Shown here in pieces: positions 1-64,000 of a DNA stretch of 64,000 nt. Numbering within the stretch: position 1 is the stretch's first letter; each line of letters opens with the position of its first letter. Below the pieces are notes generated by a model. The model made no database searches. It worked only from the letters and a program-made list of their open reading frames with translations, and was not told where the DNA came from. The position numbers were made by a program, and so were the translations under genes. The DNA is taken from positions 37,863,490 through 37,927,489 of the forward strand of contig NC_092459.1 of NCBI RefSeq assembly GCF_047495875.1. The letters run 5' to 3'. The DNA is from Pithys albifrons albifrons (lineage: Eukaryota; Chordata; Aves; Passeriformes; Thamnophilidae).

Positions 1-1790
1 ACAATTTCAGGCCATTCACTTGGGTTCTGTCACTGGTCACCACAGAAAAGAGAAGAGATCAGTGCCTGTGCCTCCTCTTTGCCCAATGAGGAAGTTGTAG
101 CTTCAATGAGGTTTCTCCTCAATCTCCTCTTCTCCAGGCTGAACATACCAAGAGACCTCAGCTGCTCCTTCTGCAAGGTTCCCCTTAAGGTTCTTCACTC
201 TCTTTGTTGCCTTCCATTGAACACTTGCTAATAGCTTAACATCTTTCCTATATTGTGGTACCCAAAACTGCACACAATATTCAAGGTGAGACAGCTCCAC
301 TGCTGAGCAGAGCAGGACAATCCCCTGCCTCGACCAGCTGGTGATGCTTTGCCTTATGCCTCCCAGGACATGGTTGTCCCTACTGGCTGCCAGGGCACTG
401 CTGACTCACATTCAACCTGTCATCGATCAGGACCCACAGGGGTCTTTCTGTGGTACTGCTTTCCAGCATCTCATTCCCAGTCTGTATGTATATCCAGGGT
501 TGCCTAATATCTGCCACTTCCCCTTGTTGAACTTCAGATGGTTGATGATTGTCCAGTCTTCTAATTTGTTGAGGTCTCTCTTGCAGGGCCTCCCTGCCTT
601 TGAGGGAGTCAACAGCTCCTCACAGTTTTGTGTCATCTGCAGACTTGTTTAGAATCCCTTCCAGTTCTGCATCCATGTCATTTATGAAGATGTTGAAGAG
701 CACAGGGGCCAAGATGGAACCCCATTAGTGACAGGTCACCAGTTGGATATCACCTCACTCACTATAACCTGCTGTGTTCAACCTATGTTCAACTCAACTA
801 TGTTCAACCTGTGTTCAACTCAACATGTGGTTGCTCACTTACCACAGGTTGTGTTTATCCACATGTGTGTTGGACAGAAGCATCCTGTGAAAGACAATAT
901 CAAAAGCTTTATTGAAATCCAAAAAGTTTGCATCAACTGTAACTGATTCCCTTGATGAAGGCTTCCCTTGGAGGGTTGACTTGTCATACAAGGAAATCAA
1001 GTTGGATAAGCAGGACTTTCCTCTCATGAAGCTGTGCCAGCTGTGAGCGATGACAATGTTGTCTTTGAGGTGTGTTTCAATACTTCCCAGAATAATCTTC
1101 TCCATAACTTTACCAGGCACTGCAGGGAGACTGACAGGCCTGTAGTTTCCAGAGTCCTTCTTCTTGCCCTTTTTGAAAACTGGGACAATATTTGCCATTT
1201 TCCAGTCAGCTGAGACCTCTCTGGATTCCCAAAACTACACAAAAATCATTGAGAGAGGTTTTGCAACATCAGACAGCTCTTTGAGGATTCTTAGATGAAC
1301 CCCATCAGGCTCCATTGATTTGTAGGGATTCAGCTGGACCACCAGATCCCTCACAACTTCAGGGTCGACTGGGATTTGATCATTCTCGCAGTCATGGTCC
1401 TCCCCTTGGTTCCTCATCTGTGTTGAAGATAGAGGCAAAGAAAGTATTAAACACCTCTGCCTTGTCTCTGTCCTTGTTTGGGAGGTGACCACCATCATCC
1501 TGTAATGGGCCAATGATATTTCTATGCTGCCTATTGACATTAATATATTTGAAAAAACTCTTTTTTTATTGCCCACAACATTTCTGGCAGCTTTAGCTCC
1601 AGCTGAGCTTTGGCCACAAAAATGTTTTCCCTACAGTGGCAAGCTGTATCTCTGTGTTTTACCCATGCCACTTGACCTTGTTTCTGCTGGGCATACACCT
1701 TCCTTTTTTGTCTTATATCCAAGAGAAGACCCCTGCTCAGCCAAGCTGGCCTGCCTTGCCTGCTTGCCTTCTGATATTTGTAAATTGCCT
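1..1790 (-). mobile_element. CR1 LINE remnant, reverse transcriptase region (broken)
   Basis: Read on the minus strand, this is the second half of a CR1 (chicken repeat 1) ORF2, the endonuclease/reverse transcriptase polyprotein. Conserved blocks appear in the expected order: the linker with GRPAWLSR (near 1750), the KSMEPDGVH block (near 1300), NIVPVFKKGKK and NYRPVSL (near 1150-1195), LDFNKAFD (near 870-910), the catalytic ADD box (632-640) followed by TKL, and the C-terminal LEYCVQFW (near 270). The pieces lie in different frames with stops between them, and the residue before ADD is serine instead of the usual aromatic, so the enzyme is dead. The element is cut by the window's left edge before its 3' terminus. 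It is 5'-truncated near 1760-1790, so the endonuclease domain is missing. The family assignment is firm; the 5' edge is uncertain by about 50 bp. Confidence 0.95.
777..827. repeat. 25-26 bp tandem duplication inside the CR1
   Basis: Two adjacent copies (777-802 and 803-827) share the pattern TTCAACCTRTGTTCAACTC. They differ by one substitution and a short change at the end. The stretch sits in the reverse transcriptase region of the CR1 and contributes to its broken frame. Confidence 0.75.
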
Positions 1791-1948
1791 GCAAATTTAT
1801 CACAATGCTAGTACACATCAAAATGATCAGACTTGTCTTCTAAAGACTAAACAATTCTTCTATAAAGACAGTCTTCAAGAGTCAATGTTGTTCATACTCA
1901 AGAAGAGAACATTGTGTGGAGACTGCTGAGCAGCCTTCCGTTACCTAA

Positions 1949-2256
1949 AAGCACAAGAAATCTGAAGATAGGCTTTTTAAAGTGGCATGCAGTGTTAGAA
2001 CAAGGGGCAATGGTTTTAAACTGAAAAAGTGTTTTATTAGATATTAGGAGGAAATTCTTGACTGTGAGAGCAGTAAGAGATTAGCACAACTTTCTCAGAA
2101 AGGCTGTAGATCACCCATCTCTGGAAGTGTTCAAGGCCAGGTTGGATGGGACTTTGAGCAGCCTAGTGTAGTGGAACATGTTTATGCCCATGGCATGGAT
2201 GTTGGAAATAAGTTATCTTTAAGGTCCCTTCCAACCCAAACCCTTCTATGAATTCT
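1949..2256 (+). mobile_element. CR1 LINE 3' end, plus strand
   Basis: The sequence follows the standard CR1 3' region. It has an 'acaaggggcaatggtttta' block near 2000, 'gatattaggaggaaattctt' near 2040, 'ctctggaagtgttcaaggcc' near 2120, and the 3' terminal 'ggtcccttccaacccaaac' near 2222, ending in a short 'tctatgaattct' tail. It is heavily diverged and 5'-truncated. It lies head to head with the minus-strand CR1 at 1-1790, separated by about 160 bp with no identifiable content. Confidence 0.9.
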
Positions 2257-5200
2257 TAAATCTCCTGAAAAAGAAGACTTATATCCTTTACACATTATGA
2301 AAACAAACTTGTAAGTTATAATTTTGTGGCATATATGATTACTTAATGTTCACCTATGTTATGACTCTACACAGAATTTTCTCTAGCATTCTGATGTTCT
2401 TGAGTGAGTTCAACAATATGGGTTTGTATAAAGACATTTTTTTATTACAGCATACAGATTTGATATCTGGAACTTTTGATATCAGGTCTCTTCTTACCAT
2501 TCAGCTACTAATTCACTACAATCTAATTATCTCTTTATTACTTTTTACTTAGTTTTGTTTTTTTCTTGTGAGGAAAAAAAATGGAATTCTGTAAGTGTGT
2601 AATGGTTTTGTAACAGAGTAGGCAACTTTACAGTCCTCAAATAATTTTTGTTTATTTTATACATACCATGCATGGGTTTTTCAGTAAGAATTATTTGTGT
2701 AACTAATGTAAATGTCTTGCAGAAGTGTATACACAATAATTCTATAAACCAAGACTTTTTTCTCTTAATGATACCGGTCATTACATATTGTCTGACTAAA
2801 CCTAACATATGAAAATATACATTTGACTCCTATACATAGACATTTTTTTCCTTCTAGTGAAGATTGAATTTTTTTCATTACTTTTATTTTCAGCCCAAGA
2901 AGTAAGAAAGTATTTTTTAGAAATGGTAATTAAGAAAGTATAAGGAGATTATGTGTAAAGAATTTGTTGTACATCATTTCTTTAAATATATTGTTGTAAT
3001 GTTTTGTAAGGTATTCATAAAACATTGATAACACAGTACTTATTTTTATGGGCATAAATATATCCTTTTTTGTCATATAATTCTCTTTGTAATATATTTC
3101 TGTTGTAAGAGCAATTTACTGGTTTTAAGATAACTATAAAACATCATAACAAGTATTAAATTAAAATAGAACATTAAAGACATCTGTTGTCGTATTTCTC
3201 TGAAAAGAAGTCAGAGTCAACAGCATAACTGAAAACTAATCTGTTCAACCACTCATATTTATCATTAAGTTAATTATTCAAATTGATAGATGTATTTATG
3301 TACACTGCTTTCAAATTTTTAATAAAGGAAATTATTTTAAAGAAGTAGGAGAAAAACAACAGAAAATGGTGTGTAAAGCATGTAAAGTAGCAAAAGGAGG
3401 AAACAGCTCTCTGTCACAGCTGAACAAAGGTTCAAAAATGGTACTGGAGACTTCACAGGGCTTGTCCAGGCTTCATGTATCCTCAATACTTATCCTGTGA
3501 GATTGTTGTGTGAAAGCTAAAATAATTCTGTTATCTATATATATTTCCATTTGCTATTCATATCAGAATATATTTTATTCCATAGAATCAGATAGCATTT
3601 CCTTGGAATTCTTTCAATTTTAAATCAGACCTAATGAATATAAAAGAAGAGGAACCAATGAATATTAGTAGAACTCTCTGTAATAAGACAATTGGATGGA
3701 ATCAGGCACATTGAGAGATTAGGGATTAGAGAAACTCAAATTCAAAACTACTCGTCTCATCATGCCTCTTTCAATGTTCCAGTTTTGTTCCTGTTCCTTA
3801 CAGTGTTCTTTATATATGCTGTTGATGCCTGCTGAGAATTTTCAGTTTTATGTAAAAGAGAAAAGAGAAGAGACAAAAGGCAGCTCTTGGGAAGCCAGAA
3901 AAGCCTTTGGAACAGGGAAGGCGAGAAGGACTGACAGTGAGAAAAAGACTGAAGATTTCATCCGATTTACTGTAAGAAAAAACTTGTGATTGTTACCTAT
4001 GATATGAAGCAATTCCTTCCTCTTCCTTCTCTCAGCTTCAGAAAGTCAGCCTAGCCTGTTCATACCACTATGTATATGAGCTTAACAGGGAAATATTTCT
4101 TGTTCCAAATAGGTTTATGATTATTCCTCATGAACACTATGGGACCCACTAACCTTCAGGATCACCTTGTAGATATTTGAACAAAGAAAAGAGGAAAAAG
4201 TAACTGTCTTGCAGAGACACATAAATATATTGCTGAATACGGCCACTCACAAGTCTCCAGCTGTTTTTAAAAGAGTTATCTATTTATTTAAATGAAGTCA
4301 TCATTGTAGAATAGTGTCCTGGCCAGTTCCAGATGTATTTCTTTTTGACAGAGAAGTCATTCCAAATGTGTTGCATTTTTAGATGGCAGCCGTATGAAAT
4401 CACAGGTTAGCAAATATCAGGAAGTCTTTATTTATCTATGGGGAAGCAGAATACTGAGAAAAACAGTTCTTCCTAGAAGTCACAGTATATCTTTTGCACA
4501 GCTAAACCTGAAGCCACTCCTGGAGTAGTGCTTTATTAACACAGAGGCAACCTCTCTATTTTACCTCGTCTGAAAATCTGATTTACAATTCTTTGGTTGT
4601 ATTACAGTTACTTTCCTAAATTAGGATACCTAGGAAAGACTGAAGACTATTGTAGCAGATTCTGATTAAGAGAAAAAAAAATGCTGTTCTAGATTTGTGT
4701 TGATAGACAAATGCCAGGAAAGAAGGACAGCTGTGTTCATTAGCAACGTGAGGACCACTAGGCAGCTGTAAAATAAAAAGGTGTTGTGTAGTGATTGGTA
4801 ATCTCAGCTAACAAATTTTGTTAGCTGTTATCCTTGAGGCAATTACTGTATTACATATTTCAATATGTAGTACTGAATTTCAGGGAAAAGAGCTCAAAAA
4901 TATTTTGCCTTGCCAACATCTTTTCTTGAAGATATTTAGATGGGAGAGAAAGATCATTTAAAAATATGTTCTAGGCTCATTAAGTCTTTTAAAGACAGAT
5001 AGAGAGGAAACAAAACTTCAGAGACTGTTAGTGCTTTGGGGCCTACTTAACAGCGTGGTTCATAGTGAAAGACTAAATCAGTATCATTTTTTTTTTTAAT
5101 GTGCCTTGCTTTGCAGGCATTTTTTCCCCCTCTCTTGAATTTTCTCTATCGTGTCAATAAATTGGTATTTTTTTTAAGGAAAACTAACACAGAGTAAAAT

Positions 5201-7276
5201 ACTAATTGAGCATGGAGCTCAACTAAGAGTGCTGAATGATTTGGGAAGCATATCTTATTTATAGATATACTTTACCAAGTACTTCAAATACGGAATAAAG
5301 TAGCACTTTAAATATTTGAAATGGGGTTTGAGAGGTACGTAGGAAATATGAACACCTACTTGTACAAAAAGGGATTGCTGGAGATTATACTCTTAGCATG
5401 CAAATCTCTTATGCAGACCTGAAAATATCGTTTTGGCACTCTGCAATATTGAAGTCATATATCTGCATTCTTCTGATATTTTTAAAACTGTAAAACAACA
5501 TATTATTTTTGAGATAAAAAGTCAATGTGACAACAATTACATGCATCAGTCAAATGGTTCTTTGAGCATCTAAATGTCCCTTTCAGGTATTATCTTTTAA
5601 CTGTGTTTCTAATGAAGATTATCTGGTTATGAAAAGGCAGGGTGAATTAAATATTTGTAAGGGACTATGACAGTCATGAAAGGGGAGTCGAAGGAACTGT
5701 TCCAGAAAATGTTAGTGATATGTAGTCTACTAAATCAGCAATGCTATTCCAGAGTAGTGCTGCTGGCAAACTTTCTAGAAAGCTTTTCTGTTATAACAAG
5801 CTGGTGTGATCCAGATATTTTCCAAATTTCTTCTTTCCATCACCTCTTCCTGATTTTAGTGGTGCCTGTGGCCATGCATTCTGTGCCTCTGTTTCTGCTA
5901 ATGAGCTTGCCCTTCAGGCTGCTGTAGGCTCTGTCACCATACCTGCACAATCCTGACCCCACTCCCCCACTCCTCAGCGTTCATGATACGGTCTTATGGC
6001 TCCCTGTCGGAAGACTCCCATCTTTAGTGCAAGGTAGAGGTTATTGGGTCTTGCTAAGTTCAGGATTCAGAGAAACAGCTCGTTATTGCAAAAGGTAGTT
6101 CCTGCCAATTGCTGCTGAGCTCAGAGAAGGGGAATCTATGCCATTCAGTCCCTCAGGGAGAAGAACTGTTAACTTCCCTCAATACCAGTTTCTGGCAGTA
6201 ATGACTGATTTCAGATCTCAGTGGGAGCTCTAAGGCAGGAGTGGCTGCCTTTCAGTGTGCTGAGGTACTTCTCTGATGAGTCTTCCTCTGATAAAGTTTT
6301 CTAGGTGGATTTTTCCTTCCTTGTCTTTATTTACAGTACCCAAGTAAAGATATGGCCAACTTCAGGAGACAAAAAAATTGTTGTAGGTGTAGGTAGGTAG
6401 AATACTTGTACGTCCTGCTGAGAACTGAGCAGTGGTCAAACTCTACAACATGATGTAGGCCGCAATGTGCAAGATAAACTAAGAATTACACTTGAAAACA
6501 GATCACCTCAGGAAAGAAAGCTGTGATATCCATGCTACCCTTCCTACTGCTACATAAAAGGTATAGTAGTGGTACTAAGAATCATCAAACACAGTGACTA
6601 TAAGATGACTGCCAAGATTAAACTAAGGCATATCCTGGGTTTCATCAGCTATGTCTCAAATGAATTTTGTTTTATATATAAGATATATTTAGAATGACAA
6701 AAATTGTGTACTATAATGGGCTAAAGATTAAATTCCCCTTATGAAAAAAAGTTCCTGTCTACAAAAAAATACCTGCTGCTGATGACCAAATGTCAACAAG
6801 TGTTGATTTAGCAATTGCCGTAAGAGGGACTTCCACTAGAAAGCAGAAACTGTGGCTTGTCCAAGTCTGTCATCTGCACACCCTCTATGTTTGTGACTCT
6901 GCTGTGAACAATCACCCACAAATACTTGTATTAGCCTTGAGTCTTGGAGAAATAAGTAAATGACTAAGAAATATGAAGAACCCTAGTTATCAAGATAAAT
7001 TCAAAGTAGTTAGAATACTTTCAATGCAGTAAACAGAATTTTTCAATGCAGTTATAAAAGCACATGATGTCACAAATTCCAGGACATTAAAACCAGCTTT
7101 GGCAAATGCAAATGTAAAGAAGCTGCACAGCACCATGTAGGTGTGAACACACTTGGAAAGACTATTTACTCTAGCTATTAGATTTATCACATTCTCTCAC
7201 TCATTGACGTTCAAGAGAGGAAGCCTGAATGTGAAGAAACTACATAAACTATATTCAATTATTATTAGCATTTGAG
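2257..7276. other. Anonymous AT-rich DNA, no gene seen
   Basis: About 5 kb without recognisable repeat consensus, RNA gene or coding pattern. Open frames here (such as 3762-3989 and 5667-5927) are under 90 codons, show no domain and fit chance. A slightly more GC-rich block at about 5930-6300 has no family signature that I recognise. Confidence 0.6.

Positions 7277-7308
<32 letters not shown>
7277..7308. repeat. (TG)n microsatellite
   Basis: A run of AT dinucleotides at 7277-7284 passes into twelve uninterrupted GT units at 7285-7308. It is a simple sequence repeat that is probably length-variable. Confidence 0.95.
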
Positions 7309-8088
7309 AGGGTTTATTTTAGAACAATTTGATTGCAGTAGAAAGGAGATATGTAGCCATTTTTATTATTATCTGTAGAAATATAAAAATATAATAGCAT
7401 AACAATAACACTTATGAAAATGTACAAGGAAAAGGAAGAAAAATAAAAGTATAAGAGTAGAAAGAGAGTGGAGAGGAAATATATCACCACCCATGATTCA
7501 GTGATGACTCTTGACTATTGTAATTTTGACATTCGTCTGTTGAAGTGATGGTCACAGTATTGATACCTTGGGAGTGAGAGAAGCTCAAAACACAAAGTTC
7601 ATTGCTTAATACACACTCAGGCTTATGTAATAACGTGGATACCTCCCAAGTGGGGGAAGTTTTTACATTGTTGCAACACTGTGGATCATGGGCAATTCTC
7701 TGGAAAAAGGCCCCAGAAATGAGTATGGGTGCACTTCAGGAGTCCTTGATGGTTTATGACACCTTTTAAGATGTAACAGATACCTCTCACTTCAGTGTAG
7801 TTGAGCCAGTTATGACCCATCAGAAAGGAATATCCCAATATGTCCTCTGGAGGGGAGTTTTCACATCTAAGCCATTTTTGTAATGGAGGACATTGAACAA
7901 TGCATGATAAAAAGCATTATTCCACCTTGCCGAATCCACTTCTTACAGGCCTCTTCCCATATCTGGCTCAAACCCCAGCTTGTAGCCTCTGGTGGTGGGT
8001 ATTCAGACCCTTTGGTCCTGAGCTGTTACTTTGCACCCTGCTGCTTTTGCAAATAGCCAGTTTTTTGAGTGATTAACCATTAACATTT
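7309..8088. other. Unassigned block upstream of a decayed LTR
   Basis: No coding frame of note. From about 7500 the composition rises above the AT-rich background and stays so up to the LTR, which starts near 8089. This could be retroviral internal sequence belonging to that LTR or an unrelated old repeat. I see no retroviral motif that would settle it. Confidence 0.4.
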
Positions 8089-8495
8089 CAGACTCTCACA
8101 GTAGGGGACACCACCAGGACAGCTGACACCAAGCGACCAAAGAGATATTCTGTGGCATGTGGCATCATATTCAGCATACAAAGCTGAGTGAAGAAAAGGG
8201 AATGGGGGAGAAGTTTGGAGCAATGGTGTCTGTCTTCCCAAGTCACTGTTATGCATTATGCAGTCCTAGTCTCCTGAGGATGGCTGAAGACCTGCCTGCC
8301 CTTGGGTAGCAGTGAATTAATTCCTTGCTTTGATTTGCTTGTATGTGCAGCTTTTGCTTTACGTATTAAACTATATGTATCTCAACCCACAAGTTTTCTC
8401 ACTTTTCCAGTTCCCTCCCTCTTCCTGCTGTGAGGGAGTAAGTGAGTGGCTGTCTGTGTGGTGCTTAGCTGCTGGCTGAGGTTAAACCATGATGA
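8089..8495 (+). mobile_element. Endogenous retrovirus LTR, 3' part, decayed
   Basis: This matches the common avian LTR whose 3' half contains a 'gggacagctgac' stretch (here 'aggacagctgacacc' near 8118), a region around a degenerate TATA box near 8170, an ATTAAA polyadenylation signal (8365-8370), the following 'tatctcaacccacaagtttt', a purine-rich stretch and the terminal 'gcttagctgctggctg' plus 'gttaaacca' near 8465-8489. The 5' end of the LTR (usually beginning TGTCCTGG) is not found, so it is truncated or too diverged. It shares its 3' structure with the LTR at 61265-61637. No target-site duplication is visible. Confidence 0.75.
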
Positions 8496-8753
8496 CCATG
8501 TTCCAGTGTTCTTAACATTTAGCTGCCATTGTGACACCCTCTTCACTTGTGTATCAGTGCTATGAACTAAGTCAGGGAACAATCCAGGTCAGACAATTTC
8601 TTAATACATTTTATAGGATTTTTCAAACTGTACTGATGGCCTGATACAGATCATAATGTCACCACACTTTATGATGGCGTGAATGAGTGAGCACAAGCTA
8701 CAGAAAAATGCATGGAGAAGACGAGTGGAAGCTAATATTGTTCTCATTAAACC

Positions 8754-9195
8754 ATAGAATCATAGAATCATAGTTTATGTTGGAAGGGACCTTAAAGGTC
8801 ATCTAGTCCAACTTCCTTGCAAAAAGCAGGGACATCTTCCATCAGATTAGGTTTCTAAAAGCCCTTAGTCCTATCTGACCTTCAGCATTTCCAGGGATAG
8901 TGTATCCACCACCTCTCTTTGTAACCTATTCCGGTGTTTCACCAGGCTCATTGTAAAACTTTCTTTCTTATAGGATCTCTTTAAGTATCAAAAGGGTACA
9001 AAAAGGTCCCTTTAGAGCCTTCTTTTCCTGTGCCTGAACAATCCCAACTCTCTCAGCCTTTCATCAGAGGAGAGGTGCTCCAGCCCTCTGATCATCTTCA
9101 TGGCCCTTCTTTGCACCTAATTCAACAGGTCCATGTCATTCCTGCACTGAGGACTCCTGAACTGACAATTAAAGGCATTTGACAGGACCACCAGT
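8754..9195 (-). mobile_element. CR1 LINE 3' end, minus strand
   Basis: On the plus strand the copy begins with the reversed 3' tail, repeated 'atcatagaatcatagaatc', then 'ggaagggaccttaaaggtca' (8782-8801). It continues through 'gggatagtgtatccaccacc' (near 8895) and ends in the ORF2 C-terminal part near 9190 ('catggcccttctttgcacc' near 9101). The 3' terminus is complete and the 5' end is truncated. Confidence 0.95.
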
Positions 9196-10955
9196 TGAGC
9201 AGAGACAAAAGGAAACACTTTCACCAGTATAAATACTTTTTCTTATAGAGACTTAAGTGCAGTGTCTAACCTCTTGTGCTCTTGGGGCCATTTGTTGTAG
9301 ATGCTGAGTGCCCTTATGGGAACTTCAAGTAGAGATCAAAATGGCAATGCTTTAGATTACTCTTAATCATTTAGCTGTGGGAAGGAGGAATTTTTTTTCA
9401 CGTGCTGATTTCCTTCCCCAATGATAATTGCTGTAGTTAGGTGTAGCATTTATTTTGTTGCTGATCACTAATGGTTATTTTCAAAGCTATAAATTTATAT
9501 TCTTATATCTAATCCTTGCCAGTAAAGGCTCTGTTGAATCTGAAACTTCTTCGTTTCTGTCAATGTGTTTGTTATTTGCATTCATTTTCTGGAAGTGGAA
9601 CACTGAGAGCTCGGGAGAACTCACCTGACAAACATTATTTCCTAAGCTTCTACGCCTCTAATTGGGAAGAATACTACATTTGAAAGAACAGAAAATTAGG
9701 GCAGCAAAACAAACAATAATTTAAAAAAAATCTTTGAAAATATTGCTTTGCAAATTGTAAAATAATTCTGTTGATCAGAGAAAGAAAAAGGAATGTCTCA
9801 GTGAAAAGAAAAATAAAGGTTTTTTTCCCCGACATTTGAAAATACAATTAGGCTCATCTCTGCTTGGTTTGGGTGTTCATTAATACAATTAATACGCTTA
9901 ATTCTGAAGCAAGCAAGCCTTTGTAATATAGAATTATGTGGTCTAGATCATGGAATAAACATCTGTGTCAAAGTGTAAAGCATTGTCAGATAATGCTGCT
10001 ACATCTGGCTGTTTACTGTGCATGTTTGTACATCCTGTATATAAAGCAACTTACCATTATGAGTTATTTATTAGTAGTCATTTGCTACTGAAATTTGGTT
10101 TCTCCATTACAAAGTACAGGACATGAGATATGTGGGCCTTCCCTGGTCTCTTTATAATGTTTAAATGGACCAGCACCAGTACAGGCCTCATGTATTCTGT
10201 TTGGGGGAGAGTTAACTTAATGAAAGCACAGTGATGACCAGCTTAGAGCTGCATTCAGTTAACCTGTAGTGAAGCGAGAGAGAAGAACTTATTAAAACAA
10301 CAAGATAAGAGATGTAAAGGTGGATGTACATCTATGTCAGTCATGCTTTCAGTGGTGACTGAACTGGATGTCGATCAACCTTCTGGAGCAGCCTGCAAAA
10401 CAGAGGTACCAAAATGGTGTCCTAAACTCTCCTCCAAAGAAGGTGCACACTCTTATATGCTCTTTCAGGATCTTTGATCTGAATATTGAAAAGAATTATA
10501 CCCTTTGTGTCTTAGGAAGCAGCTCTCTTTTAGGTAGTGATAATCTTCCCTCCACCCCAAACTTTTTTGTTTTTAAGCTGAAAAAGGCAGGCCTGTGTTT
10601 CTAGTGGGACTGAATATGCTCATGTTTATGAATAAAAGGATTATATGTTTAGCATTAAAAAGTATACATATGTTATATTTATATCTACCTTTGATTATAT
10701 ATGCTGCAATTCTAAAGCCTATATTGCATACATAAATTATTATGTAAACATGCATAAAATGCAGATGTATATTTAAACTTCAACACATACATTGTAATTT
10801 ACATTGACATAGAAAAGAACTGTATGTGGACATTTCTCAGAAAATCAGATGTATATATCCTACTTTATAGAGCTTTTCCATAGAAAGGAAACAGCTTTAT
10901 GCCAGAATCCTAAATCAAAAATATAGAGTGACTGTTAAAAAAGGGCACTGTATAT
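9196..10955. other. Anonymous AT-rich DNA, no gene seen
   Basis: No repeat family, RNA gene or coding signal recognised. Two frames of 60-78 codons at 10368-10755 overlap on opposite strands and have no protein-like character. Confidence 0.55.
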
Positions 10956-11260
10956 GTTTGGTACATATATATACATACATATTCAGCCTCTCACATTAAC
11001 GTTCGTGAGTGAATAAATATACCTATCTACAGGCATTTATGGGTATAAATATCTAGATATCTACATACCTATGCACCTATATATCTATATACCTCTACAC
11101 TCATTCATCATAGGTTAGTGTAAAGGTGACAGGCTAACCAGTACTTTTAAAAAAAGTTTCAATAGAAATATATATGTCTATTGATATATATATGTGTGTA
11201 TTATATGTGTAAACATATATAAACATATATACATATCTGTAAATATTAAATCATATTTAG
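10956..11260. repeat. AT-rich low-complexity block with degenerate TATA/TACA/CTAT units
   Basis: Dense runs of TATA, ATACAT and CTATATAC-type units occur at 10960-10985, 11025-11100 and 11165-11250. They are mixed rather than a single clean period, as in an old, degenerated simple repeat. Confidence 0.75.
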
Positions 11261-14200
11261 TTGTCTATGTATGACTGTCTGGAAAGAATACTCAGAAAAA
11301 ACAACCCAAACTTCATTTTTATTTCATTTTTTTTTCTGTTATTTTATTTTCTACTTCCCTTTCACCCACCTTTTTCTTTTTCAAAGAGAGGAAAGAATGT
11401 TGCATATTCCTCTTTTTTTGTTATTTTAAACATATAGTAGAACAAGAAGGTTTTTGCTTCCATTTGTAGGGTGTTTTTTGTGTGTTTGCCTCTTTTTATT
11501 TTTTTTAGTATTGAATGGATACAGCATCCTTGTATGGTTGAAAAATATCCTTTACAGTGCTTTTGTAAAGCTCAGCTTTCTCGCATCTACTTTTAATCTT
11601 TCTTCTTTTGTCAACATATCTCATGCTTAAACCTCAGATCACATTCATTAAAAATGAGATCAGAGTGAACAAATTATTCTGAAAATTGCCTTGGATTTTC
11701 AGGTAGTCCAATTTCCCCCACATCCTAAAAACTATAAAAGTTTTTTTGCAGGGCAGATGATGCAAGTGAGAGTTCACACTTGCAATCTAGTTTTACTCTA
11801 TGTAAGACAATTAAATACCTTTTAGTAAAATATATTATTCTGGCTTTGTTTTATTTTTTTTCCCATAAAATTGTTGCAAAAGTGTGAAGTGAAATGGTTC
11901 CAAACATCATGAGTTAACAAAAATGAAATGGGCTTCAGATTTTCTTAGGGTAGGTTTTCAGAGCTTGTTTTTGGTTTTTGGTGGTTTTTTTTCTGAGTCT
12001 ATTAATATTGTATTGTCTGTATACATTCATATGTTTCAGTGATCCTTGATGTAAGTTTGTTGTTTGCTGCTCTTCTGTAGGAAGATATTTACTGTTGGCA
12101 GTGTTTCTTGTTAATTTTTTCTATTCAATCAACTTAGCAAAAATGTGATTTTTGTAAGAGTTTTTTATAATAGCTCCTTATTAGCAGACTGTGCAACACA
12201 AAATAAAACTTTCTTGCAAAGATTTTGGTTAAGATATTTTCAGATTGATAGGCATCAGAAAAAAATTATGTTTTTCAATTATGTCTCTACTAATTCCTAC
12301 TGTTACATTTTATTGCCTGCTTATAAAGATATTTTTATTTGTTTTGATTGTGCTTTGTTTTCAGTAGCTAGCAACGGTACTGAGATCCCATAGCAAACAA
12401 CAGTTATTTTAACTTGTGCTTCTGTGTTGTAACAACTTAGGGTCAAAGATTCAAAATTGTGACAGTGGAACTATATTCCTGCTTATCTGGGGTCTTTTTT
12501 TTTTTTTTTGGTACAAAAATGTTGCATCATTCCCAGCTCTATTACAAGAGGTTAAAACTCACTGAAATATTTTGTCACTTAAATGGAAAATAAAAACTGA
12601 GTGTGAGGGCAAAAGGCAGATATGTAGATAATTGTGCAGGTTGGGCTTTGCCTATTCCTCACATGTTCACACCACACTTCAAGATACCAGCCCTAAGCTG
12701 AGCAACCCTAAGATGCTGCAAAAGTGAATGTCCTTTTTTTTGAGATGTGGCAGTAAAATGTTGTTTCACACTGCTGGTGTAATCAGCAAAACCTTAAAAG
12801 TTTGATTCAGATTTGGGGCAAAATTTTACCTGTTAGTGTCACAAAATGTCTTCTTAAGACCTTATATGTAAAGATTTTCATATTTTACTTAATTGAGACT
12901 AGAAATTACAGATCTGCAAGTGATTTAAGACATAATTTTATTTTTTACATAAATTTGCTCACTCTATATTCATGAAGAATTCATAAAGGAATAATTTGCT
13001 ATATGTCAAAGTTACTGGAAATCTTTGGCATTTTTTTTGTTTACTGACCATGAAAAAAAGTCTGTGGCAATTCACTTTTTTTTTGTTCCTTGTATTGTCT
13101 GCTTGAAGACAATAGATTGTCACTGATGATGGTCCAAACTATGTATTTTCCACACACAAGCACACACAAAAAGATCATGTATGTAGTATGAGGATCCATG
13201 TCAGCTTGAATCACAATTAATGGCCTACAATGGGAGAATAATTTATCTGACGGGCAGTCATTTGATTTGCTTTCTGCATATTCCAATCTCTGTGATATAA
13301 GTGGAGTCCTTGTTGCTTTAAGGGTTCCATGATACCTGTGTTGTGGCTTCCAGATGACTGGAAGATGGAGGAAAGATAATGGAAGAATCCATATTCAGAT
13401 GCATTATGACCTGCTGTTATTGCTAAGTCCTATAGAGAGCTGAGCTCTCTTTCTGATAACTCAGTGATAATTCCAAAGTATCTTTGCTGGAAAGTCCATG
13501 CTTCTATCTTCCTCTGTTTAAGCTTCTTTCTCAAGTCTCCTGTTGCTTGCAGAGTTGTGTTGCCAAGGATTACATGCTTGGGAAAGGTTAGTAAGTGTTT
13601 TCTGTTCAAAAGTAAACTCATTGCTAATGGTGCACTCTTAGAGTGACATGGTCCTGAAGGATTTGGCCACAAATCGGTTTTTGCAGATTACCTCTTCTGT
13701 GCGAATAGGTGACAGTTTCTTATGGATGAGCTTATCAATATTTGGTTTTCTTTTCAGAACCTAGTATATGCTTCCTGCACATTATTCAAACAGCAATTAT
13801 GCTGGCTTTTTCTATTCCATTGATCATAGGCACTTTTTAAGAAAAAACAAAAAAAAAACACTAAACCCCCAACTTTTTATCTAGTAGTTGCATTTGAACA
13901 ATATTTAACCTATTTTCAAGATTTAAAATGCTTTAAATATATTTTAAAAACTCAAAATTCAGACTTGATTTTCCAAAGCACTTAGCTATATCCAATATTT
14001 GTGTGCTTAAAAAAAAAAAAAGTTGTCCTAAATGTCTTCTGTATTACTACCACTTACTGGTTCCAAAAATCAAGCCTCGCATTGTTAAGAAGCCTAGAAA
14101 ATGAGAAAAGCAGGACCTATAAGTAACTAAGTAACTGTGAAAGGTACCCTTTGAATGTCTTCTCTGGAAGTGGGTTACCATGGACAAATCAAAGCTAGAG

Positions 14201-14959
14201 TAAACTTCAGGCATAGCAATCAAGTTCATTCTGTTCTTCTCCTCAGGAAACAATCTGTTCTTTGCCTGAAATTCCCTATAATATTCTATAAAATATTTTC
14301 TTTAGTAAGTAAAGAAAAAATCCTACAAACAGATAAATTAAAAAATGGGTCACTAAATATTCCAATTCATATGTCACAGGTCCCTAAAGTTCATCCATCT
14401 GTAATTAAATTGAATACTGGAAGTTCTATCTGACTGCAGCATAACTTATCATTTCAAGCCATGAATTCATGAAGGGCATTTTATATTGGGCTGTTTTGAT
14501 TATTCTGTATAAACGCTGGCATCACTATCTCTAATATTAAAACATTTACTAAAATGTCATTTATCATTCAGCTCAACATTTTTTTAAAGCACTTGGATAT
14601 TTTCTCTAGTGCATTTGATTTAAAGATGTTTATTCCTATGAGCCATTAACATAAGTCTTGGTTACTAATGGACTGGAAACTCTACTTCATCATCTTGTGC
14701 CTTACAAGAATATCAACCAGAATCTCTTTAAGTACATGTTAGGAAGATTTGTTAAAATCTTCCTGTCTCTGTATAATTTTAAAGATTTTTAAAAATATTA
14801 TTTAATTTTATAACTTTATTTTTAAAATGATAAATTATGGGGATTTTGTTGTTCTTAGTAGTCTTAAAAAATCTGTGGGCTTACTGACACCTGTAACAAT
14901 TATCTGGAGTCTTCTATTTTGAAGTTTGTATATCTATTCCCTGTATTTCATAATACTGT
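11261..14959. other. Anonymous AT-rich DNA with homopolymer tracts, no gene seen
   Basis: Contains a T15 tract (12495-12509) and several shorter A or T runs. No family or coding signal was recognised. Opposed frames at 13430-13672 and 14047-14433 are mutual shadows without domains. Confidence 0.55.
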
Positions 14960-14969
14960 AATAATTTCA
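14960..14969 (+). repeat. Target-site duplication, left copy (RTE-like LINE)
   Basis: AATAATTTCA here is repeated exactly at 15487-15496. The two copies bracket the LINE fragment and fix its ends. Confidence 0.85.
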
Positions 14970-15486
14970 TCCTTCTGCTTCTCCGGGGAGTCTGTTCTTG
15001 AACAGGCAGGGGTCACCAGTATCGAGGCCATGCTGATGAGAACGCAGCTGCGCTGGGCAGGGCACGTCTCCAGGATGGAGGATCACCGCCTTCCGAAGAT
15101 TGTGCTCTATGGTGAACTCGCCACCGGCTGCTGTGAGAGGAGCCCTGAAGAAGAGATACAAGGATTCCCTGAAACAACACCTCAGCCTTGGCCATATTGA
15201 CTGCCACCACTGGTCCACTCTGGCCTCCAATCGGGATTCATGGAGACACACCATTCACGACGCTGCTGTTTCCTTTGAGAATGTGCAGAGAGTCAGTCTT
15301 GAGGAGAAAAGACAATGCAGAAAGAACCATTCCTTGCCAATATCACCTAAAGAGACATTCCGCTGTGCCTTTTGTGACCGGACCTGCCTATCCCGTATCG
15401 GCCTTTTTAGCCACCAGCACGCTTGCAGCAAGCGTGGGTAGTGCTCAAATCTTCGTTCGCGAAGCCTAGCCATGATGATAATGATG
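14970..15486 (+). mobile_element. RTE-like LINE, 5'-truncated 3' end with C-terminal zinc finger
   Basis: This is the 3' end of a non-LTR retrotransposon polyprotein, unlike the CR1 copies in the window. The first frame (near 15041-15130) reads RWAGHVSRMEDHRLP and then YGELATG, a block typical of the region after the reverse transcriptase in RTE-type and related LINEs. After a one-base frameshift between about 15130 and 15150, the second frame carries KKRYKDSLKQHLSLGHID and a C-terminal finger C-x2-C-x12-H-x3-C (Cys codons 15364 and 15373, His 15412, Cys 15424), stopping at 15439-15441. The 3' UTR is only about 45 bp and ends in an irregular ATG/ATA tail. Exact 10-bp target-site duplications flank it, showing target-primed integration. 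Its GC and CpG content are far above the flanks, suggesting a younger age than the CR1s. RTE assignment (perhaps the AviRTE family reported from some birds) is from memory; another finger-bearing LINE clade is possible. Confidence 0.85.
15445..15479 (+). other. LINE 3' tail shared with the 5S-headed SINE
   Basis: This is nearly the whole 3' UTR of the LINE. It aligns without gaps to 53825-53859 with 30 of 35 identical bases, including 18 exact bases AAGCCTAGCCATGATGAT (15462-15479 and 53842-53859). It is presumably the segment that the LINE's reverse transcriptase recognises. Confidence 0.85.
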
Positions 15487-15496
15487 AATAATTTCA
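15487..15496 (+). repeat. Target-site duplication, right copy (RTE-like LINE)
   Basis: Exact second copy of the 10 bases at 14960-14969, directly after the short tandem tail of the LINE. Confidence 0.85.
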
Positions 15497-18164
15497 CAAT
15501 AAAATAAGTTGTCTAATAACTATTTAAGTGGAAAAAATCTCTTTCCACATGAATCATAATAGTTTTAACCAATGTTGTGCCTTTATTTAATTATGGAACT
15601 GTTTTTTGTTAACTTTCTACCTAGCCCTTTATAAAGATCTCCTTATTTTCAATCAAACTCTTTGGTTTCTTCTTTATTCTTGTTTTTCCAGCTGTAACAA
15701 TTTCTCCACCATAACTCTGTTCAGCCCTAGGAAATTATTCTCTTTGAACCACCACAAATATTTTGGTAGAGGATTTTCTCTGTCTAACCATGAAATACCA
15801 GTTTTAAATGCAATGACTGAATTAATATGTACTAATAACATGAAAACCTAAGTACACTCACTAGCTTTTGGACAAAGTGTACGACACCTTCTCTTTCAGA
15901 ATATCATCATCTATAAATTTTAGCTGCTTCAGTGTTGTATTACTAGCCTGTGTACCATTTCAGAATATTTTTTACATCATTCTCACAGATCTTATTTTGT
16001 TTCCTACATCCAAGACTACTTCTGCTCCAGACACAATACTTGCAATTCTCTTCTCTGTTCTCTTTATTTACAACAAGCATTGACTGAATGCCCTTCTGAA
16101 TCCTGTGATCCTTTTAACCCTCTTATCAGTATGTCATTCTTAAAAAATGCTAAAAGAGATTTCAACCTTTTAACTATGGAAAATATTCCACCAGTTTTCA
16201 GTTATGACAGTTATGGCAATTTACTTATCATTAATTGAGGTTTCTGCTGCTTATGCTTTTCTTTGTCTCTAAGCAGAAATGAAAATTTCAGCTAGGGTTA
16301 ATAATGTAACTTCCTTCCTCTCTCTATCTCAGTTATTCTTGCAGCTAACCTCCAGCTATGAATATTGGCTCCAGTAACTGAAGCCATTTCTTTTATGTGG
16401 TCTTTTCCTATCTGGAACATAGACCCACTTTCAAGAAAATCAAAATCTTCAGCTCTCCAGCATTAACACAATAGGGTGAAAGGACAGACAGACCCTTTAG
16501 AGTGCAATTTGTCCCATCCTAGATATGATACATGGGACAAGGAGATAAACGACATTTCTAATTTCTATTAGATGCAAACATATTTCAAACCATGAAGTGT
16601 ACACTGGTTATCTTATTTCTAAATTATTAAATTTGGACATTTTGAATCTCAGATTTGAAGATGAACTTTGCTCTTTTTCTCAGCTTACTCCTGTGAATTT
16701 TGCCTGAACAACACAGTTATCAAAAGTTATGAACAACTGAGACTTTGTGAACTGCTATTTGTGTCTTTAGAATATAAACATTTTTTAATTTATTTTTTCA
16801 AGGATGATTTTTGTTTGTTTGAAAAGGACAAATTTCCAGGATAACAGACTTTCTTCGCTCAGCAGCTCTTAATTTTAATTGAGCAAAATAATTGCATGAT
16901 CTAATATTATATATATATATAATATTTATAATTTTAATAATAGTATTCTTTAACAGCCAACAATATTCATAATCAAACAATAGATAAGATGAAAATCTAT
17001 TTTTCTTCTGTAATTCTTAGAAACAGTATTTGCATGAATTTTATGTTGCAAATCCAGTTCCAGTTTAGGTAAGGAAACAAACACAGAAAACACTGAAATT
17101 ATGCTAATAAAATCAGTTTTCTGAAGATTGGGAATGAAAAGTTAAGTTTAGAGGTAGGATACATACCTCCTGGAAATTACAGCCCAGAAGGGGCTTATTT
17201 TTAAGAGCTTTTCCCTACAGTTTTCAGGTTTCAACACTGGATATGGGTATGCTTCTGAACTCAGAGTATCATGCTTTCATAAATATATGCATGTTCAGTT
17301 TTAGATTATTGGTTGTATACTTATTTATATACATGTGTGTGTTTTAACTTGCAAGATTTATAGTATATAAATTTTATCCATTGGCTACTGGCAGCTTTAC
17401 CCAAGTTGTTATGTCCATTATGATTTTGTAGAATTGAAAACTCTATTAAGCTTAAAACATGTATTGAGATAAAAAAGTTTAAAATGTAGTGTCAAATCTG
17501 AGGAATTTATAAAAAAAAACCTGCTGGGAATTTGACACAAAGTCTTAATGAATCCAGCAGCAATTGTCACAGTATCTTGCACTTATGGGTTTGGGTATAT
17601 TGTATTTCTATACCATACCATTCTTTCAAGTATCGACTAACCTGGCTTCACAAAGGCACTTTTATAGATACAACACGATTTGATATGCATATTTTCAGTC
17701 AGGAGTGCTAGGTTCAGTATTACACACAACTCTGTTCTGTTCCTGTTCATTGTTCATGCCTTTAGCTATTCCTTATATTCACCTGAAGAACAACTTGTGT
17801 GGGCATGCACTAGGCTGAGGAACCGATCCTGTTGGAAAAAGTTGTCTTTTCTTTTGATGTGTTCCTTCTTAAATGCGTCAGTTACCCATTTTAATTTATC
17901 ATTAGCCCTCACAAACATTTAGGTCTAGTATTGAGACAGAAATTAGTGTGAGATAGAAAATGGATTATGAATTGTTGAAATTGTTTTCAGCAGTGTTATT
18001 AGGGAAAACTTAATATGGCCAGAGTGGATTATCAGGCCTATCAAAAAGCAAACAGGATGTTGTGATAGATGGTAGAGTGAAAGAGAGTGAAAGAGAGATG
18101 CTGGAGGAATGAATGGGAAAGGAGGAAAAGAAAACAAATGTACAAAAATTGTTGAATGAAAAGC
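15497..18164. other. Anonymous AT-rich DNA, no gene seen
   Basis: No repeat family or coding signal recognised. A (TA)n-centred perfect palindrome of 24 bp lies at 16903-16926, too short and simple to interpret. Confidence 0.55.
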
Positions 18165-18405
18165 TAGACATGACCCAACAATGTGGCTTGCAGCCCAGAA
18201 AGCCAGATGTATTCTGGGCTGCTTTATAAGAGGAGTAACCATCAGGTCAAGGGAGATAATCCTATCCCTCTGCTCTGGTGACACCCCACCCAGGGTCCAG
18301 CTCTGGTGTCCTCTGCACAGGAAAATTATGGACCTGTTAGAGTAGGTCCAGAGAAGGGTTGGAGCACCTCTCATATGAGGAAAGGTTGAGAGAGTTGGGG
18401 ATGAT
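18165..18405 (+). mobile_element. CR1 LINE internal fragment, plus strand
   Basis: Matches the CR1 ORF2 C-terminal coding region: 'ttgcagcccagaaagcca' (near 18187), 'ggctgctttataagaggag', 'gtccagctctggtgtcctc' (near 18296) and 'ggttggagcacctctcatat' up to 'gagagagttgggg' (near 18400). It is truncated at both ends, and the CR1 3' UTR is absent. A 186-codon frame on the opposite strand (18503-17943) is antisense to this repeat and not a gene. Confidence 0.9.
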
Positions 18406-19869
18406 CCTAAGATTCTGTCAGTGATGCTTATATAATGTTTTGAACACATGAAATATTTCTGCATAAAGATGTCTAGTCCCTCCATTCCTGTGTCTAAACT
18501 CAAACTACTAGACAGAATAGAGGTGCGAAGTCATAGCCCTGTCCCTTGCTTCCTTGACCAGACTTTAAAATAAAATAATACATAAAAAGAAATCCTTTTT
18601 CTTGTACATCACTGCAAGATGTGCAACCTCTGATTTCAGAAAGAACTTATGTTAAAAATTTATTAACAAAAAGAGAAAACAAAATCGTAATGATTTGGAA
18701 GGCAGAAATGTTTGAACCCCTCTTCATTGCTACAGTATTTGATTTGAACAATACTCTATGTGTGTGTACATATGCATTTGTGTGTAGCAGAAACATTTCA
18801 CTATGTGATAGCAAGCAAAGTATTGTTAAAGTTTTGTGTTCTTCATAACTCGGTGTTCAGAGTATACAATTTATCCACGAGACACTCATTTCATCCTTGA
18901 TCCTTGCATTTCTTTTCCTGAGGCTTCAAAGAATGTAAAAGCAAGAAAACTACTGAACTGCCAGGGGCTGTAATCATGTCAGTTTTTATAAGCAAAGTGA
19001 GGCTGGGGTTGTTCAGTGCTGGCTGGAAATACTTGGTGGAGAAAAGGGGCAGTAGAGGATGTTCATATAGTGTACTTAAAACTTTCAGCACTATTTAATG
19101 TTATTTCTGCCATATCTCACATCTTTAGAATTATAATTTTTATAGAATTACAGGGAAGCAATATTGAGGCAAGAATAATTTGTGGGATTTATTAATGGTA
19201 AATCCATGGCAAGATAAACATTATTTTCTTTCTTTCGTATGACTAATGCAATATATTACTTAATGATGGCATAACATATGAAGCCGCATTAAATGTGTTT
19301 GAGATTCAACTTAAATTCTTAGTACAAGTTTCAGTTTTGTACTAATTTAGGTACAGCTATAATTTCTCACCTTTCTATTGACTGTCTCTGGTAGGATGTA
19401 TTATCCATTTCACATAAAGGGAAATCAAATTTGAGAGAAGTCACGTCAAATGGTCATTTTGCTAGTGGCAGACAGGAGTAGTAGGTAGACATGAAATGCC
19501 CTGGAAACCTTTCTTCAAGATCAAAAGAAATGTAGTCCTCCAGTCTGATGACCTTTCAGATGCATGCATGGCAGAGGCTTGTGAAGGCAAGTGCCTGGGA
19601 GACAGCTTGTGAAACGGCATGTGAATTTGCATGATTATTGACACAGACTCATTAGTATGTCCTGGATGCAGCTCAGGATATCCAAGGCAGCATAAAAACC
19701 TGCAGAAGGCTGCATGTTTGTTTTTTGTTTTTCTTTCCAGACTGGGCACCACAGTATCTTAAATAATAACAGGATCATAGCACTGGTTAGGACTGGGAAG
19801 CCATGAATTAGGCTAATTCCTGTCTATCTGGTTACCATCTCTCTCTGATACCTATCAGGGACATGTTAT
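18406..19869. other. Anonymous AT-rich DNA, no gene seen
   Basis: Nothing recognisable. Small frames such as 18621-18848 and 19462-19752 lack domains. Confidence 0.5.
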
Positions 19870-20035
19870 GGTATAGCCTGTTGCAGACAAGGGGTAATAC
19901 TTTTAAACTAAAGGAAATTCAGACTAGATAGAAGGAAGAAATTTTTTACAAAGAGGATAGTGAAACACTGGAAAAGGTTGCCCAGAGAAGCAGCAGATTA
20001 CCCATTTGCCAAAAAATCTTCAAGATTTTAAGAGA
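19870..20035 (+). mobile_element. CR1 LINE fragment, plus strand
   Basis: Has the CR1 3' region signature 'acaaggggtaatacttttaa' (19888-19907), 'agactagatagaaggaagaa' (19921-19940), 'gtgaaacactggaaaaggtt' (19960-19979) and 'gcccagagaagcagcagatt' (19980-19999). It breaks off before the terminal 'cttccaaccca' block, so the true 3' end is missing. Confidence 0.85.
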
Positions 20036-22049
20036 TACCTGGAAGATACCATTTCAACAGTCTGCACAGAAAAACCTCTTGGTTTGCTTGGGGCATTTTT
20101 TGGCTTGTGAGTTGGGTATTTTTGCTTTTTGAGAGTTCATTGGTTTTAGTTTTGTTGTAGCTTTTTTTCATCTTTCAGAATTGTGAAGGCATTTCTACAT
20201 TTTCTCTTTGATTTTGTTTGTCTTGTGCTACTGATCCACTTAGAAAAAGTAGTACAAGGGTTTATTGAAAAGCAAAACCTGTAGACAGTGAGTGCCACAT
20301 TCCATTGCCCTAGTTCCTTAATGTGCTACCAGTTAAACTTTCTCTATGGAGATCAACCAAAGCCGCAAGAATCAGCAACTGGTATAACTACAGACAGTCT
20401 GTTTCTGATTGCATGAGATTGCATTTTTGGGCTGTGTAGAGAAAATGTGTGAAAGACAGTCCTGTCAGCATCAGAAATGTCTCTGCCTACCACAAATTAC
20501 AGATTTACAGCCAGAGGAGCTCCTTTACACTTCAATATGAGACAGAAATCGTTGCTTCACGTTTTAGGAGTTATTGATCTTTGTTTGAATGCATGCAAAA
20601 AAAAAAAAAAAAAAGAAAAGGTCACAGCCTGAAAGATAGCCCCAAAGAAAAAGAAATAAGGAAATCCTTTAATATGAAGCATATTCACTGATTGTTAAAT
20701 ATAGTGTGCTAAATTTTAATAGTGATATAATTCCAGTGAATATACAGGGGCTTAAGCCTCCAATTATCATGGCTACTGTTGAAGTTTTCATTCATTTAGC
20801 TTTTACATATATCCTTTTTTATTGAAAGAAAATCAAAATTTTATACTTGTACCAAGATATGGTTTCAACTGGAAACACAGTAAAAAAAAAAAAAGAAGTA
20901 ATTTACTTTCACCATATCTTTATCAGGTAGGCAGATATGCACCACTATTCCTATTTAGTAGATGAAAAAATACTGTCTGAGATACTAACATCACCTCACA
21001 CATTATTTTTCTACAATCTGACTATAAACTCTGAATCTCAAATACAAATTTGTTCTCATAAATCCCAGATAATATTTTTTACTTTTTTTTTTATTTTTGG
21101 TTGGAGTATTTATTTTTTCTTTTTTATAAATGCTTCTATATTTCAAAGGTCTGTAGACTGCATGATTTGAACATGTGTAAAACACAGTTTTAAATGTATA
21201 ATACAAATTTACACATTTAGAAGCAAATGTTGGTGACTGAAAACTGAGTGATTTATACTCTTACTGCTTCAAGAATACTGTGATAACCTGTTGGCATATA
21301 ATGTTGTACTTATGTTAAATTAAAGCTCACATCTATACTAACAAATGAAATTGTGCCCAGGAATTTTCAGAGGCATCAGGACAAGATTGTCTGTATTAAA
21401 AAAAGCAAACAAAAAAATAAAGTGTTGCTAATTCTTTGCCCATGCCGTTTAGTAATCTCTTGGACAATTGCCAAGAGATGTGAAAATGTGAAAAAAAAAA
21501 GATGTAAAATAAAACTGTTCCTACTATGCAGTTTGCAAGCCTATGGACACTTTTATTCTCTTGGCATGGACAAGCCTATGGGCATTTTTATTCTCTTCTT
21601 TTTTTTTTTAATCTCTTCTTTCTGATCCAAAATTGTAAGGCAGAATTTTCAGTTTTTGAAGAAAACTGACAATTTAAGTGCAGGCAAAATGAGAAGTGAC
21701 TTTAATTTCTAACACCAGAAAGCTATCTGATAATGACAAGGAACCAGATTTGTCAAATGAAAAGAGACAACTTATTGCACAATAATTTGTCAGGTTATTT
21801 AGGTCTACACTGAAAACAAATTGGCTGATGCAACATTTAAAAGTGTACAGGTGATTTCCAGCAATCTTGTGTGACATTTACAGAGCATTTGTTGATATAT
21901 TTTGCTTTAAAATCTCAGTACTTATGCTAGCACACAGGCTATGCAGATTGTGGATCATCCATCAGTAAACTTTTTTTTTCATTGATCCTGCTTCCACCTA
22001 GGGAGACGCACTACATGACCTCAAAAATATTACATTTTCTTTAGCTCTT
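20036..22049. other. Anonymous AT-rich DNA with A18 tract, no gene seen
   Basis: Contains an A18 run (20597-20614) and shorter A or T runs at 20881-20894 and 21600-21610. No repeat family or gene recognised. The A18 run has no retroposon body upstream that I can identify. Confidence 0.5.
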
Positions 22050-22504
22050 TGTGTGGGGGTTGATGGCTCCTTGTGCAAGAAATAGGTAAGGAGGTGAATT
22101 GATGTGGAAATTGCTCAAGAAACCTGTTGTGGCTAAAGAAATAAGTTTGAAAGAATGTGTGAGAACAACCACTGTTTGTCTTTCTCTCAGAGCTGTTTCC
22201 TTGCTACGCTAGATAAGACAAGCCAATCTTATCTGGGAAGATGGAAAGGAACTTTCCTTTTCTCATAGAAAGAGGGAAAGGGAACAGCTCAGAGTGCAGC
22301 ACTGCACATGCCTAGGCCTTTGATATACAATGGCCAAGAAGCCCTGGGTGTATGTGTGTGTTCTTGGCACCCCAGCTGCACGTTCTTGCAGCTGCGTAGT
22401 GTTCCCAAAATAAATGTCCTTTATTGCTTAAAAGTCCATGGTTTAGCTCTCTGATTACCTATATGCACATTTAGAGCTTATATTCTGTTTCAGCAACCTA
22501 CACA
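22050..22504 (+). mobile_element. Probable solo LTR of an endogenous retrovirus
   Basis: A 455-bp block with LTR structure. It starts TGTGTGGGGGTTG and ends AACCTACACA, which form imperfect terminal inverted repeats (TGTGT-GG at both termini). A TATA-like GATATACA lies near 22321 and a polyadenylation signal AATAAA at 22409-22414, followed by a T-rich stretch as in R/U5. It is richer in GC than its flanks. No coding sequence adjoins it and no target-site duplication is visible, so it is an old solo LTR or a look-alike. Strand follows from the order of TATA and polyadenylation signal. Confidence 0.6.
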
Positions 22505-25500
22505 TTATAAGTTTATCTTGATATAACCATGAGTTCTGTTTGGTAGATTGACTATTGTAAAAGGTAGCACATAAATGTGCATCAATATCAATAAACTAGC
22601 AAGAAGCAATCATGGCTTTTGAAAGGTAGTAAAGGTCTTAACACTGATCCAGCATCACAGAAACCAAACTTGAAATTGACAGTTTTCCATTTCCTCCTGT
22701 TATGCACTCATCTGTCAGGTGTGCTCAGCAGAGTCCTGGTATAAATGTTTCTTGTATTTTGTGGCATTGGCATTGAAGTGAATTTAGCTGGTTTTGCTTT
22801 GTATGTAAAAATCTTAACACAGATCCATGGGGAGCTATGCAGTCATAACCCGAGATGATTCATGATGCTTTAGGAAAATATGAAATATTAGCAGAGTTAA
22901 TAAACAAAACTGTCTAAAGATAACTATTTAACATCCCAATCATTTATAGTGACTACCCAGTGATTTTTTTTTTTACATATTCCCTAGCTATCCATCCTAA
23001 GCTTTGACTAGAGACTGACAGATTAGTCAAGAAAATAGTAACAATATTTTGGTACTTGCAGCTACTGCCGCTTAAGGGTTTGGGGCTTGTATTTGTGAAG
23101 TAAAGGAACACTGGTAAATTCTGAAATTTATTCATTCTATGCAGAAAGACAGGGGTTTTTAGCTTAAATAAAACACACCAAAAAACCTACTGACATACGA
23201 TTTTCCAAATTATTTTTCTTTTCTGTCTCTCTTCTTTTGACATTTCATATCTTGGCTAGAAAAAGGAACTAAAAACAATGCCTTTAAAATTTCTCAGCTC
23301 TTGGAAAGACAATTGTGCCCTGTGCTGGGCCCATTTTTCTCTAGCACTGAGATTTCAACTCAGATCACCAAAAATAACAGAAGTTTTATTTTCCAACATT
23401 ACTGCTCTTTCCTTTGTTTGGTTTCATTTTACTTTGTCCTGAGGATGCAGGCTCAGACTTCAATATCAACTACAACACTCTCAACAACATTTGTTTATCT
23501 CAGCTTCTTTCCCCTAAAAGAGCAGTGAAGTCTTCAATGTTAAATATCATTTAAAAACTGTTATCAGAAAATGTTCTTAGAAACAGAAAGGACACAAGAC
23601 CTTGGGATGAAAGATGACATCATAGGTCTAGACTTGAAAGGTCCCTCTCCGTTCACTCTCTGGTGTAGCACAGTAACAAAATCCTGTCAACTGCATTGAC
23701 TGAATTCCATAAAAATAGGCATAAATCTATCAGGTTTATATTTTTTTAACTATTAAAAAAAACCCAATCCACCTCTTTTCTAAATATAGAAAAAGTCATA
23801 ATTATCATAAAGTGAGCCTGAACAGTTTATGGCATGCCTTCAAGGTCACTCTCATTGTCTTTGCCCACACAAATATATGTGTCTATGTCTATGTCTACAT
23901 CTGTACGTATACCTGAAAAAAGGAGTGATATTTTCTGCTAGAATGTGAGATTTAAGCAGGAATGGCAGCTATGCCTTCCTCTGGAACTTAAGCTACAGCA
24001 GGAGATACAGAATCCCTAATACTGTATAATAATAGTTATATTCCCCTAGCTCAAGCTGCTGAGGCAAGTGCTCTTGGATAACAGGGTCATGCCATCTGTT
24101 CTAAATGGTATCAGTAGCAGTTTAGAGAAATAAGTTTGTATGTTAGAAATGACCTTAAAGTGTTATAAACTGTTGGTGGTGTTTTTTGACTCCTACACAA
24201 TCCCTAGTGACATGATGCTAGTAATATATAGCATTGTATTCTCAAGAACTGAATTGTAACTGCAGAAATGGAAGAGAAGAATTCAGTCAGGAAAGCCCTA
24301 ATGAAAATTGATTGGAGAGACTGGAGGATAGAGATATAGAATATCCGTTCAGCAGGAAATCTAGCTGTAGTCATTTTTTCTCCCCCCTTTTTCATATAAC
24401 TTATAGGCTAGAAACAAAGATAAACCCAGATCTCAGGATCCAGAGGAAAACTAATACTCTACTTAGTGTGCCAAATTTTCTGCTGGTATATCTTGATACA
24501 TCTCAATTGACTTTAATAGAGCTTAGCCATTTTTCACTAGACAGGAATTTGGTCTATTGTAGTAGGAAATGTTCTCACCGAACTTGCTGTATGCTTTCAT
24601 TTTTATTCTTTTCTTATTGCAATTGACATACCTTCATGAATGTCTAGGGAAAGATTTGAGATAAAGGGCTCTCAATGCTCTGATTAGTCTCATGAAACAG
24701 AGAAATTTCCTCTAAAATTGTTATGGATATTTTAAATACATTTAAATTAATATTCCTTGTTGGATGGTATTTTTAGTTTTTTAAGCAATGTAGCTCTGAG
24801 TGCTCTTAAATTATGCTCTTTCATTTGAAATCAATGACAAAGTTTATTCACTTGTCTCAGATGGAAGTCTGACAATATCTTTAATGTTTAGATGCATTGT
24901 TTGTGATTATATAGGTGATGTGGAATTATGCTGCACTTAGTTCTTCTGTAATAACCCCACACAATAGTAAAGCCCAGGATGAAATGACCAGACAAAAGCC
25001 AAAGAACTACAGAATATACTGTGCCAATGTTAAGATTACAGAACCATCCTGTAGAAATAGACTTCTTAACATGTATAACAGTTCTGTGTAATGTGTAAAA
25101 GCCATTTAGGGGGTTGAATTGATTTAAATTACTATAAAGTTATGCTTTTTTTTGATACCTACATGAAATGGTCTACTTTTTGGCTTTCATAAATTTTAAA
25201 GAGAAGAAATACTTAAACACACCAATAGGTAGAAGGACATATTTCCAAATAGGTGAGCAGTACACATATGAGAGAGACCTCTAGCAGTGGAGTGCTGATA
25301 AGGAGCCAAATATACTCCTGTAGGTGGGGTGAGCTGAATCAATAGGTTTGAACAAGAGAAGTAAATCAAAGTGAGGGCATCAGAGTTTTGAAAATATAAA
25401 CCCCTCAATTTTCTGTTGCATTTTAAAAAAGGAGAAAAAAAAAAGGATGATTAGGTAATTATCCACTAAGTTTTATGTATTTGTTTGTGGAAATAGATCG

Positions 25501-26804
25501 TCTCTGGTGGTTCTTGATTTAGCTGACAAAATACTCAATAGATGAACCTTTGTTTTGTTTGTTTTCTATAAGCAGCACTGAGTTTTCAAATAAAGTAAGA
25601 AGATTTACGGAGTTTCTGATTCTTGCCAAGTCCAGATTGCATTTTGTTCTTAAGCATGATGTAAAACATCCAAAGATTTTTAAAGTAAACTGTTGAAAAA
25701 AAACTCAGCTCATTATTGCATCTACACAGTTTAGGCAATTCTCAGATAGTCAGCTTGAAGCTGAAATATTCTTAGATAGTTGAAAGCAAGGGTTTGAGAT
25801 CATTGTTTTTGACACAAATGCTCTTCAATTATAATTTTATTGTCTTCACTGAATGAAGACCTTTTCCAGGTTTTTGGCTGGGAATAGTGGGGAACTTTTG
25901 CATAAATATAAAATCAACCTTCTTGGATGACTAGAAAAGTTTTGCCTCAGATGGTAAAAAAAAAGTATTTTGATCTTATTTGTAATTGGGCAAGCAAAAA
26001 GCTTAATCTTAAACTATGAACATCTTTAAAATTAGAAAATCAAAGCATATAAATAACTCTCAAAGCCTGTCACTTTGAGCAAAAGGAGGCAAAAAATATT
26101 GAGATTTGAGGGAACAGGAGTACATATATTTTGTTATTCAGAAACAAGAAAAAGGTGATTACTTTGTGCTGCTATATGGGAAAGTCAAGTTCATTGTGAA
26201 GGACAATAAAGGAAGTAGAAAAGGCTTTGAGCAAGTGTAAGACTGAAGACTAGAAGGAGAATTTATGCAGACAGAAGTGATCAAGATTAAAATAATGACA
26301 CCTCTGTAGAACAGAATTTTGTAGTGGAAGAGAGAAAGAATTATTAGTGATTTAGCAGTAGACTTTGTCTTACCAGAAAACAATTATTAATGTGAAGGAA
26401 CAGATTAGACGTTATTTATGGTCAGATTGGTATTTTTTTCATGTAAACAGAGTCAATTTTAGCATCTGAATCAAATTATAAGAGAACCTTATTTTGAAGA
26501 GTTAAATTTATTGAAGATATTGATTAAATTCAGGGATGTTTTGGAAAAGTACACAAACTAGATTTTTTTTTCCTGTAGTCATGCTATAATACCTAATGAC
26601 AGCCAAGCATCATGGTAAGTGTCATGTTAGAAAAGCTGGAGATAAATGGATTTCTGCAGGAATGAACAAATTATTAGTTAGGCACAAGAGTATTGACAGA
26701 GTGTATCTACATTAATGTTCAAGCAGGAAGATGCTTTTTTAAGACATCCTACTCCTACCCCCTTTTCCTCAAGGTCTAGCATCTCCCATCCCCTCTCCAC
26801 AGAA
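22505..26804. other. Anonymous AT-rich DNA, no gene seen
   Basis: Over 4 kb without recognisable repeats or coding signal. A short hexamer run (TCTATG-like, near 23880-23900) is the only simple repeat noted. Frames up to 104 codons (24312-24626) show no conserved motif. Confidence 0.5.
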
Positions 26805-27635
26805 TCACAGAATCAATCACATTGGAAAAGAATTCTGAGAATGAGTCCAACTTATGGCCTAACATCACAATAGCAAGTAGACCACGAAACTAGGTGCCAT
26901 GCCCAATCTTTCCTTAAATGCCTCCAGGAAAGGTTATTCCACCATCTACCTGGGCAGCCCATTCCAATATCCAATCACCCTTTCTGTGAATAAATGCTTC
27001 CTAATGTCCAACCTAAACCTTCCCTGGTGCAGCTTAAGACCATGTCTTCTTGCCCTATCACTCATTGCCTCCTCATAGCAGAAGCACTCTAGTCCCTTCA
27101 TCAGTCTCATTGCCCTTTGGTAGACCTGCTCCAGCACCTCATTGTCCTTCCTGAATTGAAAGGCCCAGAACTGGACACAGGACTTGAAGGGCATTCCCAC
27201 CAGTGCCAAGTACAGGGGAAGAATCACTTCCCTGGTCCTGCTGGACACACTATTTCTGATACAGGACAGGATGCCACTGACCTTCTTGTCCACCTGGGCA
27301 CACTGCTGGCTCACATTCAGCTGCTCTCAGCCAGGACCTCCAGATCCTTTTCTGCTGGGCCCTTTCCAGCCACTCTGTTCCAGGCCTGTAGCGCTGCATG
27401 GGGTTATTGTGGCCAAATTGTAGGATCTGGCACTTGGTCTTGTTAAGCCTCATGTAGTTGGTCTCAACCCTCATGTCCAGGACCCTCTGTCAGCCCTTTC
27501 TACGTTCCAGCTGATGGCCATTACGACTCAGTTTGGTGTCATCCGCAAATTTGCTAATTGTAGACTAAATCCCCTCATCCACATCATCAATAAAGATATT
27601 GAACAGTCCCTTCTCCCTTGATTCATACTGTGGAA
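26805..27635 (-). mobile_element. CR1 LINE 3' third, minus strand, catalytic box preserved
   Basis: Read on the minus strand it runs from the reverse transcriptase catalytic region to the 3' terminus. The FADD box followed by TKL is intact at 27538-27549. Further on come [16 protein letters not shown] (near 27200-27245), [19 protein letters not shown] (near 27120-27180) and [20 protein letters not shown] (near 26955-27015). The plus-strand left end, 'cagaatcacagaatc' (26801-26815), is the reversed 3' tail. The 122-codon frame 27314-26946 is one of the longest repeat-derived frames here, but the upstream part is frameshifted. 5'-truncated near 27635. Confidence 0.95.
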
Positions 27636-30600
27636 GGGGCTCAGATCTTGCGGACTAGATTGCTCTTGGAGGTATTTAAATCAGAAGATGTACTCCAGGA
27701 CCACATGTAATATTATCCAACTGCTAATTGAGTGCCTATGCCCTGGATCAGACTGAAGCTATGCCAAAGTAACTCCCCCTCATTATCAGCTGTTTCACTT
27801 CACAGATTCACTCCTGTTTGGCTGTACTACTTGTTAGTGTAGACCACACTCAACCATCAGCTTTATAATGCACCATATGCTCCTCTTTCACCACCCAGCA
27901 ATGGATGACACCTGATTTATACAGATCAGAGCGAGAAGATTAAATCAGGATAAAGTCATTCACTTATAAATGTTTCATGTTAACAAAAATATTTACACTG
28001 AATCCTTGTAGTAACATAAAAATAATTTTAAACATGGTCTTGTATCTAGGGATATTTTCTACAAGCAGCAGAAGTAGATATTTTATACATCATAACAAAC
28101 ATCTATAGGTCTATGAACACATAAGTTTATATAAACAGAAGAAAATATTCAAGGTTCTGTAATATGGTACAAATGCCAAATTATAACAAAATTTAAAATT
28201 AATTAGATAGTTAGTAAAGTGCACTGAACAATTTTTTTTCTTTTCAACACAGCAGAAATACCGGCTGCGCAGTGCTGTGCATGATTTATTTATAGGCTGC
28301 TAATGAAGACATATCTAATCATCATAATTAATTGATATTTTTGTGCTTTGGGGCCTAAACACAGAAACTTTCATATGTTGGCTCTAACTGATCTTAGCTG
28401 TGAGGCAAAAATTCAGAAGAAAACTTGATTTTTCGTTGTTCAAGTTTGGTTTTCCATTGAACTTCTTAACTACTGTGAGGTGGTTATAATTTAGCCCTCA
28501 AAACATAGCATATGTTGAAATGCTATGAAAATGAGCTAGGAGAGGATGATTTCTAGGGATAGTCTTACATCCCAGCCATTTCATCTTTGCTGTGGGAATT
28601 TGTTTGTCAAGTCTAATATTAACCCTGTTTAATCAGCATCACATCAGTAAAAGAATCCAGGTTTTTTTGTAAATGTTTACACAATTTCCTGATATTTCTT
28701 ATTGTTTAGTCTTCTAAACTCATTGTACAGCTCTATAAATGTGCTGTTCACTTCTATGTTTGTGTAATTGCCTATATTGCCCATCACTCTACTAGTGGTC
28801 AATAGACATATACTATGAGTTAAATGTCTGGATTTATTTTATTTAGATTTCATTGCCTTTTTTTAAATCTAAACTCCTATTAAATCTAAACTTCTATTAA
28901 CTATAGTAATCTGTATTGGTACTACAAGTGGTATGTAACAGTCTTTATTTTCTCCAACTTCCAGAAATAGTCATTTTATTTCAATGTTTCTCAATATATA
29001 TCTCACACCTGCATCACATTTCATGACTCTGAATTTTTAAGAATGACATTTTGCCAAGGATTTTTGATTGGCATGAGTTGTCTGTTTTCAAATGCTTGGT
29101 AACAATCTTGATAGCTGTAAACCACTTTGTCCTCTTTTGAGTGTTCATGAATATATTATCAGAAGTGGCACACAGTGCAAGGAATCTGCCAGAAACTCCC
29201 ATGTAAGAATCCTGGAAACTGAACTGAAGACCTTTTCCTTCCAAAACATGGGCAATATCAATTGTATGAAAGAAGAATGTCCATTAGTTGTTAGTTTGAG
29301 GATCAGGAATTCTTATGAACCATTTCCAGGCCTCCAGATGAGGCAAAGGTCATGAAATGCTTCCCTTATTTCCAGTAAAGTGCTGGAACTCAAGCGAACA
29401 ATACAAAGGTGTTCCAGTGCAGTGCTTAAATGGCATGCATGCCATTCCAGCCAGTGCACTTTAAGGGTATCATATGGAGCTGATTAGGTGCCCCTATGAA
29501 TTGTCTATCTCTGCTTGAACTTAAACAACTGGTTTCCAATTACAAAAGAAGTAACTTTATTTCTTCTGTTCAAAAAGAAGCACTTTTAAACTTTTTTTAG
29601 GTGTGTCATCTGAGTTCAAAAATAAAATTAGTTGAACTATTAAGTAACAATATTACTCCATTCTTCAAGAGGAGAAATGAAAAAAAAAAGTGTGACAAAA
29701 AAACCCCAAAACCTCCAACACAACAACAGGGACACAGTTAAAAGTAGCAACACTTATATCATCCTTTCAGTTTCCAGACATGAGCTGGTAAGGCCATTAA
29801 TACTACAGTTTATAACAGATGGCCGTTCTTGCTTGGACATACACATACATCATCAAATTTCCCTTTGAGTTTCACCTTCTTTAATTCCCACTGAAGTCAA
29901 TAAGAGTTTCATCTGTGTAAAGGAGAGAAGAAATGGACCTGCAGGGATATTTTTCCTTTGTCTTAAGTGATGTATTGTTAAATGTAGGGATTAAAACAGA
30001 AAGGAAAAAATGTCATAGGTACAAGCTCCCAGAAATTTTTGTTTAAATCCTTGTGAGGTAAAAGTCAATTGATATTTAACTTTCTGAAGGCTAAAACCAA
30101 AAAGTTAGTTCTCTAATGAAACCAGGAGTGTGAAAATTGCTGATATATATTCTATATCTACAGTGTTTTGTTTGATGTTAAATTATGTGAGGATCCACAA
30201 GAAACTGGGGTCCATTTTCTATTTTCCTGTCTTTCAGCATGCAAAGACAGTCAAATTAAGTATGCCTGAAGAGGAGTTCGAGGAAATTATTAATTTTGAG
30301 AGTATTTTATTAAGTCTTCTGATCTTTGTTTTTTAAATCAAAACATTATCAGCAAAATAACACAAGAAAAACGTTACCAAAACCTGTGAAAGAGCTAAAA
30401 GTCTTTTACAATCTGAGTAATGATCTATACTTCCAGAGGACATAACTGTGGCTTTAAATGACCCGGAAAAATGTTTTTGATTTTTAACTATCTTAGAGAC
30501 ACAGGAAGAAATCCATTATTTTATGCATAGTTTACTTATCCACATCTTAAAGGCAAAAATAGTCCCCTCTGGAATTTGATATGCAATGATCAGGACTGTA

Positions 30601-33201
30601 AACCTATTCTGACTAATCAAGTTTATTCTGATTGATTGAGCTAATTGAAAAGCAGCACCAATATTCCCTGTAGGGGCATTTTTCTCTTATATTTGTATGA
30701 TAATAAAAAAGGATGTTTTCAATGCTCAAAAAATAATTATCTTGGCTCTTCTTAGCCTACCAGAACAGATTGCATGTCTGAGTGATATTGGTCTAACAGG
30801 TAAGCAATGTGTTTCCAGAGTTTGACCATACTAAATTTAATCATTAAAGGTCTAAATTTATTTTTGGAATGGGTGTGTCATTCATAATGTCAATAAATGT
30901 GGTTTTTTTTCTTCTCTGAGTGGTGCTATCTATATCTACTTTGATTCTGTTGCATGACCACTAATTCTCAAGTAATTCTCAACCTGCTCATCAGGGCCCC
31001 CACTCATCTCTCACATTTAGTGATCTTACTTTATTTCCTTCACTCTCAGAGTTTGTTGAAAGGTCCAATAAAACTCTGCACTTCACTTATCTTTGTTATA
31101 GTGGTCATTGTGCTTAATGGCAGCTATGCATCCATTCCAAAGAAATAAGGAAAAAGCTTGAAATAGCCTTTCAGGAAGAATAAAAAAATAAAACCAAAAA
31201 CAGACTGAAATATGCTTAACTCTAAAACTTGCGCAATAACTTCCTCAGAAACAACACAACATTGCCTTCTTATTTATAAGATCACAATAGTGAGATATAT
31301 TCTTTTACAGAAAGAGGAAAAAAAAAGAACCAAAAAATGAAGTGGAGATTAGCTTTTCTTGGGTTACTTTAGGTGACTAATTCAGAGGTGAACTTCTGTG
31401 TTTTAAAGGCCGAGAAAAAAAACATCAGAACCTTTCAATTATTATCTAAGATGTATCTGACTGCATTTTTGATTTCAAGTCAGAGAGATTTTATAAGTAG
31501 TTTACCTCATGGAATATTTGTTACTGTGCCTTCTTGTGACAAGATGTAGGGTATAGAAAGACATTTAAAATGTTAAAAAGAAAAAGAAAAAGAAAAATAT
31601 ATCTACTCAATGTGTTAAATTTAACATTCAGAAACTACAGTAACTTAAAAGGAAGACAACTGACTCGTCACCTGTGCTGGTAAACCAGTTAATGGAAGGC
31701 AAATTTTTTCACCAAGGAGAAGATGAGTAATTGCTGTTGTAAAACTCCTATATAATTATTGAAAGGAAGAAGCCTGTATCTCCACATTGATAGACTTTCC
31801 ATGACAATGTAACTGTCAGTACATTAAAGGTGTGTCATGCTTAGTGGCTTACTTCGTAAAGATAACAGCTAAGGCCAAAAGAACGACCAAAATATATGAA
31901 AATTTTCTGAGATCAGCAGTTACTATACAACCTTCTGGAATTCTTTATTCAGAAACTCTTTTTTTAAATTTTAGTTCATCTGAACCCTTAAATTTCCTTT
32001 TAAATTTTGAATTGTTTCCAGTCAAATGCACTGAAAGCAAAAACATAGATTGGAACTTTCATTCAACTCTGAATTTGTTTCATATGATTGGCCACAACAA
32101 ATATTCTTAAGAAATATAAGAACAAATGCAGGCATTTGTACTAACTGAGGAGGAAAAATATAAACACACCACCATAATTTTTAATTGTAACAAAAGATAA
32201 GTAATTGTTTTCCAAATTATGTTCTGGATTATAATGTCACATATGAATCTTACCAAGATTTCTTTGCAAAAGATTCCCATAAAGATTCCCATTCTGTGTG
32301 CATGCAAACACTCACATCAGCAGTGTTCATTCAGCTATCTTGAAACTTGGGAAGTTTTGGAATCACAGAGACATGGACTAGGAAAAATTATTTGTCACGT
32401 AAGTGTTCTGAAACAGAGCATTAAGTGTGTAGCAAATAGTTGAGCTTTTCCTAATAGGTCACAAGTTGTCCCATTTCACAAAAACAAATATATAGAATTC
32501 ATAGAATTACCACTATGAAAAGATATTCTAGCCAAAGCCTAGGTACTGTTCAGCATCAAAAAAGTATCATGATTGACAGAACCCTACTGTTTTGCAATCC
32601 CTAGAAATGTTTTTCTTTGTCTGTGTGTATCACAAGGAGATTTGAACCAAATAGTGGGATATTTTGAACACTAAAGAGAAAACAATTTCTGTTGTTTGAT
32701 GGAAAGTGCAATTTTACAAGGATAGCCAGTGACTTGTCCCATCACTTCACTGCATGCACATCTAAAACACAATTGATTCTGACATATCTGTTTACCAACT
32801 AATTATTGGTGAAAGAAACCTATGAATAAAAATCAGAAGCTATTTGATGGTAGGCATATCACAATACCTTTCAAAGGAATATTATTTTGGTTCATGAAAT
32901 AGTGTATTGACTTATTTCCTGATGATTATGATATAATGAGCAAGCATTGTCCCATCATAAGCCTTATTATTTTCTACTGCTTGTTAAACAGAAACTGTAT
33001 TTGATCATGACCACCATTAGCTGGCATTTCTTATTAGTTATAATGATGAGCTATATTTAAGTGTGTTGCACACTTCTAGAGAATTTTGTTCTGACTGGAA
33101 GTATGCAGAGGGTAATAAAAGGTAGGTAGGTTTTTTTGTTTGTGTGTTTTTGTCTGTTGATGTGTTCTTGGTCGTTTGATCTAAAATATGTAGTCTACAT
33201 T
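27636..33201. other. Anonymous AT-rich DNA, no gene seen
   Basis: No repeat family identified. A purine-rich hexamer run (AAAAAG-like) lies at 31575-31597. Two short exon-like patches on the plus strand (30239-30302 and 30756-30799) have plausible acceptors but no recognisable protein; they are treated as chance. Confidence 0.5.
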
Positions 33202-33281
33202 GTTTTCTTCATCTATAATGTAGTCATAAGGACAAAGCTAGGTTTTCTTCATCTATAATGTAGTCATAAGGACAAAGCTAG
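33202..33281. repeat. Exact 40-bp tandem duplication
   Basis: The 40 bases at 33202-33241 are repeated without a difference at 33242-33281. Similarity stops sharply on both sides (33201 versus 33241 and 33242 versus 33282 differ). The unit is not low-complexity. Zero divergence in neutral-looking DNA means a recent event, or an assembly error. Confidence 0.95.
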
Positions 33282-33574
33282 TAACATGAGAGGATTTATC
33301 TGCCTTCCACCATTCTTTATGTATTTCCTGCATCTTCTGTCATGTGCAGTCTTTCCAAAGATTAAAGAGGTGGCTTAGCAAGCTCCATCTATTTACCCTA
33401 CATTACCACAGGTTCACTGTGTCATTTTGTTTTTGTTTTTTTCTTTTTCTTGTGAAAGAAAAAAACTCTGGGAAAGATATTTTGTATGATTTGCCCAAAT
33501 TATAAAAAGCATATAAAAAGATAAGGAAAAAGCATTTCTGTGTAACCAAATATCACAACATCAAAACAGATTGA

Positions 33575-34058
33575 TAGATGTCCAGTTATGGGCCCCTCAC
33601 TGCAGAAAAGACATTGAGGCACTGGAGCATGTCCAAAGAGCAACAAAACTGGTAACGGTCCTATCAGAACCAGCTGAGGGAGCCAGGGTTGTTTAGCCTG
33701 GAGAAAAGAAAGCTCTGTGGGACCTTACTGTGCTCTACAACTGTGTGAAAGCAGATTGTAGCAAGGTGGGAGTCAGTCTCTTCTCCCAAGTAAAGAGTGA
33801 TAGAACAAAAGGACAAAGCCTCAAGTTGTGCCAGGAAAGATTTAGATTGGATATTGGGATACATTTCTTCATTGCAAGAATTGTCAAGCACTGGAACAGG
33901 TTGACCAGGTAAGTGACTGAGTTATCATCCCTGAAGGTATGTAAAAGATGTGTAGATCTGGCACTTAGGGACATGGTTCATTTGTGGATTTGGCTATATT
34001 AATGGCTGGACTCAATGACCCTAAGCGTCTTCTCTAACCTAAAAGGTTCCATGATCAT
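33575..34058 (+). mobile_element. CR1 LINE 3' end, plus strand
   Basis: Follows the CR1 3' region: 'cactggagcatgtccaaaga' (near 33619), 'ttgtttagcctggagaaaag' (near 33690), 'gttgtgccaggaaagattta' (near 33825), 'agcactggaacaggtt' (33888-33903), the 'gatctggcacttagggacat' block (33955-33974) and the terminal 'aaaggttccatgatcat'. Short frames inside are relics of ORF2 and its 3' UTR. Confidence 0.93.
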
Positions 34059-37000
34059 TTGTAATGTTTAGAGAGAGAGATAAAAGTGTAGAATCATCAG
34101 TTGTGCAAATTTTTACTTCATGTGACACTTCCATGTCCATACTTTTTTTTAGTAGCTCAAATGCAACTTGGCTGATCTATAAATTTCTTTCCTTTTCTTC
34201 CTGACAATGTTCTTCATGAAACTATTTCTTGATCATGATGAACAAAGACATTTTTCTGCTGAAACCTCAGTTTACATTCAACTCAAGTACCACTACATTT
34301 CTTCCTATTTATTTTCTATTTAATTGTGGTGAGAATTACCATTCTTTATTGATTTGTAAAATAATTTATCTTGATATATAAAGCCAAACATCCATGTTTC
34401 TTCTCCTCACATCTCACTTACATCAATATTTGCTATATTGAAACCAAAACTATCCAACACCTGCTACTTCAGAATGTTGCTAAAAGGACTCCATTATTTT
34501 GTTACATATTTCATTGCATTCACTGGCTATGTCTACTAGTTTTGGTCAAACATGATGTCTCTCCCTACTTTTCAGAACTTTCTTGATCTCTTCTTAGTCT
34601 GCTGAAACATCAGTTCTGGATTCAAAGTTTGATTAAAAGTGCTACCTCTGAAATTTAAATATTTGGTTAATTTTTAAACAGTATGATCCATAATTTCTTC
34701 TGCCATATACTCCATGCTTGAGAGAATCTTTTCATGTATAGCTGCCAAAGAACAACATTGTCTTCCTTCTGTTGTCTGAATGATCTCTCACTAACTTGAT
34801 TGCTTCTATGATATTTTCTGTTTCCTTGTAACTCCCTCATTTAGCTGAATGCATCTACTTTCTCTTGTCCTACACACTGGTTGACAACTACTTGAAATAA
34901 GAAACTCCTTTTTGTTCACTCAATATGTTCTCATAATGCCTAATGCAATAGTGCTCAAGATCTGGAGACTTTGCTGGTCAGTGAGTAAAGCTAACAAGAT
35001 GATGACTGGGTGGTGGAAACTGTATTGCTTGCACTTGGCATGAGAAAACTACTGAAAGATTAGTCACTTTAAACATTCCATATTTTGCATCACTGAAATC
35101 AGGCATCAGTGTACTATGAAGCTAGAGGAAGCTCACCAGTGCTAACATGCACTGTACCCTATCAGAAGCTTTTTCATTTGGCAAGGGATATAAAGCTATG
35201 ATAATATGGACTGTCATTGAAACAGAAGAGGGATTTTTTTCTCTTTTTATTTTTCCATAGGACCTTTTAGCAAATCCATTCGATTATGACAAAGCTAAAC
35301 ATTCAGATATCCTTTCTGTGACCTTCAAAGAGGGCATTTGTCTCTCCTCTTGCATTGATCCAGAGATCAATTTTCAAAATCCTCTGAATGTTAAAATATT
35401 TCAGGTTCTTTTTCCAGGCAAAGAAGCTGTGACAGAAGGTAAAAAGGAGCACCCTAGGAAGGTAATTCAGATATGTGCAAAGAACCACTTCATCTTTCTG
35501 AAAAGCAGATAAGGTTCCTAGCAGGAGAGGACCACATACTCAACAAGCCTTATGGGCATATGCAAGATCTCATGCCACCAGAAAATGTCTTGATGAAGTG
35601 GAATGTGCTGTTAATTAAACTAACATCTTAATTAAAATACTTTCCTTCAAATATAAACCAGTCTATGTGAATACCACCTGGAATGTGTCTGTTATTTTTT
35701 TCAAACTATTTGTTTTTCACATTTTGAGTTGAAATTATAGTTAATTGTAGGTGGAATTTAAAAATGCAGATTCAATGAGTTGATTCTGATCATATTAGCT
35801 GTCACAGAGAATCCTGTAGGATCCTCCTTCAGAACTTCATGAGTTTTTCCAAAGCATGAGGTCTGAGAAATTCTCTTTTCTTTTTGTGAGAATCTCTAAA
35901 GCATTGTGTCATGTCTTCTGCTTTGGTAAGCTTTTGTATGATTTCTTTTTTCCACACAAAGCCACACTGGCTGCCAATCCATCAACAGATGTACCTCAGC
36001 TACATCTCTTCTGCATCCCTAAGTTTAGGTTATACATACCTTACCTTATGCACAGAAGTAAGATATCCAGCCTGTCAGAGGAGAACTTCACAAACGTCAT
36101 CGTAATTGTTCTATGTGAAACTTCCAACAACAAGTGAATGTATTTCCATACATTGAAAGTTTAAAGGGTTGATTCAATGTTATATTGTTATGCTGGCATG
36201 CAGAATTTTTTTCTACATTTTTTAATGCTTTAGGGAAAAGGAATGGGAGGCAAGAGGGGGATTTGAAGATGTCAGTACAAACATAAAAACATTGAACAAA
36301 TGGCTTTCATTTAGACTGTAAAAATCAAACTGGATAAATAATTCTTAAAAGTACACATTCAAATTCTTTTGGAGGAAGAGTAGTATAGAAATCCCTTCTC
36401 CCTAATGCATCAATACCCTTTCAAGTTTCATTTTTATTTATTACTGTGGCCATGAATGTATTGTGTATTCTCTCCTGCAACTCTTTCTTCCTTCCTACAT
36501 ACAAAGGAGGAAAAAAAAACACCAAAAAAGAAGACAAATAACTATAGCTTTCAGTGTCTTTCCCATTTAGGTTGTCCCAAGTCAAGCAAAAACCAGTTAA
36601 CAACTTTTCCACTGCAATTTCTTTTTTTTTCCTAAACATTCACCTACTTTCACAAAGTTTGTGGAATCTTGCTGTCTTTGAGATACCTTTCTCTTAGAAT
36701 TCATTTTACATTGACCAAGAATTGCTGTTGAAATATTGTGCTGTGTATATTTGCACATAAACATGAACATGAATACAGATGTAAGATTTGGTTACAGTAA
36801 GTAGATATATTTAGGAAAACAGACAAAAACTTTTTACTAAAATTAAAAAATAGTAATAACTTATTAATCATTAAATTTTAGAAGATAATGCTTTAAAATA
36901 TTCATAGCACAGTATATATATATATCTATTATAGAAATGCATTTCATATAGCTACATTATACATTTATATATTTTTTTAAAACACATGTAAATATATCAT

Positions 37001-38311
37001 ATTTTATAAGAATCTCAAATTAGTTATATTTGGTCAACAGAAAATTAATCATATAAAGAAGCAGGGAGAATAGCACAGAAGCATGAGCAAAACAGCTATC
37101 AATACAAATATTAATAGAAAAAAAAATGAAAATATATTCAGGGAAACACCTCAGTGGCAATAGAATTGTTAACTTGCAGGCAAAAACATAATTAAGCGTA
37201 GAGGAAAAATCTAGTTCCATAAATAACTATCTATAGTTGTACACAATTGGCATGTCATTCATATTACACAAAGAGCAAAGAACAGAAATTAATAAGTCTT
37301 ATAGAACTGAGTTCCTAATTACATCCTCACCCAAATAACTAAGCTTTGCAATCTCTTCTTCCTCTCTTTTCTGAAGTATGCTCATTAAAACTATCTGACA
37401 TCATTAGAAAAACATTAATCTTCTGTCTGTTCTCTGTAAGAACAACGTGAAGCATATGAAGGAATAGAACAGACATAGCTCCTAGTTAATAAAATCATCT
37501 GAATAGAATGAGAAGTATCAAGAAAAATTATGCAATTTTTTGTTGTTTAAAAGAATTGTCCATTCTTTCCACATCAGAAGTAAATCAATCCTAGTATTGG
37601 ATTGAACTAAAAGATGTGAATCTGGGAGTGATAACATGAGCATTTACAAACAGGGGACTGATTTGTTATATTCTTGATGGATGTAATAATAAAAGGGAAA
37701 CAAAAATTGCTCCTGTCTTGCTAAAAATTGATTGATACTGTATTGTAGTAATTGGGAGTTATTCAAAATTATTATTTGTTAAGCTTTTTTAAGGCAGGAT
37801 ATTATGCTACATACCATACAGCAGTCCCAACGTCAGTTGAGTTTGTTTACCCATGTTGCCCAAACATGCTTAAAATAGCTAGATTAGATCTTGCAAATGC
37901 AGTGATATAGATGGATGTGAAATCTTTCAGGATGTATGCTAGCTTGGGAAGCAGCCCAAGTCAGAACAATACGTTTTTGCAATATATTTCTTTAGTTTAG
38001 TCAGATACCTATAATTACATATACTGAGGATGCGGTATAGCCATCCATATTTGTTTCTGATGACTTGTTCTACTTTCATTTTGGAAGCTGTATTATGGGG
38101 TCTTTTATCTTTGAGTTTTGAAACTCAGTATTTTCTTGACCCACTCGGTGCAGATGATGTCACCGCTTAACAATATTTTCTTTCTCTCACTTAACACAAG
38201 TACACAGTATTACCTAAAATCTTGGGGCAGACACTAAGAAATGGTACATGGCAAGAGCATACTCTCTAAGCCCTCAAAGACCAGATAGAAACTCTTCAGA
38301 CTATTTCAGAA
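34059..38311. other. Anonymous AT-rich DNA, no confirmed gene
   Basis: No repeat family recognised across 4 kb. The only feature of interest is an exon-like open stretch at 35261-35443, listed separately. AT dinucleotide runs occur near 36911-36925. Confidence 0.5.
35261..35443 (+). other. Exon-like open stretch behind a strong acceptor (unconfirmed)
   Basis: A long pyrimidine tract and CATAG (35256-35260) are followed by a frame open from 35261 to a stop at 35510-35512, 83 codons in all. It begins DLLANPFDYDKAKHSD. A candidate donor is GAAG/GTAAAAAG near 35438-35447, and another is CAG/GTTCTT near 35405. I recognise no protein family, and no neighbouring exon was identified. AT-rich DNA of this length can produce such a patch by chance, so the call stays low. 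Confidence 0.15.
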
Positions 38312-38435
38312 AATGTGTAGATATGGTGCTTAGGGACATGGTTTAGTGGTGGAGTTGGCAGTAATGGGTTAGTAATTGGACTTGTTGGTCTTAGAGGGCT
38401 TTTGCAACTTAAATTATTCTATGATTCCATGATAA
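38312..38435 (+). mobile_element. CR1 LINE 3' terminal fragment, plus strand
   Basis: Short copy of the CR1 3' UTR: 'tgtgtagatatggtgcttag' (38314-38333), 'ggacatggtttagtggtgga' (38334-38353), a degenerate 'ttggacttgttggtctta' and the terminal 'attctatgattccatgata' (38416-38434). The same 3' UTR subtype is present at 33955-34058. Confidence 0.88.
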
Positions 38436-38947
38436 GGGTTAAAGCAACAGACAGGCCTGGATTTGGGATATCAAATTGACTTTTGCATGTTTGTATATAA
38501 CATGTTCTTCTGTGTAGCTGTGCATAGGACTTTGGTTTTCAGCACCATCAGTCCTTTCTTCTCACATATCCAAGAGCTAGACTAAGTCTCAAGGCTGACA
38601 GATGAGTCATGTCTTTTGTAGTTTATAACATGAGGTGTTTAAAACTATGTCCTCTAGCAAATGAGGTTGTATAACAGAGAAACAGAAAGGTAGCTTGGTG
38701 CCAGGGAAAAAAAGCAGTGACCAGCGAATGATGCATCATTGCCTTCTGCTTTAACCTGCAATGTTAGATGCAGCTTCATGGAAGAGCCATGCAACCCAGT
38801 GCCCAGTGTCTGGCCTCTTCAGTCAACTGATGTAGTTTTACAACATATCTCAACACAATAATAAACAGCAAATAGAACATATCAGTGAATCAGCATATTG
38901 CACACTGGACCAGTTCAATATATTGTGGAATTATTTTATAAAATGTG
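38436..38947. other. Anonymous DNA, nothing recognised
   Basis: About 500 bp between a CR1 end and a long LTR. No motif, frame or repeat stands out. Confidence 0.5.
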
Positions 38948-39925
38948 TGTGGAGGGCTGACCCTGGCTGGTTGTCAGGTGCTGACCAAAGCCACTCTATA
39001 GCTCCCCTTCAGAGCTGGGCAATAGACACAAAATACAATGAAAAGCTCAGGAACTGAGATTAACACAGGGATGAGATCACACAGCAACTACTATCACAGG
39101 CAAAACAGTCAACTTGAGGACATTCATTTAATTTATTACCAATGAAAACAGAGTAGTATAATGAGAAATAAAATCAAAATCTTAAAAGCACCTTTTCCTA
39201 CCCCTCTCTTCTCTCTGGCCTCCACTTCACTACTTAATTCTCTACCTTCTCACCACCAGCAGCACAGGGGGACAGGAAATGAGGGCTGTGATCAGTTCAT
39301 CACATGTTGTCTCTGTCTTTGCTTCCTCCTCAGGGGAAGACTCTTTACATTCATTCCCTGCTCCAGCATTGGTCCCTGCGATGGGGTTCAGTTCTTCAGG
39401 AACAGGCTGCTCCAGTGTGAGCACCCCAGGGGGTCTCAAGTCCTGGCAGCAAGCCTGCTACATCATGAACTCCTCTCTCCATGGGTCCAAGGGTCCTGCC
39501 GGCAGCCTCTTGGCTCCATGGCTTCCCACAAGGTCACAGCCTCCTTCATGTACATCTACTGGATTTGGTGTTGGGCTCTCCACAGACTGCAGGTGGATAT
39601 CGGCTTCATTGTGGACCTTCATGAGCACCTGGAGCACCTCTTCCCCCTCCTTCACTGACCCCAATGTCTGCAGAGCTGTTTCTCTCGCATAATATTACTC
39701 CTCTCTCTGGCTGGTATTCTGCAGGATGTTCCCTCTGCTTCTTAAATCTGTTATTCCAAAGGTGCCACCGCCATCACTGATGGGCTCAAACTTGTCCAGT
39801 GGTGAGTCAGTCTTGAAGTCAGCTGGCGTTGGCTCTGTCAGACACAGGGGAAGCTCCTATCAGTTTCTCAGAGAAGAAACATCTATAAACCCTACCTTAC
39901 CAAAACCTGGCTATGCAAACCTACA
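38948..39925 (-). mobile_element. Long endogenous retrovirus LTR, minus strand
   Basis: About 980 bp matching a widespread avian LTR in reverse. On the plus strand it opens TGTGGAGGGCTGACCCTGG and closes with the reversed LTR start 'cctggctatgcaaac' and CTACA. On the minus strand a TATA-like TTTAAG (near 39740) precedes the transcript region, which has diverged tandem units around 39350-39620. An AATAAA signal (plus positions 39132-39137) follows near the 3' end. CpGs are mostly lost, so it is old. Open frames of 137 and 165 codons here read across the LTR on the opposite strand and are not genes. No target-site duplication is evident, so it may be a solo LTR with a decayed target site. Confidence 0.82.
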
Positions 39926-40205
39926 TGTTTCAAAGAAATGAGAAAAGAAAATATAAAATAACCCCTAATGTTAATTAATATGTGTGGTTTGTAAATAATT
40001 AAATACAATTATTTGTTTCCAAGAAAACAAGAATTTAGTACACATTCAGTCTGTTAGTCATTTTTCCCAAGTCTGTAATTTTCCTACCTGTCTATAGGAC
40101 ATACAGGAAATTCTTACAGCCTTGCTTACAAGCATGTTCTTTCTATCATTTAAATCAAAGGAATAAAAAATTGAAGTTACTGAAATTATGCATTCTGAAC
40201 ATGTA
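39926..40205. other. Short unique stretch between two LTRs
   Basis: AT-rich, no motif recognised. Confidence 0.5.
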
Positions 40206-40644
40206 TGTCGCAGTCTTGGTCTCTTTCGGAAGGGACCAGACCAGCGACGGGGTTCGCAGACTGCCTGCTGGGCTGTCGTTCACGGCTATCCCTTGACCCA
40301 AGGTATGGTTTGCCTCGCGAGCTGAGAACAAACACCAAGAAGCCAAGAGTGGTCTGACCTGATCCGAAGATCTAGGCTGATCCAACTTTATTGGGGGAAA
40401 CAGGGGTTTATATAACTTGGGATAGGGAAGGTTCTGGAAAAGGGGTGGAGCTGAGGCGGAGCATGCAAATCCACCTCAGCCCATAGGGTAGGCAAACTAG
40501 GGGGGAGTGAACTTGGGTGTGGACTTGTGACAGGCAGGGCCAGGGCCGCCCCCTAGAGAGAGCTGACCAATGGTAGCTGTCTCCTTGTTGCTAGGCGCCT
40601 GCCTGCCTGGGGGGAAGATTCTAGAACTGGGAGAGCAGTAGACA
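40206..40644 (-). mobile_element. CpG-rich retroviral 3' LTR, minus strand
   Basis: A 439-bp LTR, TG...CA on the minus strand (plus strand opens TGTCGCAGTC and closes GTAGACA). On the minus strand a TATATAAA box (plus 40408-40415) is followed about 20 bp later by AATAAA (plus 40387-40392), then a GC-rich U5. CpG dinucleotides are frequent (near 40208-40330 and 40540-40600) in contrast to every other LTR in the window, which suggests a younger insertion. Retroviral internal sequence follows at 40645-40860, so this is the 3' LTR of a truncated provirus, not a solo LTR. The short LTR with close TATA and polyadenylation signals resembles alpha/beta-type avian endogenous retroviruses (ERVK group); the group call is an inference. 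Confidence 0.75.
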
Positions 40645-40860
40645 TCTTTATTTTAATAAAAATGGGGGAAATAACTGATAACTGGGAAAAGTCCTTGTTG
40701 TTATGTCATTGTCCGGGTTCATGGGGGTCTTCCTGGACCTTCCACACGTCGAACTCTGTACGGCGATCCCTTGCCTTCCTCCATTCCTGCATGTCCATAT
40801 ATTCCCCATCTCCAGCACATTTATTTACTTGTACACTTGTTTTTTCATTTAGTTTTTTAT
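40645..40860 (-). pseudogene. Retroviral internal 3' remnant next to the LTR
   Basis: On the minus strand this lies directly 5' of the LTR at 40206-40644. An A-rich, purine-dominated run just before the LTR start (plus 40645-40665) is in the position of a polypurine tract. Upstream is a short open frame ending at about 40706, rich in charged residues and probably the C-terminal end of a retroviral reading frame. Only this fragment survives; the 5' LTR, gag and pol are absent. Which gene it comes from cannot be told from so short a piece. The junction with flanking DNA near 40860 is approximate. Confidence 0.5.
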
Positions 40861-40867
40861 TTTTAAG

Positions 40868-40920
40868 ATGAATGAAGGACACACCAGCCATTCATTTTAT
40901 TTGCATAAAATATTACAAAG
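40868..40920 (+). other. Exon-like 53-nt patch next to the provirus (unconfirmed)
   Basis: A T-rich tract ending TTTTTAAG is followed by 53 nt that are open in one frame only, starting at an ATG, and then by a consensus donor AAG/GTAAGT (40918-40926). There is no known protein match. It may be a cryptic exon at the provirus edge, and chance is the default explanation. Confidence 0.12.
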
Positions 40921-41310
40921 GTAAGTAGAAAGTTTTTGTTTGATGTTTGATTTATGGTGGTTGAGGGTTGGGGGTTTTTTTCATTATTTTTTTCTATTTC
41001 TGGAAGTAGTGTACTGTAAACAAACAAGAATGTATTTATTTTCACATTTCCTCATACCAAGGGGCATGATGATGCATTGTTTTAGAGATGCATCTGTCAT
41101 ATTGAGCCACATAAAGTGACATGATACAAAGTGACATGTTGATGAACAGTGTTACACAAGGTACATATTTCAGTGTATTATTCAAGGCAGAATTCTAACA
41201 AGAGAAGTCCCAAATGTAAGAAGAATAGAGATCTCTGGATTCTAGTTTCTTTTTTTCTTCTTCTTTCTAGAAATTCTAAACATTGCCAGAAAAATATGTT
41301 CCTTAATATA

Positions 41311-41551
41311 ATCATAGGATTATAAAATTATAAAAACATAGAATATCTGGAGTAGGATGGGACCCAAAATCATTGGAGTCCAACTCCTGGCCCTGCGCAG
41401 GACAGTCCCAAGAATAACACCATGTGTCTGAAGTGTTGTCCAAGGCTTGGGGCTTCCCTGGGGAGCCTGTTCCAGTGCCCAATCACTCTTTAAATGAAAA
41501 TTCTTTTCCTAATACTTAACCTAAACCTCCCTTGACACAGCTTCCAACCTG
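41311..41551 (-). mobile_element. CR1 LINE 3' end, minus strand
   Basis: On the plus strand it begins with a degenerate reversed tail ('atcataggattataaaatta'), then 'tggagtccaactcctggccc' (near 41374), 'gaataacaccatgtgtctga' (near 41412), 'cctggggagcctgttccagt' (near 41457) and 'cctaaacctcccttgacaca' (near 41520). Truncated within the 3' part of ORF2. Confidence 0.92.
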
Positions 41552-43168
41552 TAGAAGTACTCTAGTACTAGTAGTACTCTATTTCCTAATGTCGAGTCAA
41601 TCCTATGAGAAACAGTTTTTTTGGAGGAAATTTTAGTCTGGCTAGAAAAATACCCATTGTACCACCATAAAAAAGAAAGGTGTTTTTAAAAGTTATTGAA
41701 TCTTGTTCTGGCTCTGCGTGATATCAAGTTGTGAATAATGTAGGCTGATAGAAAAGGTAAATTTATTTCATAAGAATATTGCAAAGAATTTTAGCTGACA
41801 GCTGTTGCTTATGAACATGTTTTTCTGTACAGCAGTTATAGCTGGTATTACTGTACTGTGTTAGACTTATATGTAGGAGTTTGTATACAGCAGGAGCACA
41901 ATATTGTTTACTTAAACAGGAAGGTTTATTCACCTCAAAATTACTTGAACTGTGCTTATGTGCTGTAAGCAAGGCCATAGGCAAGTGTATACTAAGAGTG
42001 AAAAGATTAATTTTATAATGCAACTTTAGGAGGCAAAGTCTTTCCAGTGTTTATTTCTTTGCTATGTTTCATAGTTAAACAATACAGTTGCAAGATAGAA
42101 ATTACAAAACATTCTAAGGGGTTACTGAAAGGGATTCAGAGAGAATATGAAAAAAATAGGAATAATGGAAAAACAAAGGAATTGTGTCATGAAAAGTTGC
42201 AGGAGCTGCAAAAGAGAATGCTCATACTCAATACTCATAGAATTTTAAAAGTAGAAAAAGGGCAGAGGACAAATTAGGATATCTCCATATTCACATGTTG
42301 TGTGTTTGGCCCCACATCTGAATCCACAAGTCATGTCTTCATTCACCTGTAACTCCTCAGGATTCAAAAAGTAGCCAGCTTTCCTGGATATTTTCAGATC
42401 TCTCCCAAGTGATGGAAATGAGTGGTAAAGAAAATTAAGCCACTGACAATTCAAAGATGCTGAAATTTGCCTGTGTATGATTACTAAGCCCTGATACTAT
42501 GGTCAAATCCAAGTTTTGGTGCAGTCCCAGTGGAACCTCACCATTTACCTTCATTGGTTTCAAACTGAATTCAGTTCCATGCCTGGTTCAGATTAATATT
42601 ATAGACCTTCTTGAAAACAAATGAGACCTCACAGAAAGCATTAAGATGGTTTTTAATGAGCACAGATTCTGGTATACAGTGATGACAAACAGCAAAAGGA
42701 AATTAAATCAGAAATTTGTTTAATTTTCTCCCTTCGTCATCATCTCTCATATCAATTCTAGAGCCTTGGGTGCTTTAGACAGGATGGTTTGGACTGTATT
42801 CTCAAAGCCAACAATGTAAAGAAAAAAACCCAAACAAACCTCACAAAACTCCTATGATCCTCCTTTTGTTTTCAGATGCAGTCCATGAGAGTGGAAATCC
42901 AGACCCATGGAATTTAATGGCAAAACTTTTACTGACTATACTGAGGACAAGATTTCACTGTTGTTTAAAAAAAAATGTTGTGCTTGCTTCAGACTACTGC
43001 ATCAGTTTACTTTCTTTTCACTGATGCCTAAGGATTTTAGTGTATATTTCATAGATTTTTAGAATTATATGGGTTACATGGATTTTCCTGGGTTGCTCAT
43101 ATATTAAGTGGTATTAGAAGTTACTAAAACATTTTCTTATACATTTTTAAGCTCTCTGAAGGGCACAG
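41552..43168. other. Anonymous AT-rich DNA, no gene seen
   Basis: Just beyond the CR1 edge, AGTACT occurs three times in 26 bp (41556-41581), a small imperfect repeat. The rest holds no recognised repeat or coding signal. Confidence 0.5.
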
Positions 43169-43491
43169 TGTTTTGAAGAGCCACCTGCAAGATAGCTGGG
43201 AGACAAAACACAAGAAGAAGGCCTAGAGGTCCTGCTGCTTCTCCAAGGGGCAGTTTTGAAGTTTTCTATGGGTGGGGCACCAGGGGAAATGAGAATCATG
43301 GTTGGTTGGTCATAGATATCACATATGTTAATGTCTGGAGAGGTTATAAAAGCCATAACATCCCTGGTCAGGTGTGCACAGACCTTGGGTGTGCCCCTTG
43401 GAAGCTTTCAATAAAGGTATACCATCTGTCTTTCTCCATTAACATTGTTTCTGAGTGTCTATTTTCACAGGAATTTAGGCAACAGGCAACA
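43169..43491 (+). mobile_element. Endogenous retrovirus LTR, probably solo
   Basis: A compact plus-strand LTR. U3 is moderately GC-rich, TATAAAAG lies at 43345-43352 and AATAAA at 43410-43415 with 57 bp between them. A short U5 ends in a doubled GGCAACA (43478-43491). The likely start is TGTTTTGAAG at 43169, complementary to the AACA end. No retroviral coding sequence adjoins it. The right boundary is ambiguous because of the doubled end. The 65-codon frame at 43306-43503 crosses the core promoter and is not a gene. Confidence 0.7.
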
Positions 43492-45107
43492 TCACATCCT
43501 TAAATAGTCACTCTATTTACTAACAGTACACTTTGCTCTGCTCCTTAAAAGAACCTTATTTAACAAGGTACCATTGTAAATGCTTAGGTTTAATTTATGC
43601 AGTTGCAGGTGTTACGAAGCAGTACAGAATTCGACTCATTCAATAAAAGGGAATGAAAGTAGTGTAATGGTGCTAGAGTTAAGGAATAGTTGATTACCAA
43701 TAATTATGATGCCTGTGATGAGTACTTTGACTTTTACAGTTCCAGGCAATTTACATTCTTTAGATATATAGCAGGGAGAGAAATGAAACAAGAGCTTCAG
43801 CCTCTTTGGGGAATTAAAAAAAAAAAAGAATCAAACCTCTATTTCTCAAAAGAGCAACTAGATTGGCTGTATTTCAGACCCATCAACACTATCAACATTT
43901 AAAAGACAAGAGGGTGAGAGTAAAAATATTGTGATAAAACCACTCACAACTAATATCAGGAAAAATGAAATTTCAACTTTGCTGTCACTCTGCTGACTGA
44001 GTTGACGAGGTAAGCTGATGTAGGGCTTTTTTTAAGCTGTGATTGGCCTGCCAGCATGAATTTGTGTTGTCATGCTGAGGGCCCTTCTAATAGCCCAGAG
44101 GTAGCAGGTGGTTTCTGACTTACAGAGGCTTGCAACTATTTTATTATTTGTTGGCTCTTTTATCCCTGACAGATTCAAACACAAATAAATTCAATCAAGA
44201 ACCTTTACCTTTCTGTGATTCCATTTGGTACCTGCAGCTAGCTGCAGTGCATTTCTGAAATAGCATGACAACAGTCTCAGTGATGTGACTAGAGGTAAAC
44301 AAGATGTTTCATATCCTGAGTGGTGATGGCTGGGCATCTGAAACAAGGAAGAAAAGAAATGCAAGTTTCTTGTGGAGTTCACAAGTGGGGGAAACAGTGA
44401 ACTTGAGGAGAGGCCTTAGCTAAATTTTCCTTGGAAATCAAGGATTGCAAAATAAAGTACTGTTTTTGAATGAAAGATGTATCCAATCAAAACTGTATCC
44501 AAAATAATTAAGTGCAGTTGGCAAGAATATAATGACTTGGTACAAAGTGGTTGCTTTGTAAGCATGCCCCTGAGTTTCCAGTCCTCACAATATGCAAGTT
44601 GAAAGTGGTTCCATCACTCTAATGTTGCTAAGAGACCACCAGTCCTATCAGTAGGGGAAAATTGACTGCTATGTGATCCAAAGGATTTTGTTAAATCTGA
44701 GTCAGTCTGTGAATGTCCGTGCCTCAGGCCTTTTAGTGAATGCTGCACATCTCTGAGCTTAGTCTGCCACAGGCTGTCCCAAAAATTGAGGTCTTCTGAA
44801 AAAGCAATTCTCTTTCAGAAGGCTGTCTGCTTTTATTTGACTCCAGTAACAGAAGCTCATTTTTATTAAATGCCTCCAGAATCAGTTGAATGTGAAGGTC
44901 TGTGACAAAATAAATCTTAAGATTTTCCCAAGATCTGTATTTTTTGTGTTGTAGAAGTAAATGCCTCTATGCAGGAAGAAAATATCAACTAGTAAATATA
45001 GTTACTGTGCATTTGTAAATTTTCTTTAAATTGTCCTCTTCAAAGAGATTTTTGAGAAGTCTGACAGTAGATGTGAAATCAAGGCAAAGTTATCCCTCAT
45101 CCCATTT
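43492..45107. other. Anonymous AT-rich DNA with one short hairpin
   Basis: No gene or repeat family recognised. At 44045-44083 an 8-bp perfect stem (CAGCATGA with TCATGCTG) is extended by GGCC arms after a small internal loop. This is too short to call an RNA gene. Confidence 0.45.
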
Positions 45108-45169
45108 ACTTGGAATATAGGGTAATATATATATATATATATATATATATATTACCCTATATTCCAAGT
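45108..45169. repeat. Perfect 62-bp AT-rich palindrome
   Basis: The sequence equals its own reverse complement over 62 bases, centred between 45138 and 45139. The arms are ACTTGGAATATAGGGTAAT and its complement around a (TA)n core (about 45123-45154). There is no mismatch and no spacer. Outer arms of 15 non-repetitive bases show that this is not just a TA microsatellite. It can form a hairpin or cruciform, like the palindromic AT-rich repeats known to be unstable in vertebrate genomes. Confidence 0.95.
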
Positions 45170-48162
45170 GTATATATATATACTTATAACACAAAAGTAT
45201 ATATTTCAAGAAGTGTCTACTTAGTCTAAGCGAGGCAATCACTCTTCCAGATGTGTCAGGGCCGAGGGATTTTTAAGGCATTTTCATGTTCTGGTAAAAG
45301 GCATTTTTGATTAAATGATTTTGATAACTTTTATCCAGGAAGCAGTATTCCAAATTCCTATTCAGTCATTTGATTATATTACTGAATTGCTCCTGTCTTC
45401 ATTCAATTGAAATGAGTAGATAGATGGTACAACACTGACTCCACCTCACCTGACCCTGACCCTGTCTTCCCTTTTCTCCCCTTTATTCCTCTACAAAGAG
45501 CAGGAGTGATGTTAGGACATTCAGAAATTTCCATACATTCTCATACTGCAGTAAATCTTCACATTCCTCTCAAAGAAAAGCTCAGAAGATCAGGAGAGAT
45601 GGAAGCAGAGCAAACCATCAGAAATAAAAAGATGTGTCAAAAGACAAAACCACTGAGCTTTCTCAGTGAGACGAAACACAAAACCTGTGTGAAAAAGTGA
45701 AAAATTTCCTGTCCAGGCACTGAGATTCAAGTGCAAAACTCCCAACAGTTGTTTTCCTCTCTTTCTCTGGAGTCTCCTCATACAAATGCTTATAGTCTCT
45801 TAAAATTAAGCTTATTCTGCTTCTTTGCTATTTCAAAACACCATGGAGTTTGTGATAGTCAACACCTCTTTAAGATTTAGTACCTTGAAAGTTTTTACTA
45901 TGTTATTTTTCTATTTGCTGTAACTATTTTCCTTAGCTTGTGATAAAGGCTATCAAATTTTGTCTGTCTACAGAGCTTCACATTGTAATGTCCTGTCATT
46001 CAGTTTGTGAGTCAACACTTCCTTATGCTATCAAACCTTATTATATCAAAAATAAAGTTTCATACAGTTTTGAACTAAACAGTAGAAATCCCTGGACACA
46101 CTTTAGGTTCCGTAAATTAAAAATTAAATATATTTTTTGTTTTCTGTGTCAATGGTCCAACATATCAGTTGTAATCACTGAAAGACTCCAGAAGACTCAC
46201 CTGTGGTCCATATTGAGTGGTAATTACAGGTAAATGCAAGCATACAGTGGTACAAAATACATAAGTTCAGCCACTTTAAGCTCACTTTAGGATCCAGGGA
46301 CAGATTATAGAGTAGAGGCTAAGCAGTTTTCTTTTTCACAGATAATTTCACAAAGTCTTAGGAATAGCAATGGTCCATTGTCTATAGTCAGTAAACTTTT
46401 TTCTTTAAATCAAAATATATCCCTGAGCAAGGAGGGGCATCAAAGGGTTGTAAAAGAGAAAATAACCCAGTTTTGTGCCCCTTCTTCTAGATAGAAGTTC
46501 CTTTTCCTCTTTAGCCATTTTTGAGTTGTTTCTCAAAACCTCAAACTAAACCAAACCAAACCAACAAAATCCAACCAAATAAACCATCGAAAATCTCACC
46601 CAAACAACTAACACTGCCAAAACTGGCCTATAAATTTAGTGAGCTGGTGCAGACTTGGATAACTTTGGCTCATTGACTCTGGGCTTCAGACTTGTATTAG
46701 CAAAAAGGAGGTGGTAAATCTGTAACTCACAGAAGTGGAATGCACATTAAATCTTCCCACCATTTCACAAGTATTCTAGATTTTAGCACAATAAATGTCA
46801 TGGAAGGCCTAGAAATAAAGTGTTTAATGAATGAGTAATATCCTTGACTTCCGTAGTACCCTCTCTGTTTATCTCAAGTAAGAAGTCTAACTCAATTAAA
46901 TTGTTTAATGTTTCCAAACACATCTTGGAAAATTGTATTTGTTTTCTTCTTTAAAATGAATACAGTTTGTATACCAGTCACTTCCAATAGGATAAGTTTG
47001 GAGAGCTATCCTCTATATATCTCCATAGAAAAGTGTACTTTAATGCCTGAGTCATGAAAGCAATTCTGAACATTTACCCTGTAACAAAATTAAATGGATT
47101 ATTTTGCTGTTTGCTTTTTGGTTTTGTGTTTTTTGTTTGTTTTGGTTTTTTTTTTCCCTTTCTGAAAGTAAATATTTAGAATTGCAATCACAAATATTTA
47201 CACTACAATGAGATGGAGAGACAATGTTTATAAGTAGACTGTATGATAAATGCTTCTAAATATAATCATGTCTTCAGAGAAACATTTTTTCCTAATTTCT
47301 TTGTAATAGAAAAAGTGACCACACCAATGTGTCAGGAACTTTGGTTGCTAAAGTACATTTCAGTTGATATAATAACATAAATTACATCACTGGAGGGAAT
47401 TTGCACCTTCCTGAGGAAAGGCTGCCATGAAAATTTACTGGTGTTATGCTGCACAACTTCCAGGAAGATATATCTGTCAATCCGAATTCAGTGCTGCAGG
47501 TCCATTTCTAATTAGAAAGGTTGTCTAGCATATAGATTCTCCATCTGCTAATATATATATGTTACATGTTTTTCTATACTGCTCTATCTATAAAGCTTTC
47601 CAGAAGACAAAGTTTTATGTACATGTGCAGAAGATGAATCACCACTTTTTGCACCTGCAAAGACTCCATTTAACCTGTTTGCATACAAAAGTTAGTGCTT
47701 GCCTAACCAAACAGTATTTGTGGGTGTCCAAAGCTCTCTGCCTTTGGAACTTCCCAAACAAGTTTTCCATATTTGATATTATTAAATACTTAGAGTTGAA
47801 AAGGAAATTGCACTTCAAAATTCACTACTTAAGTTGAAAACACAGGTTTCAAGTTGTTCAGTAGAAAAGCCAGACACTATGAGTTAGGCAGTGTGTGCAA
47901 TGCTTTAATTTCTCTAATAAGACAGCATAATGGCCCATTATTGTTTTTACATGCCACCTAACTGTGCTCTTCAAACAAATTTTCTGTCAAATTTTCTTTT
48001 AGCCTCCATATATTACATTTGTATTGATCCTGGGCCCTTCAAAACATAATGTTAGAGAAATGTTGAAGTGTTTCACTAAAAGTGTTCAGAGCCATTTACA
48101 GCCTTCCAGTAAACATCTTGTTATTCATCTCTCCATTAGAGGTATAACATGGTAGTTTATGA
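45170..48162. other. Anonymous AT-rich DNA with A/C-rich and T/G-rich tracts
   Basis: Low-complexity stretches lie at 46540-46605 (repeating ACCAA-like) and 47105-47160 (T/G-rich with T runs). No gene or repeat family recognised. Confidence 0.5.
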
Positions 48163-48262
48163 ATATATATATATATATACACATATATATATATATAGTT
48201 TTAATTTTATATGCATACACATACATATACACATATATGTATATCAATATACATACATACAA
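48163..48262. repeat. Compound (TA)n/(CA)n/(TACA)n simple repeat
   Basis: TA runs at 48163-48178 and 48183-48198 are separated by ACACA. A mix of ATACACATACATAT and TACATACATACA units follows to about 48262. It is length-unstable in appearance. Confidence 0.88.
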
Positions 48263-48559
48263 ACAATTTCATATAGGAATTGTGAAAATCTGCTTATTAT
48301 TAGAAACTTGATATTATATATATAAAAAAGTTTATTAAAAATCGACAGAAAAGTTGATAGATCAACTAGACCAAAAGTAAGTTCTTCAACTGGTAGTTCT
48401 CATGCATTCTAGTGTTGGTTTCTTGCTCAGAGGAATCTCCTGATCTGTTTTCATTCATGGGTGCAACAAAGAACACACTTAGCTTGAGCACCTCTAAAAA
48501 TTGTTTACATATTAATGTACTAATGCGTATGTACCCTGTGGACTTAGAGAAGGCCCTAA

Positions 48560-48795
48560 GTTAACACTGAAACAATTTACTGTGGGGGTGGTGAGGCACT
48601 GGAACAGGTTGCCCAAAGAAGTTGTGGATGCCTCATCTCTGGAAGTATTCAAGGCCAGGTTGTCTGGGGCTCTGAGCAATCTGGTCTAGTGAAAAGTATC
48701 TCTGTTCCCTAGGTTGGAACTAGATGATCTTTAAGGTTCCTTCCAACCCAAACCATTCTATGCTATGATGTGATATGATATGATAGGATACGATA
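48560..48795 (+). mobile_element. CR1 LINE 3' end, plus strand, with pentamer tail
   Basis: A well-preserved CR1 3' region: 'ggtggtgaggcactggaaca' (48587-48606), 'ggttgcccaaagaagttgtg' (48607-48626), 'attcaaggccaggttgtctg' (near 48648), 'ggaactagatgatctttaag' (48716-48735) and 'ttccttccaacccaaaccat' (near 48738). The 3' tail expands into degenerate TGATA/TGATG units at 48758-48795, longer than the usual CR1 octamer tail. Confidence 0.95.
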
Positions 48796-51251
48796 TTGTA
48801 GAGGGATGTGCATGTGGCACTTCTTACATGGGGGATGGTTTGAATATACAGGTTGTGGGGAACCTCAAGGGTTTTGTTGTTTAAACATCCTTATCATGAG
48901 TAAATATGTCAAGAAAGCTCTTTTATTAGCCCCTCCTTAGAACTTCTGAGATCTGCTCCACTGCTTTCATCAGTCTTCAAGGTCTTTTATTCTTCTGAAG
49001 TTAGAAAGTGCTTCTAATTTTCATGCAAAATTCATGCATGAACATTTTATAATTGTTTATTGTTATGCCCATGTTAACTTTGGCTCAGATATCACTTTCC
49101 TTTTCTCTGTCTGCTTTTATCCTGATGTGTTTATTGACATATTTCCTCCCAGTCTTTGAATTCCCAGTTTAAGAAAACCATAAGTTTGCAGTCCCTTCTA
49201 AAGAGTTATCTTTCCTCAGTTCCAAACTGACTTAAGTTTAACTTTAGCTTGAATGTGCTTCACTCCAGAACATGTGAACACAATTGTGTGTACTATTTTA
49301 AGAGCCTCATGATATTTCCCACATTGATATAGACATTTCTTTATTTCTTTACTGGAAATTATATCCTTGGCTAGTTTACTGATTCAAGGATTTTTTAAAC
49401 ACCAGAAAGGAATTACTTTTTTCCTTTTTGTGTTCAACATATGTAGCTTCAGACAGAATATGGGCTCAACACTTAAGTTGCTAGTGATCTTGGTGATGGA
49501 AAATAAGTAGAAGATGCTGTGTACTTCCTACTGAATATGTTAAACTATTTTAAAAGTGTTTTGGGACATCCATGACATTGTGAAACAAATGTGTGATATG
49601 TATTGCTAATTGTAACTACAAACAATAATGGTATAGACTGCTGAACCATTCAAATGTATAACTAATTGCAATATGTACACAGCTAGTAATGGGATGGAGC
49701 AGAGAGCTATGACAAGATTGTGCAGTTATATAAAATACTAGTTCCACGATTAGGAGCTTTTGAATCTTTTCAATTCATCATGAATGCAAATACAAATGCA
49801 CAAGGCAGGCCAGTATTTTATGTTTGAAAGTTTTCAATCAGAAAGGGGAAACTGTTCCTTTTCTATTTTGCAACCAAAAACAAAAGAAAAAAAAAAAAGA
49901 AAATTAAGGGGGAGAGAAGTTCTGATGGTATTTCAGTTTCTATTCTTCACATTTTCCACATATCTTTTTGAAAACCCCAAGTAGAATAAAAAGGAGAAAA
50001 TACTAGAGAACGAAATATTTTGACATTTTCCTCCGGTAGACTTTTATTAGAAAATTAGCTTGCATTTAATGATAAATTTTAATCTCCATTCATCTAGAAA
50101 AACCCAGACTATAATGAAGTAATTGATTCCCTTTTATTTTCTTAAACATCCATCTTCTCAGTTTTCCTCATCTAAAGATCTCTTAATTCCATAGGGTGTA
50201 AAGTCAGGTACAATTTCCTGTTTCTCTAAAAAACCCAAATCCACCCAGCCAACAAATAAATAAACAGAAAACACAAAGTGTTTCAGAACTTTGAAAGAGA
50301 CTTCTGACCTCCAGGTTAATCTTTGATTTGTCTTATGGACGAGCCCACTCAGTGGGGCAGGTCCCATTTGTGCTGTGAACTGAAGAAACACAAACACAAA
50401 CCTAGAGTTCTTGTTTGAGTAAATCAACTGTCTAACTGTTACCAAAAAAACATAAGGTACCTACATAAGGAGTGAGAAGGAAGGGAGGGGCACTGGAAGA
50501 AAAGAAAAGATAAGACACTTCTGCTCAGTGTGCAAGTGAGAGGGTTCACTGCTGAGGAGAATTTCCATAGGCAGCAAAAGGAATAGGTGAGAAAGAAAAT
50601 GAAGAAGCACAGTCTAGTGATAGTTAGGAAGCTCTAAGAAGCAAGTATTATCATAGAACAGTGTACAAATGCATTTTCCAGAATATGTAGGAATGCCAAG
50701 CAAAGATGGGATCTGACATTTCAGGAGTAAACAAGAAAGACTGAACAGATGCTCATTCCAAAGAACCTGGGATTTTAAAATAAGTGATCTCTATTTGGTG
50801 TGATAGAAGCAGAATGAATAGAAAGATGCATATAGAGAACTGTCATTATCATAGCAATGAGCTATGAAAATAATATTTTGCTGAAGCACTTTGAAATATG
50901 GTTAGAACCTGAATGGAAGCTTTATTAGGAGCTGTATGTGAAAAGATATACCTTGTAGTGGAAAGTAGTTGTACCAAAAGTTTCCTGTACCTAGAATCTG
51001 ACAATACAAAAAGAAGATGGAGTCAGCTACATTATGCAGTTTTGAGTCTCACATGATTAGGGCTTTCAGAGAGGAAGGGCAGGGTGATGATGTTGAGAGA
51101 AAAATGGAAAAGAGGAAAAGTAAAGAATTGGGGGAAAAAATGAAAACCACCAAAAGAAATAACTAAAAATATGCAAAACCCACCTTAATTTTTGTCACCT
51201 TCAGCTTGTGTTTTAAAAAGTCAGACCAGGAGTCAGGGAGCCAAGGCAAGA
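48796..51251. other. Anonymous AT-rich DNA, no gene seen
   Basis: Contains an A-rich run near 49880-49900. No repeat family or coding pattern recognised. Confidence 0.5.
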
Positions 51252-51257
51252 TTTTAA
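51252..51257 (+). repeat. Target-site duplication, left copy (solo LTR)
   Basis: TTTTAA here is repeated at 51576-51581, exactly outside the LTR termini. Six bases is the usual target length for alpha/beta-type retroviruses. Confidence 0.7.
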
Positions 51258-51575
51258 TATTGGGGTCACCATTTATTGGGGTAATGCAGATTAGGTTTGT
51301 GGTGGTCAGAGGAGGCAGAGACACTCAGGCTGCAGTGTGATCAGAAGGCTTCACCCAAGACAAAGGACTTTATTTTTAGTAACAGTTTCACTTTTATCCA
51401 CTCCTGCATATAACATGCTAACATGCTATAGGTCAATAGTTCTCCTAACATACATGGAAAGATTCTACTGGTTACAAGGCATCCACATTCTATAGGTGGT
51501 TCTCTGGTCCTTAAGGATGCATTCATCAGACACCTCAGACCTTAAGAAATCCACACACACACTGTCACCCCCACA
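51258..51575 (-). mobile_element. Solo LTR, minus strand, with 6-bp target-site duplication
   Basis: A 318-bp LTR. On the minus strand it starts TGTGGGGGTGACA and ends GGTGACCCCAATA, giving imperfect terminal inverted repeats. A TATA-like ATAAAAG (plus 51391-51397) precedes AATAAA (plus 51369-51374), and a U5 of about 110 bp follows. Exact TTTTAA copies flank both ends, so the boundaries are secure and the element is a solo LTR left by recombination between the two LTRs of a provirus. The small inverse frame at 51341-51526 lies wholly within it. Confidence 0.82.
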
Positions 51576-51581
51576 TTTTAA
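51576..51581 (+). repeat. Target-site duplication, right copy (solo LTR)
   Basis: Second exact TTTTAA, directly after the reversed LTR start. Confidence 0.7.
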
Positions 51582-52295
51582 TCAATCAGGAGGGGCCAAA
51601 TATTTGGACCAGATGTAGATCTGTGAATGTTGATCTGTCTAAAGGTGAAATATGACAGTGTTTGTGGACGGTTTTGTCCAGTGGTCTAGTAGAAATCAAA
51701 AGAAGAAAATCAAGTTGTGGTATCTGCAGGACACTGGAGAAGGGACAGAGGAGTATATGAAAATCTGAATTAGTTTTTCTGAGAGTTAACATAATATCCC
51801 ATTGAATGAAATCTGTGGCTGTAAAAATTCCACATAGAGGGCAAAAGAATAATTCTAAAATATCTGGATCATGCAGTCAGATGAGCCCATTTATTTAGGC
51901 CTGGAAGAATGTTTTCATAAGACAAACATTGTTGAAGGAAAAGGATTGTACATCACACATGAAAAATTGCAGACATACAAAAATCCTGAATGATGAAAAA
52001 GAAAACACATATTGAAAAATCAATGGTATGAAAATATTTTTAAAGGCATAGTGAAAAAATAAACGCATTAAACTTATTTGAGTGGAGATGCAGCAAAAAG
52101 GAGTAATTATATATTGTAATAGGTATCTAATGCAGCTTTGGCACCTACATTTTTTTTAACAGTGATAGAATGAAATTGATACAACATACTCCTCCTGACT
52201 CTTCTCCAAAGAGAAAACAAGAAATAACACTATACAATGCTTTTCCTTCTAAAAAAATATATATCTGTTTTGATTTTTTTCCCTTCTGTGAGTTG
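51582..52295. other. Anonymous AT-rich DNA, no gene seen
   Basis: No motif, repeat or frame of note. Confidence 0.5.
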
Positions 52296-52360
52296 AGGTT
52301 TGCATTAGATGACCTTCTGATTACTTTCCAACCTAACTCACTCTAAACCCTATCATAATG
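52296..52360 (+). mobile_element. Possible CR1 3' terminal scrap, plus strand
   Basis: 'gcattagatgaccttctgat' followed by 'actttccaacctaactca' resembles the last 60 bp of a CR1 ('agatgacctt...ccttccaacc'). The tail is too diverged to be sure. Confidence 0.45.
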
Positions 52361-52639
52361 GCATTTTCATAAAATAATAGGAGCAAAGGGCATAACAGGA
52401 GCTATTTGACACATTCAAAAGAGAAATTACACATTTACTCACATAAAAAGAACTAGTTATCACCAAAAAAAAAAAAGACTGAAAGAAATGCATTTGATTC
52501 CCCTTCTCTTGATATTTTGATTTCAAAGTTCCATGAATTCCTGGTGATGGGCTTTACCAAAGTGCAAGTTTTGCCACAGTCTTACACAAGTGACTGAGCT
52601 CCATACAAGGTAAAGTAGATGAAATGCAATGTCCCATGG

Positions 52640-52710
52640 TTTGGAGCAGATCAAAGTAGGTGAGGCAGTTGTCCCTTCTGGCCTTTTGCTCTGTGAATCA
52701 GTGAATCATA
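52640..52710 (+). mobile_element. Possible ancient CR1-like 3' terminal scrap, plus strand
   Basis: 'cagttgtcccttctggcctt' (52666-52685) followed by 'tgctctgtgaatcagtgaatc' units resembles the 3' end of old sauropsid CR1 subfamilies. Only about 60 bp are recognisable. Confidence 0.4.
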
Positions 52711-53540
52711 TTAATGTAGTTCAGAGTCTACTTTTTGGTAAGCTGTTCCTTCCTTACAACTGTTTTGTTTCCTCCACCCTGATCTAAAACAATTCTCTAT
52801 GAAGTGACAGAATTCCCAAGGGAAATATCACAGCTTTATTATTTTATTTGATGACACTAACTTGGCCTTTAATTTTGGGACTACAAGTAAGTTTAGAAGC
52901 AAGTTTGACACAGCCAATGGAATGTGAAAGAAACATTTTTTGATACCCTTAAAATTATTTCATAATACCTACTAAAGGCACACACTAGCTAATTGTTTCT
53001 TGCAACAGACAATTGAAGATGTAAAGAAAAGACTACAGGGATGATTTTTCAAAAATTTTTATTGTCTTTGCTATTTTTTAAACAGTAAGAAGAAGATTAA
53101 AGATAAAATAGTAATGTCTCAGATGGTTAATCTTAAATATTCAAGTTCAGTGTTTCAAAGATGCCTATGGGATTCGAACTCCTGTTTCCTACTAATTTTG
53201 AAGCAAATGTTCAGGTAAGCCTCAATTTTTAGGGAAAGTCATGTCTTAATTAGTGCATCAAAATATCATCTCTCCTGAATAGGTTTGTCAAATATAGACA
53301 GTCTTTCTTGATTATTCTTTTTGGGTTTTTTTTCCTCCTTTGTCGCATAACAGCCTGCTAATGTGCTAAATACCTTCAGCATTGCCTTAGGTTCCTTGAG
53401 TATAGATAATAATAGAATTAACTATCTGATAATATTTTCTGATCTGTATTTAAATAATTTTCAAATGATGATACCTAAAGGAATTCGGTTTTGTACAAAA
53501 TAACCAAAACCAGCTCTAGCTGTTAGCAAGCTGCTCTTTA
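52711..53540. other. Anonymous AT-rich DNA, no gene seen
   Basis: Nothing recognisable. The tRNA-like 'gggattcgaact' near 53170 has no cloverleaf around it. Confidence 0.5.
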
Positions 53541-53552
53541 GAATAAGACTAT
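53541..53552 (+). repeat. Target-site duplication, left copy (SINE)
   Basis: GAATAAGACTAT matches GAATGTAAGACTAT at 53871-53884 apart from a 2-base insertion. The base after it corresponds to the first nucleotides of 5S rRNA, as expected for a full-length insertion. Confidence 0.7.
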
Positions 53553-53598
53553 CAGGCAGTTAAATGCCATCCTGAAACCCAATTTCATCAGATGTCGG

Positions 53599-53656
53599 AA
53601 GCTCAGTAGGGTCAGCTCTGGTTAGTATTTGGATGGGAGACCTCCTGGGAATACCG
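53599..53656 (+). promoter_or_regulatory. 5S-type internal RNA polymerase III promoter in the SINE
   Basis: The region holds the counterparts of the 5S internal control region: box A (53599-53614, AAGCTCAGTAGGGTCA), the intermediate element (GATGGGAGA region, 53632-53640) and box C (to about 53656, with CTGGGAATACCGGG). These are the TFIIIA binding elements of 5S genes (type 1 Pol III promoter). Box A has two substitutions from the 5S sequence. Whether this copy is still transcribed cannot be told. Confidence 0.7.
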
Positions 53657-53824
53657 GGGTCTGTAGGTTCTAGTCCTGAGGACTTCACTTCGTCCAAGCT
53701 TGCTCCGCTGTGGCTGATGAACTTCAGGAGCTAAACAGTGGGGCCAGTTCTGCGCACGCTGAGCCTCACCTAAAAAATCCACTGCGCAGGCTGGAAGGAC
53801 ACACCCACATGGGGAGAACCCTTC

Positions 53825-53859
53825 CCAAATCTGCGTTCTGAAAGCCTAGCCATGATGAT
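53825..53859 (+). other. SINE 3' tail shared with the RTE-like LINE
   Basis: Gap-free match to 15445-15479 with five mismatches and 18 exact bases at the 3' end. It marks the likely autonomous partner of the SINE. Confidence 0.85.
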
Positions 53860-53870
53860 TAGGGAATTCT

Positions 53871-53884
53871 GAATGTAAGACTAT
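53871..53884 (+). repeat. Target-site duplication, right copy (SINE)
   Basis: GAATGTAAGACTAT is the right copy, carrying GT inserted relative to 53541-53552. About ten bases of degenerate tail (53860-53870) separate it from the last ATGAT unit. Confidence 0.65.
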
Positions 53885-55308
53885 TAACTGAATGATCCTT
53901 GATCCCTGGCATGAGCTGCCATCCACAGCCCAGTCATTCCCTGCTGTTCCCTGCTCTTCTCCCTACGGGAACTACAGTCTTAAGAAGATTACACTACACA
54001 AATAACAATCAGCTTGGATAGAGGACAAACCAGGAGAGAGTCCATTAAACCTTTCACATCATTACAAGCCTCATTATTTTGCAGATGAGTAACATAAAGT
54101 AGAACATATGCATGAGGCCTCTTAGTGACTCTCTGGATACCGGGGATTTCGACTATCTGAACCTGGTTGGTTGCTGGTAAATGAATAAATAACCTTGAGA
54201 CAATCCTTCTGTTTTGCTGGAAAGGTGCCCTGCTTAAATACCAGATAATAAAAAAAGTCCAGATTTCCTTTATCATCTTTTTGGTTCTCTGTTTTCTATG
54301 TACTATCCTGTAATTGCTGTGGTCACTGCTTTTTGTCATCTGCTCATGTCAGAGGTTGAAACTTGTGTTTGAATAGAATCTTATTAAGCTGGTCAAGGGA
54401 AGGAAATGACAAAAAATAGTAAGTAGTCTTTGCACAGTATCTGATTTAAGGCACAGGCCGCCACTGAAAATGTTATTTTTCAAGGGGACTTGGAGTTCTG
54501 AAGTTATCAATTTCCATGGCTGTATGTCATAACAAGTGAATAAAAAGTGATTTATTCAAAATTTAACTGGCTGGTTTATCTTTGTAATGTGCTCCTACAA
54601 AAGCTATTTTTTATTTTCTGTGCTGGGTGACTGTTGATCATATTTCATTTATTCATATTTAATATTAATTTTCATGTGATTTTTTCCAATATTATTTTCG
54701 TCTAATGTCAAAATGATGACTTGTTTATTTGATTTTTCAGCTATTGCAATAATAGCAGAGCGCTCTAATTTTAGATCAGAACACCAGTACACAGGCCTTT
54801 TAGAGGTCTCATTTAATGATAAGGTGCATAAGTGCAACTAATAGCTTGCTTAGACAATTCTAGCTGAGTACTAGAATTCCTTCTAAAAAAGAAAGGAAGA
54901 TTGACAAAATAATAAATATTAATCTATTTGAACCTCCAAGAATAACCTTTAAGCTCAGATTTAGATCTATCTTGGTGTTTTAGAAAAGGACTATATAACA
55001 TTTTTCTATTTTAGGGTGAGCTGAGCAACTCAAGTCAGGAAAACAGATTCTTAATACACTAAATGTGAAAGACATTGTTGCCTATTACTTTCCATTTGTC
55101 TGATCACATAGACTTGTTCCTTTACTAGTCTTTTGTCTTACACTCTAGGCATTAATCTGCTGCACTAGTAATGATTCTAATTAGTAATGCTTACTCATAT
55201 CTTGCATATATATCACTTTTTATTCCCTAAAGGATCCAAAAATATTGTGTGGTTTGAATGAAGATAATCCCAATATGAATCAATCCTAACTAATTTATTT
55301 TCTTTTAG

Positions 55309-55338
55309 TGCAGCTATCTGAGTCTGACAGGGCTACAG
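55309..55338 (+). other. Candidate 30-nt microexon (unconfirmed)
   Basis: All splice elements are present in the right order. A CTAAC branch-point match (55286-55290) lies about 20 nt before the AG, followed by the pyrimidine-rich 'ttattttcttttag' to 55308. Then come 30 nt ending in CAG and a consensus donor GTAAGC at 55339-55344. Two of three frames are open (CSYLSLTGLQ, or QLSESDRAT with split end codons). Its length is divisible by three, typical of neural microexons. I do not recognise the peptide in any known gene and see no partner exon in the window. Confidence 0.25.
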
Positions 55339-55980
55339 GTAAGCTTTAAGAGCTCTACTGTTGACTCCTGAATCAGGATCGTGCACTTCCTGTGAGCTAA
55401 ATGAGTTGTGAATGAGGTTCATTGTTTGCGTAGGTATAATCAAAGGAGAAAAAAAAAAAGTCTCACAGCTAATATGGATGAGAAATTCTTCACAGATCGG
55501 GGAGGTTTTGCATACCCACTGATTCTTGTACCTTATTTATTAAGCCTAAATTCCAAAAGGCAGTGGTGGGTAAAACTGAATAGGTTGAGTGGTTAAGTCA
55601 AGATTTGTTAAGAATACAGTGAAGCTTAACTAAAGCAAACAGTTAAACCCTAGGACCTATGGAGCTGATTTTCAAAAGAAAATAATTTTTAAAAGAAAGA
55701 TTTCTTATATGACTTCTACTTTTCAGTTCTGCCTGGACATGACCATTAAAATATTCTTGGGAAAAAAAATAAAATATTAAAAATAATTCTGTGTGAAATT
55801 CCATGCCTTTCAAAATGATTTTTAAGGCTGATTATTTGTCACAGGTCACATATCTGTAACAGTGAGAATTTTTTTTTTTAATCCTTGAAGAATGGGGCCC
55901 CTGTAAAACAAAGAAGTAACACCACTTACAGTATAAACTCATGTGCAGCTTCAGTGTGTCTGGAGGAAAATATCTCAGGC

Positions 55981-56003
55981 AGGTAGGTAGATAGGTAGGT
56001 AGG
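55981..56003. repeat. (TAGG)n simple repeat
   Basis: About five imperfect AGGT units, one reading AGAT, followed by a purine-rich GA stretch to 56037. Confidence 0.85.
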
Positions 56004-58245
56004 GAGAAAGGCAGGGGGAGCAGAGAGAGAGAAAGGTTTGGATCAATTTATTTCTTCTCCAACATTTTTCATAAATGCATTTAATTCCCTTCTTGTACTC
56101 TGAAAGGCAGGTAACATCCTCCCACCGTTCTAATCACAAGCCCTTCAATTCTCATGGAACTATTCAATTATTTTCCATCAGTTCTTGCAGATCCATGCAC
56201 TTTCTCCTATTGCTTTCCTCTTACACTATTCAGTGTGAGTGGGCAAACTGCTTGTAGAAAGCCTGGGATTAGAAATGAAGGGCTGTTGCAGTTTATTGGT
56301 GAAAACCAAGAAGAATTACTCCCTGAGGAGTTGCAGGAAGCTTACTCGGTTTCTGGCTGTATTTTACTTGGATCCTTTGGGTCCCATTAGTCCCTCACTT
56401 TCATTATCCTAAGCACCAATTCATTTCACTTACTTTCACCTTTCCCTATGGCCATATTGCTTACGATATCATGATACAGTGATTTTATTTCTTTGTTTTT
56501 GTCTATGAAACTTTATAGACATAATAAATAAAATACACTTTTCAGATGTATTTGCAACAATAACTATACCCTTATGCATACAGATATCAAATTCATGTCC
56601 ATTGTGTGAATATTCTATGTGAAAACAAGTCCTAGAAATAAAATAAATAACTTCAGTATATCACTAATGATTCCATAATAAATACTTCTCCCACTATAAA
56701 TCAAATGCATATGATCTTAGTTAGAATAATCACTTTTACTGCTGGAAGTATTCATATCCTGAAACAGTTGATACTATTTCTGTGTTAGATACAGTGGTTA
56801 TCATGCTGAATACTTCAGACAGTGGCCTGTCTTTCCAGATATGTTTTTAAATCAATAATTAGGTCTAGATAAACAAATTTTCATTATATATTATCTTGAG
56901 GTTTCCAAATATTCTCAACTTTATGTGCTGCCTGTATAAGAGGTTTCCAACTGACATCGCAAGTGCTTGTTTTACATTTCATACTTTTCATCGGTGTGGG
57001 ATTGTATTTATTAAGTGTCCGTTGTTAGTTCCACATCAGTTGTAATTGTAGTGCATGCACGTATTAGAAATGTAAGTTAACCAGAGGGTTTACAGAAGTC
57101 ATTTGCTGGATACTGATTAGTTAGTGAGAGACCAGAATGTCTCCCTCTGCTTTTGGTGGGTGCATATTTGCAAGTCTCTTCTTTATAAACTTTACATCTG
57201 ATTACTTTTGGCTGATTTTGTGTACTTATTAGAGGTGGTCTTTTTTTTAAATTTTGTGGATGTCTAACATACTAAAAGCTGTAACTTCCATTCAGTGCCA
57301 AGTTGAAAGAAATACTTTATTCTTAAAGAGAGCCCCTAAAACTGGGTTCAGGTTCTCTCCAGGGAAACAGCAGCTGTGCTATTCCCTAGATAGCATATGA
57401 ATACCTTGATATGATTCAAAACCCACCCTTGTTTAAACTGAGTCTTAAAAGTACTATTTAGTCCTCTCAGAGATGACTGATTTTGTGTTGTATGATAGTT
57501 TTTGAGGAAAAAAGTAAAATCAAAATATTCAAAATTCATATTTTTATCTTCTCAAAAACTTGCATCTACCTTAATGTTCTTTGTTAGCAGATTTGAGGTC
57601 TTTTTGTCTATGCTGACAAGTTCTACCCAAAGATTTCAGGCAAATCAAATTCACATTGAATTTTGGAATCGAGAAACATAAAGAGGTAAAATAGGAGAAG
57701 AAATATAGGGTGGGAGTTCAATGGTGAGAGTTGTCAATCAATCTACACAGTAACCAAAAGGATCTCTTTTTCTTTTTTGTTAAAACATATTCTACTGACT
57801 TCTCTGTTTTTTAAAGTTAAAAATTCCTCAAGTGGCCTCAACTAGTCCAGGCAGCAAACTCATCTATAAACTGAAGTACAACTGTGCACCAACAAAAATA
57901 GGTTGCCCTATGCTGAAACAGAAAAAGGAAACAGATGGCATGCAAAACCAGAGCTGTGTGAATTTTCTGTCCTGTGACAGATTTGAAGGTGAGTTTTTTT
58001 CTGTATCAATTTGGGATATAAGTAAGACTCTGGGAATCTATATCTCTCTCTACTAAAAAAAGATGACAGAGAGAAAAAAATTGAAATAAACACACTTTTA
58101 AAAAATTTGTTAGCATTGAAACATTTGATTTCAAAAGTTATATATTATTGTTAAATGGATTATTCTGGGTGAAACAGGGAATTTCAAAATGAAAATCCAT
58201 TTTGTCTCCAAAGTCCAAAGTTGTGTTTTTTCAGTGTTCTTGGTG

Positions 58246-58335
58246 AGATTTTTGTTGTTGTTGGTTTGGTTTTTGTGGTTTTTTTTTTGTTTTGTTTGTT
58301 TTTGGGTTTTTTTGCTTGTGTTTTGTTTTGTTACT
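58246..58335. repeat. T/G-rich low-complexity tract
   Basis: About 90 bp made almost only of T and G (TTGTTG, TTTGGTTT, TTTTGTTTTG units and a T run). Strand-asymmetric, with no tandem period that holds. Confidence 0.8.
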
Positions 58336-60001
58336 TTGGAGGATTGTTAAAACTAAGCATATCCCTGATACAGCTATGGTTTTGATAAATGAGTACTTTC
58401 TATGAGAAAAATAAACTTTAAAAAAATATTTTCACAATGAACTTCATCCACTGTAAGAATCAAATATTTTTCAAAAACCATCTGTAATTTTATTCTGTGT
58501 CTGACCTTTTGATTTGACAATAATCTCCTCTCAGTTCCTCATGGAATATTAGAGGGTACAATTTTTAATTCTCTCTTTAGGCTTGCATTTTCTTTTAGGC
58601 ACAATGAATCCATTCCACTGAACACTAAAACTTCACAACACCCATCTTAGAGATGCTTATTTGTTGCTATCATTCATTGTAGTTTTTTTTCTCAGTCTTT
58701 TGCAAGGTCCATAATGTAGCTTTAAAGATATAATTTTTGCTTACCTCCATAAATCTTGTTATACCTAGTGGAAATTTTATTTGCCTAGAAAAAAATCAGA
58801 TAAACCAAGTATTTTGGCAAACCTAAATACTTGGAGCTTTTTTCTGCTATTATCTTTCAATAATTGGTTGTCAGTATTCTTTTTCATGCTCTGTTTCTAT
58901 GTAATGACAAGATGCTAATAGGAATAAATTTTAGTACTGGTTCTAGGTGTACCTGAACTATGTACAGACATTATTTTGAATTATCTACCAGACAAAGATA
59001 TTAAATTTTATTACCTTCTGAAGTGACTGAACTCATAAGATGTCCAAAAATTGAACATTTTTTTCATCAATACATACAAAGTATTTGTCAGTATCATAAA
59101 AATGCTAGAACAAGAAAGTACAATATTCCAACTCCTCCTTTAAAGAAGTAGACAAATTAAATTGTTAAAAACTTGTCTTGAAATACAATGCTGCCTTGCC
59201 TTTGTAAAGTAAAAAAGAATAAAACCTGAGTTCACATTTCCATAATTCACAGTCTTCCCTAAACCCGAAGTTTTAAAATATCCATTACAGTATTAGTATT
59301 ATGATTTAGTACTTGCAGTATTATTGACTTTTTGAACAGCAACAATGAAACACAGCAAATCATCCTAATGACATTCTGCAGAAACCAATTAGTAAATTAG
59401 GCCAGAATGTTAATCTACTCTAACACTCAAGCAGGACACACTTATCAATCCTTATCAGCTTGGTCTCTCTCTAACAACAAAAGCAAATATTTGTCTAGAT
59501 TTCACTGGGCAGCAGTTCCAAATATGGTATCACCATATCTAACTTGTGATTTTCACAACTGATTTAGAGTAATCTGAGGTATTGTGTTTGAGTATTTTGT
59601 TTCTCTCAATATCAATGTCTTTTTTTTTTTGTATGGCCATGAAAAAAGATATATTAGAGCTGACTATGCTAATGTATTTGAAAGGAACCCTGTTCCTGAA
59701 GCAAAAAAATCACTTCTTCTGATAAAAGCACCAGTTGAATGTATGTGAAGTTCTGTGTACTGTGACAATAACCAACACAGAAAAAACCCCAAACAAATAT
59801 ATTACTCCCAAATTTAGAATACGAAAAAAGAAATGAGTGAACAAAAAGAGTGCAAGGGTTACAAATAAACATATTGATAACAGGACCCAATGATTTTAGT
59901 ACTAAATTTATGAAAGAAGGATCAGGTGCATTTATACCAAAGAGCAATTAATGAAGGCATATTTCTTAAACTACTGTTAGTCTAAGGTCTAAAACCACTG
60001 G

Positions 60002-60123
60002 GGTTTGGTTTTTTGTTGTTTATTTTTCTGTTTTTTTTCTTTGTTTTGTTTGGTTTGGCTGTTTTTTGAATGTTCCCCTTTTGCTTCTTTCCCTTCTCCT
60101 TTATGTCCCCTTTTTTTTTTTTT
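60002..60123. repeat. T-rich low-complexity tract
   Basis: T-rich with interspersed G and C, ending in a T run at 60110-60123. The frames on both strands here (60005-60196 and 60230-59982) are products of this composition. Confidence 0.8.
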
Positions 60124-61264
60124 AAGTACAATAAATCCAGTAGGATTTGATAGAAGGGGCTGCTATAAAAAGAAATTAAATGACACTTGCAGATAAGCAG
60201 GTTTAAGCTAAAATATCTCATATTAAACATATTGTGCTTTTGTGTCCATTATTTTTATACAGACTAAGATAAAAATATATATGTGATTTCCTGCAATGTG
60301 TACAAAACATCTCCAAAAAGGTTGTATCACAAAATAATGTTCTGGAATACCTCTTATGCACTTGTATAAAACACTAAATGGAGATTTATCATTGCTTAAC
60401 AGATAAGCATGGGAGAAATGGGTGAAGCCTTGACCCAATCATTCTTTCTATATGGTCATATTTTGTGGGAGGGTTGTAGAATCCCAGTGATCCAAGCTAG
60501 TAGAAATTTGTAGGGCTTTCTAACAATCAGTAATAGTGGTGCTTTGTATTACGGTTGTACTGCAGTCGTTATTTTCACCTACCTTCACTTAAATAAATGA
60601 TGTATGTAGTCTAAATTGTTCATCTATCTACCCTCTGTTGCTAGTGAAGAAAGGTGGACATCCTCACTTAGATCAAAACCAGTTAATTATAACCAAACAG
60701 GCTTAAACAGTAACAGATGAGGTGTTTGTGGCATTATAGGTGTGATATCAGCTTCTGTGTTGAGAGCTACATATGAAAAATTAATCTGAAAGACCAAATA
60801 TGTACTCAGGAGGTCAGAAATCCTTGCAGACACGGTCACAAAGCCTGAATTGTGCGATCTGCCTAATCAAAACCGTAATATATATCTTTTCCTCTGTGAG
60901 AACCCGTGACTATAATATTAGCCTAGAAGAGATGCTCAAGCATGCAAAACTTTCCAACACCTATTTATGATTTTATCCTGCCTGGGTCTCCATCAAGTAT
61001 TATACAACAGATTTTAAATAAACAATGGGTAAGCCACAGAATGCACATTTATTGTTACAGGCTCCTTTTCCCCTCCTCTTTAATAGAAAGGTCCAGCAAA
61101 GAGGGGAAAAAATGTGTTGAGGGGTTTTTTTTGGTTGCTTCTTTGTCTGTTTTTGTGAATGATAGATCATTAGGATTAGAGGTGCTCACCAGTCGTTTAT
61201 TGAAACTGTCTTTAATCTACAGCTTACAGTCTTGCATTACAATATAGTTTTATTGTTAACTATC

Positions 61265-61637
61265 TGTCCTGGTTCAAGCCAGAACAGGGTTAAATTTTTT
61301 GCAGTAGTCATGAGGGCATATGGCCAGGACAGAGAGGTTATTTTTACTGTTTCACCTCATTGATGATGGTGGGGGAGAAGGGGCTTTCTGGCTAATGGAA
61401 AGAAGGGCAGGGTTATTCATATTGTCACTGTTACTGTTCATTTTCTTATCTCATTGCTGTTTCCAGTAAATTGTTCTTATCTCAAACCATGATCTTCACC
61501 TTTTGTGCCTCCAATTCTCATCTACATCCCAGGCAGTAGGATGGGGGAGGAGGAGGGAGATAGAGACAGGGGCAGTACCATTTGAGAGAGTCTGAGTGGG
61601 AGTACTGAATTGGGGAGTACCAGTCTAAATCACAACA
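61265..61637 (+). mobile_element. Endogenous retrovirus LTR, plus strand, diverged
   Basis: Starts TGTCCTGGTTCAAGCCAGAA, the characteristic opening of a common avian LTR, followed by 'cagggttaaattttttgca'. It continues through the 'agtaaattgttcttatctca' segment (61467-61486), a purine-rich stretch (61535-61570) and a degenerate terminal block ending AAATCACAACA at 61637. It has the same 3' architecture as the LTR at 8089-8495, but here the 5' end is present. The total of 373 bp is shorter than the family's usual length as I remember it, so internal deletions are likely. No clear target-site duplication and no internal retroviral sequence. Confidence 0.8.
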
Positions 61638-61699
61638 ATACAAAATCACGAAAAAAATTGGAAAAACAAAACAAATCCACACAAACAGAAAACACCATG

Positions 61700-62135
61700 T
61701 AACCTGAAGGGTCTGGAGCACAAGTCATATTAGGAGAAGCTTAGTGAGCTGGGGTTGTTTAGCCTGGAGAAGAGGAAGCTCAGGGAAGACCTTATCACTC
61801 TATACAACTACCTTGAAAGGAGGTTGTAGCCAGGTGGGGATTGGTCTCTTCTATCATGCAACAAACAGTAGAACAAGAAAGCATAGTCTTTAGCTGCACC
61901 AGGGAGGTTGAGTTGGACATTAGGAAGAAGTTCTTCACAGAGAGAGTGATTAGATATTGGAATGGGCTGCTCAGAGAGGTGGTGGAGTCACTGCCCCTGG
62001 AGTGTTTAAAAAAACCCACTGCATGTGGCACTCAGTTCCATGGTCTAGTTGACACGGTGGTGTTTGGCCATAGGTTGGTCTTGATGATCTCCAAGGTCTT
62101 TTCCAACCAAATTGTTTCTATGATTCTGATTTAGC
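61700..62135 (+). mobile_element. CR1 LINE 3' end, plus strand
   Basis: Begins near 'gaagggtctggagcacaagt' (61707-61726). It continues with 'gggttgtttagcctggagaa' (61752-61771), 'ggttgtagccaggtgggga' (61823-61841), the LDIRKKFFTERVIRYWNGLL frame (near 61914-61973) and 'ggtggtggagtcactgcccc' (61979-61998), then the terminal 'ttccaaccaaattgtttcta' and 'tgattctgatt'. It is the best preserved of the plus-strand CR1 ends here. It lies just 60 bp from the LTR at 61265-61637. Confidence 0.95.
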
Positions 62136-64000
62136 AGCATCTTCCACAATATGCAATGGGTGTGCTTGCAACCACAGTTAGGTTAATCCCGTAGAGTCAT
62201 GCATAAGTGAATTTAGATTTGTTGTCAGTGCATCGAGGCATAAAGTTTAAAGAGAATGAGAAAAATAACACACACATATAATTTATATAAGAGGAAAGGG
62301 GTTTTTGTTAAATATGACCTAATTTTCACACTGGAGACATCACAACTATACAAGTATTTTATTTTAAATATAGTAAGCTTTCATTGTGCTACTTGAATCA
62401 ATAATCTGCTTCAATGAGGAAAATCCAAGTCAATTAAAAGAGGGAAAATAAAGCCCAGAAGAGCAAGAAGCAAATTGCCATATAAGAAAAGTATATAACT
62501 AATATAGACAAAATGTTGAGGAATCTACATTATAAAAAGTCTGTCCATGAACACATAAATACACATAGACTTTAATAATCACAACTGTGATTCATTACAG
62601 CCATCCCGTACTTTGGCCTACAATGAATTATCCTTCTGATTCTCAAAATAGTTAGAAGCCACTTCATCCCTTCTGCCACCTAACAAGATCCATGCAGTCA
62701 CTGGTCCCTATATTCTTGTGAAGTTGCTTTTCACTAAAGCAGGCTCAGTCTTGATGAAACAAATTTCCAAATCCTCAACAATTATTTGTGGATTCTGAGA
62801 ACAGTAATTAAGAAACAACATAAGATACTAACTAGGAGAAATAAAGTGATTTATTTGGGACATCAAAACTTTGGCTTTAATTTAGTAAAGAGTTTTAAGC
62901 TGACTTACCTATCTTTCACCCTCACAAGGTGATAATTCATGGGTAAAAAAAATCTCTTTTGTGCTATAGGGACTATTGTTAAATCCAACACATCAAAACC
63001 TCTGCCATTCGGTTTGTATTACAGTATATACTTTTGCTTGTAGTGGTTAGATCCAAAACATGCTCAGACTGATTATCTCTCTTTCCTCATTATTTTTAAT
63101 AAAATAAAATATAGAGTTAAAGAAATGAGGAAATACAAATAACACAAGTTTATTGTGAATAATTTTGGCTATAAATATTTGCTAACACTCAGCTGCAAAT
63201 GTGTCGGATTTTCCTGTACCCATGAAAAGAGCTGACAAGTAGAAAGATTGTCCTCCTAGAACTCTGATGAAGATGTAATAAGACAGACAAAATGTGATAT
63301 CAGCAAGTTCCTAAGAAATGCCAAGATCTGCTGAAGAGAAACGGAAAATATCAAGCAGTTCTCCTAAACAGTTAAGAAATATCTGAGGTGATGACTCATC
63401 AAAAATGTAACATAAAACAATCTCTGTATAAAATAACATCTTAACATAAATGACTCAAAAATCCATTGATACTTAATGGTAATTATAACTCTGTGCTAGA
63501 TATATTTTAACTATCTGAAGATACAATGAGCTATATATCTTTTTCTAAATGTGGGCGATGTAGTGGGCTTTACTACTAACTTCCTACAAGCCTTTTAATA
63601 GTGTACTTGACATTTGTTATGGAGGCAGTGTTCTGAGTCTGAAAAGATTTTATGTCCACCCCTGATGCTAAAAGGAACAGTGACAAAGAGGGTGGTGTTG
63701 CAGTGTAGATGGCAGAAAAAAAGTTATCTGTGAATCAATTGTGAAAATCTTGGTCAGAGGAATTAATTTTAAGTGTACTTGAGGAGGACTATGACTATAG
63801 CATGAAGTTCTAGGGAGTTTTTTGTAAGGTTGAGCTCATATGACAGGGACGTGATGCTGAGAATATTCTGGCAATACATTTCTTACTGGCTCCTTCCTGA
63901 GATATTAGAATTTCTCTTGGCAAAGAAAAGCAGGAGAAGCAGTCACTAAAACAGCTGCCTTCCAACCAGATGCTAATTATTAAACATCTGAGAGATTTCA
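62136..64000. other. Anonymous AT-rich DNA to the window end, no gene seen
   Basis: No repeat family, RNA gene or coding pattern recognised. No open frame over 60 codons begins here. Confidence 0.55.

Follow-up and report, generated by a model that had tools for sequence, protein, structure and literature searches.

The locus described here raises the question of whether a LINE and a SINE, copies of which sit on one strand of the window (the whole 64-kb stretch of DNA that was analysed) at a distance of 38 kb, belong to families of which one provides the enzyme that mobilizes the other. The question arises from a common 3' end. Positions 15445-15479 of the LINE and 53825-53859 of the SINE align without gaps at 30 of 35 bases, the final 18 being identical, a match that the original prediction had reported and that was reproduced here in every detail. 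The runner-up 35-mer in the window, both strands considered, reaches 20 identities for the LINE piece and 22 for the SINE piece, and after 300 shuffles of the SINE 35-mer the best match in the window was at most 24 of 35.

A 3' end common to two repeat families

The LINE reading frame ends with a TAG stop codon at 15439-15441, and 35 of the 38 bases of the 3' UTR that follows (15442-15479) fall inside the match, which bears out the predicted near-complete coverage of this region. The gap-free match appears to begin at 15445 because the LINE in the window lacks five UTR bases that are present in other copies; when the window SINE is compared with these other copies, the match extends to 50 bases, at 84% in most rows.

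A comparison of family consensus sequences and of copy ages, as had been proposed, was carried out in the window's own genome (1.144 Gb in 53 contigs). The LINE query consisted of the 111 bases of the 3' end; the best 40 of 1810 first-look candidates were scored, the window copy among them, and the other 39 were retrieved with about 4 kb of upstream sequence, so that the sample consists of the copies most like the 3' end in the window. With the SINE as the query, the best 40 of 4862 first-look candidates were scored, and 20 of the 39 copies outside the window were retrieved. The SINE is multi-copy in this genome: all 40 scored places reach at least 85%, and, the window itself aside, they are 85-87% identical to the window SINE. 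The tail of the LINE consensus (39 copies) agrees with that of the SINE consensus (20 copies) at 47 of 51 bases, and both consensus sequences precede the same ATG tail unit, as the prediction had it for the two window copies. Tail sharing thus holds at the level of the two families. The presence of one copy of each within 64 kb is unremarkable, given at least thousands of (unconfirmed) candidates per family in 1.14 Gb.

The LINE family and its copy in the window

According to the available text of Suh et al. 2016 (PMC4844689), AviRTE is a LINE of the RTE type that occurs in birds and in filarial nematodes and has a layout of about 800 + 3200 + 40 bases, the 3' UTR measuring about 40 bp; its hosts include suboscines and psittacid parrots, and a single invasion is placed in the suboscine ancestor. 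Four of the retrieved LINE copies (L031, L032, L034 and L039) carry 8 or 9 of the 10 printed AviRTE primers in the published order with at most 3 mismatches, primer 1F being absent from all four at this threshold. Copy L031 is 3999 bases long, and its frames match the endonuclease model Exo_endo_phos (45 bits) and the reverse transcriptase model RVT_1 (114 bits). Primer 4R matches the LINE end in the window at 18 of 19 bases and the SINE end at 17 of 19, the next best site reaching 14, while none of 1000 shuffled 4R primers reached 17.

The frame at 15133-15438 of the window LINE has, in the protein collection searched, 32 relatives (27 from Willisornis vidua, two from Pitangus sulphuratus, one from Amazona aestiva and two unnamed ones at 48-49% identity), so that the nearest named relatives come from an antbird, a flycatcher and a parrot; Willisornis, like Gymnopithys, belongs to the Thamnophilidae. 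Seven of the 32 read through the 3' UTR and share a G-x-x-L-x-K-S-x-F-x-K-P motif, and three of these seven carry six aspartates, corresponding to ATG/GAT units. Judged by its primer sites, its length and its predicted endonuclease and reverse transcriptase domains, the LINE family is AviRTE; ordered primer sites, a 4.0-kb length, a 3' UTR of about 40 bp, both domains and relatives in suboscines and a parrot are all features of AviRTE as far as the available description goes. It differs from the printed primers in that 4R implies GCCAAGCC at the end, whereas 38 of the 39 copies have GCCTAGCC or GCCTGGCC. At 15461-15479 and in the genomic copies, a T thus stands in 38 of 39 cases where the primer implies an A, one copy being unscored; this difference is at most one of subfamily level.

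The copy in the window has the following parts:

14960-14969, no strand: left target-site duplication (TSD; AATAATTTCA) of the LINE insertion, a 10-bp match with the right copy at 15487-15496
14978-14989, plus strand: first 12 bases of AviRTE (CTTCTCCGGGGA), identical to the element start and abutting the terminal part of the element
14990-15479, plus strand: 3' part of the AviRTE LINE (ORF end and 3' UTR), frame-shifted, from alignment to full-length L031, two reading frames and protein relatives in Willisornis, Pitangus and Amazona
15364-15426, plus strand: C-X2-C-X12-H-X3-C finger close to where the LINE protein (frame 15133-15438) ends, read from the sequence
15442-15479, plus strand: LINE 3' UTR from which 5 bases have been lost near 15443/15444, as seen by comparison with other copies
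15451-15464, plus strand: stem-loop CTTCGTTCGCGAAG inside the 3' UTR, its stem paired 5/5 in 40 of 40 LINE rows
15472-15486, plus strand: ATG-type LINE tail (ATGATGATAATGATG), read from the sequence, with the right TSD (15487-15496) immediately after it

The element is therefore made up of 12 bases of the 5' end fused to the last 490 bases (14990-15479), and its 3' UTR measures 38 bases, or 43 when the five lost bases are counted. Full-length AviRTE copies start with CTTCTCYGGGGACAC; the first 12-mer occurs a single time in the window, and in the copies shown the sequence preceding TCTGTTCTTGAACAGG differs from the 12-base piece of the window LINE. Eight bases (14970-14977) separate the left TSD from the element start, and shuffled flanks reach a match of at least 10 bp at a frequency of 0.006. 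The copy is a dead, internally deleted relic. A Pfam search with this fragment alone returned nothing over the cut-off; the finger resembles zf-C2H2_ZNF142_18 with an E value of 0.002, at 18.6 bits and thus below the cut-off of 27, and the spacing pattern searched for is kept in 10 of the 32 protein relatives. Since a C2H2 domain has already been reported from an RTE of an octopus (PMC9115989, in the text available), we do not treat the finger as new.

Elsewhere in the window, positions 842-1234 on the minus strand contain a reverse transcriptase fragment (RVT_1, 35.3 bits) that, from its look, is a bird CR1, and CR1-like frames near 26949-27326 (minus strand) and 61817-62131 (plus strand) gave no Pfam match.

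The SINE and its likeness to GymnSINE

Four features make up the SINE and its surroundings:

53544-53552, no strand: possible left TSD TAAGACTAT, uncertain; right copy at 53876-53884; shuffled flanks reach at least 9 bp at a frequency of 0.011
53555-53672, plus strand: 5S rRNA-derived head; Rfam RF00001 match at 53552-53669, the 20-copy consensus beginning with GGCAGTTAAATGCC, which corresponds to 53555
53673-53810, plus strand: body from the AviRTE 5' UTR (element about 283-423), 81.7-83.1% identical to long copies (e.g., L030, L031, L032, L034)
53810-53859, plus strand: tail made of the AviRTE 3' UTR plus the final ORF bases; 84% identical over 50 bp to most copies; primer 4R at 17 of 19

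The head matches the full RF00001 model (1-120) with 39.9 bits and an E value of 8.9e-05, the gathering score being 38. Counted within the SINE, bases 122-259 match the 5' part of the LINE (about 82-83% over 141 bp) and bases 259-308 its 3' end; at the consensus level, the SINE body and the LINE 5' UTR agree at 140 of 155 aligned bases with three single-base gaps. Two further primers, both made for the AviRTE 5' UTR, fall within the body, int-F at 53675-53695 (17 of 21 bases) and int-R at 53779-53797 (17 of 19), and they span 123 bp in comparison with 126 bp in the available published description; among 1000 shuffled int-F/int-R pairs, none matched the SINE body in the correct order. Sixteen bases (53860-53875) lie between the ATG tail and the right copy of the only TSD candidate. 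A search of the protein collection with the SINE translation (X at stops) gave two candidates, neither at E ≤ 10, a result that is uninformative because the SINE is non-coding.

In the legend to Fig. 1 of Suh et al. (PMC4844689), GymnSINE, from the antbird lineage, is described as a 5S rRNA head followed by a fragment of the AviRTE 5' UTR and the full 3' UTR. The SINE in the window has the same three parts, and a comparison with this described build, as distinct from a deposited sequence, revealed no difference. The same source, in the portion available, attributes a bipartite AviRTE tail also to ManaSINE1, ManaSINE2, BuceSINE and MeloSINE; the window SINE resembles them in this tail, whereas their heads derive from tRNA-Glu, a GC-rich sequence or 28S rRNA. 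We therefore consider it highly probable (about 95%) that the LINE is a dead AviRTE copy and that the SINE is GymnSINE or a very near relative, an identity set by the described build.

The SINE copies L070-L089 vary in the stem (CTTCG or CTGCG) and near the end (GCCTAGCC, GCCTGGCC or GCCGAGCC), which suggests SINE subfamilies. In L051, a stretch that resembles the AviRTE 5' UTR (bases 4556-4694; 85.6%, element 283-420) lies shortly past the LINE copy, and is perhaps another SINE beside a LINE.

Probable dependence of the SINE on AviRTE and a possible origin of two-part tails

In stringent-type LINEs, among which RTE is counted, the 3' tail is held in common with the partner SINE, as set out in the available text of Hayashi et al. 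2014 (PMC4176376). In two such pairs, BovB with Sauria-type SINEs and UnaL2 with UnaSINE, the SINE likewise ends in the 3' sequence of the LINE with which it is paired. The LINEs of these two pairs belong to families other than AviRTE. The tails of the Sauria-type SINEs and of UnaSINE consist of the partner's 3' end and are not known to include a 5' UTR piece.

For the SINE studied here, AviRTE is, as judged from sequence agreement, very probably the enzyme source. The SINE RNA would be transcribed by Pol III from an internal promoter in the 5S head, the AviRTE protein would recognise the 3' end common to LINE and SINE RNA, and target-primed reverse transcription would insert the new copy. What this genome displays directly are a 3' end and a tail unit common to LINE and SINE, a 5' UTR piece that both carry, and a coding partner family. 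The suggestion that the LINE is the source of the enzyme thus stands for the AviRTE family, whose tail (47/51), body (140/155) and primers match both elements; it fails for the copy in the window, which is deleted and frame-shifted and therefore not itself an enzyme source. In the same way, an autonomous/non-autonomous pair is represented in the window at the family level, the LINE member being a dead and internally deleted copy.

With regard to the structure that might be recognised, all five pairs of the stem CTTCG/CGAAG are intact in 40 of 40 LINE rows versus 7 of 21 SINE rows, the window SINE retaining two of five pairs, and single-sequence folding was no better than shuffles (z values of -0.49 and 0.5). 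Because most SINE rows have an imperfect stem and folding gave no signal, a simple stem-loop rule is disfavoured; the stem-loop was set aside as the common recognition structure and may yet have a part in it.

In the two samples, the SINE copies are the older ones: they differ from their consensus by a median of 5.9% (range 4.2-8.6; window SINE 8.5%), the LINE copies by 2.0% (range 0.8-7.1; window LINE 3.4%), both samples being those most like the window copies (best 40 of 4862 and of 1810 candidates, respectively) and hence no measure of family age. This greater divergence would fit a SINE that was mobilized by a different, older or related RTE with an AviRTE-like 3' end, the present AviRTE subfamily merely sharing its ancestry, and so would the differences between the consensus sequences, which affect 4 of 51 positions in the tail and, in addition to gaps, 15 of 155 aligned positions in the body. 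We regard such a history as unlikely: both UTR pieces of the SINE match one element; of the four tail differences, two preserve or alter a CpG or pyrimidine; within the limited set of sequences compared here, no LINE turned up that fits better; and the text of Suh et al. (PMC4844689), as far as available, places one AviRTE invasion in the suboscine ancestor.

Two simpler accounts of the common end can be dismissed with near certainty. That two unrelated 3' ends resemble each other by chance or as simple repeats is suggested by the low complexity of ATG units and by the behaviour of the 18-base tail itself, which was missing from the viral contig collection (0 matches) and recurred once in the genome contig collection, in a bacterial contig with ordinary coding frames that is otherwise dissimilar, a match we ascribe to chance. 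The 300 shuffles never rose above 24 of 35, however, and the agreement of the consensus tails together with the separate 140/155 block in the same SINE refutes this account. Duplication or gene conversion of one segment inside the window would suit two copies on one strand 38 kb apart, but it is refuted by the occurrence of the same ends on 39 other LINE and 20 other SINE copies from many contigs, and the LINE has its own TSD. We thus retain AviRTE as the very probable enzyme source. This pairing is already known: in the text available, Suh et al. 2016 (PMC4844689) state that AviRTE is the enzyme source of its SINEs. A LINE/SINE dependence of the textbook type, described by them for AviRTE, an element that tropical birds have in common with filarial nematodes, is here confirmed from raw sequence and the host genome.

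The structures of the LINE copies bear on the two-part tail. Among the 39 copies chosen for their likeness to the 3' end in the window, a sample whose proportions are not genome-wide, 16 are full length, one is full length with an insert, and 11 are 5' truncated (one by just 30 bases); six (L030, L035, L046, L058, L067, L069) retain the 5' end but have lost more than 1 kb of internal sequence. The remainder comprises two copies with the 5' end and deletions of about 66 and about 117 bases, one that starts at 49 and has two deletions, and two that reach the fetch edge. The window copy (junction within 14978-14990) likewise keeps its 5' end and has lost more than 1 kb of the interior. The 5' breakpoints of the six large deletions lie at element positions 66, 529, 529, 532, 554 and 659, four of the six within 529-554; five of the six copies have a TSD candidate of at least 10 bases, a count given without a shuffle baseline. 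At the four deletion junctions viewed (L023, L027, L030, L035), the overlap is 0 to 4 bases. Splicing was rejected as the cause of the internal deletions, there being no GT-AG borders at these four copies. We take the deletions as the probable outcome of template jumps by the reverse transcriptase, which could also account for the two-part SINE tail.

A further possibility, proposed tentatively and not yet favoured, is that the reverse transcriptase of AviRTE frequently leaves the 3' part of its RNA and lands on the 5' UTR of that RNA, at about 529-554 of the element, so that the insertion retains both ends, that such fusions of 5' and 3' UTR might form the stock of bipartite SINE tails, that a second jump onto 5S, tRNA or 28S RNA might add the head, and that the window LINE may be a product of the same process. 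Neither truncat- nor template switch occurs as a word in the main text of Suh et al. (PMC4844689), as far as it was available. Their work could gain from the count of copies with a 5' end but no interior, which suggests how one LINE could give rise to several SINEs with the same two-part tail.
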